A stretch of DNA of 64,000 nucleotides. It comes from Ruminococcus sp. Lineage in GTDB: Bacteria; Bacillota; Clostridia; Oscillospirales; Ruminococcaceae. The stretch lies in contig SVNM01000002.1 in the NCBI GenBank assembly GCA_015066875.1, positions 23,868 through 87,867 on the forward strand, in the 5' to 3' direction. The translations under genes and the position numbers were made by a program. Shown piece after piece: positions 1 to 64,000 of this stretch (position 1 is the stretch's first letter; each line of letters starts with the position of its first letter). The notes beneath the pieces were generated by a model. It was not told the origin of the DNA, did no database searches, and saw nothing but the letters and a program-made list of their open reading frames with translations.

Positions 1-893
1 ACCTTGAGCTGTTGCTTTCTTGCACGTTCAAGCTCAAGACGGCGGAGCTTCTCTGCTTCACTTTCCTTCTTGGAGAACTGCTGACGGTTTCTCTGGGCTG
101 ATTTCTGATTTATCTTCTGCTTCTTTGAAGAGTAGTTATCGTTCTTATGCTTATTTGATGTAGCCATCTGGTCATAGCGCTCGTTGTACTTATCAAGGTC
201 AACATAGCTTCCTCTTGTATCAACTGTACGGCGCTGTGTAGCTGTTGAAGCTGTTTCAGAGCTGAATGACGCATTGAACTTTGTCTTTTCTCCTCTGTCC
301 TGAGCCTTTGCAGCAGGCTTCTTGTCATTCTTCTTGTTCTTCTGAGACTTGTTCTGCTCTGCAGCCTTGGGAGCTTCCTTAACAGGCTCTGGCTTCTTCT
401 CCTCAGCCTTTGGAGCTTCCTTAACGGGCTCTGCCTTCTTCTCCTCAGCCTTGGGAGCCTCCTTAACAGGCTCTGGCTTCTTCTCCTCAGCCTTGGGAGC
501 TTCCTTAACGGGCTCTGGCTTCTTCTCCTCAGCCTTGGGAGCCTCCTTAACAGGCTCAGCCTTCTTTTCCTCAGTCTTGGAAGCCTTTTTCTCTGCCTTT
601 ACAGGCTTCTTTTCAGCCTTGGGCTTTTCAGTTTTTTCTGTCTTTTCAGTTTTCTTTTCTGTCTTCTTTTCAGCTACAGGCTTGGGGTCCTTCGCTGATG
701 CAAAATACTCGTCAAAGGATTTTACAGAGTGAAGCTTTGAATAATGCTCAAGAAGGATATTCATCTCATCCTGAGTAATGCTTGTAGAAGCCTTTTTCTT
801 TGTATCTCCTCTTTCAGCGAAAAACTCGATAAGCTCCTGTGAAGAAACGTTAAGGTCCTTCGCTGCGTCGCTAAGCTTTAATTTTTTTGTCAT
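1..893 (-). CDS. infB: Translation initiation factor IF-2, N-terminal part (runs off the window edge)
   Basis: Reverse-strand frame open from CAT at 891-893 to the window edge; reads MTKKLKLSDAAKDLNVSSQELIEFFAERGDTKKK..., an IF2_N-like domain followed by Lys/Glu/Pro-rich repeats; last gene of the nusA operon. Not in the ORF track because it has no stop inside the window. Confidence 0.9.
   Translation of the reverse strand, partial: MTKKLKLSDAAKDLNVSSQELIEFFAERGDTKKKASTSITQDEMNILLEHYSKLHSVKSFDEYFASAKDPKPVAEKKTEKKTEKTEKTEKPKAEKKPVKAEKKASKTEEKKAEPVKEAPKAEEKKPEPVKEAPKAEEKKPEPVKEAPKAEEKKAEPVKEAPKAEEKKPEPVKEAPKAAEQNKSQKNKKNDKKPAAKAQDRGEKTKFNASFSSETASTATQRRTVDTRGSYVDLDKYNERYDQMATSNKHKNDNYSSKKQKINQKSAQRNRQQFSKKESEAEKLRRLELERARKQQLK
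364..590 (-). repeat. Five tandem ~45-bp (15-aa) repeats, EEKK(P/A)EPVKEAPKA, in the IF-2 N-terminus
   Basis: Repeated gccttgggagcttccttaacgggctctggcttcttctcctca units read directly in the sequence. Confidence 0.9.
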
Positions 894-979
894 AGGCCAA
901 AAACCTCCTATTATTCGTATTATCTATGTGGTATGTCAACTGTTCTGTATATTTCAACGCAATAAGCAGTTAAATATTG

Positions 980-1303
980 TTAATTGCCGTTTTCTTCGGC
1001 AAGCTGTGCAAACTTTCCGGCAAAACCGCTGTCGCAGACGCCTATAACCGCTGTCTGTTTTCCGCATAATCTGCCGATTTCCTCTTTTGTAACGGGGATA
1101 TTCACAAGCCTTATACTGTATTTATCACACATAAAGGCTGTTTCCTTCAGCGTTTTTGCTGAGGTATCGCTTGCTGTAAGCACACAGACGATTTTATTCT
1201 CCTTCATTGCCGTACATACGCTGTCAAAGCCCTTTACTGTTTTTCCCGCCTTGATGCATATGGTAAGGAGATTACTTATTTTCCGGATCTGCTCTGAGCT
1301 CAT
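980..1303 (-). CDS. ylxQ: L7Ae-family ribosomal-like protein (YlxQ)
   Basis: 107 aa; L7Ae-like sequence (AGKTVKGFDSVCTAMKENKIVCVLTASDTSAKT); between rnpM and infB in the canonical nusA operon order. Confidence 0.85.
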   Translation of the reverse strand: MSSEQIRKISNLLTICIKAGKTVKGFDSVCTAMKENKIVCVLTASDTSAKTLKETAFMCDKYSIRLVNIPVTKEEIGRLCGKQTAVIGVCDSGFAGKFAQLAEENGN

Positions 1304-1550
1304 CAGCCATCACCTCATACACGCTTTCATCAATTTTGCACGAGAATGATTTTTCAAGCTTTCTGCCCTTGCGAGCCTTTTCAAAGCACTCAATGCTTCT
1401 GCATATATATGCTCCTCTGCCTGCTTTTTTGCCTGTGAAGTCAAGGCTTATTTCGCCTTCCGGAGATTTCACCGCACGGATAAGCTCCTTTTTCGGCTTC
1501 ATTTCTCCGCACCCAAGGCACATTCTCATAGGTATTTTTTTCTGCTTCAT
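1272..1550 (-). CDS. rnpM: YlxR family (RNase P modulator RnpM)
   Basis: 92 aa with MRMCLGCGEMKPKKELIRAV and GRGAYIC motifs typical of YlxR; operon position. Confidence 0.92.
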   Translation of the reverse strand: MKQKKIPMRMCLGCGEMKPKKELIRAVKSPEGEISLDFTGKKAGRGAYICRSIECFEKARKGRKLEKSFSCKIDESVYEVMADELRADPENK

Positions 1551-1553
1551 ATA

Positions 1554-2777
1554 TTATTCCTCAACAGAAGCAACTGTCTCCTCAACAGCAGTCTCCTCTG
1601 CAACAACAGCCTCTTCTGTTACAACCTCTTCCTCAGTGGGAGCTGTCTTTTCGGGGAGCTTGAAATCGGGGCTGATTTCAGGAGCCTCTTCACCTGTTAC
1701 TGTATCGAACTGGGGCTTGATATCGATCTTGAAGCCTGTAAGCTTTGCTGCAAGCTTTGCATTCTGTCCCTTATTTCCGATTGCAAGTGAAAGCTGGTTG
1801 TTGGGAACGATTACTGTACAGGTCTTTTCCTCTTCGGAAGTGATTACTGTCTTGAGAACCTCTGCGGGAGCAAGTGCTCTTGCGATGAACTCTTCAGGAA
1901 CTTCGCTGTAGGGAATGATGTCGATTTTTTCGCCTGAAAGCTCATTTACAACAGCTGAAATTCTTGAACGTCTTGCACCGATGCAGGCACCTACTGCGTC
2001 AACGTTGGGATCCTTTGACCATACTGCGATCTTTGTTCTTGAGCCTGCTTCTCTTGAGATTGACTTAACTTCAACAGTTCCGTCGTAGATTTCGGGAACC
2101 TCGATTTCAAAGAGTCTCTTTACAAGGTCCTTATGAGTACGTGAGATTTTTACAACAGGCTTCTTGTTCTTGTTTGCAATTCCTGTAATGTAAACCTTTA
2201 CCGACTTGCCTTCTTCAAGGTTTTCGCCGGGAATCTGCTCGTTTCTGAAGAGGTAGAGCTCTGTTCCCTCATAAACAACGGTAACAGTACCTCTGCCGGG
2301 CTCGATCTGTGAGATCTTAGCTGTGATGCACTCGTGCTCCTTAGACTCAAAGCGTGAAAGCATCTGTTCACGGTTGATCTCTCTCAGGTCGCCCTTGATT
2401 GACTGCTTTGCTGAAAGTGCAGCCATTCTGCCGAGCTTTGCGATATCTATTTCCTTAAGCATTGTTGCGCCTACGTAGATATCGGGATCAATTGTTCTTG
2501 CCTCGTCGATATTGATTTCATTCTCGTCGATAGGCTCGTCATCGATAACCTCCTGCACAATGAACATCTTGAATGTTTTTGTTGCGGGATCGATTTCCAC
2601 TCTGATGTTATCCTCGCTGTGGGGATAAGCCTTTCTTGCAGCCTTAAGCATTGCGGATTTTATCTTTTCGATAAGAATCTCTGTTTCAACGCTGTTTTCC
2701 TCACCCAAAAGCGCAAGTGCGTCGAAAAACTGTCCGAACTCACTTCCTGCCTTCTTTTCTGTCTTTTTCTTTGCCAT
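1554..2777 (-). CDS. nusA: Transcription termination/antitermination factor NusA
   Basis: 407 aa; NusA N-terminal, S1 and KH regions (VGACIGARRSRISAVVNELSGEKIDI; NNQLSLAIGNKGQNAKLAAKLTGFKIDI). Confidence 0.97.
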   Translation of the reverse strand: MAKKKTEKKAGSEFGQFFDALALLGEENSVETEILIEKIKSAMLKAARKAYPHSEDNIRVEIDPATKTFKMFIVQEVIDDEPIDENEINIDEARTIDPDIYVGATMLKEIDIAKLGRMAALSAKQSIKGDLREINREQMLSRFESKEHECITAKISQIEPGRGTVTVVYEGTELYLFRNEQIPGENLEEGKSVKVYITGIANKNKKPVVKISRTHKDLVKRLFEIEVPEIYDGTVEVKSISREAGSRTKIAVWSKDPNVDAVGACIGARRSRISAVVNELSGEKIDIIPYSEVPEEFIARALAPAEVLKTVITSEEEKTCTVIVPNNQLSLAIGNKGQNAKLAAKLTGFKIDIKPQFDTVTGEEAPEISPDFKLPEKTAPTEEEVVTEEAVVAEETAVEETVASVEE

Positions 2778-2821
2778 TTCGTTAATTCCTCCGATTCTGT
2801 ATTTTACTTGTTGGTATTGAT

Positions 2822-3295
2822 TTATTCAAACTCCATATAAAGCTTTACATACGAAATATCCGCAAGGGAATAGGTTTTTGCTTCTCCTTCGGTTTCGATT
2901 GTAACGCCCTCCTTATCGGCTGATACAAGATTGCCGATCACTTCCTTCAGATCGTCTACGCTTCTGATAAAGTGAATTCTCACCTCATCACCGACGCATA
3001 CCTCAAAGTGCTCTTCCTTTACAAGCTCTCTTTCAAGACCTGCCGAGCCTACCTCAAGCATATAGCTCTGTGATATGGGATCTTCCTTATCGAGAATGTC
3101 GTTGATAGGACGTGTTGCACGCTCGCAGTCGTCAATGGTAATACCCTCGTCCTGATCGATGAAAACTCTCAGATACCACAACGCGCCTTCTTTTTCATAG
3201 CATACGTCCCACAGAAAGTAACCAAGCTCATCGGTAATGGGTCTGATGAGGTCATAAACACGCTGTTCTGTGCTTCCGAACCTTTTGAATTTCAT
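2822..3295 (-). CDS. rimP: Ribosome maturation factor RimP
   Basis: 157 aa; RimP signature (LEVGSAGLERELVKEEHFE...); upstream of nusA. Confidence 0.95.
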   Translation of the reverse strand: MKFKRFGSTEQRVYDLIRPITDELGYFLWDVCYEKEGALWYLRVFIDQDEGITIDDCERATRPINDILDKEDPISQSYMLEVGSAGLERELVKEEHFEVCVGDEVRIHFIRSVDDLKEVIGNLVSADKEGVTIETEGEAKTYSLADISYVKLYMEFE

Positions 3296-3578
3296 ACGCC
3301 TTTTCCTCCCGGATATAAGCGGGAGTCTCCTTTCCTTAAAAGATGAATAGTCTTAATCAAAACGAAAGACCGGAAGGTTCCGGTCTTTAGCTTAACTATC
3401 ATTACACATATTATACCACTTATATATATAAAAATCAAGTGTTTTTTTATTTTTTGAAAATTTTTGATTTTTCTCTCTGAAAAGTAAAAATATTTCACAC
3501 TATCTTAGTGATATTGCCGAAATTAACAGGGCAATTTTCGTCTAAATACTGATTTTCAGAGCAATATTCTTTTATTGC

Positions 3579-3607
3579 TTGACAGGGTTTTCAATTGAAT
3601 GTATAAT
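3579..3607 (+). promoter_or_regulatory. Sigma-A promoter TTGACA-17-TATAAT
   Basis: TTGACA 3579-3584, 17-nt spacer, TATAAT 3602-3607, upstream of the lipoprotein start at 3656. Confidence 0.85.
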
Positions 3608-3655
3608 AGCATTAATAAGTGTACGCACTTTTATTACGAAAGGAGTTTTTTATTA

Positions 3656-5077
3656 ATGAACAATCTGAAAAGATTTCTTGCCGGAATCCTCTCAATTACG
3701 GCAATCATGACTGCTACTGTTTCCTGCAGTAAGGAGGAAGCAAGCTCTGAAAACAATGAGCATTATAAGTCTCAGGACGATATCGCTGTTGAGGCGGGCG
3801 ACGATATCAAGGGAGAAAATGATGCCGATATCACAGGTCAGACTATCTACTGGCTTGCTGATTACGACCTTAACCCTACAAACAATAACGACCGTTCCGT
3901 TGCTCTTTCACTTTTTGAGGACGTTTACGGCGGTAAAATAGAATGGATCCAGACAGATTCTGAAAACAAGTTCTCTACACTCGCTCAGAGACTTCTTGCA
4001 GGCGATCCTGTTGATATGTTCCCCTATGAGTGGGACGCTGTTCCTAACGGTGTTACAAAAAATCAGTATCAGCCCCTCGATCCCTACTACGATATCCTCG
4101 AAATGGATACAGAGCTCTGGGACGATATGACTGATGTTATCGATATGTTTGAGTATAACGACTCTCACTATGTTATCCCTTACGCTGTTTCCGATCCTCT
4201 GCTTATTACCTACAGCAGAAAGCTTATGGAAGCTGAAGGTCTTGATGATCCCCGTGAGCTTTACGAGGACGGCGAGTGGGATTGGGACGCTATGATGGAA
4301 ATGATGAACTCATTTGTTTCAAACGCTCCCGAGGGTGTTACAAGATACGGTATCAACGGCTGGTTCGGTCAGGCTGTTATGCAGTCTACAGGTGAAACTG
4401 TTGTCAAGTACGACGGCGAAAAGTTCATCAACAACATCAATAGCCCCGAAATCGAGAAGGCTCAGCTTCTCCTTCAGGAAATGGCTACAAATAACCTCTA
4501 TCAGCCCGGCTGGATAGGCTACTTCCCCGACGATCATAACACACTCTTCTTCGCTATGGCTAACTGGGCTCTTGGTGGTTCAAATGCCAAGAATCAGGAC
4601 GCTGACCTTATGGTTGTTCCTTTCCCCAAGTCTCCCGATGCTGATGATTACTACCTCTGCGCTAACTTCGCTGCTAAGATGCTGGTTGACGGCTCTGACA
4701 AGGGCGAGGCTGTTGCTACATACATCAAGTGCGAAAGACTTGCAGCTACTAATGAGGAATATATGGAAGTTGCTAAGCAGAAGGCTCTTATCGTTGAGCA
4801 GACTGCTTCAGGTATCACAAAGTCATATATTACCGAAGAGCAGTATGACGCTATTCAGGAATACCTTGATACAGACAACACAACTCCTGTCTTCGACTTC
4901 GGCTACGGTATGGGCGACAGAATGTACGGCGACGGCGAGTATACTTACGAGACAAGAGGCGTTATGAACAACCTCGAATCTACTCTCCTTGAGGGTAACG
5001 AAACTGTTGACTCATGGGCTACACTCCGTGACGCTTGGACAGGTGTTATCGACGAGGAAATCGCTAAGTTCAACTAA
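3656..5077 (+). CDS. Extracellular solute-binding lipoprotein (ABC sugar-type)
   Basis: Lipobox signal (LKRFLAGILSITAIMTATVSCSK); family-like body. Start moved to ATG 3656 (RBS aaaggag); the track start 3599 lies upstream of the -10 box. Confidence 0.85.
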   Translation: MNNLKRFLAGILSITAIMTATVSCSKEEASSENNEHYKSQDDIAVEAGDDIKGENDADITGQTIYWLADYDLNPTNNNDRSVALSLFEDVYGGKIEWIQTDSENKFSTLAQRLLAGDPVDMFPYEWDAVPNGVTKNQYQPLDPYYDILEMDTELWDDMTDVIDMFEYNDSHYVIPYAVSDPLLITYSRKLMEAEGLDDPRELYEDGEWDWDAMMEMMNSFVSNAPEGVTRYGINGWFGQAVMQSTGETVVKYDGEKFINNINSPEIEKAQLLLQEMATNNLYQPGWIGYFPDDHNTLFFAMANWALGGSNAKNQDADLMVVPFPKSPDADDYYLCANFAAKMLVDGSDKGEAVATYIKCERLAATNEEYMEVAKQKALIVEQTASGITKSYITEEQYDAIQEYLDTDNTTPVFDFGYGMGDRMYGDGEYTYETRGVMNNLESTLLEGNETVDSWATLRDAWTGVIDEEIAKFN

Positions 5078-5087
5078 TTACTGAAAA

Positions 5088-5122
5088 ATAAAGCTGTGGG
5101 CGTTAACGCTCACAGCTTTTTT
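5088..5122 (+). terminator. Rho-independent terminator
   Basis: AAAGCTGTGGGCGTTAACGCTCACAGCTTTTTT after the stop at 5077. Confidence 0.85.
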
Positions 5123-5126
5123 ATGC

Positions 5127-5157
5127 ACAAAAAAGGGAGCCGAAAGCTCCCTTTTGA
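5127..5157 (-). terminator. Rho-independent terminator for the convergent gene
   Basis: AAAAAAGGGAGCCGAAAGCTCCCTTTT read on the minus strand, just 3' of the gene ending at 5168. Confidence 0.8.
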
Positions 5158-5167
5158 ATTATATTGC

Positions 5168-5962
5168 TTATTCCTTCACTATAGGAAGTGAGTTACCCTC
5201 TTCATCGTAGAAAACAATATTGTCGATGTAAAGATTCGACTCATTCTGAATTCCCCAGCGCATGATAAGGAAGTTTGCGTCTTCCATTTCATTCGACCAC
5301 TTGTGTCCGCCTGCAGCAAGAAGGAACTTGAACTTTACATGTACAGCACCTGACATATCAAAGTTGTACTCACCGCCCGAATACTCGCTGAAATCGTACC
5401 ATGTCTCGCCGTCAGCAATGATAGTTCCGCCACCGCCGCCGATCCAGCCGGGAGCCTTTACATTCTCGCCGAGCTCGTTTACAAGCTTATCTGCTGTTGC
5501 GTCGCCGTAAACGTCAAACTCAATGTAATTAACCTTATCCAGATTTTCTGCACCGATAAGCTGATTTGCGTGAATTTTAATCTTCTGAACCTTGCCATCA
5601 AGAGCAATTTCGCCTGAATCTGTGAATTTAAGCATTTTATTGCCCTGAACCTCTACAACAGAAAGCTCGCCTGTTGCGGCATAATCGTCATCAGTAACAA
5701 CCTCGGCAAATGAGAAATCATCATCATCAAAGGTTATTGCGTTGTCGTCTGTTGCCTCTGAAGGTACAGGAGGCACAAGCTCCTCTGTTGCAGCTTCTGT
5801 AGTTTCCTCCTCTGCAGCTGTATCTTCAGCAACTGTTGTATCTGCAATTGTTGTTTCGTTTACGCTTTCAGCCTCAGAGCTGCTTTCCTTTTCTCCACAG
5901 CCCGCTGAAGCCGCAAGCACTGAAAACACCATTGCGCTTGCGATAAGCTTTTTGTAATCCAT
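5168..5962 (-). CDS. Secreted lipoprotein with beta-sandwich/CBM-like C-terminal region
   Basis: MDYKKLIASAMVFSVLAASAGCGEKE lipobox; acidic/Thr linker; start at CAT 5960-5962 with RBS aaagggaggg. Confidence 0.65.
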   Translation of the reverse strand: MDYKKLIASAMVFSVLAASAGCGEKESSSEAESVNETTIADTTVAEDTAAEEETTEAATEELVPPVPSEATDDNAITFDDDDFSFAEVVTDDDYAATGELSVVEVQGNKMLKFTDSGEIALDGKVQKIKIHANQLIGAENLDKVNYIEFDVYGDATADKLVNELGENVKAPGWIGGGGGTIIADGETWYDFSEYSGGEYNFDMSGAVHVKFKFLLAAGGHKWSNEMEDANFLIMRWGIQNESNLYIDNIVFYDEEGNSLPIVKE

Positions 5963-6055
5963 CTTTAGCCCTCCCTTTAATGTGTACACCTATAATCAAT
6001 GCCCCCTGAAAACAGAGGGCATTATTATTTTCAAGATTTGTAAAGTGACTTTAAA

Positions 6056-6826
6056 TTAGTCCTTCTTTCTTGCTACGAATGCAGCCACGCCTGCGAGTGC
6101 GAGTGCTGAAGCAGCTACGCCTACGCCTGCAACGCCTGTGTTTGTAGAAGTCTCTGTCTTACCGCCGTTAGCAGCCTTAGTTGTTGTAGCGCCAGCCTTT
6201 GTAGTTGTTGTAGCGCCTGTTGTAGTTGTACCAGCAGCAGCTGTTGTTGTTGCAGCAGTTGTTGTGGGAGCTTCTGTAGGAGCCTCTGTAGGATCCTCAA
6301 CACCTGTCTTGATTGAGTTAACAACGATATCTACACCTGAACCAGCAACACCTGAGAAGTCACCGTAGTTGTAGCAGTTGATATCTGTCTGGAGAATGAG
6401 GCACTCAATGCTCTCAGAACCTTCAGCAAGGTTCCATGTTACTGAATAATTGCCATTACCGTTGAGCTGAACTGCATCGTCGCCAGCATCAGCAAGTGTC
6501 CAAACCTGTGCATTTGAACCTACGCTACCAGCAATCCAAGCGTTGAATGAATCACCATCGTTAAGACCGCTGATTGTGAAATCAATTGTGATGTTATCCT
6601 CAACAGCTGAGTTAGTATCGATATCTGTTACATTGGGCTGTGTCCAGATGTTGTAGATATTTCTACGCATTGACTTACCATCGTTATCTGTTGAAAGTGA
6701 ACCCTCTGACTGTGTGTAAGCAATCTCGCTTACAGCAGCGTTTGCGTTTGTAAGTGTCATAGCAGCGAATGCAGAAGCAGAAACTGCTGTTGCAGCCATA
6801 GCTGCAAAAATCTTCTTCATATTCAT
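6056..6826 (-). CDS. Secreted surface protein with Thr-rich linker and C-terminal hydrophobic anchor (GVAASALALAGVAAFVARKKD)
   Basis: Signal peptide MNMKKIFAAMAATAVSASAFA, TTT-rich linker, C-terminal TM plus RKKD tail. Confidence 0.65.
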   Translation of the reverse strand: MNMKKIFAAMAATAVSASAFAAMTLTNANAAVSEIAYTQSEGSLSTDNDGKSMRRNIYNIWTQPNVTDIDTNSAVEDNITIDFTISGLNDGDSFNAWIAGSVGSNAQVWTLADAGDDAVQLNGNGNYSVTWNLAEGSESIECLILQTDINCYNYGDFSGVAGSGVDIVVNSIKTGVEDPTEAPTEAPTTTAATTTAAAGTTTTGATTTTKAGATTTKAANGGKTETSTNTGVAGVGVAASALALAGVAAFVARKKD

Positions 6827-6979
6827 GGTAAAAAACTCCTTACTCATATACGACACATATAAAAACCTAAAAATGCCGTATGATATATTTTCATATTTTC
6901 ATTATAACATCAAATTGCACACATATCAAGTAGCAATTTACACAAAATTCACAAACCTCAGCTATACATAATTAACACT

Positions 6980-9900
6980 TTATCCATTATTTTTAGCCCT
7001 GTCGATTATGTCAACCACGTCCTTCATCATATCAAAGGGCTTGATTTTAGGGCTTATCTTCACCGATACATAGCTTTTTCCAGAGCCATTGAAGGTGATT
7101 TTACCCTTATAAGCAGACGAAAGTGCTGCAATCTGCTCCATTGCAAGATACTCGGTATAGAAGTACATTGCTGTGTTTTTCTGCGATATTTCGGTAATTC
7201 CAAGGTGTGCTGCCTTGTTTCTCAGCAGAGAGACCTCGATAAGTCCCACAACGGATTTCGGCGGATCTCCGTAACGGTCGATAAGCTCGTCAATAAGGTC
7301 GGTTTTGTCCTCGTTGGTGTTCACAAGCATTATCTTTCGGTACATATCGATTCGCTGATTAAGGCTTTCGATGTATTTTTCGGGAATATGCGCGTCAATC
7401 TGTATATCCACAAGGCACTCCGGGATTTTCTCAGGCTGTTTGCCCTTCTCCTCGGCAATGGCTTCAGATAAAAGTCTCAGATACATATCGTATCCCACGG
7501 CTTCCATATGACCGTGCTGTCTGCCACCGAGAATACTTCCCGCGCCACGTATTTCAAGGTCTCGCAGAGCTATTCTGAATCCGCTTCCGAACTGGGTGAA
7601 CTCTCTCATTGCGTCAAGTCTCTTGGAAGCTATTTCCGTCAGAACCTTATCCTTTTTGAAGGTGAAATACGCATAGCCTCGTCTGTTGGAGCGTCCCACA
7701 CGTCCTCTCAGCTGATAGAGCTGTGAAAGTCCGAAGCGGTCTGCGTCCTCAATTATAAGGGTGTTTACGTTGGGAACATCTACTCCCGTTTCAATAATTG
7801 TGGTGCACACGAGAATATCTATTTCGTGCTCTACAAGCTGTTCCCAGATATCAGACATCTCGTCCTCAGACATCTGACCGTGGGCGTAGGCTACTCTTGC
7901 ATCGGGAAGAAGCTCCTTAAGACGTGAAGCGCACGCCTGAATTGTCTCCACACGATTGTGAATATAGTAGACCTGACCGCCTCTGCGAAGCTCACGCACA
8001 ATAGCCTGAACAAGCGTGCCTATATTGTACTCGATTACATAGGTCTGAACAGGGTAGCGGTCCTGGGGTGGCTCCTCGATAACCGACATATCACGTATAC
8101 CGCTCATGGCCATATTAAGGGTTCTCGGTATGGGAGTCGCCGAAAGAGTAAGCACATCGACCCCGGAAAAGGTTTCCTTGAATTTTTCCTTGTGAGCTAC
8201 TCCGAAGCGCTGTTCCTCATCGATTATAGCAAGGCCTAAATCCTTGAAAACAACGTTTTTCTGTATGATTTTATGTGTACCTATAAGAAGGTCTATTCTT
8301 CCCGATTTAAGCTTTTTCAGTATCTCGGTCTGCTGTTTCGGAGTGCGGTATCTCGACAGAAGCTCGATATTCACGGGGAAGCCTTCAAATCTTCTGAGTG
8401 CTGTCTGATAGTGTTGCCACGCAAGGACTGTTGTGGGAACAAGTATTGCGCACTGCTTTCCAGCAAGCACGCACTTCATTGACGCTCTGAGAGCTACCTC
8501 GGTCTTTCCGAAACCAACATCTCCGCAGAGAAGACGCTCCATAGGACGTGGACGCTCCATATCCGCCTTGATTTCGGCTATGGACTGAAGCTGGTCATCG
8601 GTTTCCACGTAAGGAAAACGCTCCTCAAAATCGTGCTGTATCTCATCATCGGGATAAAAGGCAAAGCCCTTGCTCTGTTCACGCTTTGCATAAAGGGCAA
8701 TAAGCTCGTGAGCCATATCCTTTACCGCACGCTTTACATTGCCTCTTGTCCTCTGCCACTCGCCTGAGCTAAGCTTGTTGAGCTTTACTCCGCTGTCGTC
8801 ACGGGGACCTATATACTTTGATACAAGATCAAGCTGTGTTACGGGAATATAAAGCTTATCGGTGCCCGCATACTGAATAGTGATGTAATCCTTTGTAACT
8901 CCGTCGAATTCAAGCTTTCGTATGCCGATAAAACGACCTATACCGTGTCCCGAATGAACAACAAGGTCGCCTTCCTGAATATCGGCAAGACTGCGGATCT
9001 CCTCGCTTTTATTCTTTTTCTTCTTTCTCTTTTTCACCCCGGAGTTCATAGCTCTGCCCTGAGTGATCATTACAGTCTTTGTTTCGGGATACTCAAAGCC
9101 TCCGCTGAAGCTTCCTGACATAAGGCAGACTCTGCCGTGCTCTGCCTCAGTCTGCTCCGTAACTATGGAACAGGGAAAACCCATTTTCTCGATGTCCTGC
9201 TTTACTATGGGAAGAGTCTTTTCGCTTCCCGCAACAAGTATAACGCTGTAATTCCTGTTTATATAATCAGATAGATCCTCGGCAAGCTGTTTCATTTCTC
9301 CGCCCCAGGGAGCTGTCTGCATAGCTTCAAAGCTCACAAGACGGCGGAAGTCTATACGCTCGCCACCCTGCATAAAGGAGCTGAGATACAGACAGTTTTT
9401 CTTCGAGCAGATGTGCTGTATCTCGGAAAGCTCGGTGTAGTAGCCCTCAAGTCCCTTGCAGAGCTGTCCGTCCTCAATAAGAATTTTAACGTCCTCGTTG
9501 TGACGTGCGGTAACTCCCGTTGCGTTTTCCATAACGTCGGAATAGTCGCTGAAAACCACAGGACCGTCAATGTAGTCAAAAACAGTCGCTCTGTCGCTGT
9601 ACACAAGAGGATAATACTTATGGCTGTGCACAAGGATTTCTCCGCTTCTCAGCCTGTTCACATCGGCGCCAAGATTTTTCCTTACCGCTTCGGCACGCTT
9701 GCCTCTTGCCTTTTTACAGAGCTCCTCTATCTTTACAGCAAGCTCTTCGTTATCGTAAAGAACCTCGTTTGCGGGAGAAATATCCACGCTTTCAAGAGGC
9801 TCTGTTCTTCTCTGTGTATCAGTTTCAAACAGGGATATGGTATCAACCTCGTCTCCCCAGAACTCTATTCTTACGGGAGCAGATGACTGAACGGGGAAAA

Positions 9901-10441
9901 TATCAAGAATTGCTCCTCTTACTGAAAACTGCGAGGGGCCCTCAACCTTTTCGCATCGCTGATAGCCGTTTTCCGAAAGCTTTCTGCAAAGTCCGCCGAG
10001 GTCTGTTTCGCTTCCCTGTTCAATTCTTATTCCGGAAGTAATAAGTCTCTCTGCGGGAATTACAGGTTGCATTACAGCCTCAATACTCGCACAGAGAACT
10101 CCGCATTTTCCTGTCAGAGCTCTTGTAAGAGCCGATATACGCATATATTCATACTCTCTGTTTATGCCCTCTACAGGAGTGAAAACAAGCTCCTTGGAAG
10201 GAAAAAGCACCGCAGTTTCCTCGCCTGACATCATATTTATGTCGTCGCAGAGCTTCTTTGCTTCAGCTTCCGTGCCCGTCACCGCAAGTACAGTTTTCTT
10301 CCCCGTCAGAGCATATATCAGCTGAGCCCTGTGTATATGGGAAATGCCCGTTACTGAGACGGGCGTGATGTTTTTTTCAATTGCCTGAGCTATGCTTTTA
10401 TATCCCGCAAGCCCTGTAAAGGTCTGCCTGAAAATATTCAT
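6980..10441 (-). CDS. mfd: Transcription-repair coupling factor Mfd
   Basis: 1153 aa; CarD-like domain (DIQEGDLVVHSGHGIGRFIGI), helicase motifs GDVGFGKTEVALRA, DEEQRFG, QLYQLRGRVGRS. Confidence 0.98.
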   Translation of the reverse strand: MNIFRQTFTGLAGYKSIAQAIEKNITPVSVTGISHIHRAQLIYALTGKKTVLAVTGTEAEAKKLCDDINMMSGEETAVLFPSKELVFTPVEGINREYEYMRISALTRALTGKCGVLCASIEAVMQPVIPAERLITSGIRIEQGSETDLGGLCRKLSENGYQRCEKVEGPSQFSVRGAILDIFPVQSSAPVRIEFWGDEVDTISLFETDTQRRTEPLESVDISPANEVLYDNEELAVKIEELCKKARGKRAEAVRKNLGADVNRLRSGEILVHSHKYYPLVYSDRATVFDYIDGPVVFSDYSDVMENATGVTARHNEDVKILIEDGQLCKGLEGYYTELSEIQHICSKKNCLYLSSFMQGGERIDFRRLVSFEAMQTAPWGGEMKQLAEDLSDYINRNYSVILVAGSEKTLPIVKQDIEKMGFPCSIVTEQTEAEHGRVCLMSGSFSGGFEYPETKTVMITQGRAMNSGVKKRKKKKNKSEEIRSLADIQEGDLVVHSGHGIGRFIGIRKLEFDGVTKDYITIQYAGTDKLYIPVTQLDLVSKYIGPRDDSGVKLNKLSSGEWQRTRGNVKRAVKDMAHELIALYAKREQSKGFAFYPDDEIQHDFEERFPYVETDDQLQSIAEIKADMERPRPMERLLCGDVGFGKTEVALRASMKCVLAGKQCAILVPTTVLAWQHYQTALRRFEGFPVNIELLSRYRTPKQQTEILKKLKSGRIDLLIGTHKIIQKNVVFKDLGLAIIDEEQRFGVAHKEKFKETFSGVDVLTLSATPIPRTLNMAMSGIRDMSVIEEPPQDRYPVQTYVIEYNIGTLVQAIVRELRRGGQVYYIHNRVETIQACASRLKELLPDARVAYAHGQMSEDEMSDIWEQLVEHEIDILVCTTIIETGVDVPNVNTLIIEDADRFGLSQLYQLRGRVGRSNRRGYAYFTFKKDKVLTEIASKRLDAMREFTQFGSGFRIALRDLEIRGAGSILGGRQHGHMEAVGYDMYLRLLSEAIAEEKGKQPEKIPECLVDIQIDAHIPEKYIESLNQRIDMYRKIMLVNTNEDKTDLIDELIDRYGDPPKSVVGLIEVSLLRNKAAHLGITEISQKNTAMYFYTEYLAMEQIAALSSAYKGKITFNGSGKSYVSVKISPKIKPFDMMKDVVDIIDRAKNNG

Positions 10442-10461
10442 TCTGTTCTCCCTGTTTACCG

Positions 10462-11088
10462 CTATGAATTATGCTTGTTCATAGCCTCGTCTGTTTTTCC
10501 CTGAACCATAAGCTTTATGCACTCACAGGCATTTTCTGCTGACTGAGTCATCTTCTCAAGGTCCTCCTTGGAAAATTTGCCAAGCACCCAGTCCGCAAGA
10601 TTATAATCAGGGTGAGGCTTCTTGCCTACGCCCATTTTTACTCTTGGGAAATCGTCTCTGCCTGTAAGCTCGATAATGCTTCTTATGCCGTTGTGACCGC
10701 CGTGACTGCCCTTTCTGCGTATTCTCAGCTTTCCGGGCTCAAGAGAAATATCATCGTATATCACTATGAGCTTTTCTGTGGGGATTTTGTAGAACTCCAG
10801 CGCCTGTACAACAGATTCTCCGCTGAGATTCATAAATGTGTTGGGCTTTAAAAGCAGACATCTTTTGCCTCCGATAGTTGCCTCAGTAGTAAGAGCCTTG
10901 AATTTCATACGGTTTATCTGCACATTCTCCTGTTTTGCAAGAGCATCAAGCACGATAAAGCCCGCATTGTGTCTTGTATTCTCATACTGCATTCCCGGAT
11001 TGCCCAGTCCCGCGATTACATACTCTATTTTACCTCCGCCTGTCTGCGAATTTGAGGAAATCCTGTCGAATATATCAAAAATGCTCAT
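10462..11088 (-). CDS. pth: Peptidyl-tRNA hydrolase
   Basis: VIAGLGNPGMQYENTRHNAGFIVLD; KPNTFMNLSGESV; GSHGGHNGIRSI. Confidence 0.97.
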   Translation of the reverse strand: MSIFDIFDRISSNSQTGGGKIEYVIAGLGNPGMQYENTRHNAGFIVLDALAKQENVQINRMKFKALTTEATIGGKRCLLLKPNTFMNLSGESVVQALEFYKIPTEKLIVIYDDISLEPGKLRIRRKGSHGGHNGIRSIIELTGRDDFPRVKMGVGKKPHPDYNLADWVLGKFSKEDLEKMTQSAENACECIKLMVQGKTDEAMNKHNS

Positions 11089-11184
11089 ATTAACTCTCCT
11101 TTACGTTATTCCAACTTATAATTATATCACAACTGCTGTAAAAAAGCAATATCGGGAAGGGCTAAAAGTTAAAAAATAAAAATA

Positions 11185-11237
11185 TGTAAAGCCCCCTTGA
11201 CAAGAAATGTAAAGCGTGCTATACTCAAAATGTAAAG
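11185..11237 (+). promoter_or_regulatory. Promoter (TTGACA-17-TATACT) overlaid by three TGTAAAG repeats at 23-bp spacing
   Basis: TGTAAAG at 11185, 11208 and 11231; TTGACA 11197-11202; TATACT 11220-11225. Confidence 0.7.
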
Positions 11238-11267
11238 TGCACTAAACATTTTCAAGGAGGCGATAAG

Positions 11268-11477
11268 TTGCAGAATAAAATCAATGAGCTCCGTAAAGAA
11301 AGAAAAATCACTCAGCAGGAGCTTGCCGACGCTCTGAGCGTTACAAGACAGACAATTATATCACTCGAAAACGGAAAATATAATGCGTCCCTGATACTCG
11401 CACATAAAATTGCTCAATTTTTCGGGACGTCTATTGAGGAGATATTTATTTTTGAACAGGAGGAAGAAAATATATGA
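11268..11477 (+). CDS. XRE/Cro-CI-type HTH regulator (TTG start)
   Basis: 69 aa; RKERKITQQELADALSVTRQTIISLENGKYNASLILAHKIAQFF; RBS aaggagg. Confidence 0.9.
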   Translation: MQNKINELRKERKITQQELADALSVTRQTIISLENGKYNASLILAHKIAQFFGTSIEEIFIFEQEEENI

Positions 11478-11905
11478 AGGAATTTAAGGAAAAAATCCAA
11501 CACAAAATAAAGCTTTATTCATTGTTTATGGTTTGTATGGTGCTTATCTTTATATCGGGAATTACAATGTTTCAGACAGAATTCGACTTTGCTAAGGGTA
11601 TGATGACAGGCTTTTTTATCAGCATTATGGTGGGACTGATGTATTATATATCCCGTCTGAATGATGCTTTGAAAAACGAGGAAAAGTTGAAAGAAATGTA
11701 CATTGCCGAAACCGATGAGCGCAACCTCGCCATTGCTAAAGAAACCTCAAGCACAGCTACTCCGATTATAATGATGGGACTGGCTCTTTCAGCGCTTGTT
11801 GCAGGGTTTATAAACACAATTATCTGCATTACTCTTGTGGGAGCTCTTGCATTCTGCTCTGTTGTAATCGTTCTTTCAACAGCCTACTACAAAAGCAGAA
11901 TGTAA
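11474..11905 (+). CDS. Small integral membrane protein, co-transcribed with the HTH regulator
   Basis: 143 aa, several TM segments; 4-nt overlap with the HTH gene. Confidence 0.7.
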   Translation: MKEFKEKIQHKIKLYSLFMVCMVLIFISGITMFQTEFDFAKGMMTGFFISIMVGLMYYISRLNDALKNEEKLKEMYIAETDERNLAIAKETSSTATPIIMMGLALSALVAGFINTIICITLVGALAFCSVVIVLSTAYYKSRM

Positions 11906-12433
11906 TCAGAGCTTCTCGCAGACCGATACAACAAACGCTCCGCCACTGAGGATATACTGCTTGAATGAATAACCTTCGATATTGGTGACTATCTCATCGC
12001 CTTCAAAGGAAAACTCAACAGTATTCATAGGGTATGAAACTCCTATGCCTATGGCTTTTACGTAGGACTCCTTAAGAGTCCACAGGCGGAAAAACAGCAA
12101 ATCACGCTCCTCTTCGGGAGCAGTTTCTATCAGAGTCTTTTCCCCTTCGGAAAAGGCTCTTTTTATTACGTTGGGACGGTATGCACGCACTCTTTCAGCG
12201 TCAACTCCGCACTCTTTTTTGCCCGATACCGCCACTGCTATACCCTCTGCGTGACTTACATTATAATGTATATCGTGACGCTCCTTCAGCGAGGGCTTGC
12301 CAAGCTCGCCGTACTCCACAGGAGTCTTTTCTGTATAATCAATTCCGTATGGCTTCAGGCACTCACGCAGAAGTCTGTGAGCATAGCCGTGCTGAGCCTC
12401 TTTCGGAAGCTTTTTCAATGATATAATAAGCAT
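11906..12433 (-). CDS. 4'-phosphopantetheinyl transferase (Sfp-type)
   Basis: GVDAERVR...FSEGEK...FFRLWTLKESYVKAIGIG motifs. Confidence 0.88.
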   Translation of the reverse strand: MLIISLKKLPKEAQHGYAHRLLRECLKPYGIDYTEKTPVEYGELGKPSLKERHDIHYNVSHAEGIAVAVSGKKECGVDAERVRAYRPNVIKRAFSEGEKTLIETAPEEERDLLFFRLWTLKESYVKAIGIGVSYPMNTVEFSFEGDEIVTNIEGYSFKQYILSGGAFVVSVCEKL

Positions 12434-12485
12434 ATTTCCACCTCGGTTTTATTATACATTATGTTATAAGTCTTTGTCAATTCTC

Positions 12486-12514
12486 TTGATTTTTCCGCTG
12501 AGCAGTGTTATAAT
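12486..12514 (+). promoter_or_regulatory. Promoter TTGATT-17-TATAAT
   Basis: TTGATT 12486-12491, TATAAT 12509-12514, upstream of the PHP gene. Confidence 0.7.
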
Positions 12515-12544
12515 ATTTTCAGACTATTCTAAGGAGCGTTTCAG

Positions 12545-13309
12545 ATGCTTGCAAATTACCACACACATACACAGCGCTGTCATCACGCTAAGGGCGAGGA
12601 CAGAGAATATATCGAACAGGCTATAAAAGGCGGTATGAAAATTCTCGGCTTTTCCGACCATTGCCCCTGGATTTTCGATGACGGTCATGTTTCGGGTACG
12701 AGAATGACTCCCGCTGAGCTTGACGACTACTTTACATCGCTTACTGATTTAAAAAAGGAGTACTCTTCCGATATAAAAATTTTCATAGGCTTTGAGTCAG
12801 AGTATATCCCTGAGCTTATGGAGGCTCAGAATAAGCTTCTTGCAGATTATCCTGTGGATTATATGATCCTCGGCGAGCACTTTCTGAAAAGAGAGCCCTA
12901 TGGTCCATATACAGGCTTTGAATTTCCAGAGGAAGCTATGCTGAAAAAATACGTTGACCTTTGTATCGAGGGTATGGAAACAGGCAAATATCTCTATCTT
13001 GCTCACCCCGATCTGCTTAATTTTACTGGTCCGCAGGAGATTTATATAAAGCATTACACAAGACTCTGCAACTATTTAAAGGAACACAATATCCCCGTTG
13101 AGATAAATCAGCTGGGCGTTCAGCAGGGCAGACACTATCCCTCAGAGCTGTTCCTTTCCATTGCAAAAAAAGTGGGAAATACGGCAATTATCGGCTGTGA
13201 CGCTCATACTCCACAGGCTCTTTCAGACAAAAACGCTCACGATACCTGTAAAAAGCTTGCGGAAAAATACGGCCTTGAGCTTGTAAAGTCGCTTCCCTTG
13301 CCTTACTGA
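12545..13309 (+). CDS. PHP-domain histidinol-phosphatase
   Basis: MLANYHTHTQRCHHAKGED...GFSDHCPW...IIGCDAHTPQAL. Confidence 0.9.
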   Translation: MLANYHTHTQRCHHAKGEDREYIEQAIKGGMKILGFSDHCPWIFDDGHVSGTRMTPAELDDYFTSLTDLKKEYSSDIKIFIGFESEYIPELMEAQNKLLADYPVDYMILGEHFLKREPYGPYTGFEFPEEAMLKKYVDLCIEGMETGKYLYLAHPDLLNFTGPQEIYIKHYTRLCNYLKEHNIPVEINQLGVQQGRHYPSELFLSIAKKVGNTAIIGCDAHTPQALSDKNAHDTCKKLAEKYGLELVKSLPLPY

Positions 13310-13355
13310 TCAACGCTGATTAGCCATATATAACAGCAGAACAGTATGCTCCCTC

Positions 13356-13384
13356 TTGACATTGACGGGATTATACGTTATAAT
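13356..13384 (+). promoter_or_regulatory. Sigma-A promoter TTGACA-17-TATAAT
   Basis: TTGACA 13356-13361, TATAAT 13379-13384; long leader before the CNNM gene. Confidence 0.85.
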
Positions 13385-13415
13385 ATATTAAATTATTCCC
13401 GGAGGTGAAATCCTG

Positions 13416-13514
13416 ATGGACGGTGCCGTCGACGGCAGTTATCCCGATAATTACAGATTCAATATCGCTTTATATATGAAGTTCAGGCACGGTCTGCACC
13501 ATTGTTTGTGTTAG
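13416..13514 (+). CDS. Candidate 32-aa leader peptide MDGAVDGSYPDNYRFNIALYMKFRHGLHHCLC
   Basis: ATG 13416 preceded by ggaggtgaaatcctg; ends TAG 13512-13514; located between the promoter and the CNNM gene. Confidence 0.45.
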   Translation: MDGAVDGSYPDNYRFNIALYMKFRHGLHHCLC

Positions 13515-13569
13515 GCTGTGTCTTTTTGTGCATATATGAAATTTTATTTATTATCGGAGGTTTTTTATT

Positions 13570-14895
13570 ATGTTAGGGCAGATTATTCTGCAAATCGTAC
13601 TTATCGCTCTTAACGCTGTTTTCGCCTGTGCGGAAATTGCCGTTATATCAATTAATGACGCTCGTCTCGATAAGCTTTCCGCAAGCGGTGACAAGCGTGC
13701 TGCAAGACTCAAGAAATTAACCGACCAGCCCGCACGCTTCCTTGCTACAATTCAGGTTGCCATTACTCTTTCAGGCTTTATCGGATCGGCTTTTGCTGCA
13801 GATAACTTCTCGGTTTATCTTGTTAAGGCGCTTGTAAAAACAGGTATTCCCGTTTCCGAAAAGGTGCTTGACTCTGTTTCGGTTGTGCTTATTACCCTTA
13901 TCCTTTCATATTTTACTCTCGTTTTCGGTGAGCTCGTTCCCAAAAGAGTAGCTATGAAAAATCCTGAAAAGCTCGGTCTTGCTATGTCAGGACTTATTTC
14001 TTTCATCTCAAAGCTTTTTGCGCCCCTTGTGGCTCTGCTTAATTTCTCAACAAACCTTGTGCTGAAGATTATGGGCATCGACCCCGACAGCGAGGAGGAT
14101 ACCGTTACCGAAGAGGAAATCATTATGATGTCTGACGCGGGCGCGGAAAAAGGTACTATCGATGAGGTTGAAAACAGAATCATCAAGAACGTTTTTGCTT
14201 TCGATGACCTTACTGCTGAGCAGATATGCACTCACAGAACTGACGTCTCGGTGCTGTGGGCTGAGGACTCAAGCGACGTATGGGAGGAAACTATCCACCG
14301 TACACGTCACTCGGTTTTCCCTGTATGCGGTGAAAGCGTTGATAATGTGATCGGTGTTCTCAATGCCAAGGATTACTTCCGCCTTGAGGATAAATCAAAG
14401 GAAAATATTATGAATTCTATCGTGCGTGAGCCTTATTTCGTTCACGAAAATATGAAGGCCGACCGCCTTTTTGACCAGATGAAGCGCAACGACGCCGACC
14501 ACTTTGCCGTTGTTGTCGATGAGTACGGCGGTATGAGCGGTATCATCACCGTTACTGACCTTGTTGAACAGCTTGTGGGCGAGTTTACAGACGATGAACA
14601 GGGCGAAGAGCCTAAGCTTGAACAGATTAACGACCAGATGTGGAATATCTACGGTATCGTGCCCTTAAACGAAGTTGCCGAGGCTCTTGAGATAAATCTC
14701 CCCGCCGATAAATACGATACCTTAGGCGGATATATTATTGCCAAGCTGGGAGAAATCCCCAAGGACGGCACTCAGGTAAAGCTTGATACGGATAAGCTTC
14801 ATATCGAGGTTCTTGAAATACTCCACCACCGTATTGAAAAATGCCGTGTGACTAAAATCACACCTTCCGAAGATACGGAAGAGGACAACGAATAA
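13570..14895 (+). CDS. CNNM/CorC-HlyC family (DUF21 + CBS pair + transporter-associated domain)
   Basis: 441 aa; N-terminal TMs, CBS region (HSVFPVCGESVDNVIGVLNAKD), VVDEYGGMSGIITVTDLVEQLVGE. Confidence 0.93.
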   Translation: MLGQIILQIVLIALNAVFACAEIAVISINDARLDKLSASGDKRAARLKKLTDQPARFLATIQVAITLSGFIGSAFAADNFSVYLVKALVKTGIPVSEKVLDSVSVVLITLILSYFTLVFGELVPKRVAMKNPEKLGLAMSGLISFISKLFAPLVALLNFSTNLVLKIMGIDPDSEEDTVTEEEIIMMSDAGAEKGTIDEVENRIIKNVFAFDDLTAEQICTHRTDVSVLWAEDSSDVWEETIHRTRHSVFPVCGESVDNVIGVLNAKDYFRLEDKSKENIMNSIVREPYFVHENMKADRLFDQMKRNDADHFAVVVDEYGGMSGIITVTDLVEQLVGEFTDDEQGEEPKLEQINDQMWNIYGIVPLNEVAEALEINLPADKYDTLGGYIIAKLGEIPKDGTQVKLDTDKLHIEVLEILHHRIEKCRVTKITPSEDTEEDNE

Positions 14896-14927
14896 TCCAC
14901 ACAAACGACTCCGGAAAGGGAGCTTTT

Positions 14928-16094
14928 ATGACACAACTTCTTGTAAAACATTTTGTAAAGGACAGCGAAAATACCACCGATATACAGGTTCGTGAACGCT
15001 ACGGCACCCTCAGCAGTATTGTGGGGATTTTCTGCAATATCCTGTTGTTTCTTCTGAAATACATAATGGGAACGCTTTCAAACTCAATTGCTATTGTTTC
15101 CGACGCTTTCAATAACCTTTCAGACAGCGCAAGCTGTATCGTTACCCTTATGGGCTATAAAATCTCCGCAAAGCCCGCCGATAAGGATCACCCCTTCGGT
15201 CACGGACGCATGGAGTATCTTACTTCCCTTATTATTGCTACTGTTATCATTGTTATGGGCGTTGAGCTTATGAAAAGCTCGGTTTCAAAGATAATCAGTC
15301 CCGAAGAGGTTGAATTCCGTGCAGTTGTCCTTATATCGCTGATTTTGTCTGTTGCGGTAAAGCTGTGGCTATCTCGTTTCAACACTGTGCTGGGAAAGAA
15401 AATTAACTCTACGGTTATGCTTGCAACTGCCAAGGACAGCAAAAACGATGTTGTGGCTACGGCAATTACAATCGTTTCCCTTATCTGCTCGTTGTTTACC
15501 GACCTGCCTGTTGACGGAGTTATCGGTATTATAGTCTCACTTTTCGTTCTTAAAGCAGGTATCGAAATCATAAGAGATACCGTTGATGAGCTTCTCGGCA
15601 AGCCTGCTGACGCCGAAATCACCCGTCAGATCTGCAATATAGTCTGCCGTGACAGCCGTATAATCGGTATCCACGACCTTATTATCCATAACTACGGGCC
15701 GGGAAATATGTTCGGAAGCTGTCACGCCGAGATACGAAGCGATGAGGACTTTATCTCCGCTCACGACCTTATCGACCGCATTGAGCACGAAATCCACAAT
15801 AAGCTGAAAATTTCAATGTCTATCCATATGGACCCCATTGAGACCGACAACGCTCAGATAAATCACTGCAAAACCGTTGTTTCGGGTATTCTCAGAAAAA
15901 TCAGTCCTCGGCTCAGCTTCCACGATTTCCGTGCCGTTACAGGCGATACGCATACAAATCTCATCTTTGACGTTGTTATCCCCTTTGATATGGAGCTGAG
16001 CAACAGCGAAATCAAAAATCAAATCGACAACGCTCTGGCAGATGAGCCTGTAAAATACTACACAGTTATCACTTTCGACAGAGAATATACCTGA
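14928..16094 (+). CDS. Cation diffusion facilitator (CDF) transporter
   Basis: 388 aa; IVSDAFNNLSDSASCIVTLMGYKISAKPADKDHPFGHGRMEYLTSL. Confidence 0.93.
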   Translation: MTQLLVKHFVKDSENTTDIQVRERYGTLSSIVGIFCNILLFLLKYIMGTLSNSIAIVSDAFNNLSDSASCIVTLMGYKISAKPADKDHPFGHGRMEYLTSLIIATVIIVMGVELMKSSVSKIISPEEVEFRAVVLISLILSVAVKLWLSRFNTVLGKKINSTVMLATAKDSKNDVVATAITIVSLICSLFTDLPVDGVIGIIVSLFVLKAGIEIIRDTVDELLGKPADAEITRQICNIVCRDSRIIGIHDLIIHNYGPGNMFGSCHAEIRSDEDFISAHDLIDRIEHEIHNKLKISMSIHMDPIETDNAQINHCKTVVSGILRKISPRLSFHDFRAVTGDTHTNLIFDVVIPFDMELSNSEIKNQIDNALADEPVKYYTVITFDREYT

Positions 16095-16457
16095 CAGGAC
16101 GCTTGAGGGTATTGCTCATATGGAAACTTTATACGTATTTATCGGGGGAACCTTTCTGAAGAAAGTTTCCCCCCGAACCCCCTACAAAGACTTTTTAGTC
16201 TAATTTCAGCCCCATAGGGTGCACACAACAACCAAAACAGAAATCCAAGTATTTCTCCGTGTGTACCCTATGGGGCTGAAATTAAAACTTGAAAGTTTTA
16301 GGAAAGGAGTTTGAGGATGACTCCCCGCAGTGCGGGGAGATGTCCGAAGGACAGAGGGGACAGGCTCCCGTTGGGAGACCCTTTTTCAAAAGGGTTTTCC
16401 TCAATATTACATATGAATTTCTGTACGAACAATAACTTTAATGCGTCCTGTTTTTTT
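16094..16457. mobile_element. Palindromic MITE-like element, copy A
   Basis: Outer arms ACAGGACGC (16094-16102) / GCGTCCTGTTTTTTT (16443-16457); core IR TAATTTCAGCCCCATAGGGTGCACAC / GTGTGTACCCTATGGGGCTGAAATTA (16201-16226 / 16259-16284); module CTCCCCGCAGTGCGGGGAG...ATGTCCGAAGGACAGAGGGGACAGG. Confidence 0.8.
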
Positions 16458-16486
16458 ACTATTTTAAGGAAATGTACAAAAAACTC

Positions 16487-16515
16487 TTGCAACATCGGAT
16501 AATTAATGGTATAAT
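16487..16515 (+). promoter_or_regulatory. Promoter TTGCAA-17-TATAAT
   Basis: TTGCAA 16487-16492, TATAAT 16510-16515, just after copy A. Confidence 0.75.
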
Positions 16516-16558
16516 TGAAATAGCTTTATGCTCGATTAAAGTAAAAGGAGAATTTTTA

Positions 16559-18973
16559 ATGAAATACGGATTTTTCGACCTTGCCAACAAGGAGTATGTT
16601 ATCACTAATCCTGATACTCCCGCTCCCTGGGCAAACTATTTAGGTGACCCCGAATACGGCGCTATGATTTCAAACAACGCTGCAGGCTACAGCTTTGTAA
16701 AATCCGGTGCCAACGGACGTATCTCACGTTTCCGTTTCAATTCCGATATGGCTCTTCCCGGAAGATACATCTACATCAGAGATAATGACGTAAGCGATTA
16801 CTGGTCAGCTTCATGGCAACCTGTGGGCAAGCCCCTCGATCAGTACAAGAGCGAGTGCCGTCACGGTACTGCTTACACTGTTATCTCAGCTGAGTATTCC
16901 GACATCAAGTCTGAGACAACTTACTACGTTCCCTATGGAAAAACTTATGAAGTATGGCGTGCTAAGGTTACAAACAACAGTGACAAGGACAGAAACCTCT
17001 CCCTCTACGGTTTCGTTGAATTCACTAACGAAAACAACTATGAACAGGATCAGGTAAACCTTCAGTACACTCTCTTTATCACACGTACAAGCTTTGAGGA
17101 AAACAAGATCCTTCAGCATATCAACGAAAACAGCGGTAAGGACGAGACAGGCTCTAACCACCGCGAGCGTTTCTTCGGTATGGTAGGTGCTCCCGTTTCA
17201 GCTTACAACGGAAGCCTCTCAAGCTTTATCGGTCCTTACAGAACTTACTCAAATCCTATCGCTGTTGAGCGTGGCAAGTGCGACAACGTTATGAATTTCA
17301 ACTCAAACGCTTGCGGAGCTCTTCAGAGCGATCTTACTCTCAAGCCCGGCGAGACTGCTGAGCTTATCTATATCCTCGGTCAGCGTGACAACGCTCAGGC
17401 TACTGCTATTCTCAACGAATACAAGGAAGCAGGCAAGGTTGACGCTGAAATCAAACAGCTTAAGGATTACTGGCACGGCCAGCTCTCAAACTTCCAGGTT
17501 GAGACTCCTTCAGAAGAATTCAACAATATGATCAACGTCTGGAACGCTTACCAGTGCTTCATCACTTTCATCTGGTCAAGAGCTGCTTCATTCGTTTACT
17601 GCGGTCTCAGAAACGGCTATGGCTACCGCGATACAGTTCAGGATATTCAGGGTATTATCCACCTTGATCCCGAAATGGCTGCTGATAAGATCCGCTTTAT
17701 GCTCTCTGCTCAGGTAAGCAACGGTGGCGGACTTCCCCTTGTTAAGTTCAGCCATAATGCAGGCCACGAGACTTGTCCCGATGAACAGGACGAGAACAGC
17801 GTTTACGCAAAGGAAACAGGTCACCCCTCTTACCGTGCTGACGACGCTCTCTGGCTCTTCCCTACTATCGTTAAGTACATCGGCGAAAGCGGAAACACTG
17901 CTTTCCTCGACGAGGTTATCACTTACGCTGAAGAAGGCGGTGGCGAGGCTACTGTTTATGAGCACCTCAAGAACGCTATCCGTTTCTCTATGGAGCGTCT
18001 CGGCGATCACGATATGCCTGCAGGCCTCCACGCTGACTGGAATGACTGTCTCCGTCTGGGCGCTAAGGGCGAGTCTACTTTCGTAGCATTCCAGCTTTAC
18101 TACGCTATGTCTACAATCAGAGAAATGGCTGTTTCAAAGAATGATACAGACTATGTCGCTTACATCGATGAGGTTCAGGCTAAGCTTGCTTCTACTCTCG
18201 AAAAGTGCTGGGACGAGGACCGCTTTATCCGTGGTATCCGTGAGGACGGCGTTATCGTAGGAGCTAAGAAGGATCCTGAGGCTAATATGTGGCTCAACCC
18301 CCAGAGCTGGAGCGTTATCTCTAAGTTTGCTTCTGCTGAACAAGCTGAAAAGGCTATGAACAGCGTTCACGATATCCTTAATACTCCTTACGGAGCTAAG
18401 CTTCTTGAGCCTCCTTACAAGGAGCATTACTTCAACGGAGCTCTTATGCACATCTTCAATGCCGATACAAAGGAAAACGGCGGTATCTTCTCACAGTCAC
18501 AGGGCTGGCTTATCCTTGCAGAGTCACTTCTCGGTCACGGTAACCGTGCTTTTGAGTACTTTATGGAAAGCTCTCCCGCTTCAATGAACGATAAGGCTGA
18601 GATACGTGTTCTTGAGCCGTACGTTCACGGTCAGTTCACTGAGTCAAAGGCTTCACCCTATGAGGGACGTTCACACGTACACTGGCTCACAGGTACAGCT
18701 TCAACTGTTATGGTTGGCTGTGTTGAGGGTATCTGCGGTATGAGAACAAATCTTGAGGGACTTTGCATTGATCCTTCCATCCCTTCAGAGTGGGAAGGCT
18801 TCAAGATCATCAAGAACTTCCGTGGTAAGAAGCTCAACATTACAATTGACAACTCTGCTCACGTTGAAAGCGGTGTCAAGGAGGTTATCCTCAACGGACA
18901 GAAGCTTGACAGCAACTTTATTTCAGCTGATAAGCTCAACGATACAAACGAGATCACTGTTGTTCTTGGTTAA
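16559..18973 (+). CDS. GH94 cellobiose phosphorylase
   Basis: MKYGFFDLANKEYVITNPDTPAPWANYLGDPEYGAMISNNAAGYSF...RYTDTVQD-like region; start moved to ATG 16559 (RBS aaaaggag) because 16472 lies upstream of the promoter. Confidence 0.93.
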   Translation: MKYGFFDLANKEYVITNPDTPAPWANYLGDPEYGAMISNNAAGYSFVKSGANGRISRFRFNSDMALPGRYIYIRDNDVSDYWSASWQPVGKPLDQYKSECRHGTAYTVISAEYSDIKSETTYYVPYGKTYEVWRAKVTNNSDKDRNLSLYGFVEFTNENNYEQDQVNLQYTLFITRTSFEENKILQHINENSGKDETGSNHRERFFGMVGAPVSAYNGSLSSFIGPYRTYSNPIAVERGKCDNVMNFNSNACGALQSDLTLKPGETAELIYILGQRDNAQATAILNEYKEAGKVDAEIKQLKDYWHGQLSNFQVETPSEEFNNMINVWNAYQCFITFIWSRAASFVYCGLRNGYGYRDTVQDIQGIIHLDPEMAADKIRFMLSAQVSNGGGLPLVKFSHNAGHETCPDEQDENSVYAKETGHPSYRADDALWLFPTIVKYIGESGNTAFLDEVITYAEEGGGEATVYEHLKNAIRFSMERLGDHDMPAGLHADWNDCLRLGAKGESTFVAFQLYYAMSTIREMAVSKNDTDYVAYIDEVQAKLASTLEKCWDEDRFIRGIREDGVIVGAKKDPEANMWLNPQSWSVISKFASAEQAEKAMNSVHDILNTPYGAKLLEPPYKEHYFNGALMHIFNADTKENGGIFSQSQGWLILAESLLGHGNRAFEYFMESSPASMNDKAEIRVLEPYVHGQFTESKASPYEGRSHVHWLTGTASTVMVGCVEGICGMRTNLEGLCIDPSIPSEWEGFKIIKNFRGKKLNITIDNSAHVESGVKEVILNGQKLDSNFISADKLNDTNEITVVLG

Positions 18974-18990
18974 TTCTCAATATAACAAAA

Positions 18991-19018
18991 TAAGACGCTT
19001 CCGAATGGAAGCGTCTTT
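18991..19018 (+). terminator. Rho-independent terminator
   Basis: AAGACGCTTCCgaatGGAAGCGTCTTTGTGTTT after the GH94 gene. Confidence 0.7.
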
Positions 19019-19035
19019 GTGTTTGATTGCGGATA

Positions 19036-19875
19036 TCATTCATCACTGATTACTGCACCTGAAAGGTCAACGTTTACGTTACCACCAAGCTGTGAAAAAA
19101 TCTTGTTAAGAGTTTTCTGTGAAATAACTGAGCCCGAAAGATCGATGTTCACATCGCTAAAACGGTTGTTTTCATCACAATTATCCGTGCACTGATTCAA
19201 TTCATTACGAAACTGCTCATAGGAATAATCCTCAAGTTCAGCGTATTTGTCGAGCTCAAGCGCAGGCATAACTCTTGCAACGGCGTGCATAGCTATGAAA
19301 GAAAATGCAAAGTTCTCAAAATCGCCTGTATTAAAGGTGATTTCGTAAACTCTCAGCATATCGCCGTCCTTGCTCTTCTTGCTGAGAAGTGGCTTATACG
19401 AACTCTTAGCGAGCTGATAAGTATGACGTTCCTCCCATATATTTTCGGGAGCAATTACAAATTGCAGAGTTTCGTCACAGGTGTTGCAAACTCCTCCACC
19501 AACAGCAAATCTGAATACATAATCTGTGTTCTTTTCAAGCTTTTTTTCACACAAAATCTGAGTCCAGCTCCATTGCCAATCGCCGATTTCAAAACCTTCC
19601 GTATTATTACCGAAATCATCGGTGATGAACATACGCGAGCCTACGTTGCCGTCGCATCTCTGGTCGAATTTAAACTCTCTTGCGTTGAAATTTATTATAT
19701 TCATATTAATATCCTCCGAATTTTCAATTTCGGTCGAACAACGGTCAGTCAGGCGAATTTCACAGTCGCCGACAAGCTCTGCCCGACCGTTTTTCACCAG
19801 TCCCTTTACTCTTTTGGGATAAGTGTAGCCAATAATATTACCGTTTTCGTCAGTAACCTTAATGTTTTTTGTCAT
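19036..19875 (-). CDS. Conserved-looking hypothetical protein
   Basis: Start MTKNIKVTDENGNIIGYTYPKRVKGLVKNGRAELVGD at CAT 19873-19875 with RBS gggggagg; no family recognised. Confidence 0.65.
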   Translation of the reverse strand: MTKNIKVTDENGNIIGYTYPKRVKGLVKNGRAELVGDCEIRLTDRCSTEIENSEDINMNIINFNAREFKFDQRCDGNVGSRMFITDDFGNNTEGFEIGDWQWSWTQILCEKKLEKNTDYVFRFAVGGGVCNTCDETLQFVIAPENIWEERHTYQLAKSSYKPLLSKKSKDGDMLRVYEITFNTGDFENFAFSFIAMHAVARVMPALELDKYAELEDYSYEQFRNELNQCTDNCDENNRFSDVNIDLSGSVISQKTLNKIFSQLGGNVNVDLSGAVISDE

Positions 19876-19972
19876 GGGTATCCTCCCCCTGCTACAAACG
19901 ATTATATAGTGCTGTTTTTTGTTATGGGTGCCTTCCCCGATTTCATTATAACGCAGACAGCTAAAAAAGTCA

Positions 19973-20024
19973 ACAAAAAAAACAGCCTTAACCGACACCC
20001 TCTCAAAAAGTCGGTTAAGACTGT
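19973..20024 (-). terminator. Minus-strand intrinsic terminator/attenuator upstream of the hypothetical gene
   Basis: Minus strand ACAGTCTTAACCGAC-loop-GTCGGTTAAGGCTGT followed by TTTTTTTTG. Confidence 0.65.
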
Positions 20025-20770
20025 ATTTCGCGGTAATCCGAGCACCCTCTATACTCTTCTCACCATTCACGACAATGGCACTTCCGATGTGCTTTATATC
20101 CTTCAGCCGTACTTGATAGTTTTCTGCGATAATTTAAGCTACTGAAGCTGATTTAGGCGAATTAAACATATTATAGGCATTAATGTTTAACAACAGCTTT
20201 CTGCACGGTTTCTTGGTGTGACGTTTTGTACCGGTGGTACCGACGGAGTTTAAATCGGTACAGGGCTGACACGGGATATAATCTGTCGTATAATTTGCAG
20301 GACACATAAAATATGTATCAATGTAATTATGTTGCCGATTGTGAAATTTACCGTTTTCTCAATCAACAATTGTATTATATAGTAAATTTAGCACATATTC
20401 AATTGACTATATTGCCTATATTTCTCACTTTATTGCGAAAGAAAATTATAATTTTTATATTATTATTCTATGAATTATATTTTTGTTTTATTTCGTTCAT
20501 TTTGAATTAATTTAATTTTAGATTAACACCATATGTATAAATTATATATTATATATAATAGTTTTTCGCCTGTATTACGTTGTTTCAGCAATTGCACTCA
20601 TTTCACGGATTTTAAATTTCAAAATCAAGCGCTAATTCGCACAGACCTCTCGCACTCCTCAAAAAGAATTGATTTACTTTTTTACTTAACAGTTTTGCGT
20701 AATTTAAGCAAAAAAATTTTTGAGATTTTTCTTCTTTACCCCCTTGACGCCCGGTTTTTGCACAAAAAAT

Positions 20771-20803
20771 AACTCGGAATCACTATGACTCCGAGTTTTT
20801 GTT
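20771..20803. terminator. Bidirectional intrinsic terminator
   Basis: AAAAAATAACTCGGAatcactatgacTCCGAGTTTTTG. Confidence 0.7.
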
Positions 20804-21513
20804 TATATAATTCCTTCAGATGCACTCTGAATAAGATTTTCGTAATATTCCTTGCTCCAGTCAAACTCAAAATGATCAAAAAGCTTAAGACAACTCTTTG
20901 CATTCTCAACCGCAGCGGCAACTCCGTCCTCATCACCTGCGCAGGCATATATATACACAGCTGTAACAAGGATCTGAAGAAGCTTTACATCGTTTCTGCC
21001 CTTTGGCTTGTATCCGAAGTTGAGAAGCTTGAATGCCTCAGCATACTTCTTCGCAGCACAATCCACCAGTGCAAGCACTATATACATATCCGCCTGCTCC
21101 TGAGTAGTCTTTTTCTTCTGAGCGTGAGTCTGAATAAAGTTGATATTCTCTGTTCTGAAATCCTCTGCGTCACGCCAGTTCTTCTGCTTGCTGAGTATAG
21201 CCAGCTTTTCCAGACAATAACTGTATCTGTCATCACTGCCCATTTTCTTTTCCTCAAGCATATCGAGATAAAACTCTGTATTATTATAATCAAAAATCTT
21301 GCTGTAAAGCGATGCCGCAAGAATAACGTCCTCTGTTGCAGGCTTTTTACAGTCGTCAACAAAAACCGTAGCAAACTCGTCGCACAGCCCCTTTGTATAT
21401 CCGAACTGGCAATACTGCTGATAAAGCTCATCGTATTTCTTCAGGTCCGAACTGAACGACGGAAGAAGAGCTTTGGTAAATTTTAGTTTTTTTCTTTCTG
21501 AAGTTGATAGCAT
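20803..21513 (-). CDS. Hypothetical protein, alpha-helical/TPR-like
   Basis: 236 aa, coherent composition on the minus strand; no family recognised. Confidence 0.6.
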   Translation of the reverse strand: MLSTSERKKLKFTKALLPSFSSDLKKYDELYQQYCQFGYTKGLCDEFATVFVDDCKKPATEDVILAASLYSKIFDYNNTEFYLDMLEEKKMGSDDRYSYCLEKLAILSKQKNWRDAEDFRTENINFIQTHAQKKKTTQEQADMYIVLALVDCAAKKYAEAFKLLNFGYKPKGRNDVKLLQILVTAVYIYACAGDEDGVAAAVENAKSCLKLFDHFEFDWSKEYYENLIQSASEGII

Positions 21514-21738
21514 AAATTGCCCTCCCCTAAAGCCTTAGTACATCAATTCTAACATAAATTTTATTCACAGTCAATATTACTTTGGCACTTATCGCCAAAA
21601 TTGTTGATATGCACAAAAATCAAGCCTGATTTTCTCTTTATTAATAAATTTAACCGTTCGCAGATTTAAGTTTATTTCAATGTTTTGTGCTATAATATAG
21701 GTATACTCGGAAATTGTCCCTTGAAGGAGGATTGCTAC

Positions 21739-22407
21739 GTGAAAATTCTTGTTGTTGAAGATGAGGCTCAGCTGGCTGACGCTCTGACCGAAATCCTCAA
21801 ACGTAATAAATACATTGTTGATACCGCCTATAATGGCATCGACGGCTGTGACAGCGCTCTTACAGGCGTTTACGACTGCATCGTTCTTGACGTTATGCTT
21901 CCCGGTATGAATGGTCTTGAAATACTCAGAAATATCCGCGCAGAAAAGCTTTCCACGCCTGTTCTGCTACTCACTGCAAGAAGCGAGGTCGAGGATAAAA
22001 TCAACGGTCTTGACTGCGGTGCAGACGATTACCTCACCAAGCCCTTTGTCACAGGCGAGCTTCTTGCAAGAATACGTGCTCTTACAAGAAGAAAAGGCGA
22101 GATTTTCGACGAAAGTAAGCTCACCTTCAATGGTCTTGAGCTTAACAAGAACTCCAACTCTGTTATTTACAACGGCAACGATGTAAAGCTCAGCCTTAAG
22201 GAATATCAGATTATGGAGCTTTTAATGGCAAATCCAAGACAAATTCTGCCGAAAGAACGAATTATCGAGAAAATCTGGGGCTTTGAAAGCGATGTCGAGT
22301 ACAACAACATCGAGGTTTACATATCCTTTCTCAGAAAAAAGCTCAGCTCTATCGGCACCGATACCCAGATCAGAACCGCACGTGGCATAGGCTATTCTCT
22401 GGAATAA
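21739..22407 (+). CDS. OmpR/PhoB-family response regulator (GTG start)
   Basis: MKILVVEDEAQLADALTEILKRNKYIVDTAYNG...GADDYLTKPF; RBS gaaggagg upstream of GTG 21739. Confidence 0.95.
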   Translation: MKILVVEDEAQLADALTEILKRNKYIVDTAYNGIDGCDSALTGVYDCIVLDVMLPGMNGLEILRNIRAEKLSTPVLLLTARSEVEDKINGLDCGADDYLTKPFVTGELLARIRALTRRKGEIFDESKLTFNGLELNKNSNSVIYNGNDVKLSLKEYQIMELLMANPRQILPKERIIEKIWGFESDVEYNNIEVYISFLRKKLSSIGTDTQIRTARGIGYSLE

Positions 22408-22431
22408 CCGCAAACAAAGAAAGGTGAATTT

Positions 22432-24384
22432 ATGTTTAAAAAGGTTCAGCTGAAGCTTTTTGCAATTATTACAAGCATACTTCTTGCTGTCTTTATCGCT
22501 CTGCTTGCTTCTATAAATCTTATTATGGAAGCCGTTATGCAAAGACAGTCTATCGTTGTGCTCAGACAGATCGCTTCAAGCATAGAATACGACGAGAAGA
22601 CCTCTTCGTTTACTTATTTTCCTGAACACAATGAGCCTCCCAAACCCGATGATAGAATTCCCGTTCAGGAGACTACAGATAATACTACTCAGCAGAATAC
22701 TCAGGGCAATACAGGAAGCAGTACTGCTCCCTCGGAAAATCCCACTACAGGCACACAGCCCGGTACAAGCAACACTGCTCCCACCGAGCCTTCAACTCAG
22801 CAGACCACTTCTGCTACAGAACAGACTACAGAGCCAACACAGGATACAACAGTTGCTCCCGAAGAGCCCGCTACTCCGCCGTTTGAACAAGACGAGCCGT
22901 TTCCACCGCCTATGCGTCCCGAATGGCCGGAACAGTTGCCTACCGACGAAAATCAGCAGAGACCCGAATTTCCCTGGGAGGACGACGACAAAAACAATAA
23001 CAACAATAATAATAACAACCACTGGAATGAGCACGATTACGACGAAAATTACGACAAGTACTGGCGTGATGACGGCTATTATTACTACCCTATGCCCGAT
23101 CAGAGCATTAACTCAGATGAGGCCTGCAACGACATTTACTGTCCCTACTGCAGTGAAGGACTTTACAAGGATTGTCCCGAATATGAGTATAACACAACTC
23201 CTACAGGCGCTGTTTTCGATGAGGATAACATCTCACAGCAGTCAGCTGTAGGCAGTCCTTCCGTGCTTAACGGCTTTACCGTAAGCAAGGGCAATAACAC
23301 CGTATCAGTTCCCGTACAGAGCACTCCCCACAAAATCGTCTATATGGCAGATTCCGTTGATATGAGAAATCCCGCTCCTGTGCCGAAATCTCTCGGCTCT
23401 ATCGACTTCTTTGTTATTATGGCCGATCAGAACGGAAATTTCCTTGCCTCGCTCAACAACGATACTCTCAGCAGTGACACCGCCCAATCCTACATAAGCG
23501 CTATTATGGGGGAAAAGGCTTCAAGCGGTATGCTCAATTCATATCAGTTCTGCAGTCTCGAAAAGGACAACGGCACAATTATGGTTTTCACCGATAAAAC
23601 TGCCGAAATGGATATGCTCAAACAGCTCACCCGAACTACTATCCTTATCGGAGCAGTAAGCTTTGTGCTCCTTTCGCTGATCGCTTTCTTCCTTTCAAAG
23701 AAGAGTATTCAGCCTATCAAGGAAGCTTTTGAGAAGCAGAAGCAGTTTGTATCCGACGCAAGCCACGAGCTGAAAACTCCTCTTACTATCATTTCCGCAA
23801 ACGCAGACGTTCTTTCAGACGAAATCGGAAGCAACAAGTGGCTTACCTATATCAAGGCTCAGACAGAGCGTATGAATATCCTTGTTAACGACCTGCTTAA
23901 TCTTACACGTCTTGAAAACAATACCGCAGACTTTATCTGTAGCGACTTTGATTTAAGCAAGGCTGTGGAGAATACCGCACTCCCCTTTGAGTGTCAGGCT
24001 TTCGAAACAGGCAAGAAGTTCGTTATCGACGTTCAGGAAGGACTCAGCCTTAACGGAAGCGAGCGTCACGTAAAACAGATGGTTGCCATTTTCATCGATA
24101 ACGCTCTGAAATATTCCGACGAAAACGGAACAGTAAGCGTTACTCTTACCTCAAGCGGAGATAAAAAGCTACTCTCTGTATTCAATACGGGACAGGGACT
24201 CAGATCAGGCGAAGAGGATAAAATCTTCGAGCGTTTCTACCGAAGCGACGACTCACGTGCACGTGCTACAGGCGGTTACGGTCTCGGTCTTGCCATAGCA
24301 AAATCAATCATCGACAAGCACAGGTTCAAGGTTAATATCGAAAACCACGAGGGTGAAAGCATCTGCTTTAACATTCTTATGTAA
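22432..24384 (+). CDS. Sensor histidine kinase with long low-complexity extracytoplasmic domain
   Basis: HisKA SDASHELKTPLTIISANADVL and HATPase GYGLGLAIAKSI; two TMs flank a Thr/Pro/Asn-rich region. Confidence 0.95.
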   Translation: MFKKVQLKLFAIITSILLAVFIALLASINLIMEAVMQRQSIVVLRQIASSIEYDEKTSSFTYFPEHNEPPKPDDRIPVQETTDNTTQQNTQGNTGSSTAPSENPTTGTQPGTSNTAPTEPSTQQTTSATEQTTEPTQDTTVAPEEPATPPFEQDEPFPPPMRPEWPEQLPTDENQQRPEFPWEDDDKNNNNNNNNNHWNEHDYDENYDKYWRDDGYYYYPMPDQSINSDEACNDIYCPYCSEGLYKDCPEYEYNTTPTGAVFDEDNISQQSAVGSPSVLNGFTVSKGNNTVSVPVQSTPHKIVYMADSVDMRNPAPVPKSLGSIDFFVIMADQNGNFLASLNNDTLSSDTAQSYISAIMGEKASSGMLNSYQFCSLEKDNGTIMVFTDKTAEMDMLKQLTRTTILIGAVSFVLLSLIAFFLSKKSIQPIKEAFEKQKQFVSDASHELKTPLTIISANADVLSDEIGSNKWLTYIKAQTERMNILVNDLLNLTRLENNTADFICSDFDLSKAVENTALPFECQAFETGKKFVIDVQEGLSLNGSERHVKQMVAIFIDNALKYSDENGTVSVTLTSSGDKKLLSVFNTGQGLRSGEEDKIFERFYRSDDSRARATGGYGLGLAIAKSIIDKHRFKVNIENHEGESICFNILM

Positions 24385-24386
24385 GA

Positions 24387-24421
24387 CGATTCCCCTGAGT
24401 TTTTTCAGGGGAATTGCTCTT
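24387..24421 (+). terminator. Intrinsic terminator-like hairpin
   Basis: GATTCCCCTGAgttttTTCAGGGGAATTGCTCTTTCT after the kinase stop. Confidence 0.5.
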
Positions 24422-24436
24422 TCTGAAGGAGGATTT

Positions 24437-24907
24437 ATGGATACAAAAACTATTATAGCTCTATTCTGCTCGGTTATAGCCACGATTATTGCATATTTCG
24501 TTCTCGATACGGCTTTTCCGCGTGCATCTCTGCCCGTATCAATCGTTTTCGGACTTTTTTTCTATGTTATACTCTACCCTGTTCTGTGGATTTCAGAGAA
24601 AAAACGTGCGCAGAAGGTCGCTCAGGCAGAAGCTCATCTTCCCGATGACGTGATCTGCATAACAGATGGCAACGTAATCTACGACCATTGCGTGAAAAAC
24701 TGCCGTCTTTACCTCTACAGCAACGAGCTTCTCTTCCTTTGTCTTGATGACAATCCCGTTTCTCTCAACAGGATTTCCGTCTGCAATATCGCTTTCTGCT
24801 CAGGCGAGGGCAACTCTCTCAATATACATATGAAAAACAGCGAGGTTATCTGTGTAAGCTCTGCCGAAGCTCAGAAGCTTCACAGCGCTCTGGAATTGCT
24901 GTTATAA
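24437..24907 (+). CDS. Hypothetical membrane protein
   Basis: MDTKTIIALFCSVIATIIAYFVL...; RBS gaaggagg; start moved from the track. Confidence 0.65.
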   Translation: MDTKTIIALFCSVIATIIAYFVLDTAFPRASLPVSIVFGLFFYVILYPVLWISEKKRAQKVAQAEAHLPDDVICITDGNVIYDHCVKNCRLYLYSNELLFLCLDDNPVSLNRISVCNIAFCSGEGNSLNIHMKNSEVICVSSAEAQKLHSALELLL

Positions 24908-24910
24908 AAT

Positions 24911-25279
24911 AAGGACTGCTGTTAAGGGTACTGTCTATACGGAAGTATTATGCGTATTTAGTGGGGGAACCTTTCTGAAGAAAGTTTGTGCCTGACAGGC
25001 ACCCGTCCCCTCTGTCAGCTTCGCTGACATCTCCCCACACTGTGGGGAGTCACCCACACCCCCTACAAAGACTTTTGAGTCTAATTTAAGCCCCATAGGG
25101 TACACACGGAGAAATAATTAAATTTCTTCTTTACTTGGTGTGTGTACCCTATGGGGCTTAAATTAAAACTTGAAAGTTTTAGGAAAGGAGTTTGAGGGAT
25201 AACCCTTTTTCAAAAGGGTTTCCCTCAATAATTCACGTAAATACTTCTATATGGACAGCCCCCTTAGCGGTCCTTTTTT
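24911..25279. mobile_element. Palindromic MITE-like element, copy B
   Basis: Outer arms AAGGACTGCT / AGCGGTCCTTTTTT; TIR-like ends; core IR TAATTTAAGCCCCATAGGGTACACAC / GTGTGTACCCTATGGGGCTTAAATTA; three-hairpin module on the left side. Confidence 0.8.
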
Positions 25280-25282
25280 CTT

Positions 25283-25729
25283 TTATTGAAGCACGTGAGT
25301 TGCCCAGTAAATCATTCCGTAAATTACTGACGCAGAGCAACCGTAGAGTATCACAGGTCCTGCAATGGTGAAGATTTTAGCACCCACGCCGGTAATCAGT
25401 CCCTCAGACTGAGCTTCTATAGCTGATGAGCTTATGGCATTGGAAAAGCCTGTTATAGGCACCAATGTTCCTGCTCCCGCGTGTTTGGCAAGCTTTTCGT
25501 AGAGTCCCAGCCCCGTGAAAAGCGAGCTTAATCCCACAAGAATAATCGACGTCCACGCAGAAGCCGAATTCTGTTCAGCTCCCAGCTTTTCAAAGAAAAT
25601 CATAAGAAGCTGTCCCAGTGTGCATATTGCTCCGCCCACAAGAAAAGCCACAGGAATATTCACCTTTGAATTTGATTTAGGCGAAGCCTTTTTTGTCATT
25701 TCGCTGTACATTTCAGGTGTTACATTCAT
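25283..25729 (-). CDS. spoVAC: Stage V sporulation protein AC
   Basis: MNVTPEMYSEMTKKASPKSN...FLVGGAICTLGQ...HAGAGTLVPITGFSNAI...EGLITGVGAKIFTIAGPVI; start at CAT 25727-25729. Confidence 0.88.
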   Translation of the reverse strand: MNVTPEMYSEMTKKASPKSNSKVNIPVAFLVGGAICTLGQLLMIFFEKLGAEQNSASAWTSIILVGLSSLFTGLGLYEKLAKHAGAGTLVPITGFSNAISSSAIEAQSEGLITGVGAKIFTIAGPVILYGCSASVIYGMIYWATHVLQ

Positions 25730-26213
25730 TTTACCGCCTCCGCAGTTATTTTCTGCCACGCAAGCGGATTTATTCAAAAAAATAGCAGAGCCGTAAGCTC
25801 TGCTTTTCCAGAAAAATAAAACAAAATAAATATGTGTAGAACAAAAGAAAGGAGACAACAAAACGAGTGTTTAATACATAAAGAGTATTTAACACTACAG
25901 TTATTATACATAATTTCGCGATTCAAGTCAAGCCAAATCAACAAAATTTTACCGCTTTTCATAAATTTCTGTCGTTTTGTACAATTATTCCCAAGGCTTT
26001 TTTCCTATTATATACAATTAATTGCATCGTTTTTGCTTTTTCGCATAGCTTTAATTAATGTGCTTAATTATTGCAAAACACCCTATATCTTCCTTTTCTC
26101 TGTAAGTACTTACTAATAAACAAATTTATGTACCGCCTGACGGGGAATATACGTGATTTTTTACAAAAAAGGTATTTACAAAACATTTGATTTGTGTTAT
26201 TATAATAGGTGAA

Positions 26214-26283
26214 GTTATGTGCGTCCTGTTATGCCGTTTATCCGCTCTTTATGAACGTCTGTGGCACAAGGACTCTATATAAC
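26214..26283 (+). ncRNA. Structured 5' leader of the PFOR gene
   Basis: Nested pairings GTTAT/ATAAC (26214/26279), GTCCT/AGGAC (26223/26269), CGTTTAT/ATGAACG (26235/26251) downstream of TATAAT 26201-26206. Confidence 0.45.
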
Positions 26284-26315
26284 CCCTAATCAAATTTTTT
26301 AGGAGGATTTTTCCA

Positions 26316-29300
26316 ATGGCAATCAAAAGAAAAATGAAAACCATGGATGGTAACAACGCAGCTGCTTGGGCTTCATATCCCTTTACTGACCTTGCTGCTA
26401 TTTACCCCATCACACCTTCTTCAGTTATGGCTGAAGTTACTGACCAGTGGTCTGCTAAGAACAAGAAGAACCTGTTCGGCGATCCCGTTACTGTTGTAGA
26501 GATGCAGTCTGAGGCCGGTGCTGCAGGTACTGTTCACGGCTCTATCTCAGCAGGTGCTCTTACTACTACTTACACTGCTTCACAGGGACTTCTCCTTATG
26601 ATCCCTAATATGTACAAGATCGCAGGCGAGCTCGTTCCTAACGTAATTCACGTTTCTGCAAGATGCGTTTCTTCACACGCTCTTAACATCTTCGGCGATC
26701 ACTCTGATATCTACGCTTGCCGTCAGACAGGTTACGCTATGCTCTGTTCTTCTAACCCCCAGGAGGTTATGGATCTCGGTGCTGTTGCTCACCTTTCTAC
26801 TATCAAGGGTAGGGTTCCTTTCCTTCACTTCTTCGACGGTTTCCGTACATCACACGAAATCCAGAAGATCGAAACATGGGCTGATGAGGATCTTAAGTCA
26901 CTCATCGATATGGACGCTGTAAAGGCTTTCAGAGACAACGCTCTTAATCCTGAGCACCCTGTTCTCCGTGGTACAGCTCAGAACCCCGACATCTTCTTCC
27001 AGGCTCGTGAGGCTTGCAATAAGTACTATGATGCTCTTCCTGCTGTTGTTGAAGACTATATGAACAAGGTTAACGACCTTATCGGTACTGACTACAAGCT
27101 CTTCAACTACTACGGTGCTACTGATGCAGAGCACGTTATCATCGCTATGGGTTCTGTTAACGATACTATCGAAGAGACTATCGATTACCTCAACGCTAAC
27201 GGCGGTAAGTACGGTCTCGTTAAGGTTCGTCTCTACAGACCTTTCGTTGCTGATAAGCTCGTTGAAGCTATCCCCGACAGCGTAAAGAGAATTTCTGTTC
27301 TCGACAGAACAAAGGAGCCCGGCTCACTCGGCGAGCCTCTCTACCTCGACGTTGTTGCTGCTCTTAAGGATACTAAGTTCAATAATACTCCTGTATTCTC
27401 AGGCAGATACGGTCTCGGTTCTAAGGACACTGTTCCCGCTCAGATCGTTGCTGTATTCAAGAACGAGACAAAGAAGAGATTTACTATCGGTATCAAGGAC
27501 GATGTTACTAACCTTTCACTCGACCTTGGCGAAAACCCCGATACTGCTCCTGCAGGCACTACTGCTTGTAAGTTCTGGGGTCTCGGTTCAGACGGTACTG
27601 TTGGTGCTAACAAGAACTCTATCAAGATCATCGGCGACCACACAGACCTCTACGCTCAGGCTTACTTTGCATATGACTCAAAGAAGTCAGGCGGTGTAAC
27701 AATCTCACACCTCCGTTTCGGTAAGACACCTATCAAGTCAACTTACCTTATCAACAAGGCTGACTTCGTTGCTTGTCACAACCAGAGCTATATCGACAAG
27801 TACGATATGGTTTCAGATATCAAGCCCGGCGGTACTTTCCTCCTCAATACAATCTGGGATATGGAAGGTCTTGAGGCTAATCTCCCCGGCCAGGTTAAGA
27901 GATATCTCGCTAAGAATAATATCAATTTCTATACTATCGATGGCGTTAAGCTCGGTAAGGAAACAGGTATGGGCACAAGAATCAACACAATTCTCCAGTC
28001 TGCTTTCTTCAAGCTCGCTAACATCATTCCCTTTGAGGACGCTCTCAAGTACATGAAGGACGCTGCTGAGGCTTCTTACAGCAAGAAGGGTCAGGATATC
28101 GTTGAAAAGAACTGGAATGCTATCGACGCCGGTCACCAGAACATCGTTAAGATCGATATCCCCGCTTCATGGGCTGACGCTGAGGATACTCAGATGGGTA
28201 TGGCTGCTGTTACTAACGATAACAAGACTCTTCAGGATTACGTTAATAACATTCAGATCCCCTGCAACGCTCAGAAGGGTGATACTCTCCCCGTTTCTAC
28301 TTTCGTAGATATGGCTGACGGTACATTCCCCCAGGGCTCTGCTGCTTTCGAAAAGAGAGGTATCGCTGTTGACGTTCCTGAGTGGATTCCTGCAAATTGT
28401 ATCCAGTGTAACCAGTGTGCTTACGTTTGTCCTCACGCTGTAATCAGACCTGTTGCTCTTACAGAAGAAGAGGCTGCTAATGCTCCTGCTGACGCTAAGA
28501 TCGTTGACTTCAAGCCCGCTATGAACGGCCTTAAGTATATGATGACTGTTTCTACTCTCGATTGTACAGGCTGTGGCGTTTGTGCTAACGTTTGTCCCGC
28601 TAAGGAGAAGGCTCTCGTTATGAAGCCTATCGCTTCTCAGATGGATCAGCAGAAGGTATTTGCTTACGGTACTACTATCGACGAAAAGGCTGAGGTTGCT
28701 GCTAAGTTCAAGGCTGATACAGTTAAGGGCTCACAGTTCAGACAGCCCCTCCTCGAATTCTCAGGCGCTTGTGCAGGTTGTGGTGAAACACCTTACGCTA
28801 AGCTCGTTACTCAGCTCTTCGGTGAGAGAATGTACATCGCTAACGCTACAGGTTGTTCTTCAATCTGGGGTGGATCTGCTCCTTCAACTCCTTATACATT
28901 CAATAAGAGAGGTCAGGGTCCTGCTTGGTCTAACTCACTCTTCGAGGATAACGCTGAGTTCGGTTACGGTATGTACCTCGCTACTCAGACTCTCAGAACA
29001 AGAGTTGCTGAAAAGGTTAAGGCTCTCGGTGAAAAGGCTGAAAATGCAGACGTAAAGGCTGCTATCGCTGAGTATTTCGATACTTACAACAACGGCTCAC
29101 TCAACGGTGCTGCTACTGATAAGCTTGTTGCTGCTCTCGAAGCTTGCGGATGCGACGATGCTAAGGCTATCCTCGCTGACAAGGACTTCCTCAGCAAGAA
29201 GTCACAGTGGATCTTCGGTGGTGACGGCTGGGCTTACGATATCGGCTTCGGCGGTCTCGACCACGTTCTCGCTTCAGGTAAGAATGTAAACGTTCTCGTA

Positions 29301-29861
29301 TTCGATACTGAGGTTTACTCAAATACAGGTGGACAGGCTTCTAAGTCAACTCCTACAGGTGCTATCGCTCAGTTCGCTGCTGCTGGTAAGGCTGTTAAGA
29401 AGAAGGATCTCGCCGGCATCGCTATGAGCTATGGCTATGTTTACGTTGCTCACGTTGCTATGGGTGCTAATATGAACCAGTGTATCAAGGCATTTGCAGA
29501 GGCTGAGGCTTATGATGGTCCTTCAATCATCATCGCTTACGCTCCTTGTATCAACCACGGTATCAAGACCGGTATGGCTACTGCTCAGGCAGAAGAGAAG
29601 AAGGCTGTTGAGGCCGGATACTGGCACCTCTACAGATACAATCCTGCTCTTAAGGAAGAGGGTAAGAATCCTTTCACACTCGATTCCAAGGCTCCTAATA
29701 CTGACGAGTATAAGAACTTCCTTATGGGTGAAGTTCGTTACAATGCTCTTGCAAGACAGAATCCTGAAAGAGCTGAGGCTCTCTTCAACGACGCTGTTGA
29801 GAATGCTAAGGACAGATACGATTACCTTACAAGACTCGTTACACTTTACGGTCAGGACTAA
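26316..29861 (+). CDS. nifJ: Pyruvate:ferredoxin (flavodoxin) oxidoreductase
   Basis: 1181 aa; [30 protein letters not shown]; ferredoxin motifs [13 protein letters not shown] and [12 protein letters not shown]; TPP-binding [20 protein letters not shown]. Confidence 0.98.
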   Translation: [1181 protein letters not shown]

Positions 29862-29914
29862 TTTCTCCTGATACTCAATAAAAAGTCGTTCTGCAAGGAA
29901 GGCGCAAATCCTGC

Positions 29915-29960
29915 AGATATGATAAGTCCCCGTCTCGTACAGAGGCGGGGATACTTTTTT
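29915..29960 (+). terminator. Intrinsic terminator
   Basis: TCCCCGTCTCGTACAGAGGCGGGGATACTTTTTT. Confidence 0.7.
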
Positions 29961-29970
29961 ATATAAAAAT

Positions 29971-30008
29971 AAGCGGTTCAAGGAGGAACTTCCCTGAACC
30001 GCACTTTT
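29971..30008. terminator. Hairpin/terminator between convergent genes
   Basis: AAGCGGTTCAaggaggaacttcccTGAACCGCACTTTTTT. Confidence 0.6.
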
Positions 30009-30021
30009 TTCTGCTTATGAA

Positions 30022-30876
30022 TTATTCTCTTGTAAGCTCTACAACGTCGCCTGTTTCATCAGCCATTGTAAGTGTGTCGCCTGAAATTACGTAACCGCAT
30101 ACTGCAGAATCTTCGTCCATATCAGAGAACAGAGGTGAATCACCTGCAAAAATCTCAATATTCTTTCCGTCTGCTGCATATTCGCACATATCATACTCGA
30201 TAATGAATGCTGTGCCGTCAAGAACGATTGTTGTTTCTGCACCTGCCATACCGTCTGAGAACATTGCTGAAAGCTCGTCATAAAGCATTCCGCCTGTAAG
30301 AACGTACTCGCCGTCAAGTGTTGACTCGTCAGCATCGCCTGTTCTTTCCATTTCCATTACGAACATTGACTCTTCTGCAGTTGCTCCCTCAACATTTACT
30401 GAAACAACCTCGCCGTCATACTCAACAGGAATTTCAACGCCTGACATTACAAGATTCATACCCTCAAAATACATAATTGATGAGTAATCCATTGAAACGC
30501 CCATAATGCCGTCATCGTCGAAGGTGAAGCTGAAGCCCATTTCATCGCTGTACCAGTTTCCTACGAGAGCATCATCAATTGTTCCTGCTTCAACATTTGT
30601 AATGTCGTCAGGATCGATTTCAACATCAGCGGGCTCATCGGAATCTGTATCCTCTTCTGTAGGCTCTTCTTCCTCATCTTCAGTAGTTTCTTCTTCCTCT
30701 TCTTCCTCAGTTGTCTCTTCTTCGTCCTCTTCAGTCGTTTCCTCTTCATCGTCTTCCTTTTCAGAAACACTGCTTGACTTTGTATCCTCCTTATCAGACT
30801 CCTTCTTATCGCCACAGCCTGTAGCACAGACAGTCATAAGTGAAAGTGAAAGTATAAGTGCAAGTAATTTTTTCAT
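30022..30876 (-). CDS. Lipoprotein with highly acidic E/T repeat linker
   Basis: MKKLLALILSLSLMTVCATGCGDKKES lipobox followed by (E)nTTEE(D) repeats. Confidence 0.75.
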   Translation of the reverse strand: MKKLLALILSLSLMTVCATGCGDKKESDKEDTKSSSVSEKEDDEEETTEEDEEETTEEEEEEETTEDEEEEPTEEDTDSDEPADVEIDPDDITNVEAGTIDDALVGNWYSDEMGFSFTFDDDGIMGVSMDYSSIMYFEGMNLVMSGVEIPVEYDGEVVSVNVEGATAEESMFVMEMERTGDADESTLDGEYVLTGGMLYDELSAMFSDGMAGAETTIVLDGTAFIIEYDMCEYAADGKNIEIFAGDSPLFSDMDEDSAVCGYVISGDTLTMADETGDVVELTRE

Positions 30877-31089
30877 ATATGTAACCCTCCATAATTATTT
30901 TTACTCCGTCATTATAGCACGATTAGTTATATTTTTCAAGCATAATTTTTCTGTGATATTTATTCATTATGCAAAACAGAGCCTTTATTGTTGATTTTTG
31001 ACATTAATCACACTGCTTTTTAGTTGCTTTTCACTAAAATTTCTTTTTTACAGGTCACATAATTCTACAGCAGGCTTTCAGCGGAATTA

Positions 31090-31118
31090 TTGACTTTACA
31101 CTGTTTTAATGCTAAAAT
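31090..31118 (+). promoter_or_regulatory. Promoter TTGACT-17-TAAAAT
   Basis: TTGACT 31090-31095, TAAAAT 31113-31118, just upstream of the riboswitch. Confidence 0.7.
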
Positions 31119-31126
31119 ATAGGTAA

Positions 31127-31272
31127 TAAAGGGGAGTAGCTTTACTGCGGATTTTCTGCAGAGTGTCCGTTTCGTCAATACACGCAGTCATCGGAGACTG
31201 TCGGGCGGACAGAGGTTTTTGCCTTAAGCAAGACTTTTATTGCACTTTTTTGTGCAATAAAGGTCTTTTTTT
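31127..31272 (+). ncRNA. yybP-ykoY (manganese) riboswitch with downstream intrinsic terminator
   Basis: AAAGGGGAGTAGC 5' signature, GTCAATACACGC and second-half GTCGGGCGGACAG elements; terminator AAGACTTTTATTGCACttttttGTGCAATAAAGGTCTTTTTTT (31230-31272); upstream of a cation P-type ATPase. Confidence 0.82.
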
Positions 31273-31364
31273 GTTGCTCTTTTTGCTACTGTCCCGGCTC
31301 ATTACGGCTGGCGTTGCCGGAAAACGCAGTTCTCTTTCCGTGAGAACAGAAACGGAGTGCTCTT

Positions 31365-33939
31365 ATGAATTATTTTAATCAGGACGAAAAAACTGTTCTT
31401 GAAGCACTGGGAACCTCTCGTGAAAACGGTCTCAGTGACGCTCAGGTAACAGAAAGCCGTGAAAAACACGGCGCAAATGTAATTGCCGAAGAAAAGCCCA
31501 AAAGCATTTTCAAGGTTTTTCTTGAACAGTTTGCAGACCTTCTCGTAATTATCCTTATCATCGCGTCAATTATCTCTATGCTTACCGATAACGCCGAAAG
31601 TGCCATTGTTATCCTTGTGGTTATCACTATGAACGCTATCCTCGGTACTGTACAGCACGTTAAGGCTCAGAAGTCTCTGGCAAGCCTTAAAGCTATGAGC
31701 TCGCCCAATGCAAGAGTAATCAGAAACGGTCAGCAGGTTGAAATCCCCGCTTCTGAGGTCGTTGTAGGCGATATTCTTCTCATCGAAGCCGGAAACGTTG
31801 CCTCTGCTGACGGACGTATCCTTGAGTCTGCTTCTCTTCAGGTAAACGAAAGTGCTCTTACAGGTGAGTCACTTAACATTCTCAAATCCACAGAAAAAAT
31901 CGACAAAGAAGAGTTACCTCTCGGTGACAGAGTGAATATGATTTACTCAGGCTCTAATATCTCCAACGGACGAGGCGTTGTTGCTGTTACAGGCGTTGGT
32001 ATGGATACCGAGATTGGTAAAATTGCCTCACTTATGCAGAATGCCAAGAAAAAGACCACTCCGCTTCAGGCAAGCCTCAATCAGTTCAGCAAAATTCTTT
32101 CCTTCGTTATTATAGGAATTTGTATCGTTGTTTTTCTGCTTACAAAATTTATCAACGGACAGGCTTTGGACGATGCTCTTATGTTTGCTATCGCTCTTGC
32201 TGTTGCAGCTATTCCAGAAGCTCTCAGCTCTATTATTACTATATCCCTTGCTATCGGTACACAGAAAATGTCCAGGCAGAAGGCTATTATCAAGGACCTT
32301 AAGGCTGTTGAGGGACTGGGCTGTGTTTCAATTATCTGCTCAGACAAGACAGGTACTCTCACACAGAATAAAATGACTGTACGTGATACAACAGCTCCCA
32401 CCTTCAAGGCTACTCAGGAGCTTAAGCTGGCTATGGCACTCTGTAACGATGCCGCTATGTCTGAAAACGGCTGGCTGGGAGATCCTACAGAAACTGCTCT
32501 TTCAGCTTACCTTACCGAAGCTGAATATAATAAAATCCGTACAGAAAATCCTCGTATCGACGAAATTCCCTTCGACAGCGACAGAAAGCTTATGACTACC
32601 GTGCATATGTTCGGTTCTGAGCGTACCGCTTACACCAAGGGCGCTATGGACGTGCTTCTGCCCAGACTCAGATATGTCGTTGAGGATGAGGATATCCGTC
32701 CTATCAATCCTGAGGATCTTGAAGAAATCAGAAAGGCAAACCTTGAATATTCCGAAAACGGTATGCGTGTTCTGGCTTTTGCAAAGAAAATCCTTAATAG
32801 ACTCTGCTATAACTCTTGAGGACGAGTGCGATTACGCTTATGTAGGTCTTGTCGCTATGACCGATCCTCCCCGTGAGGAAAGCAAGACTGCCGTTGCAGA
32901 CTGTATCTCCGCAGGCATCAAGCCTATTATGATCACAGGCGACCACAAGCTTACCGCTATGGCTATCGCTAAGGAAATCGGTATCTTCAAGGAAGGCGAC
33001 AAGTGCCTTGACGGTACCGAGCTCGACGCTATTTCAGATGAAGAGCTTTCTGCTCAGCTTGAACAGATCTCTGTTTACGCAAGAGTTTCTCCTGTTCATA
33101 AAATCAGAATTGTTGACCTGTGGCAACAGAAAAACAAGGTAGTTGCTATGACAGGTGACGGTGTAAACGACGCTCCCGCACTTAAAAAGGCTGATATCGG
33201 TGTTGCTATGGGTATCACAGGTACCGAGGTTTCAAAGGACGCTGCTTCTATGATACTTGCCGACGACAACTTTGCTACCATTGTTAAGGCTGTTGCTAAC
33301 GGACGCTGTATCTACGGTAATATCAAAAACGCTATAAAGTTCCTGCTCGCAGGAAATACTGCTGCAATTATCGTGGTTCTTATTACTACTTTCTTCAATC
33401 TGCCACTGCCCTTTACTCCTGTACATCTTCTCTTCATCAACCTTCTTACCGACTCGCTTCCCGCTCTTGCCCTTTGTATGGAGCCTATGCAACCCGGTGT
33501 TATGAATGAAAAGCCACGTTCATCAAACGAATCTATCCTCAATAAGGAAACAGGCGTTTATATCCTCTTCCACAGTATCGTTATCGCTGTCTGTGTAATG
33601 ATCGCATTTATGATAGGCAATCAGGTTTCCGGAACTCTTGCAAGTACTATGGCTTTTGCTGTTCTTTGTCTTGCACGTCTCTTTGAGGGATTTGACAGCA
33701 GAGGTAAGTATTCTCTTGCTAAGCTTGGCTTTACAACCAATATGTTCTCTGTCGGAGCTTTCCTCGCAGGTGCAGGCTTCCTTGCCTGTGCGCTGTTTAT
33801 TACTCCCCTTCACGGCTTTATGAACATCGACAGTGCTTTCACAATGACAAATGCTCTTCAGGTTCTCGGTCTTGCATTTGTTCCCTTTGCAGTTACCCAG
33901 ATAGCAAGAATGATCAGAGAGGCTGTTACAAAGAAATAA
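31365..33939 (+). pseudogene. P-type cation (Ca/Mn-type) ATPase split by a one-nucleotide frameshift at ~32785-32797
   Basis: ORF 31365-32819 has the DKTGTLT phosphorylation motif and ends FAKKILNRLCYNS*; the next frame continues KSLIDSAITLEDECDYAYVGLVAMTDPPREESK... with TGDGVNDAPALKKADIG to 33939. Confidence 0.85.
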
Positions 33940-33954
33940 TCACACCTTGACGGA

Positions 33955-33980
33955 CGATGCATAATCGTCTGCCTTTTTTA
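33955..33980 (+). terminator. Intrinsic terminator
   Basis: GACGATgcataATCGTCTGCCTTTTTT after the ATPase. Confidence 0.6.
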
Positions 33981-34143
33981 TGCCGTCAGCTCCAGGCTTG
34001 GCAATGTCACCAAAAAATATACTGATAATATGTTACATATGCAAAAAAATTAAAAAATACGTGACTTTTATGCGGTAATGTGTTATAATTATTCTGTAGG
34101 AGAGTTTTCTCCCGAATACCAAATAAAAAGAGAGGAATTCAGA

Positions 34144-35250
34144 ATGGACAGCAATTATTACAACCGCAGACCAAGAAAAAGAGTCACCAGAAAAATGGCT
34201 CGCAGACGACAGCTTACAGCTCTTGCCGTAATACTTATCCTATTAATTGTAGGTATAGCTCTTATCTGTAATGCCTGCTCGAAAAATGACGATGACAAGG
34301 GCGATACAAAGCCTTCGGTTACTACAACTACCACAACCACAATTACTACCACAACCACAACTACAACTACTGTTCCCGTAGTTACCGCAGATCCCAACGA
34401 CCCCAATACTATTACAGGTCTTACCCTCGATAAGTACTCTGTTGAAGTTCAGGTGGGTGAAAAGGATATGCCCTGGGTTACAATGACTCCCGCTTCTTCT
34501 ACAGAAAAGGGCGAGATCTGGGTAAGCTCTGATCCCACTATCGCTACTGTAGACCATATAGGAAACATTACAGGCGTTTCTCCCGGAAGCTGTTTTGTTA
34601 CCGTTACATCAGAAAATAATCCCGCAATCTATGCTGAGGTCAAGGTTACTGTTTACGGCGAAACAGGTGGAATTGCCCAGACTTCTGAGACTCCCACCAA
34701 CGCTGACACTACCGAGGCTCCTTCAGCTTCATCTGCTGAGCTTACCTATATAAACGGAATTTTAATCGCCAACAAGACATATGCTCTTCCGGCTGATTAT
34801 GCTCCCGGACTTGACAAAACAACTGAATCACAATTCAACGCCCTTTCTGCTGCTGCCGCAGCAGAGGGGCTCAATATTTGGCTGGCGTCGGGATATCGTG
34901 ACTACGATTATCAGAAACGTATCTACAATAACTATTCCAGCATCTACGGAAGTGATACTGCTGATACCTTTTCGGCTCGTCCGGGACATTCCGAACATCA
35001 GACAGGTCTTGCCATTGATGTAAACTCTATCGACGACTCCTTTGCAGGAACTCCCGAAGCTGAATGGCTTGCAGTGCACGCTCACGAATATGGCTTTATT
35101 ATCCGCTATCCCAAGGGCAAGGAGCATATCACAGGCTATAAGTACGAGCCCTGGCATATCCGCTATCTCGGTGTGGATACCGCAACTAAGGTTTACAACA
35201 GCGGTCTTACTCTTGAAGAATATCTTGGAATTACCTCTTCATATCAATAA
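34144..35250 (+). CDS. Membrane-anchored M15-type D-Ala-D-Ala carboxypeptidase (VanY-like) with Big2-like domain
   Basis: TM, Thr-rich linker, Ig-like repeat, then LASGYRDYDYQKRIYNNY...FSARPGHSEHQTGLAIDV...EPWHIRYLG. Confidence 0.9.
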   Translation: MDSNYYNRRPRKRVTRKMARRRQLTALAVILILLIVGIALICNACSKNDDDKGDTKPSVTTTTTTTITTTTTTTTTVPVVTADPNDPNTITGLTLDKYSVEVQVGEKDMPWVTMTPASSTEKGEIWVSSDPTIATVDHIGNITGVSPGSCFVTVTSENNPAIYAEVKVTVYGETGGIAQTSETPTNADTTEAPSASSAELTYINGILIANKTYALPADYAPGLDKTTESQFNALSAAAAAEGLNIWLASGYRDYDYQKRIYNNYSSIYGSDTADTFSARPGHSEHQTGLAIDVNSIDDSFAGTPEAEWLAVHAHEYGFIIRYPKGKEHITGYKYEPWHIRYLGVDTATKVYNSGLTLEEYLGITSSYQ

Positions 35251-35263
35251 TAAAAGTGTTTAA

Positions 35264-35290
35264 GCTCCCTTATGGGAGTTTATTTTTTGC
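35264..35290 (+). terminator. Intrinsic terminator
   Basis: AAGCTCCCTTATGGGAGTTTATTTTTT. Confidence 0.6.
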
Positions 35291-35444
35291 TGTTTATAAC
35301 AAAGACTTCACATTGTTTTTGTGCAACTATACAAATCTGAAATTTATTTTTTTCTTATTCAACCGCTTTCGGTTGAACGACGCCTCTTTTTTGAGCTCTT
35401 GTGAACGGTAGTTATCCGCTAAGAACCAAAAGGAGGTCTTTTTT

Positions 35445-35936
35445 ATGTCAGATAACACTCTCCAGCAGAAAAGAAAAGCCTTCTGCTGTAATTACGTTCT
35501 TCTTGGAAATGTTGCCGAGGCTTCTGTAAGGGCAGGCTTTGACAAGTCTACAGCTCTGCTCGACGGTATCGACTGCCTTCGCTCTGCTTCCTGCCAAAGA
35601 CTGATTTCACGGCTGAGAGGTGCTCTTTCAGACGGCGGAAATGTCACTGCGGGGCTCAAGCGACTGGCTTTCGGCAACTGCTGTGACGCTGTTTACCTTG
35701 TTTTTGCAGACGAGCTTCCTCCCGCTGACGTAATTGCCGGGCTTGACCTGTTCAACGTTTCGGAAATCAAACGTGTCAAGGGCGGAGGCGTCGAGGTAAA
35801 ATTCTTCGACAGACAGAAGGCTCTGGAAAAGCTCTTTGAGCTGGAAAACTCTTACTCAGATCGTGACAGTGCAGTTTCTCTCATTGAGGCTCTTACCGAC
35901 AATCCCGCAAGGGAGGCTGATTTCTTTGAAGATTAA
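35445..35936 (+). CDS. Phage terminase small subunit (PBSX XtmA-like)
   Basis: 163 aa; QKRKAFCCNYVLLGNVAEASVRAGFDKSTA N-terminal HTH-like; immediately precedes the large terminase. Confidence 0.8.
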   Translation: MSDNTLQQKRKAFCCNYVLLGNVAEASVRAGFDKSTALLDGIDCLRSASCQRLISRLRGALSDGGNVTAGLKRLAFGNCCDAVYLVFADELPPADVIAGLDLFNVSEIKRVKGGGVEVKFFDRQKALEKLFELENSYSDRDSAVSLIEALTDNPAREADFFED

Positions 35937-37173
35937 AAGGCTTTCGGATAAGCAGAAGCTCACTATGAACTGGTGGTCTAAGCCCGAATATCAGGGCTAT
36001 GACGCTATAATCTGCGACGGAGCCGTAAGAAGCGGTAAAACTCTTTCAATGTCGCTGGGATTTGTCTTCTGGGCTTCGGTATCCTTCAACGGCAGTACCT
36101 TCGCTATGTGCGGAAAAACCGTAACCTCGCTGAGAAGAAACGTTGTTACTCCCCTTATGAGTATGCTTTCAGAGCTGGGGTTTACCTGCTGTGAAAAGGT
36201 TAGCCGAAGCTATATCGACATTACTCTGCTGGGAAGGACCAACCGCTTTTATCTGTTCGGTGGCAAGGACGAGGGCTCGGCTTCGCTTATTCAGGGCATT
36301 ACTCTTTCGGGAGTTTTCCTTGACGAAGTTGCTCTTATGCCACGCTCCTTCGTAGAACAGGCTCTGGCAAGATGCTCGGTAAACGGTTCAAAGCTGTGGT
36401 TCAACTGCAATCCCGATAATCCCGCACACTGGTTCTACACAGAGTGGATCAGAAAGGCTGAGCAAAAGCGTGCCCTTTACCTCCACTTTACTATGGAGGA
36501 CAACCCTTCGCTGTCGCAAAAGCTGAAAAACCGATACAAGAGACTCTATTCAGGAGCCTTCTACGAAAGGTTTGTGCTGGGCAGATGGACTGCGTCAGAA
36601 GGTATCGTCTACCCAATGTTCAATCGTGAAAGCCACGTTTTTTCGGGAGATATCAGCTGTGAAAGGTATGTCATTTCCTGTGATTACGGTACGGTAAATC
36701 CCTCTTCCTTCGGCTTATGGGGCTATAGCAACGGAAAATGGCACCGCATACGTGAATACTACTATTCCTCAAGACGTGAAGGTATTTCACGCACTGATGA
36801 GGAGCATTATTCGGCTCTGAAAAAGCTTGCAGACGGTCTTTCAATCGAAAAAGTCATTGTAGACCCTTCCGCCTCAAGCTTTATCGAGTGTATCCGCAGA
36901 CACGGGAAATTCAGAGTCGTTAAGGCAGATAACGATGTTGTTACGGGTATCAGACGTGTGTGTGCCGTTTTAAAGCAGAATCAGCTTATGATTTCAGATT
37001 CCTGCACCGATATTTTAAGAGAGTTTTCACTGTACCGCTGGAATGAAAAATCAGCAGGCGACTTTCCCGTTAAGGAAAACGATCACGCTATGGACGATAT
37101 GCGGTATTTCGTTTCGGAAATGCTTTCAGACAAATCCGATGACGGATTTTTTGCACTTTCAGTTTCAAGATAA
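35926..37173 (+). CDS. Phage terminase large subunit (PBSX family); TTG start proposed
   Basis: Walker A CDGAVRSGKTLSMS, Walker B GVFLDEVALM, nuclease-like YVISCDYGTVNPSSFGLWGY; TTG 35926 with RBS gggagg 9 nt upstream. Confidence 0.92.
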   Translation: MKIKRLSDKQKLTMNWWSKPEYQGYDAIICDGAVRSGKTLSMSLGFVFWASVSFNGSTFAMCGKTVTSLRRNVVTPLMSMLSELGFTCCEKVSRSYIDITLLGRTNRFYLFGGKDEGSASLIQGITLSGVFLDEVALMPRSFVEQALARCSVNGSKLWFNCNPDNPAHWFYTEWIRKAEQKRALYLHFTMEDNPSLSQKLKNRYKRLYSGAFYERFVLGRWTASEGIVYPMFNRESHVFSGDISCERYVISCDYGTVNPSSFGLWGYSNGKWHRIREYYYSSRREGISRTDEEHYSALKKLADGLSIEKVIVDPSASSFIECIRRHGKFRVVKADNDVVTGIRRVCAVLKQNQLMISDSCTDILREFSLYRWNEKSAGDFPVKENDHAMDDMRYFVSEMLSDKSDDGFFALSVSR

Positions 37174-37219
37174 CCACTATAAGATAACTACTGTTCAATT
37201 CTCTTATTAAGGAGGAAAA

Positions 37220-38395
37220 ATGAAGCTTTTCAGAAAAAAAGAAAAAAACGGCTCTGTTGCAAAAAAGTCTCAGACAATTTATGCGCCTGAGCTTTACGGA
37301 GCTCAACGCTCATGCAGTGATGAATTCTCTCTTCCTGCCTCTGCCGAGTCTTTTGAAATGGAGCTCTACGACAGGCTGAGGTACTCTGTGCCCATTATCG
37401 ACGCTTCTCTTATGAAAATCGTCCGCCTTACAGGAGGCTTCCGTGTAATCTGCTCTGACGAAAAATATCAGAGCCAGCTGGATACGTTCCTTTCCGAAGT
37501 TCCTGTTGGCAATACAGGCAAGTCTATAAACGCTTTTGCAGATTGCTTTCTTGATAATCTTCTTACCTACGGAAGCGCTGTTGCTGAGCTTGTACCCGAT
37601 ATTCAGGGCAGATGCATCGCCGGAATTTACACTGGAAATCCCACCAACGTTAAGATTGTCACAGGGAAAAATCCCTTTGTCCGCCGTTACTGTGTAAAGC
37701 AGAGCGACGGCTCATACTCGGAAATCAGACACCCTGAGAGAATTCTCTATTCTTCCCTTACAGGCGGACATTCAGTGCTTCGCGGACTTCCCGCACTCAG
37801 CGGTATTCTTATGAAGATTTACCGCTGTATCGGTCAGAATTTTGACCGTGCAGGCAATGTGCGCTATGCCGTAACCTACCGCCCCTCAGGTGATGTGGGT
37901 GATGTTACTGCCTCTAAGGAGCGTGCTCTGCAGATTGCCCGTGAGTGGTCTGACGGTATGAACTGTGCCAAGTACGGACAGGTTAAGGACTTTATTGCTG
38001 TGGGAGATATCGACATCAAGGTTATCGGTGCCGAAAACCAGATGTTTGATACAAATATTCCCGTTCGTCAGCTTCTTGAACAGCTTATTGCCAAGCTTTC
38101 GATACCACCTTTTCTGCTTGGTCTCAGCTGGAGCTCTACCGAAAGAATGTCCTCACAGCAGGCGGATATTCTCACCACAGAGCTTGAATACTACAGACGA
38201 ATTCTCACACCCGTTATCCGTGATATAGGCAACGCCTACCTCTGCTCAAGAGGCTACAACGCTGTTTGCCGTGTTGAGTGGGATAACATCAATCTTCAGG
38301 ACGAACAGGCTCTTGCAGATGCTCGTCTTAAAAACGCTCAGGCAAGGGAAATCGAAATGCGTCTTGCGGGCGTTTCAGAAGAAAACAACGATTAA
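37220..38395 (+). CDS. Phage portal protein
   Basis: 391 aa; portal-like sequence and position directly after TerL; RBS aaggagg. Confidence 0.8.
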   Translation: MKLFRKKEKNGSVAKKSQTIYAPELYGAQRSCSDEFSLPASAESFEMELYDRLRYSVPIIDASLMKIVRLTGGFRVICSDEKYQSQLDTFLSEVPVGNTGKSINAFADCFLDNLLTYGSAVAELVPDIQGRCIAGIYTGNPTNVKIVTGKNPFVRRYCVKQSDGSYSEIRHPERILYSSLTGGHSVLRGLPALSGILMKIYRCIGQNFDRAGNVRYAVTYRPSGDVGDVTASKERALQIAREWSDGMNCAKYGQVKDFIAVGDIDIKVIGAENQMFDTNIPVRQLLEQLIAKLSIPPFLLGLSWSSTERMSSQQADILTTELEYYRRILTPVIRDIGNAYLCSRGYNAVCRVEWDNINLQDEQALADARLKNAQAREIEMRLAGVSEENND

Positions 38396-38416
38396 TTTTT
38401 TATGGAGGATATTTTT

Positions 38417-39376
38417 ATGTATAACGAAATCAGACTTGAAAAAGGACTTTATAATCTCAGCGGTAAAAGCTTTACTTCAGCTCTTGAAGAGCTTGACCCC
38501 TCTTCTGCTTACTGCGGAACACCTCTTGAAAAGCTTGATGCCTATGAGCGTCAGCTTAAGCGCTTCAACATCAGAATTTCAGGCCCTGAGTGTGACCGCG
38601 TTGAAAAATTCTTCTCTTCAACAGAATCTGCCGTACTCTTCCCCGAATTCATCGCCCGCAATATCAGAAAGGGCTTTGATGAGACAGTTATGTCTTCTGT
38701 ATGCGCAGTAAAGACCGTCTGTGGCTGTGGACAGTATCTTGGCTGTACTCTTGATGACAGCGCAGAGTATATTACTTCTCAGGAAGGCTCAGTTCTGCCC
38801 TCTGCTTCAGTAAGAGAAAGCGATACCGCTACTGTGCTTGCCAAGTACGGCAGACTTATCAGCGCTTCATACGAAGCTGTACGTCAGCAGAGACTTGACG
38901 TTTTCGGAGTTATGCTCAGAAGCATCGGCGTAAAACTTGCCTCTTCAGTAACTAAAAAGGCTGTTGAAATCCTTGCAGGCGATACAGCTTCAATCACAAC
39001 AGCTTCTCTTACCTACGCTGACCTTGCAAAGCTTTACGGCGAGTTCAACTGCTTTGATATGAACACAATTATCGTATCTCCCGCAGTTGCTTCAAATATT
39101 ATTGCTATGGAACAGCTTTCGGATACTACTGCCGATAAGGACGGCAAGCTTATGCTTCCCTTCGGCTGTGAGCTTGTAAAGACCTCTTCTGCCGATGACA
39201 ACAAGATTATCGGTATCGACAGAAACTTTGCCCTTGAGTTCATCACAAGCTCTGACCTTGTTATGGAGACTGATAAGCTCATCGACCGCCAGCTTGACCA
39301 GATCACTGTTTCTATCACCTGCGGTTTCAGAAAGCTTACTCCTGACGCTGTCAAGGTGCTTGAAATCACTGCCTGA
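38417..39376 (+). CDS. Phage major capsid protein (HK97-like, XkdG-like)
   Basis: TDNTATV-like SVRESDTATVLAKYGRLISASYEAVRQQRLDVFG...MNTIIVSPAVASNIIAMEQ; position after portal; RBS ggagg. Confidence 0.7.
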   Translation: MYNEIRLEKGLYNLSGKSFTSALEELDPSSAYCGTPLEKLDAYERQLKRFNIRISGPECDRVEKFFSSTESAVLFPEFIARNIRKGFDETVMSSVCAVKTVCGCGQYLGCTLDDSAEYITSQEGSVLPSASVRESDTATVLAKYGRLISASYEAVRQQRLDVFGVMLRSIGVKLASSVTKKAVEILAGDTASITTASLTYADLAKLYGEFNCFDMNTIIVSPAVASNIIAMEQLSDTTADKDGKLMLPFGCELVKTSSADDNKIIGIDRNFALEFITSSDLVMETDKLIDRQLDQITVSITCGFRKLTPDAVKVLEITA

Positions 39377-39394
39377 TATTATTCTTGATTACGG

Positions 39395-39428
39395 CGAAGG
39401 AGCTTCAATGCTCCTTCTGCCATTTTTT
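39395..39428 (+). terminator. Intra-operon intrinsic terminator right after the capsid gene
   Basis: CGAAGGAGCttcaatGCTCCTTCTGCCATTTTTT. Confidence 0.7.
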
Positions 39429-39439
39429 AGGAGGTTTTT

Positions 39440-40294
39440 ATGATCAACAATCAGCTTGAAAAAATCAACAGGTTAACACGCCGTCCCCTTACTGCCGATG
39501 AGGTCTATATTTTCAGCGTTGTGCTCTGCGATAACGAAACAGACCGCGACTGTGAATGTTTCTCAGATGAAGCCTTAAGCCAGCTTCAGAAGCTTTTTAT
39601 CGGCAAAACAGGCATTTCAGACCACGATCCCAGGGCTTCTAACCAGAATGCAAGAATTTTCGATACTGAGCTTGTTACAGATGACTCACGCACAACTAAA
39701 AACGGCAAGCCCTACAAGTATCTCAAGGCTTCTGTCTATATGGTGAGAACTGATGAAAACCGCTCGCTTATTGCTGAAATCGACGGCGGAATTAAGAAAG
39801 AGGTAAGCATTTCCTGTTCAGCTTCAAGAAAAATCTGCTCAGTCTGTGGCTGTGACAAGACAAAAACAGGCTGTGCTCACGTTAAAGGCAAGACCTATAA
39901 CGGAAAGCTTTGCCACACCATTCTCGATAACATCACCGACGCTTATGAGTGGAGCTTTGTTGCTGTGCCCGCTCAGATTTCTGCCGGAGTTACAAAGAAG
40001 CTCAGCTTTGACGAGAATGTTCAGTCTGCTTCGCCCTCCTCTGACGCTGTTGCCGATATCAAGGCGTGCAATGATGAGCTCAGACGCGATATCTGCCGTC
40101 TTGCTTTTTTTGCCGGAGGAAAAACTGCCTCTGATACAGCCGTGATATCCGCAGAAAATCTCACAACAAAACAGCTTATAGCAATGAAAAAGTCCTTTGA
40201 GGAAAAGCTTAACGGCGTTTCCTGTGAGATACAGCTCTATTCGGGAGTAAACAGCTCTGACAACGGCTCACAGGACGCTTTTTCAATGAAATAG
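39440..40294 (+). CDS. Prohead protease/XkdF-like phage protein
   Basis: KEVSISCSASRKICSVCGCDKTKTGCAHVKGKTYNGKLCHTILDNITDAYEWSFVAVPAQISAGV, typical of phage prohead-protease-like proteins. Confidence 0.6.
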   Translation: MINNQLEKINRLTRRPLTADEVYIFSVVLCDNETDRDCECFSDEALSQLQKLFIGKTGISDHDPRASNQNARIFDTELVTDDSRTTKNGKPYKYLKASVYMVRTDENRSLIAEIDGGIKKEVSISCSASRKICSVCGCDKTKTGCAHVKGKTYNGKLCHTILDNITDAYEWSFVAVPAQISAGVTKKLSFDENVQSASPSSDAVADIKACNDELRRDICRLAFFAGGKTASDTAVISAENLTTKQLIAMKKSFEEKLNGVSCEIQLYSGVNSSDNGSQDAFSMK

Positions 40295-40308
40295 GAGGTG
40301 CTTTCTAT

Positions 40309-40689
40309 ATGAATTTTGAAGCTGTAAAGGCTCTTTTTGCTCTTTTTACAGGCCTTGAGGATACGGAAAAGTATCTGCCCATTCTGAACTTCGCCGTAAG
40401 GGAGACAACTGATATGCTTGCTTCGCCCAAGTACGCTTCAGACAGCCGTATCGAGTTTCTCTGCGCTTCTGTGGCAAATTACCGATTTGCTCAGATTGAA
40501 TCTGCACGAGGCTACACTCAGTCCACCTATGCAGGAAATATCTCTGCTGTGAAAAAAGACAGCGGAGCTCTTAAATATGCCTGTGACCTTGTGAAAGACT
40601 ATATGACAGTTTGCAGAAGTCTTCTGAAAACCTCGGATTTTGTGTTTATCAGCTCTGACACGCAAGCGTATGACGCAGAGGAGGTTTAA
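40309..40689 (+). CDS. Putative phage head-tail connector
   Basis: 126 aa; position in the head operon. Confidence 0.45.
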   Translation: MNFEAVKALFALFTGLEDTEKYLPILNFAVRETTDMLASPKYASDSRIEFLCASVANYRFAQIESARGYTQSTYAGNISAVKKDSGALKYACDLVKDYMTVCRSLLKTSDFVFISSDTQAYDAEEV

Positions 40690-40693
40690 GTTT

Positions 40694-41101
40694 ATGATTA
40701 AGGATATACTCAATCAGATAAGTTCATCTCTTTCATCTTTCGGAGTTAACAGCGTTTACACTGCCTTTGACAATATTCCCATAAGCAAGAAGGAATCACG
40801 CTATATCGTGGTTTCCGTTGACAGCTTTGAAACTGCTTCGCCTATTTTTTCAGACCTTAGCATTTTCCTTCCCTATAAGGCTGTAGCAGAGCTTTCTGTG
40901 ATTGCTCCCTGTACGTCTTCTCTTGCAGAGCTTTACGATTATTTCGATTCAAAGCTTCTTCCTCTTATGGACAAGCTTGGCTCGCTTACAAGTGCTCTCA
41001 GGGGAGTTTCAATGAAGTATGACTCCAACATAAACCGCCTTGTTATGAAAATTCAGCTTTCCGTTTCAGGCATTTCACGTATCGAAAGGAGCGATGTGTA
41101 A
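40694..41101 (+). CDS. Putative phage head closure/tail completion protein
   Basis: Start ATG 40694; position and size. Confidence 0.4.
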   Translation: MIKDILNQISSSLSSFGVNSVYTAFDNIPISKKESRYIVVSVDSFETASPIFSDLSIFLPYKAVAELSVIAPCTSSLAELYDYFDSKLLPLMDKLGSLTSALRGVSMKYDSNINRLVMKIQLSVSGISRIERSDV

Positions 41102-41102
41102 T

Positions 41103-41504
41103 ATGACCGCCCAGAATTACGACTCGGTAACTCTCAGAAAGGCATATCCCGTGCGTGTGGGAGATTTCGTTATGTACTGCGAAAGCTTCAGGGCTGAGGG
41201 CACAGCTGATTTCTCTCAGCAGTCTACGGTAAACGGTGATACGGTTATCTCGTCATCTGCAAGAAGAGCTCTTAAAATCACTGTAAAGGGCAGAATTATC
41301 GACGTTTATCAGCCACTTAGAATTATCCTCAAAACCGACAGCTTTCAGTCTGCGGGAGGTAAATGCAATGTAGAGTACCGTGGACTCGTCTTTAATCAGT
41401 GCAGTGTGGAAAACTTCATTGCCGAGGATAAGGGTGACGATTACATCTATGCTACAATAACTCTGCTTACTTCCGATACTGCCCACGAAAAAGAGGTGAG
41501 CTGA
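41103..41504 (+). CDS. Putative phage structural protein
   Basis: Start ATG 41103, overlapping stop/start spacing with neighbours. Confidence 0.4.
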   Translation: MTAQNYDSVTLRKAYPVRVGDFVMYCESFRAEGTADFSQQSTVNGDTVISSSARRALKITVKGRIIDVYQPLRIILKTDSFQSAGGKCNVEYRGLVFNQCSVENFIAEDKGDDYIYATITLLTSDTAHEKEVS

Positions 41505-41505
41505 T

Positions 41506-42432
41506 ATGAACGTCAGGCTTGTTCTTATTAAAACCGACGGCTCTCAGATAACCGAAAACAATATCCTTTCCTTTACCTTCAGGAAAGAGATGTACCTTGC
41601 CTATACTTTGCTCAATGCACGTTTTATGGCTGAAAACGCGGACCTTTCCGATATCGCTCAGGTGCTTTTTTATGCCGGTGAAAAGCTTATTCATCACGGT
41701 CTGCTTGACTCTGCAAGACTCTCACGCAATGAGGCGGGAAGCTTCGTTTCCCTTTCTTCAAGAGGCTTTACCTCTCAGCTTTGCCAGAATCAGATTGAGC
41801 CCGGTCTTGTGGATAATATCTCCGTCAACACTCTTATGGACGGCTACTATGCCCTTCCCTTTGTGACTCACGAGGATAATTCCGACACAAGCAGTTATAT
41901 CTACATCAGGAATAACTCAACTATGTGGGACGGAATTGTAAACCTTTCCTGTAAGCTTACAGGGATTTATCCCTACATAAGAGGTACAAACTGCGTGAGA
42001 ATTACCGATGAGCAGTCGCCCGCAAGCTTCACCTACACTGATGACAATATCATTGAATCGGGCGTTGATGAAGAGTACAAAGCGCTTCTCAGCCATTTTC
42101 ATATGTCTGATATCAACGGGGATTTCGGTGTATATTACCTTGAAAATCAGTCAGCTCTTGCCCATAACATAGTCCGCCACAAATTTTTCGAGCTCGATAT
42201 GCAGTTTCTTTACAATCCCTCTCAGGCTCTTGATTACAGAAGCAAGTATTCCTCAAGAGCAAGCAAGTGCTGTTATGTAAAGTACTCAGGCTACAACGGC
42301 GAGGACCTTTCTGATGTTATGTCCTTCGGTGAGCTTGAAAACGTGCGTATCTGCAGAATTATCATACACGGCGACAGCAATGGCATTACCACCGAAACAG
42401 GCACCTTCTTTGACGGCTTCCGCCAGCAGTAA
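41506..42432 (+). CDS. Putative phage baseplate hub/late control D-like (XkdQ-like) protein
   Basis: 308 aa; RLVLIKTDGSQITENNILSFTFRKE...SVNTLMDGYY...FTYTDDNIIESGVDEEYKALLSHFHM pattern similar to hub proteins. Confidence 0.5.
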   Translation: MNVRLVLIKTDGSQITENNILSFTFRKEMYLAYTLLNARFMAENADLSDIAQVLFYAGEKLIHHGLLDSARLSRNEAGSFVSLSSRGFTSQLCQNQIEPGLVDNISVNTLMDGYYALPFVTHEDNSDTSSYIYIRNNSTMWDGIVNLSCKLTGIYPYIRGTNCVRITDEQSPASFTYTDDNIIESGVDEEYKALLSHFHMSDINGDFGVYYLENQSALAHNIVRHKFFELDMQFLYNPSQALDYRSKYSSRASKCCYVKYSGYNGEDLSDVMSFGELENVRICRIIIHGDSNGITTETGTFFDGFRQQ

Positions 42433-42492
42433 CATAAGCTCTGCCGTTTTCATATAATATGGTATCAGATATTTTTTCTACGGAGCTATTAT

Positions 42493-42729
42493 ATGAAAGA
42501 TTTATGTTCCCTCAGTTCGCTTACAGAGGGCGGAAAATGCATTGTCCGCAGACTTTCCGACGATGTGAAAATGAGAAATCGTCTTTCTTCCCTCGGTCTT
42601 ATCGAAGGCACCTGTGTTACCTGTATGATGAAAAGCTTTTCCGGCGACCTTTCCGCCTTTCTTATCCGCGGAGCTGTTATCGCCCTTCGCAATAAAGACT
42701 CTGAAAAAATTATGGCAGAGCCTATATAA
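42493..42729 (+). CDS. FeoA-domain protein
   Basis: 78 aa; SLTEGGKCIVRRLSDDVKMRNRLSSLGLIEGTCVTCMMKSFSGDLSAFLIRGAVIALRNKDSEKI. Confidence 0.85.
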   Translation: MKDLCSLSSLTEGGKCIVRRLSDDVKMRNRLSSLGLIEGTCVTCMMKSFSGDLSAFLIRGAVIALRNKDSEKIMAEPI

Positions 42730-42735
42730 TAATTA

Positions 42736-42776
42736 AAAGCCGTATTCTCACTGTTATGTGGAGAATACGGCTTTTT
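42736..42776. terminator. Bidirectional intrinsic terminator
   Basis: AAAAGCCGTATTCTCactgttatgtgGAGAATACGGCTTTTT. Confidence 0.85.
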
Positions 42777-42803
42777 CTGCTTATTAATGTATCCGTTATG
42801 CGA

Positions 42804-44561
42804 TTATGCAAGCTTGTTGCTGATTGCATACTGTGCTGAGTAGCTTCTGTACTTATCAAAGTATTCTGTGCTGTCGTTACGGATATCACGAAGTCCCTCG
42901 TGAAGATTGATATCGTTGTGTGCTGATTCGATTACACAGCCCGCAATATTTGAACAGTGGTCGGAAATACGCTCAAGATTGTGGAGAAGGTCTGACCATA
43001 CAAAGCCCGCTTCAATAGAGCAGTTACCCTGCTGAAGTCTTACAATATGGTTTGTTCTGAGACGCTCCTTGATATCGTCGATAACCTGCTCAAGAGGCTC
43101 TACGCAGTATGCGGATTCAAAGTCGTTTTCGGCAAATGCCTTCTGTGTAAGGTCGATTATCTCCTTGACAGCCTTTACCATTACGTCAAATTCCTTCTGA
43201 GCTTCTGCTGTAAAGACAATATCCTTCATTCTCAGCTCTTCGGCAGACTCGATAATGTTTACGCTGTGGTCTGAAATTCTTTCAAAATCGCCTATCATCT
43301 TGAACAGCTTTGTTGATTCAAGAGCGTCGCTTTCTGTAGCACGGTATCTGCCGAGCTTTACAAGGAAGGAACCTATGATATCCTCGTAATGATCGGTTTT
43401 ATTCTCGATTTCTCTGATTTCAGATGCCTTTTCGTCATCGTAGTTATCAAGCATTTCAAGGCTTGTTTTAAGTCCGTCTATAGCTAAAGTTCCCATTTCG
43501 TTTACTATCTCGTTGCAACGTCCGAGAGCGATGGGAGGCGTTGCAAGAAGTCTTTCGTCGAGCACAACAGCTTTTTCAGCTGAATCTGTTTCAGGAATAA
43601 GCTTGTATGCAATTTTCTCAAGAAGTCCTGACATAGGAAGGAGAAGCGCTGTACAAAGCACATTGAATATTGAATGACATACAGCTATTCCGAAAAGCGT
43701 TGCAGATTCACCGAGAAGTGCAGGATTAATTACTGCCTTTACAATGCTGAATACTATAAGCCATACTACTGTTCCCACAACGTTGAATGAAAGATGTACT
43801 AAAGCTGCACGTCTTGCGTTTTTGTTTGCTCCTACAGATGAAAGAAGGGCAGTAACACAAGTTCCGATATTCTGTCCCATAATAATCGGGATAGTTGCAC
43901 CGTAGGTTACACAGCCTGTAACTGCAAGCGCCTGAAGAATACCTACTGAAGCCGAGCTTGACTGGATAATTGCTGTGAGTACTGCACCTGCAAGCACGCC
44001 GAGGACAGGGTTTGTGAACATTACAAAGAGATTTGTGAATTCAGGAACATCGCGAAGTCCCGCTACAGCACCTGACATAGCGTCCATACCGAACATAAGT
44101 GTTGCGAAACCGAGAAGGATTGTTCCGATATCGTTTTTCTTGCTGTCCTTGCAGAACATATAGAAAATAATACCGATAAGTGCAAGTACAGGGGTAAACG
44201 ATGTGGGCTTCAAAAGCTGTACAACGGGATTGTCGCTGTCAATTCCGCCAAGACTTAAAATCCACGCTGTTACTGTTGTACCAACGTTTGCTCCCATAAT
44301 TACGTTAATTGCCTGTTTTAAAGTCATAATTCCAGAGTTTACAAAGCCTACTACCATTACTGTTGTAGCAGATGAGCTCTGGATTACGGCTGTTACGCCA
44401 AGACCTGTAAGAAATCCTGTTGCTTTGTTTTTGGTAAGCTTGCCGAGAATATCTCTCAGTTTTCCGCCTGCGCTTCTTTCAAGCGCCTGGCCCATAACGT
44501 TCATTCCGAACAAAAAGAGACATAAGCCTCCCACAAGACTTAAGGCATCGAATATTGTCAT
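42804..44561 (-). CDS. Na/Pi cotransporter family protein (NptA-like) with PhoU-like C-terminus
   Basis: 585 aa; GLCLFLFGMNVMGQALERSAGGKLRDIL; repeated QSSSATTVMVVGFVN / QSSSASVGILQ motifs. Confidence 0.93.
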   Translation of the reverse strand: MTIFDALSLVGGLCLFLFGMNVMGQALERSAGGKLRDILGKLTKNKATGFLTGLGVTAVIQSSSATTVMVVGFVNSGIMTLKQAINVIMGANVGTTVTAWILSLGGIDSDNPVVQLLKPTSFTPVLALIGIIFYMFCKDSKKNDIGTILLGFATLMFGMDAMSGAVAGLRDVPEFTNLFVMFTNPVLGVLAGAVLTAIIQSSSASVGILQALAVTGCVTYGATIPIIMGQNIGTCVTALLSSVGANKNARRAALVHLSFNVVGTVVWLIVFSIVKAVINPALLGESATLFGIAVCHSIFNVLCTALLLPMSGLLEKIAYKLIPETDSAEKAVVLDERLLATPPIALGRCNEIVNEMGTLAIDGLKTSLEMLDNYDDEKASEIREIENKTDHYEDIIGSFLVKLGRYRATESDALESTKLFKMIGDFERISDHSVNIIESAEELRMKDIVFTAEAQKEFDVMVKAVKEIIDLTQKAFAENDFESAYCVEPLEQVIDDIKERLRTNHIVRLQQGNCSIEAGFVWSDLLHNLERISDHCSNIAGCVIESAHNDINLHEGLRDIRNDSTEYFDKYRSYSAQYAISNKLA

Positions 44562-44647
44562 AACTTTCTTCCTTTCAAAATTTACATTGTTTTTTCAAAC
44601 CTTTAACATTATAGCACAAAGCGGGTAAAGATGCGGTAAAGAAAAAG

Positions 44648-44676
44648 CGTCCGTGCTGTTTTTCACGGACGCTCAT
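44648..44676 (-). terminator. Intrinsic terminator
   Basis: Minus strand GAGCGTCCGTGaaaaacagCACGGACGCTTTTTCTTT. Confidence 0.8.
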
Positions 44677-44684
44677 AATATTAA

Positions 44685-45383
44685 TCATTTGTCTGAAAAA
44701 TTCATCTTATATCCCACGCCAAGCTCGTTTGCTATGTAATTGCTTCCGCCCGGCACCGAGCCTATCTTTTTGCGGATATTCGCCATATTCACCTGAAGCT
44801 TCTTTACGCTTCCCATATCGTTATAGCCCCATATTGCCGATACTATTGCGGTATATGTCATTACCTTTCCGCAGTGCTGAGAAAGCAGGGCGATTATATT
44901 GTACTCTGTCTGGGTGAGCTTTATTTCCTTTCCGTCTATGGTTACGGTTCTTGCGTCGTAATCTATTGTAAGTCCGCCTGTGGTAAAGGTACTGTTCTGT
45001 ACGGATCTGCGTGTATTTCTCAGAGCAGACCTTACACGTGCAGAAAACTCTGCCGAACCAAAGGGCTTTGTTACGTAGTCGTTTGCTCCGCCGTCAAGAG
45101 CTCTTACCTTATCGTATTCATCGTTTCTTGCAGAAAGAATTATGACGGGCACCGATGAGGTTTTTCTTATATCTCTGAGAATTTCCATTCCGTCGCCATC
45201 GGGAAGTCCCAGATCAAGCACCACAAGATCGGGATTATGGGAAAGGAACATCATCTTTCCGTTTTTACAGCTGTCTGCGGTAATAACACTGAACTCGCCC
45301 GTTTCAAGAAGAGTGCAGACAAATGTGCGTATATTTTCCTCATCTTCTATCAGAAGAATTTTGTATTTATTACTCATAAACAA
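44685..45383 (-). CDS. KdpE-like response regulator
   Basis: YKILLIEDEENIRTFVCTLLE...GGANDYVTKPFGSAEFSARVRSALR. Confidence 0.9.
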   Translation of the reverse strand: MFMSNKYKILLIEDEENIRTFVCTLLETGEFSVITADSCKNGKMMFLSHNPDLVVLDLGLPDGDGMEILRDIRKTSSVPVIILSARNDEYDKVRALDGGANDYVTKPFGSAEFSARVRSALRNTRRSVQNSTFTTGGLTIDYDARTVTIDGKEIKLTQTEYNIIALLSQHCGKVMTYTAIVSAIWGYNDMGSVKKLQVNMANIRKKIGSVPGGSNYIANELGVGYKMNFSDK

Positions 45384-46429
45384 TCCGCCTCCTCAATATC
45401 AAGGGTAAATCGGAACACTGCTCCGCCACCTCGCTTGTTTTTTGCTGTTATCTCTCCGCCGTGAGCCTTTATAATTGTAGCACAGACAGAAAGTCCTATT
45501 CCGCTGTTGCGCTTTGTATCTGTAGGAGCTGTACTGCTTCCGTGAATTCCCGTGAATATCCCCTTAAGCCTTTCGGGAGCTATTCCACAGCCGTTATCTG
45601 AAATTTCAAACACAGCCTTTTTCTCCTCAACCCAGACCTTGAATAATATCTCGGTCATTCCCTGCGCGTGGTTTATGGCATTATTGAGAATGTTGAATAT
45701 CACCTGCTGTATAAGAAGCGGGTCCATAGGCACAATAACAAAGTCATCGGGCATTTCAAGCTTTACGGGTATCTGCGGGAAATTTCCGCTGAATTTTCTC
45801 AATACAGCGTCAACAAGCTCGTCAAGCACTATGGGAGTCTTGTTAAGCTCTACATTACCGCTGTCAAGCCTTGTTACTGAAAGTAGATTTTCAACCATTC
45901 CCGTAAGCCACTCAGAATCTTCCTTTATTCCGCACAGAAGCCTGATTTTCTGCTCATCTGAAAGGCTGTCGTAATTATCTATTATAGTAGAGCTTGAGCC
46001 GTATATGGTCGTAAGGGGCGTTCTCATATCGTGTGATACGGCACGCAGTAAATTTGCACGCATACTTTCCTTTTCGCTTTCCGCCTTGATAAAAGCCCTG
46101 TCACGCAGTCCTGTTGTGAGAACTCCCGTAACAAGAGCTACCACTATCATTATTACCGCAGAAACAATATTTTCAGTAGCAGTAAAGCAAAAGCTGAAAT
46201 ACGGAAAGTCAAAGGCAAAATTCACCGCAAGAACACTGACAACCGATGCGATAATTCCGTATATATAACCCTCTGTAAACGACGAAACAAGGAATACTCC
46301 CAGCACAAATACCGAGGGAATAAGTGTGCGGTTATCTAAAACAAAGTATATTCCCAGACTTGTAAGAAATGCTGTGCTTGTAATCAGAAACGTAAGCACT
46401 ATATTTTTTAATGTTGTCTTTTTCACCAT
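45374..46429 (-). CDS. Sensor histidine kinase with DUF4118/KdpD C-terminal-like architecture
   Basis: Four TMs, AVSHDMRTPLTTIYGSSSTI, NSGIGLSVCATIIKAHGG; start MVKKTTLK at CAT 46427-46429 with RBS ggtgggag. Confidence 0.9.
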   Translation of the reverse strand: MVKKTTLKNIVLTFLITSTAFLTSLGIYFVLDNRTLIPSVFVLGVFLVSSFTEGYIYGIIASVVSVLAVNFAFDFPYFSFCFTATENIVSAVIMIVVALVTGVLTTGLRDRAFIKAESEKESMRANLLRAVSHDMRTPLTTIYGSSSTIIDNYDSLSDEQKIRLLCGIKEDSEWLTGMVENLLSVTRLDSGNVELNKTPIVLDELVDAVLRKFSGNFPQIPVKLEMPDDFVIVPMDPLLIQQVIFNILNNAINHAQGMTEILFKVWVEEKKAVFEISDNGCGIAPERLKGIFTGIHGSSTAPTDTKRNSGIGLSVCATIIKAHGGEITAKNKRGGGAVFRFTLDIEEADCL

Positions 46430-46515
46430 AGCTCCCACCTTCACAGATTTTCACTTAAAATAAATATATCATATCTTCGCCAAAATTTCAACTAAGATTT
46501 ATGCCCGCACTGTAA

Positions 46516-46544
46516 TTGACTTGTACTTATTTTTTCTGTATAAT
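46516..46544 (+). promoter_or_regulatory. Promoter TTGACT-17-TATAAT
   Basis: TTGACT 46516-46521, TATAAT 46539-46544. Confidence 0.75.
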
Positions 46545-46576
46545 AAAGTTAACCTGTTTTTCGGAGGTGGAATTAT

Positions 46577-47332
46577 ATGAATAAACTGCTTGACAGCGTT
46601 ATGGACCTTGGCGAGCAGATGCTTATAAACGGCGGTGAGGTTCACAGAGTCGAGGATAGTCTCAAGCGTATTTTCAGCGCATATAACGCAGAACGTACCG
46701 ATGTTTTTATCATTACAAGCAGTATGGTGGTAACCGTTCACGATAAGGACGGCAATTCATATACTCAGACAAGACGTATTACAGATACGGGTACTGATTT
46801 TGAAAAGCTCCACCGTCTTAACGAGCTTTCAAGGAAAATATGCAGTGAAAGGCTTTCTGCTGAGGAAATCAAGACTGAGCTTGATAAAATCCCCTGCTGT
46901 CTGAAATATCCTCTGTGGCTTGAATTTCTCTGCTATGCTCTTATTTCGGGAATTTTCACCTTGTCTGTAGGAGGCGGTATTGCTGAAACTGTGGTATCAT
47001 TTCTGTCGGGTGTGCTTATCAGACTTGTTATTCTTGCCTGTGACAAATCCATAAACAGCAAAATTTTCGCTAAGTTTATCTCTGCATTTTTAGCCTCGGC
47101 TGTAGCTTATATCGCCTTCGGGATTGATCTGGTGCCCGCTGTTGACAGAATTATCATCGGCAATATTATGACTCTTGTTCCCGGTATCGGTATCACCAAT
47201 GCTCTGAGAGATCTTCTTGTGGGCGACAGTATGGCGGGACTTCTTCGTACTATTGAGGCAGTAATTACTGCTCTTGCAATCACTGCGGGATACTTTGCTG
47301 TGGTATTCCTTACAGGAGGTGCTCAGTTATGA
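46577..47332 (+). CDS. Threonine/serine exporter ThrE, N-terminal (DUF1212-type) subunit
   Basis: GEQMLINGGEVHRVEDSLKRI...LVPGIGITNALRDLLVGDSMAGLLR. Confidence 0.92.
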   Translation: MNKLLDSVMDLGEQMLINGGEVHRVEDSLKRIFSAYNAERTDVFIITSSMVVTVHDKDGNSYTQTRRITDTGTDFEKLHRLNELSRKICSERLSAEEIKTELDKIPCCLKYPLWLEFLCYALISGIFTLSVGGGIAETVVSFLSGVLIRLVILACDKSINSKIFAKFISAFLASAVAYIAFGIDLVPAVDRIIIGNIMTLVPGIGITNALRDLLVGDSMAGLLRTIEAVITALAITAGYFAVVFLTGGAQL

Positions 47333-47799
47333 CCTACGCTGAAATTATTAAAATCATCGCAGGACTGAGCGGTTCACTCTGCTTCGGTATCCTGTTCAAT
47401 ATGCACGGAAAAAAGCTTTACGCTTCTGCTTTCGGCGGACTTATGGCTTCGGTTCTTTCACTGATTATGGAAACTCCTGTTGCTGATGAGCCTGTACGAT
47501 ATTTTATGATTTCTGCCATTATCTCACTTTATTCCGAGATTATCGCACGTATCCTCAAGACTCCCGCAACACCTGTTATCACAACATCGCTTATTCCTCT
47601 TATTCCGGGAGGCTCGCTTTACTATACCATGTCCTATGCCTTTGAAAGCGACTTCAATATGTTCGTTGGCAAAGCATCAAGCACCCTTAAGCTCGCCTCT
47701 GCCCTTGCGCTGGGAATTATCCTCGTTACAACTGTTTTCCGCGTTGTAACCGCTAATCAGTGCGTTCAGCGGAAAAGTATACAGCATAATAAAAGCTGA
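47329..47799 (+). CDS. Threonine/serine exporter ThrE_2-type subunit
   Basis: ITTSLIPLIPGGSLYYTMSYAFESD; 4-nt overlap with the preceding gene. Confidence 0.9.
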   Translation: MTYAEIIKIIAGLSGSLCFGILFNMHGKKLYASAFGGLMASVLSLIMETPVADEPVRYFMISAIISLYSEIIARILKTPATPVITTSLIPLIPGGSLYYTMSYAFESDFNMFVGKASSTLKLASALALGIILVTTVFRVVTANQCVQRKSIQHNKS

Positions 47800-48160
47800 C
47801 GCTTAACAGCGATGCTCTAACAGGAGAATTTATACGTTTATTGAGGAAAACCCTTTTGAAAAAGTGTTTTCCTCAAACTCCTTTCCTAAAACTTTCAAGT
47901 TTTAATTTAAGCCCCATAGGGTGCACACATCAAGTAAAGAAGAAATTTAAAAATTTCTCCGTGTGTACCCTATGGGGCTTAAATTAGACTCAAAAGTCTT
48001 TGTAGGGGTGTGGGTGACTCCCCACAGTGTGGGGAGATGTCAGCGAAGCTGACAGAGGGGACGGGTGCCTGTCAGGCATAAACTTTCTTCAGAAAGGTTC
48101 CCCCACTAAATACATATATTCTCCTATTAAGAGTACCAACGTTAACGGTCAGCTTTTTTT
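47791..48160. mobile_element. Palindromic MITE-like element, copy C (inverted relative to D)
   Basis: Outer arms AAAAGCTGAC (47791-47800) / GTCAGCTTTTTTT (48148-48160); core IR TAATTTAAGCCCCATAGGG...CCCTATGGGGCTTAAATTA; module on the right. Confidence 0.8.
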
Positions 48161-48824
48161 ATAATATATCACCAATCAGACGGCGTACCTCCTGTGAGAT
48201 ATCCTCTGCACTTCTCATAGACTCGCCCTCGATGCACTCTACAGTTTTCCAGCCGAGATACTCTGCGCAGTAATCTGCTGTAATTCTTGAACGCATAAGA
48301 TAATCAAGGTCGGCTTCGTGGATATCCTTACGGCTTTCGTCCCCCGAATAACGCTTGCTCATAAGCTTCTGTCCCATTTCGGGATCTACACGAAGGTAAA
48401 TCACCGCATCGGGTGCAGGAATTCCGAGAAGCTCATACTCATAGGAAAAAAGCCACTTCAGGAAGCCTTCCCTCTGGTTTTCCGCAAGCTTTGAGCACTG
48501 GTGGATTGCATTTGAGGTTGTATATCGGTCGCAGATGACAACCCCGCCGTTTTCGTAAAACTCTGCCCACTTGCTTTTATAGCTTGCGTATCTGTCAACT
48601 GCATAAAAGCTTGACGCAGCATATGGATTTACCGAATCGGCACTGCTACCGAAATCTCCCTTAAGATACATTTTTATAAGCGCTGAAGAGTCGCTTTCAT
48701 AATCGGGAAACGAAACCTTCTGCACGTTTTTTCCCTCTTCGATAAGCTTATCAAAAAGCAATGCGCTTTGTGTAGCCTTTCCGCTTCCGTCAAGGCCTTC
48801 AATTACAATTATTTTTCCATTCAT
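48159..48824 (-). CDS. tmk: Thymidylate kinase
   Basis: KIIVIEGLDGSGKATQSALLFDKL; ICDRYTTSNAIHQ. Confidence 0.93.
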   Translation of the reverse strand: MNGKIIVIEGLDGSGKATQSALLFDKLIEEGKNVQKVSFPDYESDSSALIKMYLKGDFGSSADSVNPYAASSFYAVDRYASYKSKWAEFYENGGVVICDRYTTSNAIHQCSKLAENQREGFLKWLFSYEYELLGIPAPDAVIYLRVDPEMGQKLMSKRYSGDESRKDIHEADLDYLMRSRITADYCAEYLGWKTVECIEGESMRSAEDISQEVRRLIGDIL

Positions 48825-48882
48825 AGCAACTATCTTTTCCGTTTAAATTTTTTTCTGCGGAGACTCCGCCACATCTACTCCG

Positions 48883-48911
48883 ATTTTATCATATTGCCAT
48901 ACTTTTGTCAA
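48883..48911 (-). promoter_or_regulatory. tmk promoter TTGACA-17-TAAAAT
   Basis: Minus strand TTGACA (48906-48911) and TAAAAT (48883-48888). Confidence 0.75.
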
Positions 48912-48931
48912 GGCGACTTTGCAAAACAAAA

Positions 48932-49237
48932 CCCGGTTATCTTAAGGAGAGTATCCGTATAGAAGTATTATGTATATTTAGTGGGGGAACCTTTCTGAAG
49001 AAAGTTTGCCCCCCACACCCCCTACAAAGACTTTTGAGTCTAATTTAAGCCCCATAGGGTACACACAACAAGCAAAAAAGAAATCCAAGTATTTCTCTGT
49101 GTGTACCCTATGGGGCTTAAATTAAAACTTGAAAGTTTTAGGAAAGGAGTTTGAGGGATAACCCTTTTTCAAAAGGGTTTCCCTCAATAATTCACGTAAA
49201 TAATTCTATATGGATAGTACCCTTAAAGACAACCGGG
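48932..49237. mobile_element. Palindromic MITE-like element, copy D (no module)
   Basis: Outer arms CCCGGTTATCTTAAGG (48932-48947) / CCTTAAAGACAACCGGG (49221-49237); core IR 49041-49066 / 49099-49124. Confidence 0.8.
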
Positions 49238-49246
49238 AATTTTACT

Positions 49247-51145
49247 TTACGCAGTAACCATAACCTTGCTGTTGAACTCTTCGGGAGTCACAAAGGTGGG
49301 AACGATATCGTGAAGTGCCTTTATTGCCAGCTTTTCGTCATTTTTTGACGCTACATCGCGGAGATACGAAAGCTTTTCAGCAAAGGTTGACTCATCAATA
49401 TCAATCTGCTTGCCTATGTAAATGAGCTTGTTGGAGGTCTTTTCAAGTCCCTCCTCATTCATAAGAAGCTCCTCCTTGATTTTCTCACCGGGTCTCAGAC
49501 CTGTAAATTCAATGGGAACATCTTTATAAGGAACCTTTCCGTACATACGGATAAGATTTTCCGCAAGAGCAACAATACGAACAGGCTGTCCCATATCAAG
49601 GACGAAGATCTCACCGCCCTGAGCGATAGCGGCAGCCTCCATAACAAGGCTTACTGCTTCAGGGATTGTCATAAAGTATCTGATGATATCAGGGTGAGTA
49701 ACTGTAACAGGCTTGCCCTGCTCTATCTGACGCTTGAAAAGCGGGATTACCGAGCCGTTTGAGCCAAGAACGTTACCAAATCTTGTTGTTACAAACTCTG
49801 TCTTGCCCTCTTTCTGCTGAGAGAGATACTGTACGATCATTTCACAGCAACGCTTTGAAGCTCCCATAACGTTTGTGGGATTAACAGCCTTATCGGTAGA
49901 AATCATTACAAAACGCTCTACCTCGTGATACTGAGCAAGAGTAGCCACATTAAATGTACCGATGATATTATTCTTGATAGCTTCCATCGGTGAAACCTCC
50001 ATCAGCGGAACGTGCTTATGTGCTGCTGCGTGGAAAACTATCTGAGGCTTATAGCGCTCCATAATCTGATTTATTCTGTAGTAATCGCGTACAGAAGCGA
50101 TAAGCGTCACAAGGTTAAGCTCACCGCTGTACTCCATAAGGAGCTCCTGCTGAATCTCATATGCGTTATTCTCGTAGATATCAACGATAATAACCTGTTC
50201 GGGATTATACTTGGCAATCTGACGTACAAGCTCAGAACCGATAGAACCGCCTCCGCCTGTAACCATACACACCTTACCGTTGATAAAGTTCTTGATATCG
50301 CGGTTATCGAACTTAATAGGCTCACGTCCGAGAAGGTCCTCAACCTTGATATCACGTATCTGATTGATAAGTGTAGGCTCTTCCGCATCGAGAAGAAGGT
50401 TGCTGATAAAGGGGATTATCTTCACTGCCACCTTTGTAGCTGAGCAGAGGTTAAGAATACGCTGACGCTCTTCTTCAAGACAGGAAGGAATTGCGAAAAT
50501 AATCTGGTCGATTTTATATTCCTTTACGTACTTGTCGATTTCCTGTGTTTTTCCCACAACGAGTACGCCTTCGATAGTAGTGCCTATCTTAGCGTCATCG
50601 TCATCAATAATACAGACGGGATTATAGATTGCAGCTTCCTTTTCCTCCTCATAAACCGAGGCACGTGCATTGTGGATTTCCTTAAGCATCATCTGTGCAG
50701 CCTTACCGCCACCGATGAACATTGTACGCTTGCAGTTGCTCATCTCGCCTGTTTTGGTAAGCTTGATGAAGGTCGTCTTGAAAAGATAACGGAAAAGGCA
50801 TATTCCGATTATACTTATTACAGCGTGGATAATACTGTATTTAAGATAGACCTTATCAACCACAACTGCATATATGACACAGCTTAATGACATTCCTATC
50901 AATACGCCATACACACAGGAAAGGTAATCTTTTGACTTGAAATATCTCCAGAGCTTGCTGTATGCTCCGCACACAAACAACGCCAGCAGACAGCATATTG
51001 TACTGATAACAACTGAAATTCCGATAACCTTACGGCTTTCGCCCACCATATATCCGGTCATCATAGAAGAAATTGCGATAATAAACGCATCTGCAATTGC
51101 AAGAGCAATTTTTCTGAATTTAAAGTTCTGTATTATAGCCTTCAT
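49247..51145 (-). CDS. Polysaccharide biosynthesis nucleoside-diphosphate-sugar dehydratase (CapD/FlaA1-type)
   Basis: N-terminal TMs; VCMVTGGGGSIGSELVRQIAKYNPEQVIIVDIYENN; FVMISTDKAVNPTNVMGASKR. Confidence 0.93.
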   Translation of the reverse strand: MKAIIQNFKFRKIALAIADAFIIAISSMMTGYMVGESRKVIGISVVISTICCLLALFVCGAYSKLWRYFKSKDYLSCVYGVLIGMSLSCVIYAVVVDKVYLKYSIIHAVISIIGICLFRYLFKTTFIKLTKTGEMSNCKRTMFIGGGKAAQMMLKEIHNARASVYEEEKEAAIYNPVCIIDDDDAKIGTTIEGVLVVGKTQEIDKYVKEYKIDQIIFAIPSCLEEERQRILNLCSATKVAVKIIPFISNLLLDAEEPTLINQIRDIKVEDLLGREPIKFDNRDIKNFINGKVCMVTGGGGSIGSELVRQIAKYNPEQVIIVDIYENNAYEIQQELLMEYSGELNLVTLIASVRDYYRINQIMERYKPQIVFHAAAHKHVPLMEVSPMEAIKNNIIGTFNVATLAQYHEVERFVMISTDKAVNPTNVMGASKRCCEMIVQYLSQQKEGKTEFVTTRFGNVLGSNGSVIPLFKRQIEQGKPVTVTHPDIIRYFMTIPEAVSLVMEAAAIAQGGEIFVLDMGQPVRIVALAENLIRMYGKVPYKDVPIEFTGLRPGEKIKEELLMNEEGLEKTSNKLIYIGKQIDIDESTFAEKLSYLRDVASKNDEKLAIKALHDIVPTFVTPEEFNSKVMVTA

Positions 51146-51187
51146 AATTCTTTCCTTTCATCGAATTATGTTCAGTGTTCCGCAGTT

Positions 51188-53026
51188 TTATTCTACAGTT
51201 ACACTCTTGGCAAGATTTCTCGGCTTATCTACATCATAGCCTCTTGCAACGGATACATAGTATCCCAGAAGCTGAAGCGGAATTACCGAAAGACTTCCTG
51301 TAAACAGAGGATCTGTATCGGGAACATACACTGTAAAGTCAGCAGTATCCTCCATTGCATAGTTTCCGTATGTAGTAAGACCGAAGAGATTAGCTCCACG
51401 GCTCTTAACCTCTACCATATTGCTTACTGTTTTCTCGTAAAGGTAAGGCTGAGTGCTTACACCGATTACAACAGTGCCGTCCTCAATAAGGCTGATAGGA
51501 CCGTGCTTGAGCTCACCAGCAGCGTAAGCTTCTGAGTGAATATAGCTGATTTCCTTCATTTTAAGGCTTCCTTCAAGGCTGATAGCGTAGTCGATACCTC
51601 TGCCGATAAAGAAAGCGTCGTTTACAGTATTGAGCTTATTTGCATACCACTGCATTCTTTCCTTATCCTCAAGGATTTTCTCAACCTTACCGGGAAGTGT
51701 CTGTATTTCATTGAGGAGCTGTGCAAAGCGTTCCTCTGAGATTTCATTTCTTGCCTTTGCAAACTTCATAGCCAGCAGATAGCTTGCAACAAGCTGACAG
51801 CTGTAAGCCTTTGTTGTTGCAACAGAGATTTCAGGACCTGCAAGAGTATAGAACACATTATCAGCTTCTCTTGCGATTGAAGAGCCGACAACATTTACAA
51901 TACCCATTGTCTTGATTCCGTTGTTCTTTGCTTCTCTGAGAGCAGCAAGAGTATCAGCAGTCTCACCTGACTGGCTGATCACTATCATAAGGCTGTTCTT
52001 GACAAGCTTCATTTTTCTGTAGCGGAACTCTGAAGCAAGCTCTACACGGACAGGAATACTTGTAAGCTCTTCGATAACATACTGTGCAGCCATTCCCACG
52101 TGGTAAGCTGAACCGCAGGCTACAATGTAAATCTGGCTTACATTCTGCATTTCCTCATCTGTCATTCCGATTTCGTGGAAAGTAATTGTATCATTCTTTA
52201 CAACAGAGTTGATTGTATTCTTGATCACCTCAGGCTGTTCGTGAATTTCCTTGAGCATAAAGTGCTCATAGCCACCCTTTTCCGCAGCTTCTGCGTCCCA
52301 TTCGATTTCTGTAAGAGGCTTTTCGATTTCCTCTCTGTCGATATTATAGAAAGTAGCCTTGCCCTTTTCAAGCTTAGCAATTTCCATATTTCCGATATAG
52401 TAAACGCTTCTTGCATACTTAAGGATCGCGGGAACATCTGAAGCAACGTATGTTTCACCGTTTGCAATACCGATGATCATGGGGCTTTCCTTACGTGCAG
52501 TATAAATCTCGCCTGCATAGTCCTTGAACATAAGGCAGAGGGCATATGAACCGCGGATACGGTACATAGCACGCGCGATAGCGTCGACAGGACCAAGACT
52601 GTACTTCTTGTAGTAGTAATCAACAAGCTTGATAGCAACCTCTGTATCTGTCTGAGAGTTGAATGTATATCCGCCCTTTGAAAGCTTTTCCTTAAGCTCC
52701 TGATAATTCTCGATAATACCGTTATGCACACCGATAACGTTTTCGTCATCGCTTGCATGGGGGTGCGCATTAAGAACAGAAGGCTCGCCGTGAGTAGCCC
52801 AGCGTGTATGGCCTATACCACAGCTTCCCTTAACGCTCTGTCCCTGATTTGTTTTTTCGGCAAGCTCTTTCAGCTTACCCTTTGCCTTTATAATTTCAGC
52901 ATCATTTTCGCCGTCTCTTACAGCGATACCTGCCGAGTCATAACCTCTGTACTCAAGTTTTGACAGACCGTTAAGAAGAATAGGTGCTGCCTGATTGTTT
53001 CCTGTAAAGCCCACAATTCCGCACAT
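51188..53026 (-). CDS. glmS: Glutamine-fructose-6-phosphate aminotransferase
   Basis: MCGIVGFTGNNQAAPILLNGLSKLEYRGYDSAGIA...GHTRWATHGEPS; SIS domains. Confidence 0.98.
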   Translation of the reverse strand: MCGIVGFTGNNQAAPILLNGLSKLEYRGYDSAGIAVRDGENDAEIIKAKGKLKELAEKTNQGQSVKGSCGIGHTRWATHGEPSVLNAHPHASDDENVIGVHNGIIENYQELKEKLSKGGYTFNSQTDTEVAIKLVDYYYKKYSLGPVDAIARAMYRIRGSYALCLMFKDYAGEIYTARKESPMIIGIANGETYVASDVPAILKYARSVYYIGNMEIAKLEKGKATFYNIDREEIEKPLTEIEWDAEAAEKGGYEHFMLKEIHEQPEVIKNTINSVVKNDTITFHEIGMTDEEMQNVSQIYIVACGSAYHVGMAAQYVIEELTSIPVRVELASEFRYRKMKLVKNSLMIVISQSGETADTLAALREAKNNGIKTMGIVNVVGSSIAREADNVFYTLAGPEISVATTKAYSCQLVASYLLAMKFAKARNEISEERFAQLLNEIQTLPGKVEKILEDKERMQWYANKLNTVNDAFFIGRGIDYAISLEGSLKMKEISYIHSEAYAAGELKHGPISLIEDGTVVIGVSTQPYLYEKTVSNMVEVKSRGANLFGLTTYGNYAMEDTADFTVYVPDTDPLFTGSLSVIPLQLLGYYVSVARGYDVDKPRNLAKSVTVE

Positions 53027-53184
53027 AATTATATCATATCCTTTATTAAGATTAATTCAGCACTTCAAAACATCTTTTTTCACTGCATTAAGCCCTTGTT
53101 TTCAAATCACAATGAAGCGTTTTATAAACAGCATATGCTGAACAATATGCTTTTATTTCGGCTTATGCAAAAAGATATTCCATA

Positions 53185-53216
53185 CTGTTTTATTATACCA
53201 CACTATCAGGCACATT
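53185..53216 (-). promoter_or_regulatory. glmS promoter TTGACA-18-TATAAT
   Basis: Minus strand TTGACAATGTGCCTGATAGTGTGGTATAATA. Confidence 0.75.
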
Positions 53217-53302
53217 GTCAAGCACAACAGCCTATTATCAACCGGTATTTTATTCACTTTTCTGTTCCTGTTATTTCCTTGATACCCGGCTGTAATAAAA
53301 AT

Positions 53303-53333
53303 CAAGCCGGACATCTCTGCCCGGCTTTTGTCT
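53303..53333 (-). terminator. Intrinsic terminator
   Basis: Minus strand AAAGCCGGGCAGAGATGTCCGGCTTGATTTTTATT. Confidence 0.65.
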
Positions 53334-53348
53334 GATTTTACAAAAGAC

Positions 53349-53657
53349 TTACTTGTTTTCAGCCTTGTTTTCTTTTTTCAGCTTTCCGCCCCAGTACTTA
53401 ATGGGATTTACCCAGTTCGCCTCGCCTCTTAAGTAAATAAGAAGGAATGATGCAAGTGTTGTATATGTTGAAAGCTTGATTAAATTTGCGTAAAACTCTT
53501 CCTTCAGCCATGTGCACATCTCAGCAGCTGTATCTCCGCCGATGATAAATGCTGCCATATAGCCAAAGAATCCCAGACCGCCCACGAAAAGGCAGATCAG
53601 AAGTGCAATACCAATGATATATTCAAGTACAGATGCAATTTTCTTACAAACGTTCAT
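53349..53657 (-). CDS. Small membrane protein paired with the TRAP-type permease
   Basis: MNVCKKIASVLEYIIGIALLICLFVGGLGFFGYM; start at CAT 53655-53657 with RBS aggagg. Confidence 0.6.
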   Translation of the reverse strand: MNVCKKIASVLEYIIGIALLICLFVGGLGFFGYMAAFIIGGDTAAEMCTWLKEEFYANLIKLSTYTTLASFLLIYLRGEANWVNPIKYWGGKLKKENKAENK

Positions 53658-53671
53658 ATCGTGCAACCTCC

Positions 53672-55069
53672 TTATAATCCGATGATCGGGAGCCAGCCAA
53701 GAAGTACAATTACTTCAAGGAAATACTGTCCTGCTACCCACCATAAGTCGTTTTTGATTGTCTTTCCGGGATCAGACTCTGCAATTGACATACCTGCATA
53801 CATACCAAGCGCAAGAGGAGGTGTGATACCGCACATTACTCCGCAGAAGCAAGGAAGCATTGCTGCAACAAGTACAGGATCTACGCCCTGTGCATAGAAG
53901 AGGCTGATAAACAGTGAACCGAAAATTGATACCAGTGATGATCCGGGGATAACCATTCCCATAAAGCAAGTGATAAGGGGAATTACAAATGCAAGACCTA
54001 ACTTGCCCATATTAAGGTCTTCAAGGAATAAGCCGAGCTCTGTTGTAGCGTCGATATCAGCAAACATTGCACCGATCATATAACCAAAGAGACATGTACC
54101 TACTGTTGTTGCAATACCCTTTGCACTGCCACTCATCATCTTTACAAGATTATTGAATGAAACCTTAGACTTGTCCTTGAAGAGCATTACTATTACCGCA
54201 TAAATTGCTGCAATACCTGCTACGAAGAACAGAAGCGAGCTTGAATAGCTCTTTGCGCCTGCCTTGCCAAGACGGTCAACGAAAATTGCCATCTCAGGGA
54301 AAGCTGTTGCGTTATTGAAGAAGAAGTCAACCATAAAAGGAGCAAGAATGATTACAGGAAGGAGAAGTCCCTGCCAGTTTTCCTTGAAAGTTGTCTTGAT
54401 GTTAGGAATTTTGTCTGCTTCCATAGGCTTTATCTTATAGTACTTGCAGAAAATGAATACTGTGAGGAGCTTTGATAAGATAAACCAGAGTGAACATCCC
54501 CAGCACACTACCCAGAATGAGCCGATTGACATTGTGTCTTCTACGCCCTGTGCTGCCCAGAATGCTGTAAGAGCTCCCAGAGCTGCCACGATATTTGATG
54601 AAGGAGGAATCATATTTCCAAGATAGCTTGCGTTACTTTCTACGTTTGCAGCAAGCTCAGGGGGATAGCCTGATTCCTTCATTGCCTTGATTGTGATTAC
54701 GCCTGTTGACATTACGTTACCGGGGCCTGAACCTGAAAGGGCGCCCATAAAGCCTGATGCAACAACAGCTGCATAGCCTGCGCCTCCCGGAAGCTTACCC
54801 AGAAGGGCAAGAATAAGGTTTACCGCTCCGTCGATGATCTTTGTCTTTGTCATAAGACCTGACATACAGATAAATACCACCATTGAATAAAGCAGTGAAG
54901 TTGTGAGTCCTGCATCGATATAGTCGCCGATGTGGTTCCATGTACCTGTTACGGCAACAAGAACGATGAAGGATACGCCCATTGATTCCCAGATTGGTCT
55001 CTTAAGAAGAATAAACCAAACGCAGATAACAACAAGCATTACGATTAAGTAAATGATTGACATTGGCAT
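53672..55069 (-). CDS. TRAP transporter large permease (DctM-like)
   Basis: MSGLMTKTKIIDGAVNLI...GFMGALSGSGPGNVMSTGVITIKAMKESGYPPELAANVESNASYLGNMIPPS. Confidence 0.88.
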   Translation of the reverse strand: MPMSIIYLIVMLVVICVWFILLKRPIWESMGVSFIVLVAVTGTWNHIGDYIDAGLTTSLLYSMVVFICMSGLMTKTKIIDGAVNLILALLGKLPGGAGYAAVVASGFMGALSGSGPGNVMSTGVITIKAMKESGYPPELAANVESNASYLGNMIPPSSNIVAALGALTAFWAAQGVEDTMSIGSFWVVCWGCSLWFILSKLLTVFIFCKYYKIKPMEADKIPNIKTTFKENWQGLLLPVIILAPFMVDFFFNNATAFPEMAIFVDRLGKAGAKSYSSSLLFFVAGIAAIYAVIVMLFKDKSKVSFNNLVKMMSGSAKGIATTVGTCLFGYMIGAMFADIDATTELGLFLEDLNMGKLGLAFVIPLITCFMGMVIPGSSLVSIFGSLFISLFYAQGVDPVLVAAMLPCFCGVMCGITPPLALGMYAGMSIAESDPGKTIKNDLWWVAGQYFLEVIVLLGWLPIIGL

Positions 55070-55131
55070 TTTAATTTCCTCCTTACGCACGTTATAATGT
55101 TTTGATTATATCTCTGCGGAAATTTAAGGCT

Positions 55132-56046
55132 TTAATTCAAAGCCTTAAACATTCCGATAAGATCCTCTATTGGTTTTGAAAGATACTGCTTTTTTCTGTA
55201 TATTACAGCAATATCACGAAAGGCAACCTCCTGCTTTATTGAGAAGAAAGCTGTCTGAAGATTTGCCTGATTGGTCAGCCCCGATGGAACAAGCGAAGCA
55301 CACACACCTGAATCTACTATTGAAAGCAGAGCTTCATTACTGCTTACCTCGATTTTCTCACGGATACACACCCTGTTGCGATTAAGAAGGCTGTCTGTAA
55401 CCTCACGCATGGGCATATATTCGCTGAGCATTGCAAACCATTCATTATTTATAAGATTTATATCAACTATGGGATATCTTCTTGCAGGATCAAAAACCGC
55501 TTCTCTTGAAAGCTTTGCACAAAGCTCACTGCTTCGGTTGACCGCTATAACAATTTCTTCCCTGTGTATGGGAATAACAGAAAATTTCTCATCATCAACA
55601 GGAAGCGCTATAATGCATATGTCAAACTCTCCGCGCTCAGCAGATTTTATAAGCTCTTTTCCCGAACGCTCCTTTACAACAAGCTTTATCCCCGGATACA
55701 GCTGATCAAACTTTTTCAGCACACCCGGCATAAAATGAACGCTTCGGTAGGGTGAAATTCCTATTGAGATCGTTCCGCCCCTGTAATGAGAAATATCGCT
55801 CAGCTGATTAGCCATCTGATGCTCAAGGTCAAGAATTTTCCGCCCTGCATCTATGTAAATCTGCCCTGCATCTGTCAGTCTCACCTCGCCGTTTGCTCTT
55901 TCAAACAACGGCATACCAATCTGCTTTTCGATATTCTTTATATACTGGCTTAAAGAAGGCTGAGAAATATTCAAAGCCTCTGCAGCGCCTGAAAAGGTGC
56001 CTATCTGTGACAGCAACAGCACATATTTGAATTGTTTGAGATTCAT
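55132..56046 (-). CDS. LysR-family transcriptional regulator
   Basis: MNLKQFKYVLLLSQIGTFSGAAEALNISQPSLSQYIKNIEKQIGMPLFER. Confidence 0.95.
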   Translation of the reverse strand: MNLKQFKYVLLLSQIGTFSGAAEALNISQPSLSQYIKNIEKQIGMPLFERANGEVRLTDAGQIYIDAGRKILDLEHQMANQLSDISHYRGGTISIGISPYRSVHFMPGVLKKFDQLYPGIKLVVKERSGKELIKSAERGEFDICIIALPVDDEKFSVIPIHREEIVIAVNRSSELCAKLSREAVFDPARRYPIVDINLINNEWFAMLSEYMPMREVTDSLLNRNRVCIREKIEVSSNEALLSIVDSGVCASLVPSGLTNQANLQTAFFSIKQEVAFRDIAVIYRKKQYLSKPIEDLIGMFKALN

Positions 56047-56139
56047 ATTACCTCACCATTTTTCAAGGTATCTGTGACAATATGACCATAACAAAGCGTA
56101 CTTCACGAAATACCGCAGTATTCCAAACATACGCAACGG

Positions 56140-56174
56140 GGTTATTATATCATACTATCAAGCACCTTGTCAAG
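56140..56174 (-). promoter_or_regulatory. Promoter TTGACA-18-TATAAT upstream of the LysR gene
   Basis: Minus strand TTGACAAGGTGCTTGATAGTATGATATAATAA. Confidence 0.75.
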
Positions 56175-56215
56175 TATCATTTTCAACTAATTATGACAGA
56201 TTTTTCACTGTTTTT

Positions 56216-57436
56216 TCAGTCAAGAGTTATTATGTCGTGTCTGATAAGGTCAATTCCCTCAGTGCTGACAGCCTTGACGCGTGATCCCGCAAGTGTATGA
56301 AGTCTTACAAGCTCCTGCTTTGTATCGGCCTTGACTGAGAAGTAAGCTACTCTGTCGCCACTGCATGAAGCCTGACCAAACTCAAAGCCCTGTGGCTTAT
56401 ATATCTCATAGTGATCGATGATGCCCTCTTCAAGAAGCTCCTCAAAGCCTTCAACGTGATCAAGAACGCCCTTGTTGCAGTAAATGAACTCATCAATGAT
56501 GTATCCGCCGAAACGATTTACCTCGCACTTTGGCTTTTCGCCGATTGTAAGGTCTGCAACAGCCTTTACAACATCAAATCCCGAAACTACGGGCATAAGA
56601 CGATATTTGATTCCTCCGCCTGTTCTTGCACAGAACTCTATTACGTTGATACGCTCGCCGTCTATTTTCATCTGAATAAGCATAGGTGTATCCTTAAGAC
56701 CGAAAGCGTCTGCAATCTGCTGTCCCACATATGTCACACGCTTTTCCATTTCTTCAGACAATTCCGAAGGATATCTTCCGCGACAGATTACAAAGCCATC
56801 GTAATCGGGAATTTTATCAAGAACTCGTGCACAGAGAAGCTTTGCCTCGCCGTTTTCGATATAGTAGTCAACGCTGTATTCTTCTCCGCCGATGAACTCC
56901 TCAACAATTGCATTGCCTGTACGGCTTAAAGTCACTGCGTTTTCAAATGCTGTAAGAAGCTCTGCCTCGTTTTCAACACGCTTTACACCTCTTGAGCTGT
57001 AGCAGTCTACAGGCTTTACGATCATAGGGTATGTCATTCCTGCGATATCCTCTGCGGTAAGCTCTGTACGGACGATATGCTTTGCTGTAGGAACGTTGTT
57101 CTCTACAAAAATACGCTTCATATACTCCTTGCTGGAAACATTTTTTGCTGTTTCGTAATCAATATAGCAAGGAAGGCCAAGCTCCTCACAAATCTGAGCA
57201 GCCACCAGAAGCATCTGATCGGCACAAACGGAAATTATAAAGTCTACCTTTTCATCTACGGCAATCTTTCTTATTCCTTCTATATCAAGAGTTGATACCG
57301 AATAGAATTTATCTGCTACAACCGCTGCGGGAGCCTTGGGATTTCTGTCTGCCACAAGAACCGTGTATCCGCGCTCTTTCAGAACCTTTACAAGATATTC
57401 CTGCGGTCTGCCTGCACATAATATCAATGCTTTCAT
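56216..57436 (-). CDS. ATP-grasp ligase (carboxylate-amine type)
   Basis: MIVKPVDCYSSRGVKRVENEAEL...EEFIGGEEYSVDYYIENG...NVIEFCARTGGGIKYRL. Confidence 0.88.
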   Translation of the reverse strand: MKALILCAGRPQEYLVKVLKERGYTVLVADRNPKAPAAVVADKFYSVSTLDIEGIRKIAVDEKVDFIISVCADQMLLVAAQICEELGLPCYIDYETAKNVSSKEYMKRIFVENNVPTAKHIVRTELTAEDIAGMTYPMIVKPVDCYSSRGVKRVENEAELLTAFENAVTLSRTGNAIVEEFIGGEEYSVDYYIENGEAKLLCARVLDKIPDYDGFVICRGRYPSELSEEMEKRVTYVGQQIADAFGLKDTPMLIQMKIDGERINVIEFCARTGGGIKYRLMPVVSGFDVVKAVADLTIGEKPKCEVNRFGGYIIDEFIYCNKGVLDHVEGFEELLEEGIIDHYEIYKPQGFEFGQASCSGDRVAYFSVKADTKQELVRLHTLAGSRVKAVSTEGIDLIRHDIITLD

Positions 57437-57488
57437 TGTTTTTTCCTCTTATTTGAATTTTATTTAAACCCTGTCTTACATTACAGGC

Positions 57489-58508
57489 TTACTTGTTGCC
57501 ATACATCTTTTCGTAATAGTTCTGATAATCGCCTGAAATGATAGTCTCCCACCACTCCTTGTTATCAAGATACCACTGAATAGTCTTTTTAATGCCGTCG
57601 GCAAATTTTGTTTCAGGAAGCCAGCCAAGCTCGTTGTGAATCTTTGTAGGGTCAATTGCATAACGCATATCGTGTCCCTTACGGTCTGCCACAAAGGTAA
57701 TGAGAGACTCAGGCTTTCCAAGCTCCTTACAGATGAGCTTTACTATATCAATGTTTTTCATTTCGTTGTGTCCGCCGACGTTATAAACCTCGCCGACCTT
57801 GCCCTTATGGATAATAAGGTCGATTGCACGGCAGTGATCCTCTACATAAAGCCAGTCACGCACGTTAAGTCCCTCGCCGTAAACGGGCAGAGCCTTATCT
57901 GCAAGCGCATTTGCTATCATAAGGGGGATCAGCTTTTCAGGGAAGTGGTACGGACCATAGTTGTTTGAACATCTTGAAATTGTCACAGGAAGCCCGTATG
58001 TTCTGTAATATGCCATTACAAGCAGATCTGCGCCTGCCTTTGATGAGCTGTACGGACTGCTTGTGTGGATAGGTGTATCCTCTGTAAAGAACAGGTCAGG
58101 TCTGTCAAGGGGAAGATCACCGTAAACCTCATCAGTTGAAACCTGATGATAGCGCTGGATTCCGTACTTACGACAAGCGTCCATAAGAACCTGAGTTCCG
58201 AGAATATTTGTGCGAAGGAATATTTCAGGGTCCTCAATAGAACGGTCAACGTGGGATTCTGCCGCAAAGTTGACGATAATATCAGGCTTTTCCTCTTCAA
58301 AAAGCTTATACACGCCTTCTCTGTCGCAGATATCAAGCTTTACAAATCTGAAGTTGGGATTCTCCATTACAGGCTCAAGTGTGGAAAGATTACCTGCATA
58401 TGTAAGCTTATCAAGACATACTATACGATATTCGGGATATGTATCAAGCATATGGAATACAAAATTTGAACCAATAAATCCGGCTCCTCCGGTTACGATA
58501 ATCGTCAT
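57489..58508 (-). CDS. rfbB: dTDP-glucose 4,6-dehydratase
   Basis: MTIIVTGGAGFIGSNFVFHMLDTYPEYRIVCLDKLTYAGN; FAAESHVDRSI; start at CAT 58506-58508. Confidence 0.97.
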   Translation of the reverse strand: MTIIVTGGAGFIGSNFVFHMLDTYPEYRIVCLDKLTYAGNLSTLEPVMENPNFRFVKLDICDREGVYKLFEEEKPDIIVNFAAESHVDRSIEDPEIFLRTNILGTQVLMDACRKYGIQRYHQVSTDEVYGDLPLDRPDLFFTEDTPIHTSSPYSSSKAGADLLVMAYYRTYGLPVTISRCSNNYGPYHFPEKLIPLMIANALADKALPVYGEGLNVRDWLYVEDHCRAIDLIIHKGKVGEVYNVGGHNEMKNIDIVKLICKELGKPESLITFVADRKGHDMRYAIDPTKIHNELGWLPETKFADGIKKTIQWYLDNKEWWETIISGDYQNYYEKMYGNK

Positions 58509-58521
58509 AATATCACTCCAA

Positions 58522-59406
58522 TTATAATAAAAATCTATCTTCGGCAACCTGCTTCAGATATTCGCCATAGGGCGATTTGCCGTAATTTTCGGCTGTTTCA
58601 ATAAGCTGGTCGTGTGTTATCCATTTTTTATGATAGGCTATTTCCTCAGGTGAAGAAATCACAACGCCCTGTCTGTTCTGAACTGTCTGTACAAATGAAG
58701 AAGCTTCCATAAGGCTTTCCATTGTACCCGTATCGAGCCACGCAAAGCCTCTGCCCAGTATCTGAACCTTCAATGCGTCCTCTTCAAGATATATTCTGTT
58801 AAGGTCGGTAATTTCAAGCTCGCCTCTTGCTGAAGGCTTGACAGTCTTTGCCTTTTCGCTTACTCCGGCAGGATAGAAATAAAGACCTGTTATTGCGTAA
58901 TTTGACTTTGGCTGAGCAGGCTTTTCCTCAACAGAAACAACATCTCTTGACTCGTTGAATTCAACTATTCCGAATCTTTCGGGATCCTTGACATAGTATC
59001 CGAAAATTGTTGCCTTGCCGTTTTCCGCATTTGCCACAGCGTCTCTGAGATTCTTGCTGAACCAACCGCCATAGAATATGTTATCGCCCAGAATCATCGC
59101 ACAGGAATCATCACCGATAAATTCCTCGCCTATGAGAAATGCCTGGGCAAGTCCGTCGGGACTGGGCTGTACTGCATATGACAGGTTGATTCCCATACTG
59201 CTTCCATCACCCAGAAGGTCTCTGAAGCGGGGTGTATCAACAGGAGTTGAGATAATAAGGATATCCTTTATGCCGGCAAGCATCAGCGTTGACAGCGGAT
59301 AGAATATCATCGGCTTATCATAAACCGGAAGAAGCTGTTTTGAAGTTACTTTTGTCAATGGATAAAGTCTTGTACCGGATCCTCCGGCAAGGATAATGCC
59401 TTTCAT
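58522..59406 (-). CDS. rfbA: Glucose-1-phosphate thymidylyltransferase
   Basis: [46 protein letters not shown]. Confidence 0.97.
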
Positions 59407-60518
59407 CAGGATTTCCTCCTCTGATCTAAGATTATATCACATATACGGTCAACGTCGCTGATTTCAAGATCTGCATACAACGGCAGAGTAAGAACTCGCT
59501 CTGCAATATACTCAGCGACAGGAGTTTTTTCTGCTGACGCTGTTGGAAGATCACGATAGCACTCAAAGCTGTTTGTAAGCGGGAAAAAGTATTTACGGGC
59601 AATTATGTCATTTTCTCCCAGAGCACTGAATACTTCGTTTCTGTCGAACTCACAGCCGTCAAATACCACAGGGAAATACGCATAGTTTGACTTTACGCCC
59701 TTCTGTGCGGGACAAAGCTTTATGCCCTTTACGCCTGAAAGTCTTTTCACATACTGCTCTACCACCTTCTGACGCTTTGCAATTTCTTCTTCTATATGTC
59801 TGAGGTTGCATATTCCCATAGAAGCCTGAAACTCGCTCATCTTGGCATTTCCGCCTACATAGCTTACGCTTTCCTGTCCGCTTATGCCGAAGTTTCTCAT
59901 TTCTGTAAGCTTCTGTTCAAGCGCGTCATCTGAAAAGGTAACAGCTCCGCCCTCGATTGTATTGAAAACCTTTGTTGCATGGAAGCTGAACATGGAAGCA
60001 TCACCGAATTCAGCAACGCTTACGCCGTTCTTTACCACTCCGAATGCGTGAGCCGAATCATATATAACCTTAAGATTATGCTTCTTTGCAATTCTTTCGA
60101 TTTCCTCTGTATCACAGAGGTTTCCGTAAACGTGAACAGGAACTATTGCCACTGTTTTTTCTGTTATGAGCGCTTCGATTTTTGAAGCGTCCATAGTATA
60201 GTCGACGTCATTTATATCGCAGAATACGGGAATCAGTCCGTTACGCACAATAGCGTGTGTGGTAGAAGCAAATGTGAATGGAGTTGTTATCACTTCGCTT
60301 CCCTGCGGAAATTCCATTACTGCAAGTATGTTTTCAAGGGCTAAATGTCCGTTGGTATAGAGCGCTACATGGGGAACATTGAGATAGCTCTCAAGCTCTG
60401 CCTGAAAACGGCGGTGCTTTACGCCCATATTGGTGAGCCAACGGCTTTCCCACAAGTCTTTGATCTCCTCACAGTACTCCTCATAAAGAGGCATTGAGGA
60501 ACGGGTTACATTTATCAT
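59406..60518 (-). CDS. DegT/DnrJ/EryC1/StrS-family PLP aminotransferase
   Basis: [27 protein letters not shown]...DSAHAFGV...[19 protein letters not shown]. Confidence 0.94.
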
Positions 60519-60554
60519 ATCATTTACACCTGTTTCGTGAAAGTAAGCGTTCTG

Positions 60555-61853
60555 TTAATCTACAGCACGGCTTTCGGTAAAATATCTTGTCTTGATAAGC
60601 GATTTTCCCTGTGCATTTTCAATCCTCAGCACCTTGGGAAAGCTGTTGGCGCGCTGGCAGAGCGTCTCAATATCCGGAGCCTTGAACCATACTGTTCCGA
60701 CTACCTGTAATGTAGTTCCGCCCTTGCCTATAGTTCCGCCCGGAACTATATCCTGTACAACTTCGATAACGCCTTCCCGCTTGGCAAGCTCTTCAAAGCC
60801 TTCAGAAACCGCCACAACCTCGCCGGGTCTGCCTATAAGATGTGTCATTCCGCAGTATTCAGGGAAATAAGGAGTCTCATTATCAGCATTATAATCTTTA
60901 ACACTGCCTGTAACGGCAAATTCAATCAGAAGCTTCAGACTGTCGATGCCATTCTGGTCGTCAATGAGAAGATAGTGGTGTCCGCCACTTGGACGATAGC
61001 ACATCTCGCACATATAGAATCCGTCTTCATCAACGAATGACTGCAGGCTTAACATTCCGTGGCGGAATCCGTTTTTCTTCAGCATTTCCTTAACAGCCTC
61101 GTCCATTTCTCTGACATAGCGGTCGGTATACTTTGAAGGATAAATCAGATCGCCTGTAATATATGATTCTTCCTCTTCCGAATAGTAGTTTACGCGGTCA
61201 CAGATAGAAGAAAGGTATGCCTTTCCGTCAATCAGCTGGTAGGAAATACCGATGCCGTCGCAAGCCATAAATTTCTGACAGATTACATTTTTTGAAGGAG
61301 AGTAGGAAAGTGCATATGCATATGCATCAGGCAATTCAGCCTCGCTTTCGCACTTGATTACTCCTCTTGAGCCGGCATTGTCAGCGGGCTTAAGCATAAG
61401 CGGATAGCCGTTTTTGCCTGCAAAAGCCAGAGCCTCTTCATAGGTATATGCGTTTGTTCCGGGAATAGTAGTTACACCTGAACCATCGCAGGCCTGCTGG
61501 AAGCACATCTTATCAGTTGCGATATCAAAGGTATGAGCGTCGCCGTAGCAAGGAAGTCCTGCTTTTTCGCATATTTCTCTGTAATAAGAAAGGTATGAAT
61601 CTGAAAATCCTGTAAGAACACCGTCAACCTTTTTATCCTTTATATACTGCACAACCGCGTCGATATCCGCAAGGCTGATATCCGCATATTCATCAGCGAT
61701 CTGCTTTGCGGGAGCCTCCTCCAACTTTTTAAAATCTGTTACAAGAACATAAATACCCATTTCCTGTGCAGTTTGGACCACACCCGCAAGATTTGGTGTA
61801 CTACCCAGAATAAGCAATCGCTTGTTCTGCAAATTTTTGTTATCCTGTTCCAT
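60555..61853 (-). CDS. ATP-grasp ligase
   Basis: LMLKPADNAGSRGVIKCESEAEL...CEMCYRPSGGHHYLL; start MEQDNKN at CAT 61851-61853 with RBS ggaggg. Confidence 0.87.
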   Translation of the reverse strand: MEQDNKNLQNKRLLILGSTPNLAGVVQTAQEMGIYVLVTDFKKLEEAPAKQIADEYADISLADIDAVVQYIKDKKVDGVLTGFSDSYLSYYREICEKAGLPCYGDAHTFDIATDKMCFQQACDGSGVTTIPGTNAYTYEEALAFAGKNGYPLMLKPADNAGSRGVIKCESEAELPDAYAYALSYSPSKNVICQKFMACDGIGISYQLIDGKAYLSSICDRVNYYSEEEESYITGDLIYPSKYTDRYVREMDEAVKEMLKKNGFRHGMLSLQSFVDEDGFYMCEMCYRPSGGHHYLLIDDQNGIDSLKLLIEFAVTGSVKDYNADNETPYFPEYCGMTHLIGRPGEVVAVSEGFEELAKREGVIEVVQDIVPGGTIGKGGTTLQVVGTVWFKAPDIETLCQRANSFPKVLRIENAQGKSLIKTRYFTESRAVD

Positions 61854-61949
61854 ATTATTTCCCTCCGACATTGCTTCTTGATACGGCATGATAATCTGCG
61901 CACTTCACAGCCACGTGATAACCGCCGATTTCCCGCATAGCTTCTCCTC

Positions 61950-63149
61950 TTATTTAAGTACGACCTTCACATACTCGCTCTGAGCGCTGAGGACCTTGTC
62001 AAGCTGTTCCTGAGTATCAAAGCGAAGAACCAGTGTTCCGATAGCTTCATTTGCGCCTGAGAATCCGCCCACAGCTGTGCCTGATTCGATCCAGAGATCA
62101 CGCTCGATAATATTTTCGCTGATTTCATCTGAAATCCACAGTGAATCAAAGACTCCCGCCTTTTCGCTGTGAAGGATTATTTCTGCCCAACATCCGTTAT
62201 AGGCCTTCTGCTCAACGCCTTCCACAGGGTCGCCCACTGATGCACGTACTGCATTTGTGATAAGGTCAACACCTGTAGCATAGCGAAGCATCTCTGCAAG
62301 ACGGTTTCCGCCACCACGTGGAGAAACCTCCATAATATATGCCTTGCCGTTTGTACACTCTCTTACCTCGATATTGTATATTGAAGTTTTCATATCAAGC
62401 AGAGTAAGAAGTCGCTGGATTTCGCCCTTAAGCTCTTCCTGATGCTCCTGTGAAATTGTACTCGGCCAGCTGTATGCCGAGGGAGTATATGGGTTTTCAC
62501 AGTTTTCATCAAAGCGCTGTGACGAAAATGAAACGAATTTCAGCTCGCCGTTAACGGAAAAGCTGTCTGTATCTGAAGAATGACCTGTTTTTTCAAGAAA
62601 ATCCTCAATAATGAACTCATCGCTGTGAGAGAATGAAAGGGCATATTCGATGCTTTCCTTAAGCTTTGAAGGATCATCTACCTTTGTAACGCCCTTGCTT
62701 CCTGCTGAATCTGTAGGCTTTACGATTACAGGCCAGTTAAAGTAATCTGTATCGCCAAGGGCTTCTTCCACTGACTTATATCCCTTTGCATTAGGCACGG
62801 TAAAGTTGTTGTCAGCAAGGAATTTTCTGAATTTTCCCTTATTCTGTAAAATGCTTACGGATTCATATGAACCGCTGTGAGGAAGTCCCATTTTCTCCGC
62901 AACATAGGCTGCCGTAGCAACACCCGGATCACAGGCAAAGGAAAGAACACCGTCTATTTCAAGCTTTCTTGCTGCTTCAAGAACAGCGTCCTTATCTATA
63001 ATGCTCACATTGCAATACTCATCTGAATACTTATGGGCAATATTATCAGGCAGATAATCACAGGTAATTACATAATATCCAAGATTGTGTGCTGCCTCGA
63101 TTACAGGCAGAATATATCTTGATCCGCCAAGCAATAATAATCTTTTCAT
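61950..63149 (-). CDS. ATP-grasp ligase
   Basis: VIVKPTDSAGSKGVTKVDDPSKL...IMEVSPRGGGNRLAEML. Confidence 0.87.
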   Translation of the reverse strand: MKRLLLLGGSRYILPVIEAAHNLGYYVITCDYLPDNIAHKYSDEYCNVSIIDKDAVLEAARKLEIDGVLSFACDPGVATAAYVAEKMGLPHSGSYESVSILQNKGKFRKFLADNNFTVPNAKGYKSVEEALGDTDYFNWPVIVKPTDSAGSKGVTKVDDPSKLKESIEYALSFSHSDEFIIEDFLEKTGHSSDTDSFSVNGELKFVSFSSQRFDENCENPYTPSAYSWPSTISQEHQEELKGEIQRLLTLLDMKTSIYNIEVRECTNGKAYIMEVSPRGGGNRLAEMLRYATGVDLITNAVRASVGDPVEGVEQKAYNGCWAEIILHSEKAGVFDSLWISDEISENIIERDLWIESGTAVGGFSGANEAIGTLVLRFDTQEQLDKVLSAQSEYVKVVLK

Positions 63150-63181
63150 AAAATATACTCCTAACCAACCTTATTATGATC

Positions 63182-64000
63182 TTATTTTGACACTGATTTC
63201 TTTTTCTTCAGCAGATTTGTTATCATATCCTTAAGCATTGTGTATCCCACAGGCTTGAAAACAAGTGAAATAACAGCATAGACTACTATACCTGTTATTA
63301 CCTGTATGATAAGCGTAACCATTGACGGTAAATTCAAAAGCTGAATAAGCAGTACGCACGCAAACATCACCAATGATGATATGAGCGAAGGAACCATATC
63401 CTTCATCTGTTCGAAATAGGAATAGCCTATCAGCTTTTTATTGGGAAATGCGTTGACAAAACAACCGATTACTGATGTAATAGCTCCTGTCAGAGCGATT
63501 GCTATAGGTGAATCAAAGAATACAACTGCTATAATAAGAGCGATAATGCCGTAAATCTTTTTTATAACCTCAAGTTTCAGGAAAATATCGCTTCTTCCCA
63601 TTGCGTTTATCGCCTGAAGATTACAGGTATTTACAGGATAAAAGGCAAATGTAAAGCAGTATATCTGAAGATATGGCACGCATGGAAGCCACTTTTCTGT
63701 TAAAAGCAGTACTACAAGAGGCTCAGCTGTTGCTGCAAGACCGGCCATTATAGGCGTTATCAAATATGCGCTTGCCTTTATGGAGTTTCTCATAAACATC
63801 TTAAGACCGGCTTTGTCGTCCTGTTTTGTTGACATAGCGGGAAGCATTACGCTCTGAAGCGTTCCGTTTACCGCATTATTGATAAACTGTGGAAAATGCT
63901 TTCCCTTGTTATAGTATCCAAGAGTCGCACTGTCGTACTTTCTTCCGATTACAAGGCTTCTCAGGTCCTGGTAAAGTGTATCTGAGACTTGAAACAAGAA
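63182..64000 (-). CDS. Oligosaccharide flippase / lipopolysaccharide biosynthesis protein (Wzx-like), truncated by the window edge
   Basis: YDSATLGYYNKGKHFPQFINNAVNGTLQSVMLPAMS with multiple TMs; open at the edge. Confidence 0.85.
   Translation of the reverse strand, partial: FLFQVSDTLYQDLRSLVIGRKYDSATLGYYNKGKHFPQFINNAVNGTLQSVMLPAMSTKQDDKAGLKMFMRNSIKASAYLITPIMAGLAATAEPLVVLLLTEKWLPCVPYLQIYCFTFAFYPVNTCNLQAINAMGRSDIFLKLEVIKKIYGIIALIIAVVFFDSPIAIALTGAITSVIGCFVNAFPNKKLIGYSYFEQMKDMVPSLISSLVMFACVLLIQLLNLPSMVTLIIQVITGIVVYAVISLVFKPVGYTMLKDMITNLLKKKKSVSK

Follow-up and report, generated by a model that had tools for sequence, protein, structure and literature searches.

A MITE-like palindromic element family associated with intrinsic terminator loops in Ruminococcus

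Four element copies in the window

The window, a 64,000 nt stretch of a Ruminococcus metagenome-assembled genome, contains four copies (A to D) of a palindromic non-coding repeat of 280–400 bp, of which the genome carries approximately 65. The copies and their flanking arms are as follows, with element limits taken from an alignment of 41 copies and arms from the sequence itself.

16094..16102, plus strand: copy A, left terminator arm ACAGGACGC, overlapping the stop of ORF 14928-16094
16104..16440, plus strand: copy A, element, left TA decayed to TG
16443..16457, plus strand: copy A, right arm GCGTCCTGT and T-run
24911..24919, plus strand: copy B, left arm of the host terminator, AAGGACTGC, pairing with 25267-25275
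24923..25266, plus strand: copy B, mobile palindromic element of 344 bp, with TA at 24923-24924 and 25265-25266
25082..25165, plus strand: copy B, central 26-bp hairpin, conserved more than any other part; different copies and species have different sequences here, with pairing kept
25267..25279, plus strand: copy B, right arm GCGGTCCTT (25267-25275), followed directly by a T-run (T6)
47791..47800, plus strand: copy C, left arm AAAAGCTGAC, overlapping the stop of ORF 47329-47799
47804..48144, minus strand: copy C, element in the opposite orientation, between convergent genes
48148..48157, plus strand: copy C, right arm GTCAGC and T-run
48932..48942, minus strand: copy D, arm of a minus-strand terminator, followed by a minus-strand T-run
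48943..49225, plus strand: copy D, element without an extra nested module of ~60 bp
49227..49237, minus strand: copy D, partner arm, adjoining the stop of ORF 49247-51145 (minus)

All four copies lay between outer arms that pair within the copy, as the original prediction had claimed, with the T-run outside, and the proposed overlap of copies A and C with a stop codon was confirmed in ORF 14928-16094 and ORF 47329-47799. Copy D forms the terminator of the minus-strand gene 49247-51145. The arms had also been said to differ completely between copies; pairing within each copy stood, but complete difference did not, as L017, L060 and L083 have a common GCTGTCG-type stem. The copy B element had a 94 % match elsewhere in the same genome, and RNA folding of this copy gave a minimum-energy structure (−183.3 kcal/mol, z = −15.2) with the outer arms paired. 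The nested palindromic module (CCCCTCTGTCAGC...GTGGGGAGTCACCC; window 24985-25050 and 16325-16372) was present in some copies only, in either of two inner hairpins. The window also carries a 42-bp tandem repeat at 310-645, with six registers that are 63–94 % alike.

Structure and distribution of the family

Alignment of the 41 copies set the element ends as terminal inverted repeats, TAANGG...CCNTTA, and gave a consensus of AAAAAAA, approximately ten variable bases, the element, approximately ten variable bases and TTTTTTT. A 31-base core motif occurred 65 times in the window's genome (reversed control, 0) and the end pattern matched 83 times (reversed control, 8). A near-identical core in approximately 65 copies indicates a recent spread. 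Many contigs of the window's assembly (G000) start or stop within an element copy, so the true copy number may exceed our count and long elements may be absent from the assembly. Size forms with common ends measured about 48, 112, 280, 343 and 404 bp. The element is short, has terminal inverted repeats and no coding capacity, and is dispersed in many near-identical copies, all of which are features of MITEs. A scan against Rfam returned no match above the gathering threshold. Taken together, the most fitting description is a MITE-like family that targets terminator loops and probably duplicates TA.

Matches were found in 41 of 60 sampled genomes of the genus. In the wider order they were limited to the genus, plus two weak single matches in a further genus of its taxonomic family, one of which (L330) is a related element again located between arms, AAACAGGC.../...GCCTGTTT. 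The family is therefore nearly confined to one genus, in which it extends across dozens of Ruminococcus species. Plasmid records searched with the element gave no match. Three human-gut phage records contain a stretch similar to the nested module, and their match covers that module only. G001 also has such a stretch in another palindromic family of larger size (L206-L212), which likewise adjoins terminator hairpins.

The central hairpin took several sequences, differing from copy to copy and from one species to another (examples are CCCCATAGGGT, CCCGTTAGGGT, CCCGGACAGGG and CCCCAGATATAGT), but almost all copies retained its pairing. Pairing is therefore maintained, by either selection or palindrome correction. 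Genomes G001 and G094 are 94.7 % identical at tmk, and in three of the four copies that they share the element body lies in opposite orientations while the flanks are conserved. Body inversions between sister species, with flanking genes not inverted, were seen in the pairs L200/L226, L201/L230 and L203/L224; in L201/L230 both arms had changed together with pairing kept.

Arm pairing, gene context and empty sites

Pairing across the genome was assessed in the 41 copies for which both flanks were available, by comparing each copy's own flanks with flanks re-paired between copies. Own left and right flanks scored at least 8 in 35 of 41 copies, whilst across 20,000 permutations the mean number of such copies was 3.1 and the highest 12; when the 41 possible partners were ranked, the true one came top for 25 copies and among the leading seven for 37. 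Counting by eye raised the number of pairing copies to 38, adding the short stems of L003 and L082 as well as L055, whose element end had been misassigned in the scoring. L025, L026 and L069 were the exceptions. A stop codon lay within about 90 nt in 39/41 copies, and 26/41 were situated between convergent genes, an arrangement in which both strands use one terminator. The sole copy between divergent starts was L069, one of the three that do not pair. The original prediction had named many copies away from terminators as evidence against it; we found three of 41 in this genome and a few more in relatives (such as L237, L235 and one in L236). The insertion bias toward terminator loops is very strong.

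Orthologous sites lacking the element, which the original prediction had proposed as a check, were compared with their occupied counterparts. All six clean empty sites were ordinary intrinsic terminators carrying the stem of the occupied allele. The cleanest, at the L245 locus of G047, reads GGCAGTCC-TTA-GGGACTGCC and is empty in two relatives, G043 (L259, ~96 % identical on both sides) and G069 (L260). The occupied allele, GGCAGTCCT-(TAAGGG...CCCTTA)-GGGACTGCC, has the element at the loop's TA and TA at both ends, so that the one TA of the empty allele GGCAGTCCTTAGGGACTGCC has become two, which suggests TA duplication at this exact site. The remaining five came from the genome pair G037/G100, about 83–95 % identical around the sites: AAAAGCCGCTTC-AAAC-GAAGCGGCTTTT (occupied/empty L238/L284), AAAAGCACCC-GCGA-GGGTGCTTTTTT (L241/L267), AAAGGGAGCAGC-CTTG-GCTGCTCCCTTT (L242/L299), GGAGGGACTCTT-TTCAG-AAGAGTCCCTCC (L243/L290; part of the left arm is lost in the occupied allele) and AAGTCGGTGC-TGAGTCT-GCACCGACTT (L240/L302). 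These alignments show that terminators pre-exist insertion, that stems are kept and that insertion falls in the loop. Empty sites were also sought in close relatives of the window's own genome, and none was close enough (tmk identity at most about 72–73 %). Comparison of G001 with G094 yielded shared old copies rather than empty sites, and five candidates inspected from an insertion–deletion scan of 110 loci of the genus were not the element.

The same sites bear on two accounts in which the arms would be a product of insertion. The original prediction had named as an alternative the evolution of a matching terminator by the element itself; more broadly, the element might bring such a terminator with it or acquire one once inserted. 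Older copies in G001 and G094, in which arms and ends blend into near-perfect stems of 20–33 bp, are compatible with this, as is one shared site where the arms differ between species yet still pair; however, empty sites already have the same stem, which rejects the idea at six sites and leaves it very improbable as a general account. It is similarly conceivable that insertion copies one flank as an inverted duplicate, creating palindromic arms anew, and many arms are indeed flush and perfect up to the TA. Both arms are nonetheless present in the empty alleles, refuting this at six sites, and we regard it as extremely improbable. A different explanation dispenses with target choice altogether: the element would insert widely and only insertions into terminator loops would survive selection. 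Within a terminator, only the loop can receive an insert with stem and T-run left unbroken, and the copies are almost all intergenic, both of which fit. Yet the space between stop codon and terminator, or just past the T-run, should be equally harmless, whereas nearly all copies lie in the loop itself, and the loop bias recurs in several species and a sister genus. We consider selection without target choice unlikely. Insertion into existing terminator hairpin loops, the main reading of the original prediction, is supported by the six empty sites.

At the other five sites the occupied and empty loops are not alike and the empty loops lack TA, so that the case for TA duplication comes from the L245 site. 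Among the 41 copies, 37 had TA at the left end, 35 had it at the right end and 32 had it on both sides, with a variable base just outside. Unoccupied terminators in the same genome resemble the reconstructed targets and have TA in the loop in 21 of 69 cases; when close relatives are compared, most unoccupied terminators retain the same loop (few cases for G037/G100). Loop bases may have been altered during or after insertion, or only TA-bearing variants may have been hit; template-switching correction of imperfect palindromes could account for such alteration.

Proposed mechanism and comparison with known systems

We consider it highly likely that this MITE-like element inserts into existing terminator loops, mostly at TA and probably with duplication of the TA. 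In the proposed model, a non-autonomous DNA transposable element with ends TAANGG...CCNTTA would enter the loop of an existing intrinsic terminator hairpin by DNA transposition, catalysed by a trans-acting transposase that would recognize the hairpin rather than its sequence. The target stem and T-run remain outside the element. Being a single long hairpin, the element probably rejoins the two halves of the terminator stem in RNA, and termination is thus probably kept. Mobile DNA in compact genomes must land harmlessly, and the terminator loop would offer a precise answer, with a putative safe-harbour benefit. The copies also constitute many natural tests of the insert size that a terminator hairpin tolerates.

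Versions of about 48 and 112 bp, with little beyond the ends, were located inside terminator stems as well (L323, L326), which suggests that the ends are sufficient; given forms of different length with common ends, the most parsimonious mover would be a trans-acting enzyme that works on those ends. The ~48 bp forms consist of the two end repeats only and the 112–114 bp forms add one inner hairpin. Very short forms were noted at L323 near 3714 (minus), L321 near 3719 (minus), L326:351-462, L319 and L320, and those of L323, L326 and L320 lie within pairing arms. A search by end pattern in three genomes revealed no autonomous partner with the same ends, only short forms and one 5.9 kb unit (L309:355-6227). 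The outer two ends of this unit match the element ends and its outer arms pair (AACAGAGACATTC); translated motifs suggest host-like contents, a P-type ATPase-like and an enolase-like gene, and either composite movement or later insertion would explain it. TA duplication is a trait of the pneumococcal repeat RUP, whose mobilization is attributed to an IS630-type enzyme. The first guess for a TA-duplicating enzyme is DDE_3 (IS630/mariner type). That domain (PF13358) was absent from ten genomes of the genus in a search whose controls matched, and we did not assign the element to the IS630/Tc1-mariner-derived MITEs. The target may instead be hairpin shape, whatever the stem sequence, read by a non-IS630-type enzyme that recognizes a cruciform or single-stranded DNA, or acts during transcription; we put this forward tentatively, as somewhat short of an even chance. 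The enzyme that mobilizes the family may itself be a structure-guided integrase.

The literature covered by our search contained no account of this family. Choice of a palindrome is shared with known systems, and loop placement with differing stems is a variant that we did not find described in the literature searched. Group IIC introns likewise use intrinsic terminators as a structural target, depending on the stem rather than its sequence (PMC3240598, citing Robart 2007). They insert downstream of the terminator, whereas the element lies in the loop, and they are ribozymes with a reverse transcriptase, in contrast to inverted-repeat DNA ends without an ORF; loop insertion and the lack of an Rfam match argued against identity with them. 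In Mycoplasma fermentans, IS1630 (IS30 family) has inverted repeats of varied sequence as its target (title of Calcutt 1999, cited in PMC3317919) and duplicates 16–26 bp (PMC3317919). Its long duplication leaves repeats on both sides, whereas the element has one arm on each side with approximately 2 bp probably duplicated, and the empty-site comparisons, which gave one arm per side without a 16–26 bp target duplication, did not fit IS1630-like insertion. Palindromic extragenic units provide internal insertion sites for IS1397, ISKpn1, IS621 and other REP-targeting insertion sequences (PMC1525189); the target in those cases is a repeat family of conserved sequence, whilst the element's target stem differs at nearly every site. 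The pneumococcal RUP, BOX and SPRITE repeats are small, palindromic and non-coding, and SPRITE resembles a terminator (PMC3049150). SPRITE is itself the terminator-like hairpin, whereas the terminator flanking the Ruminococcus element belongs to the host site.
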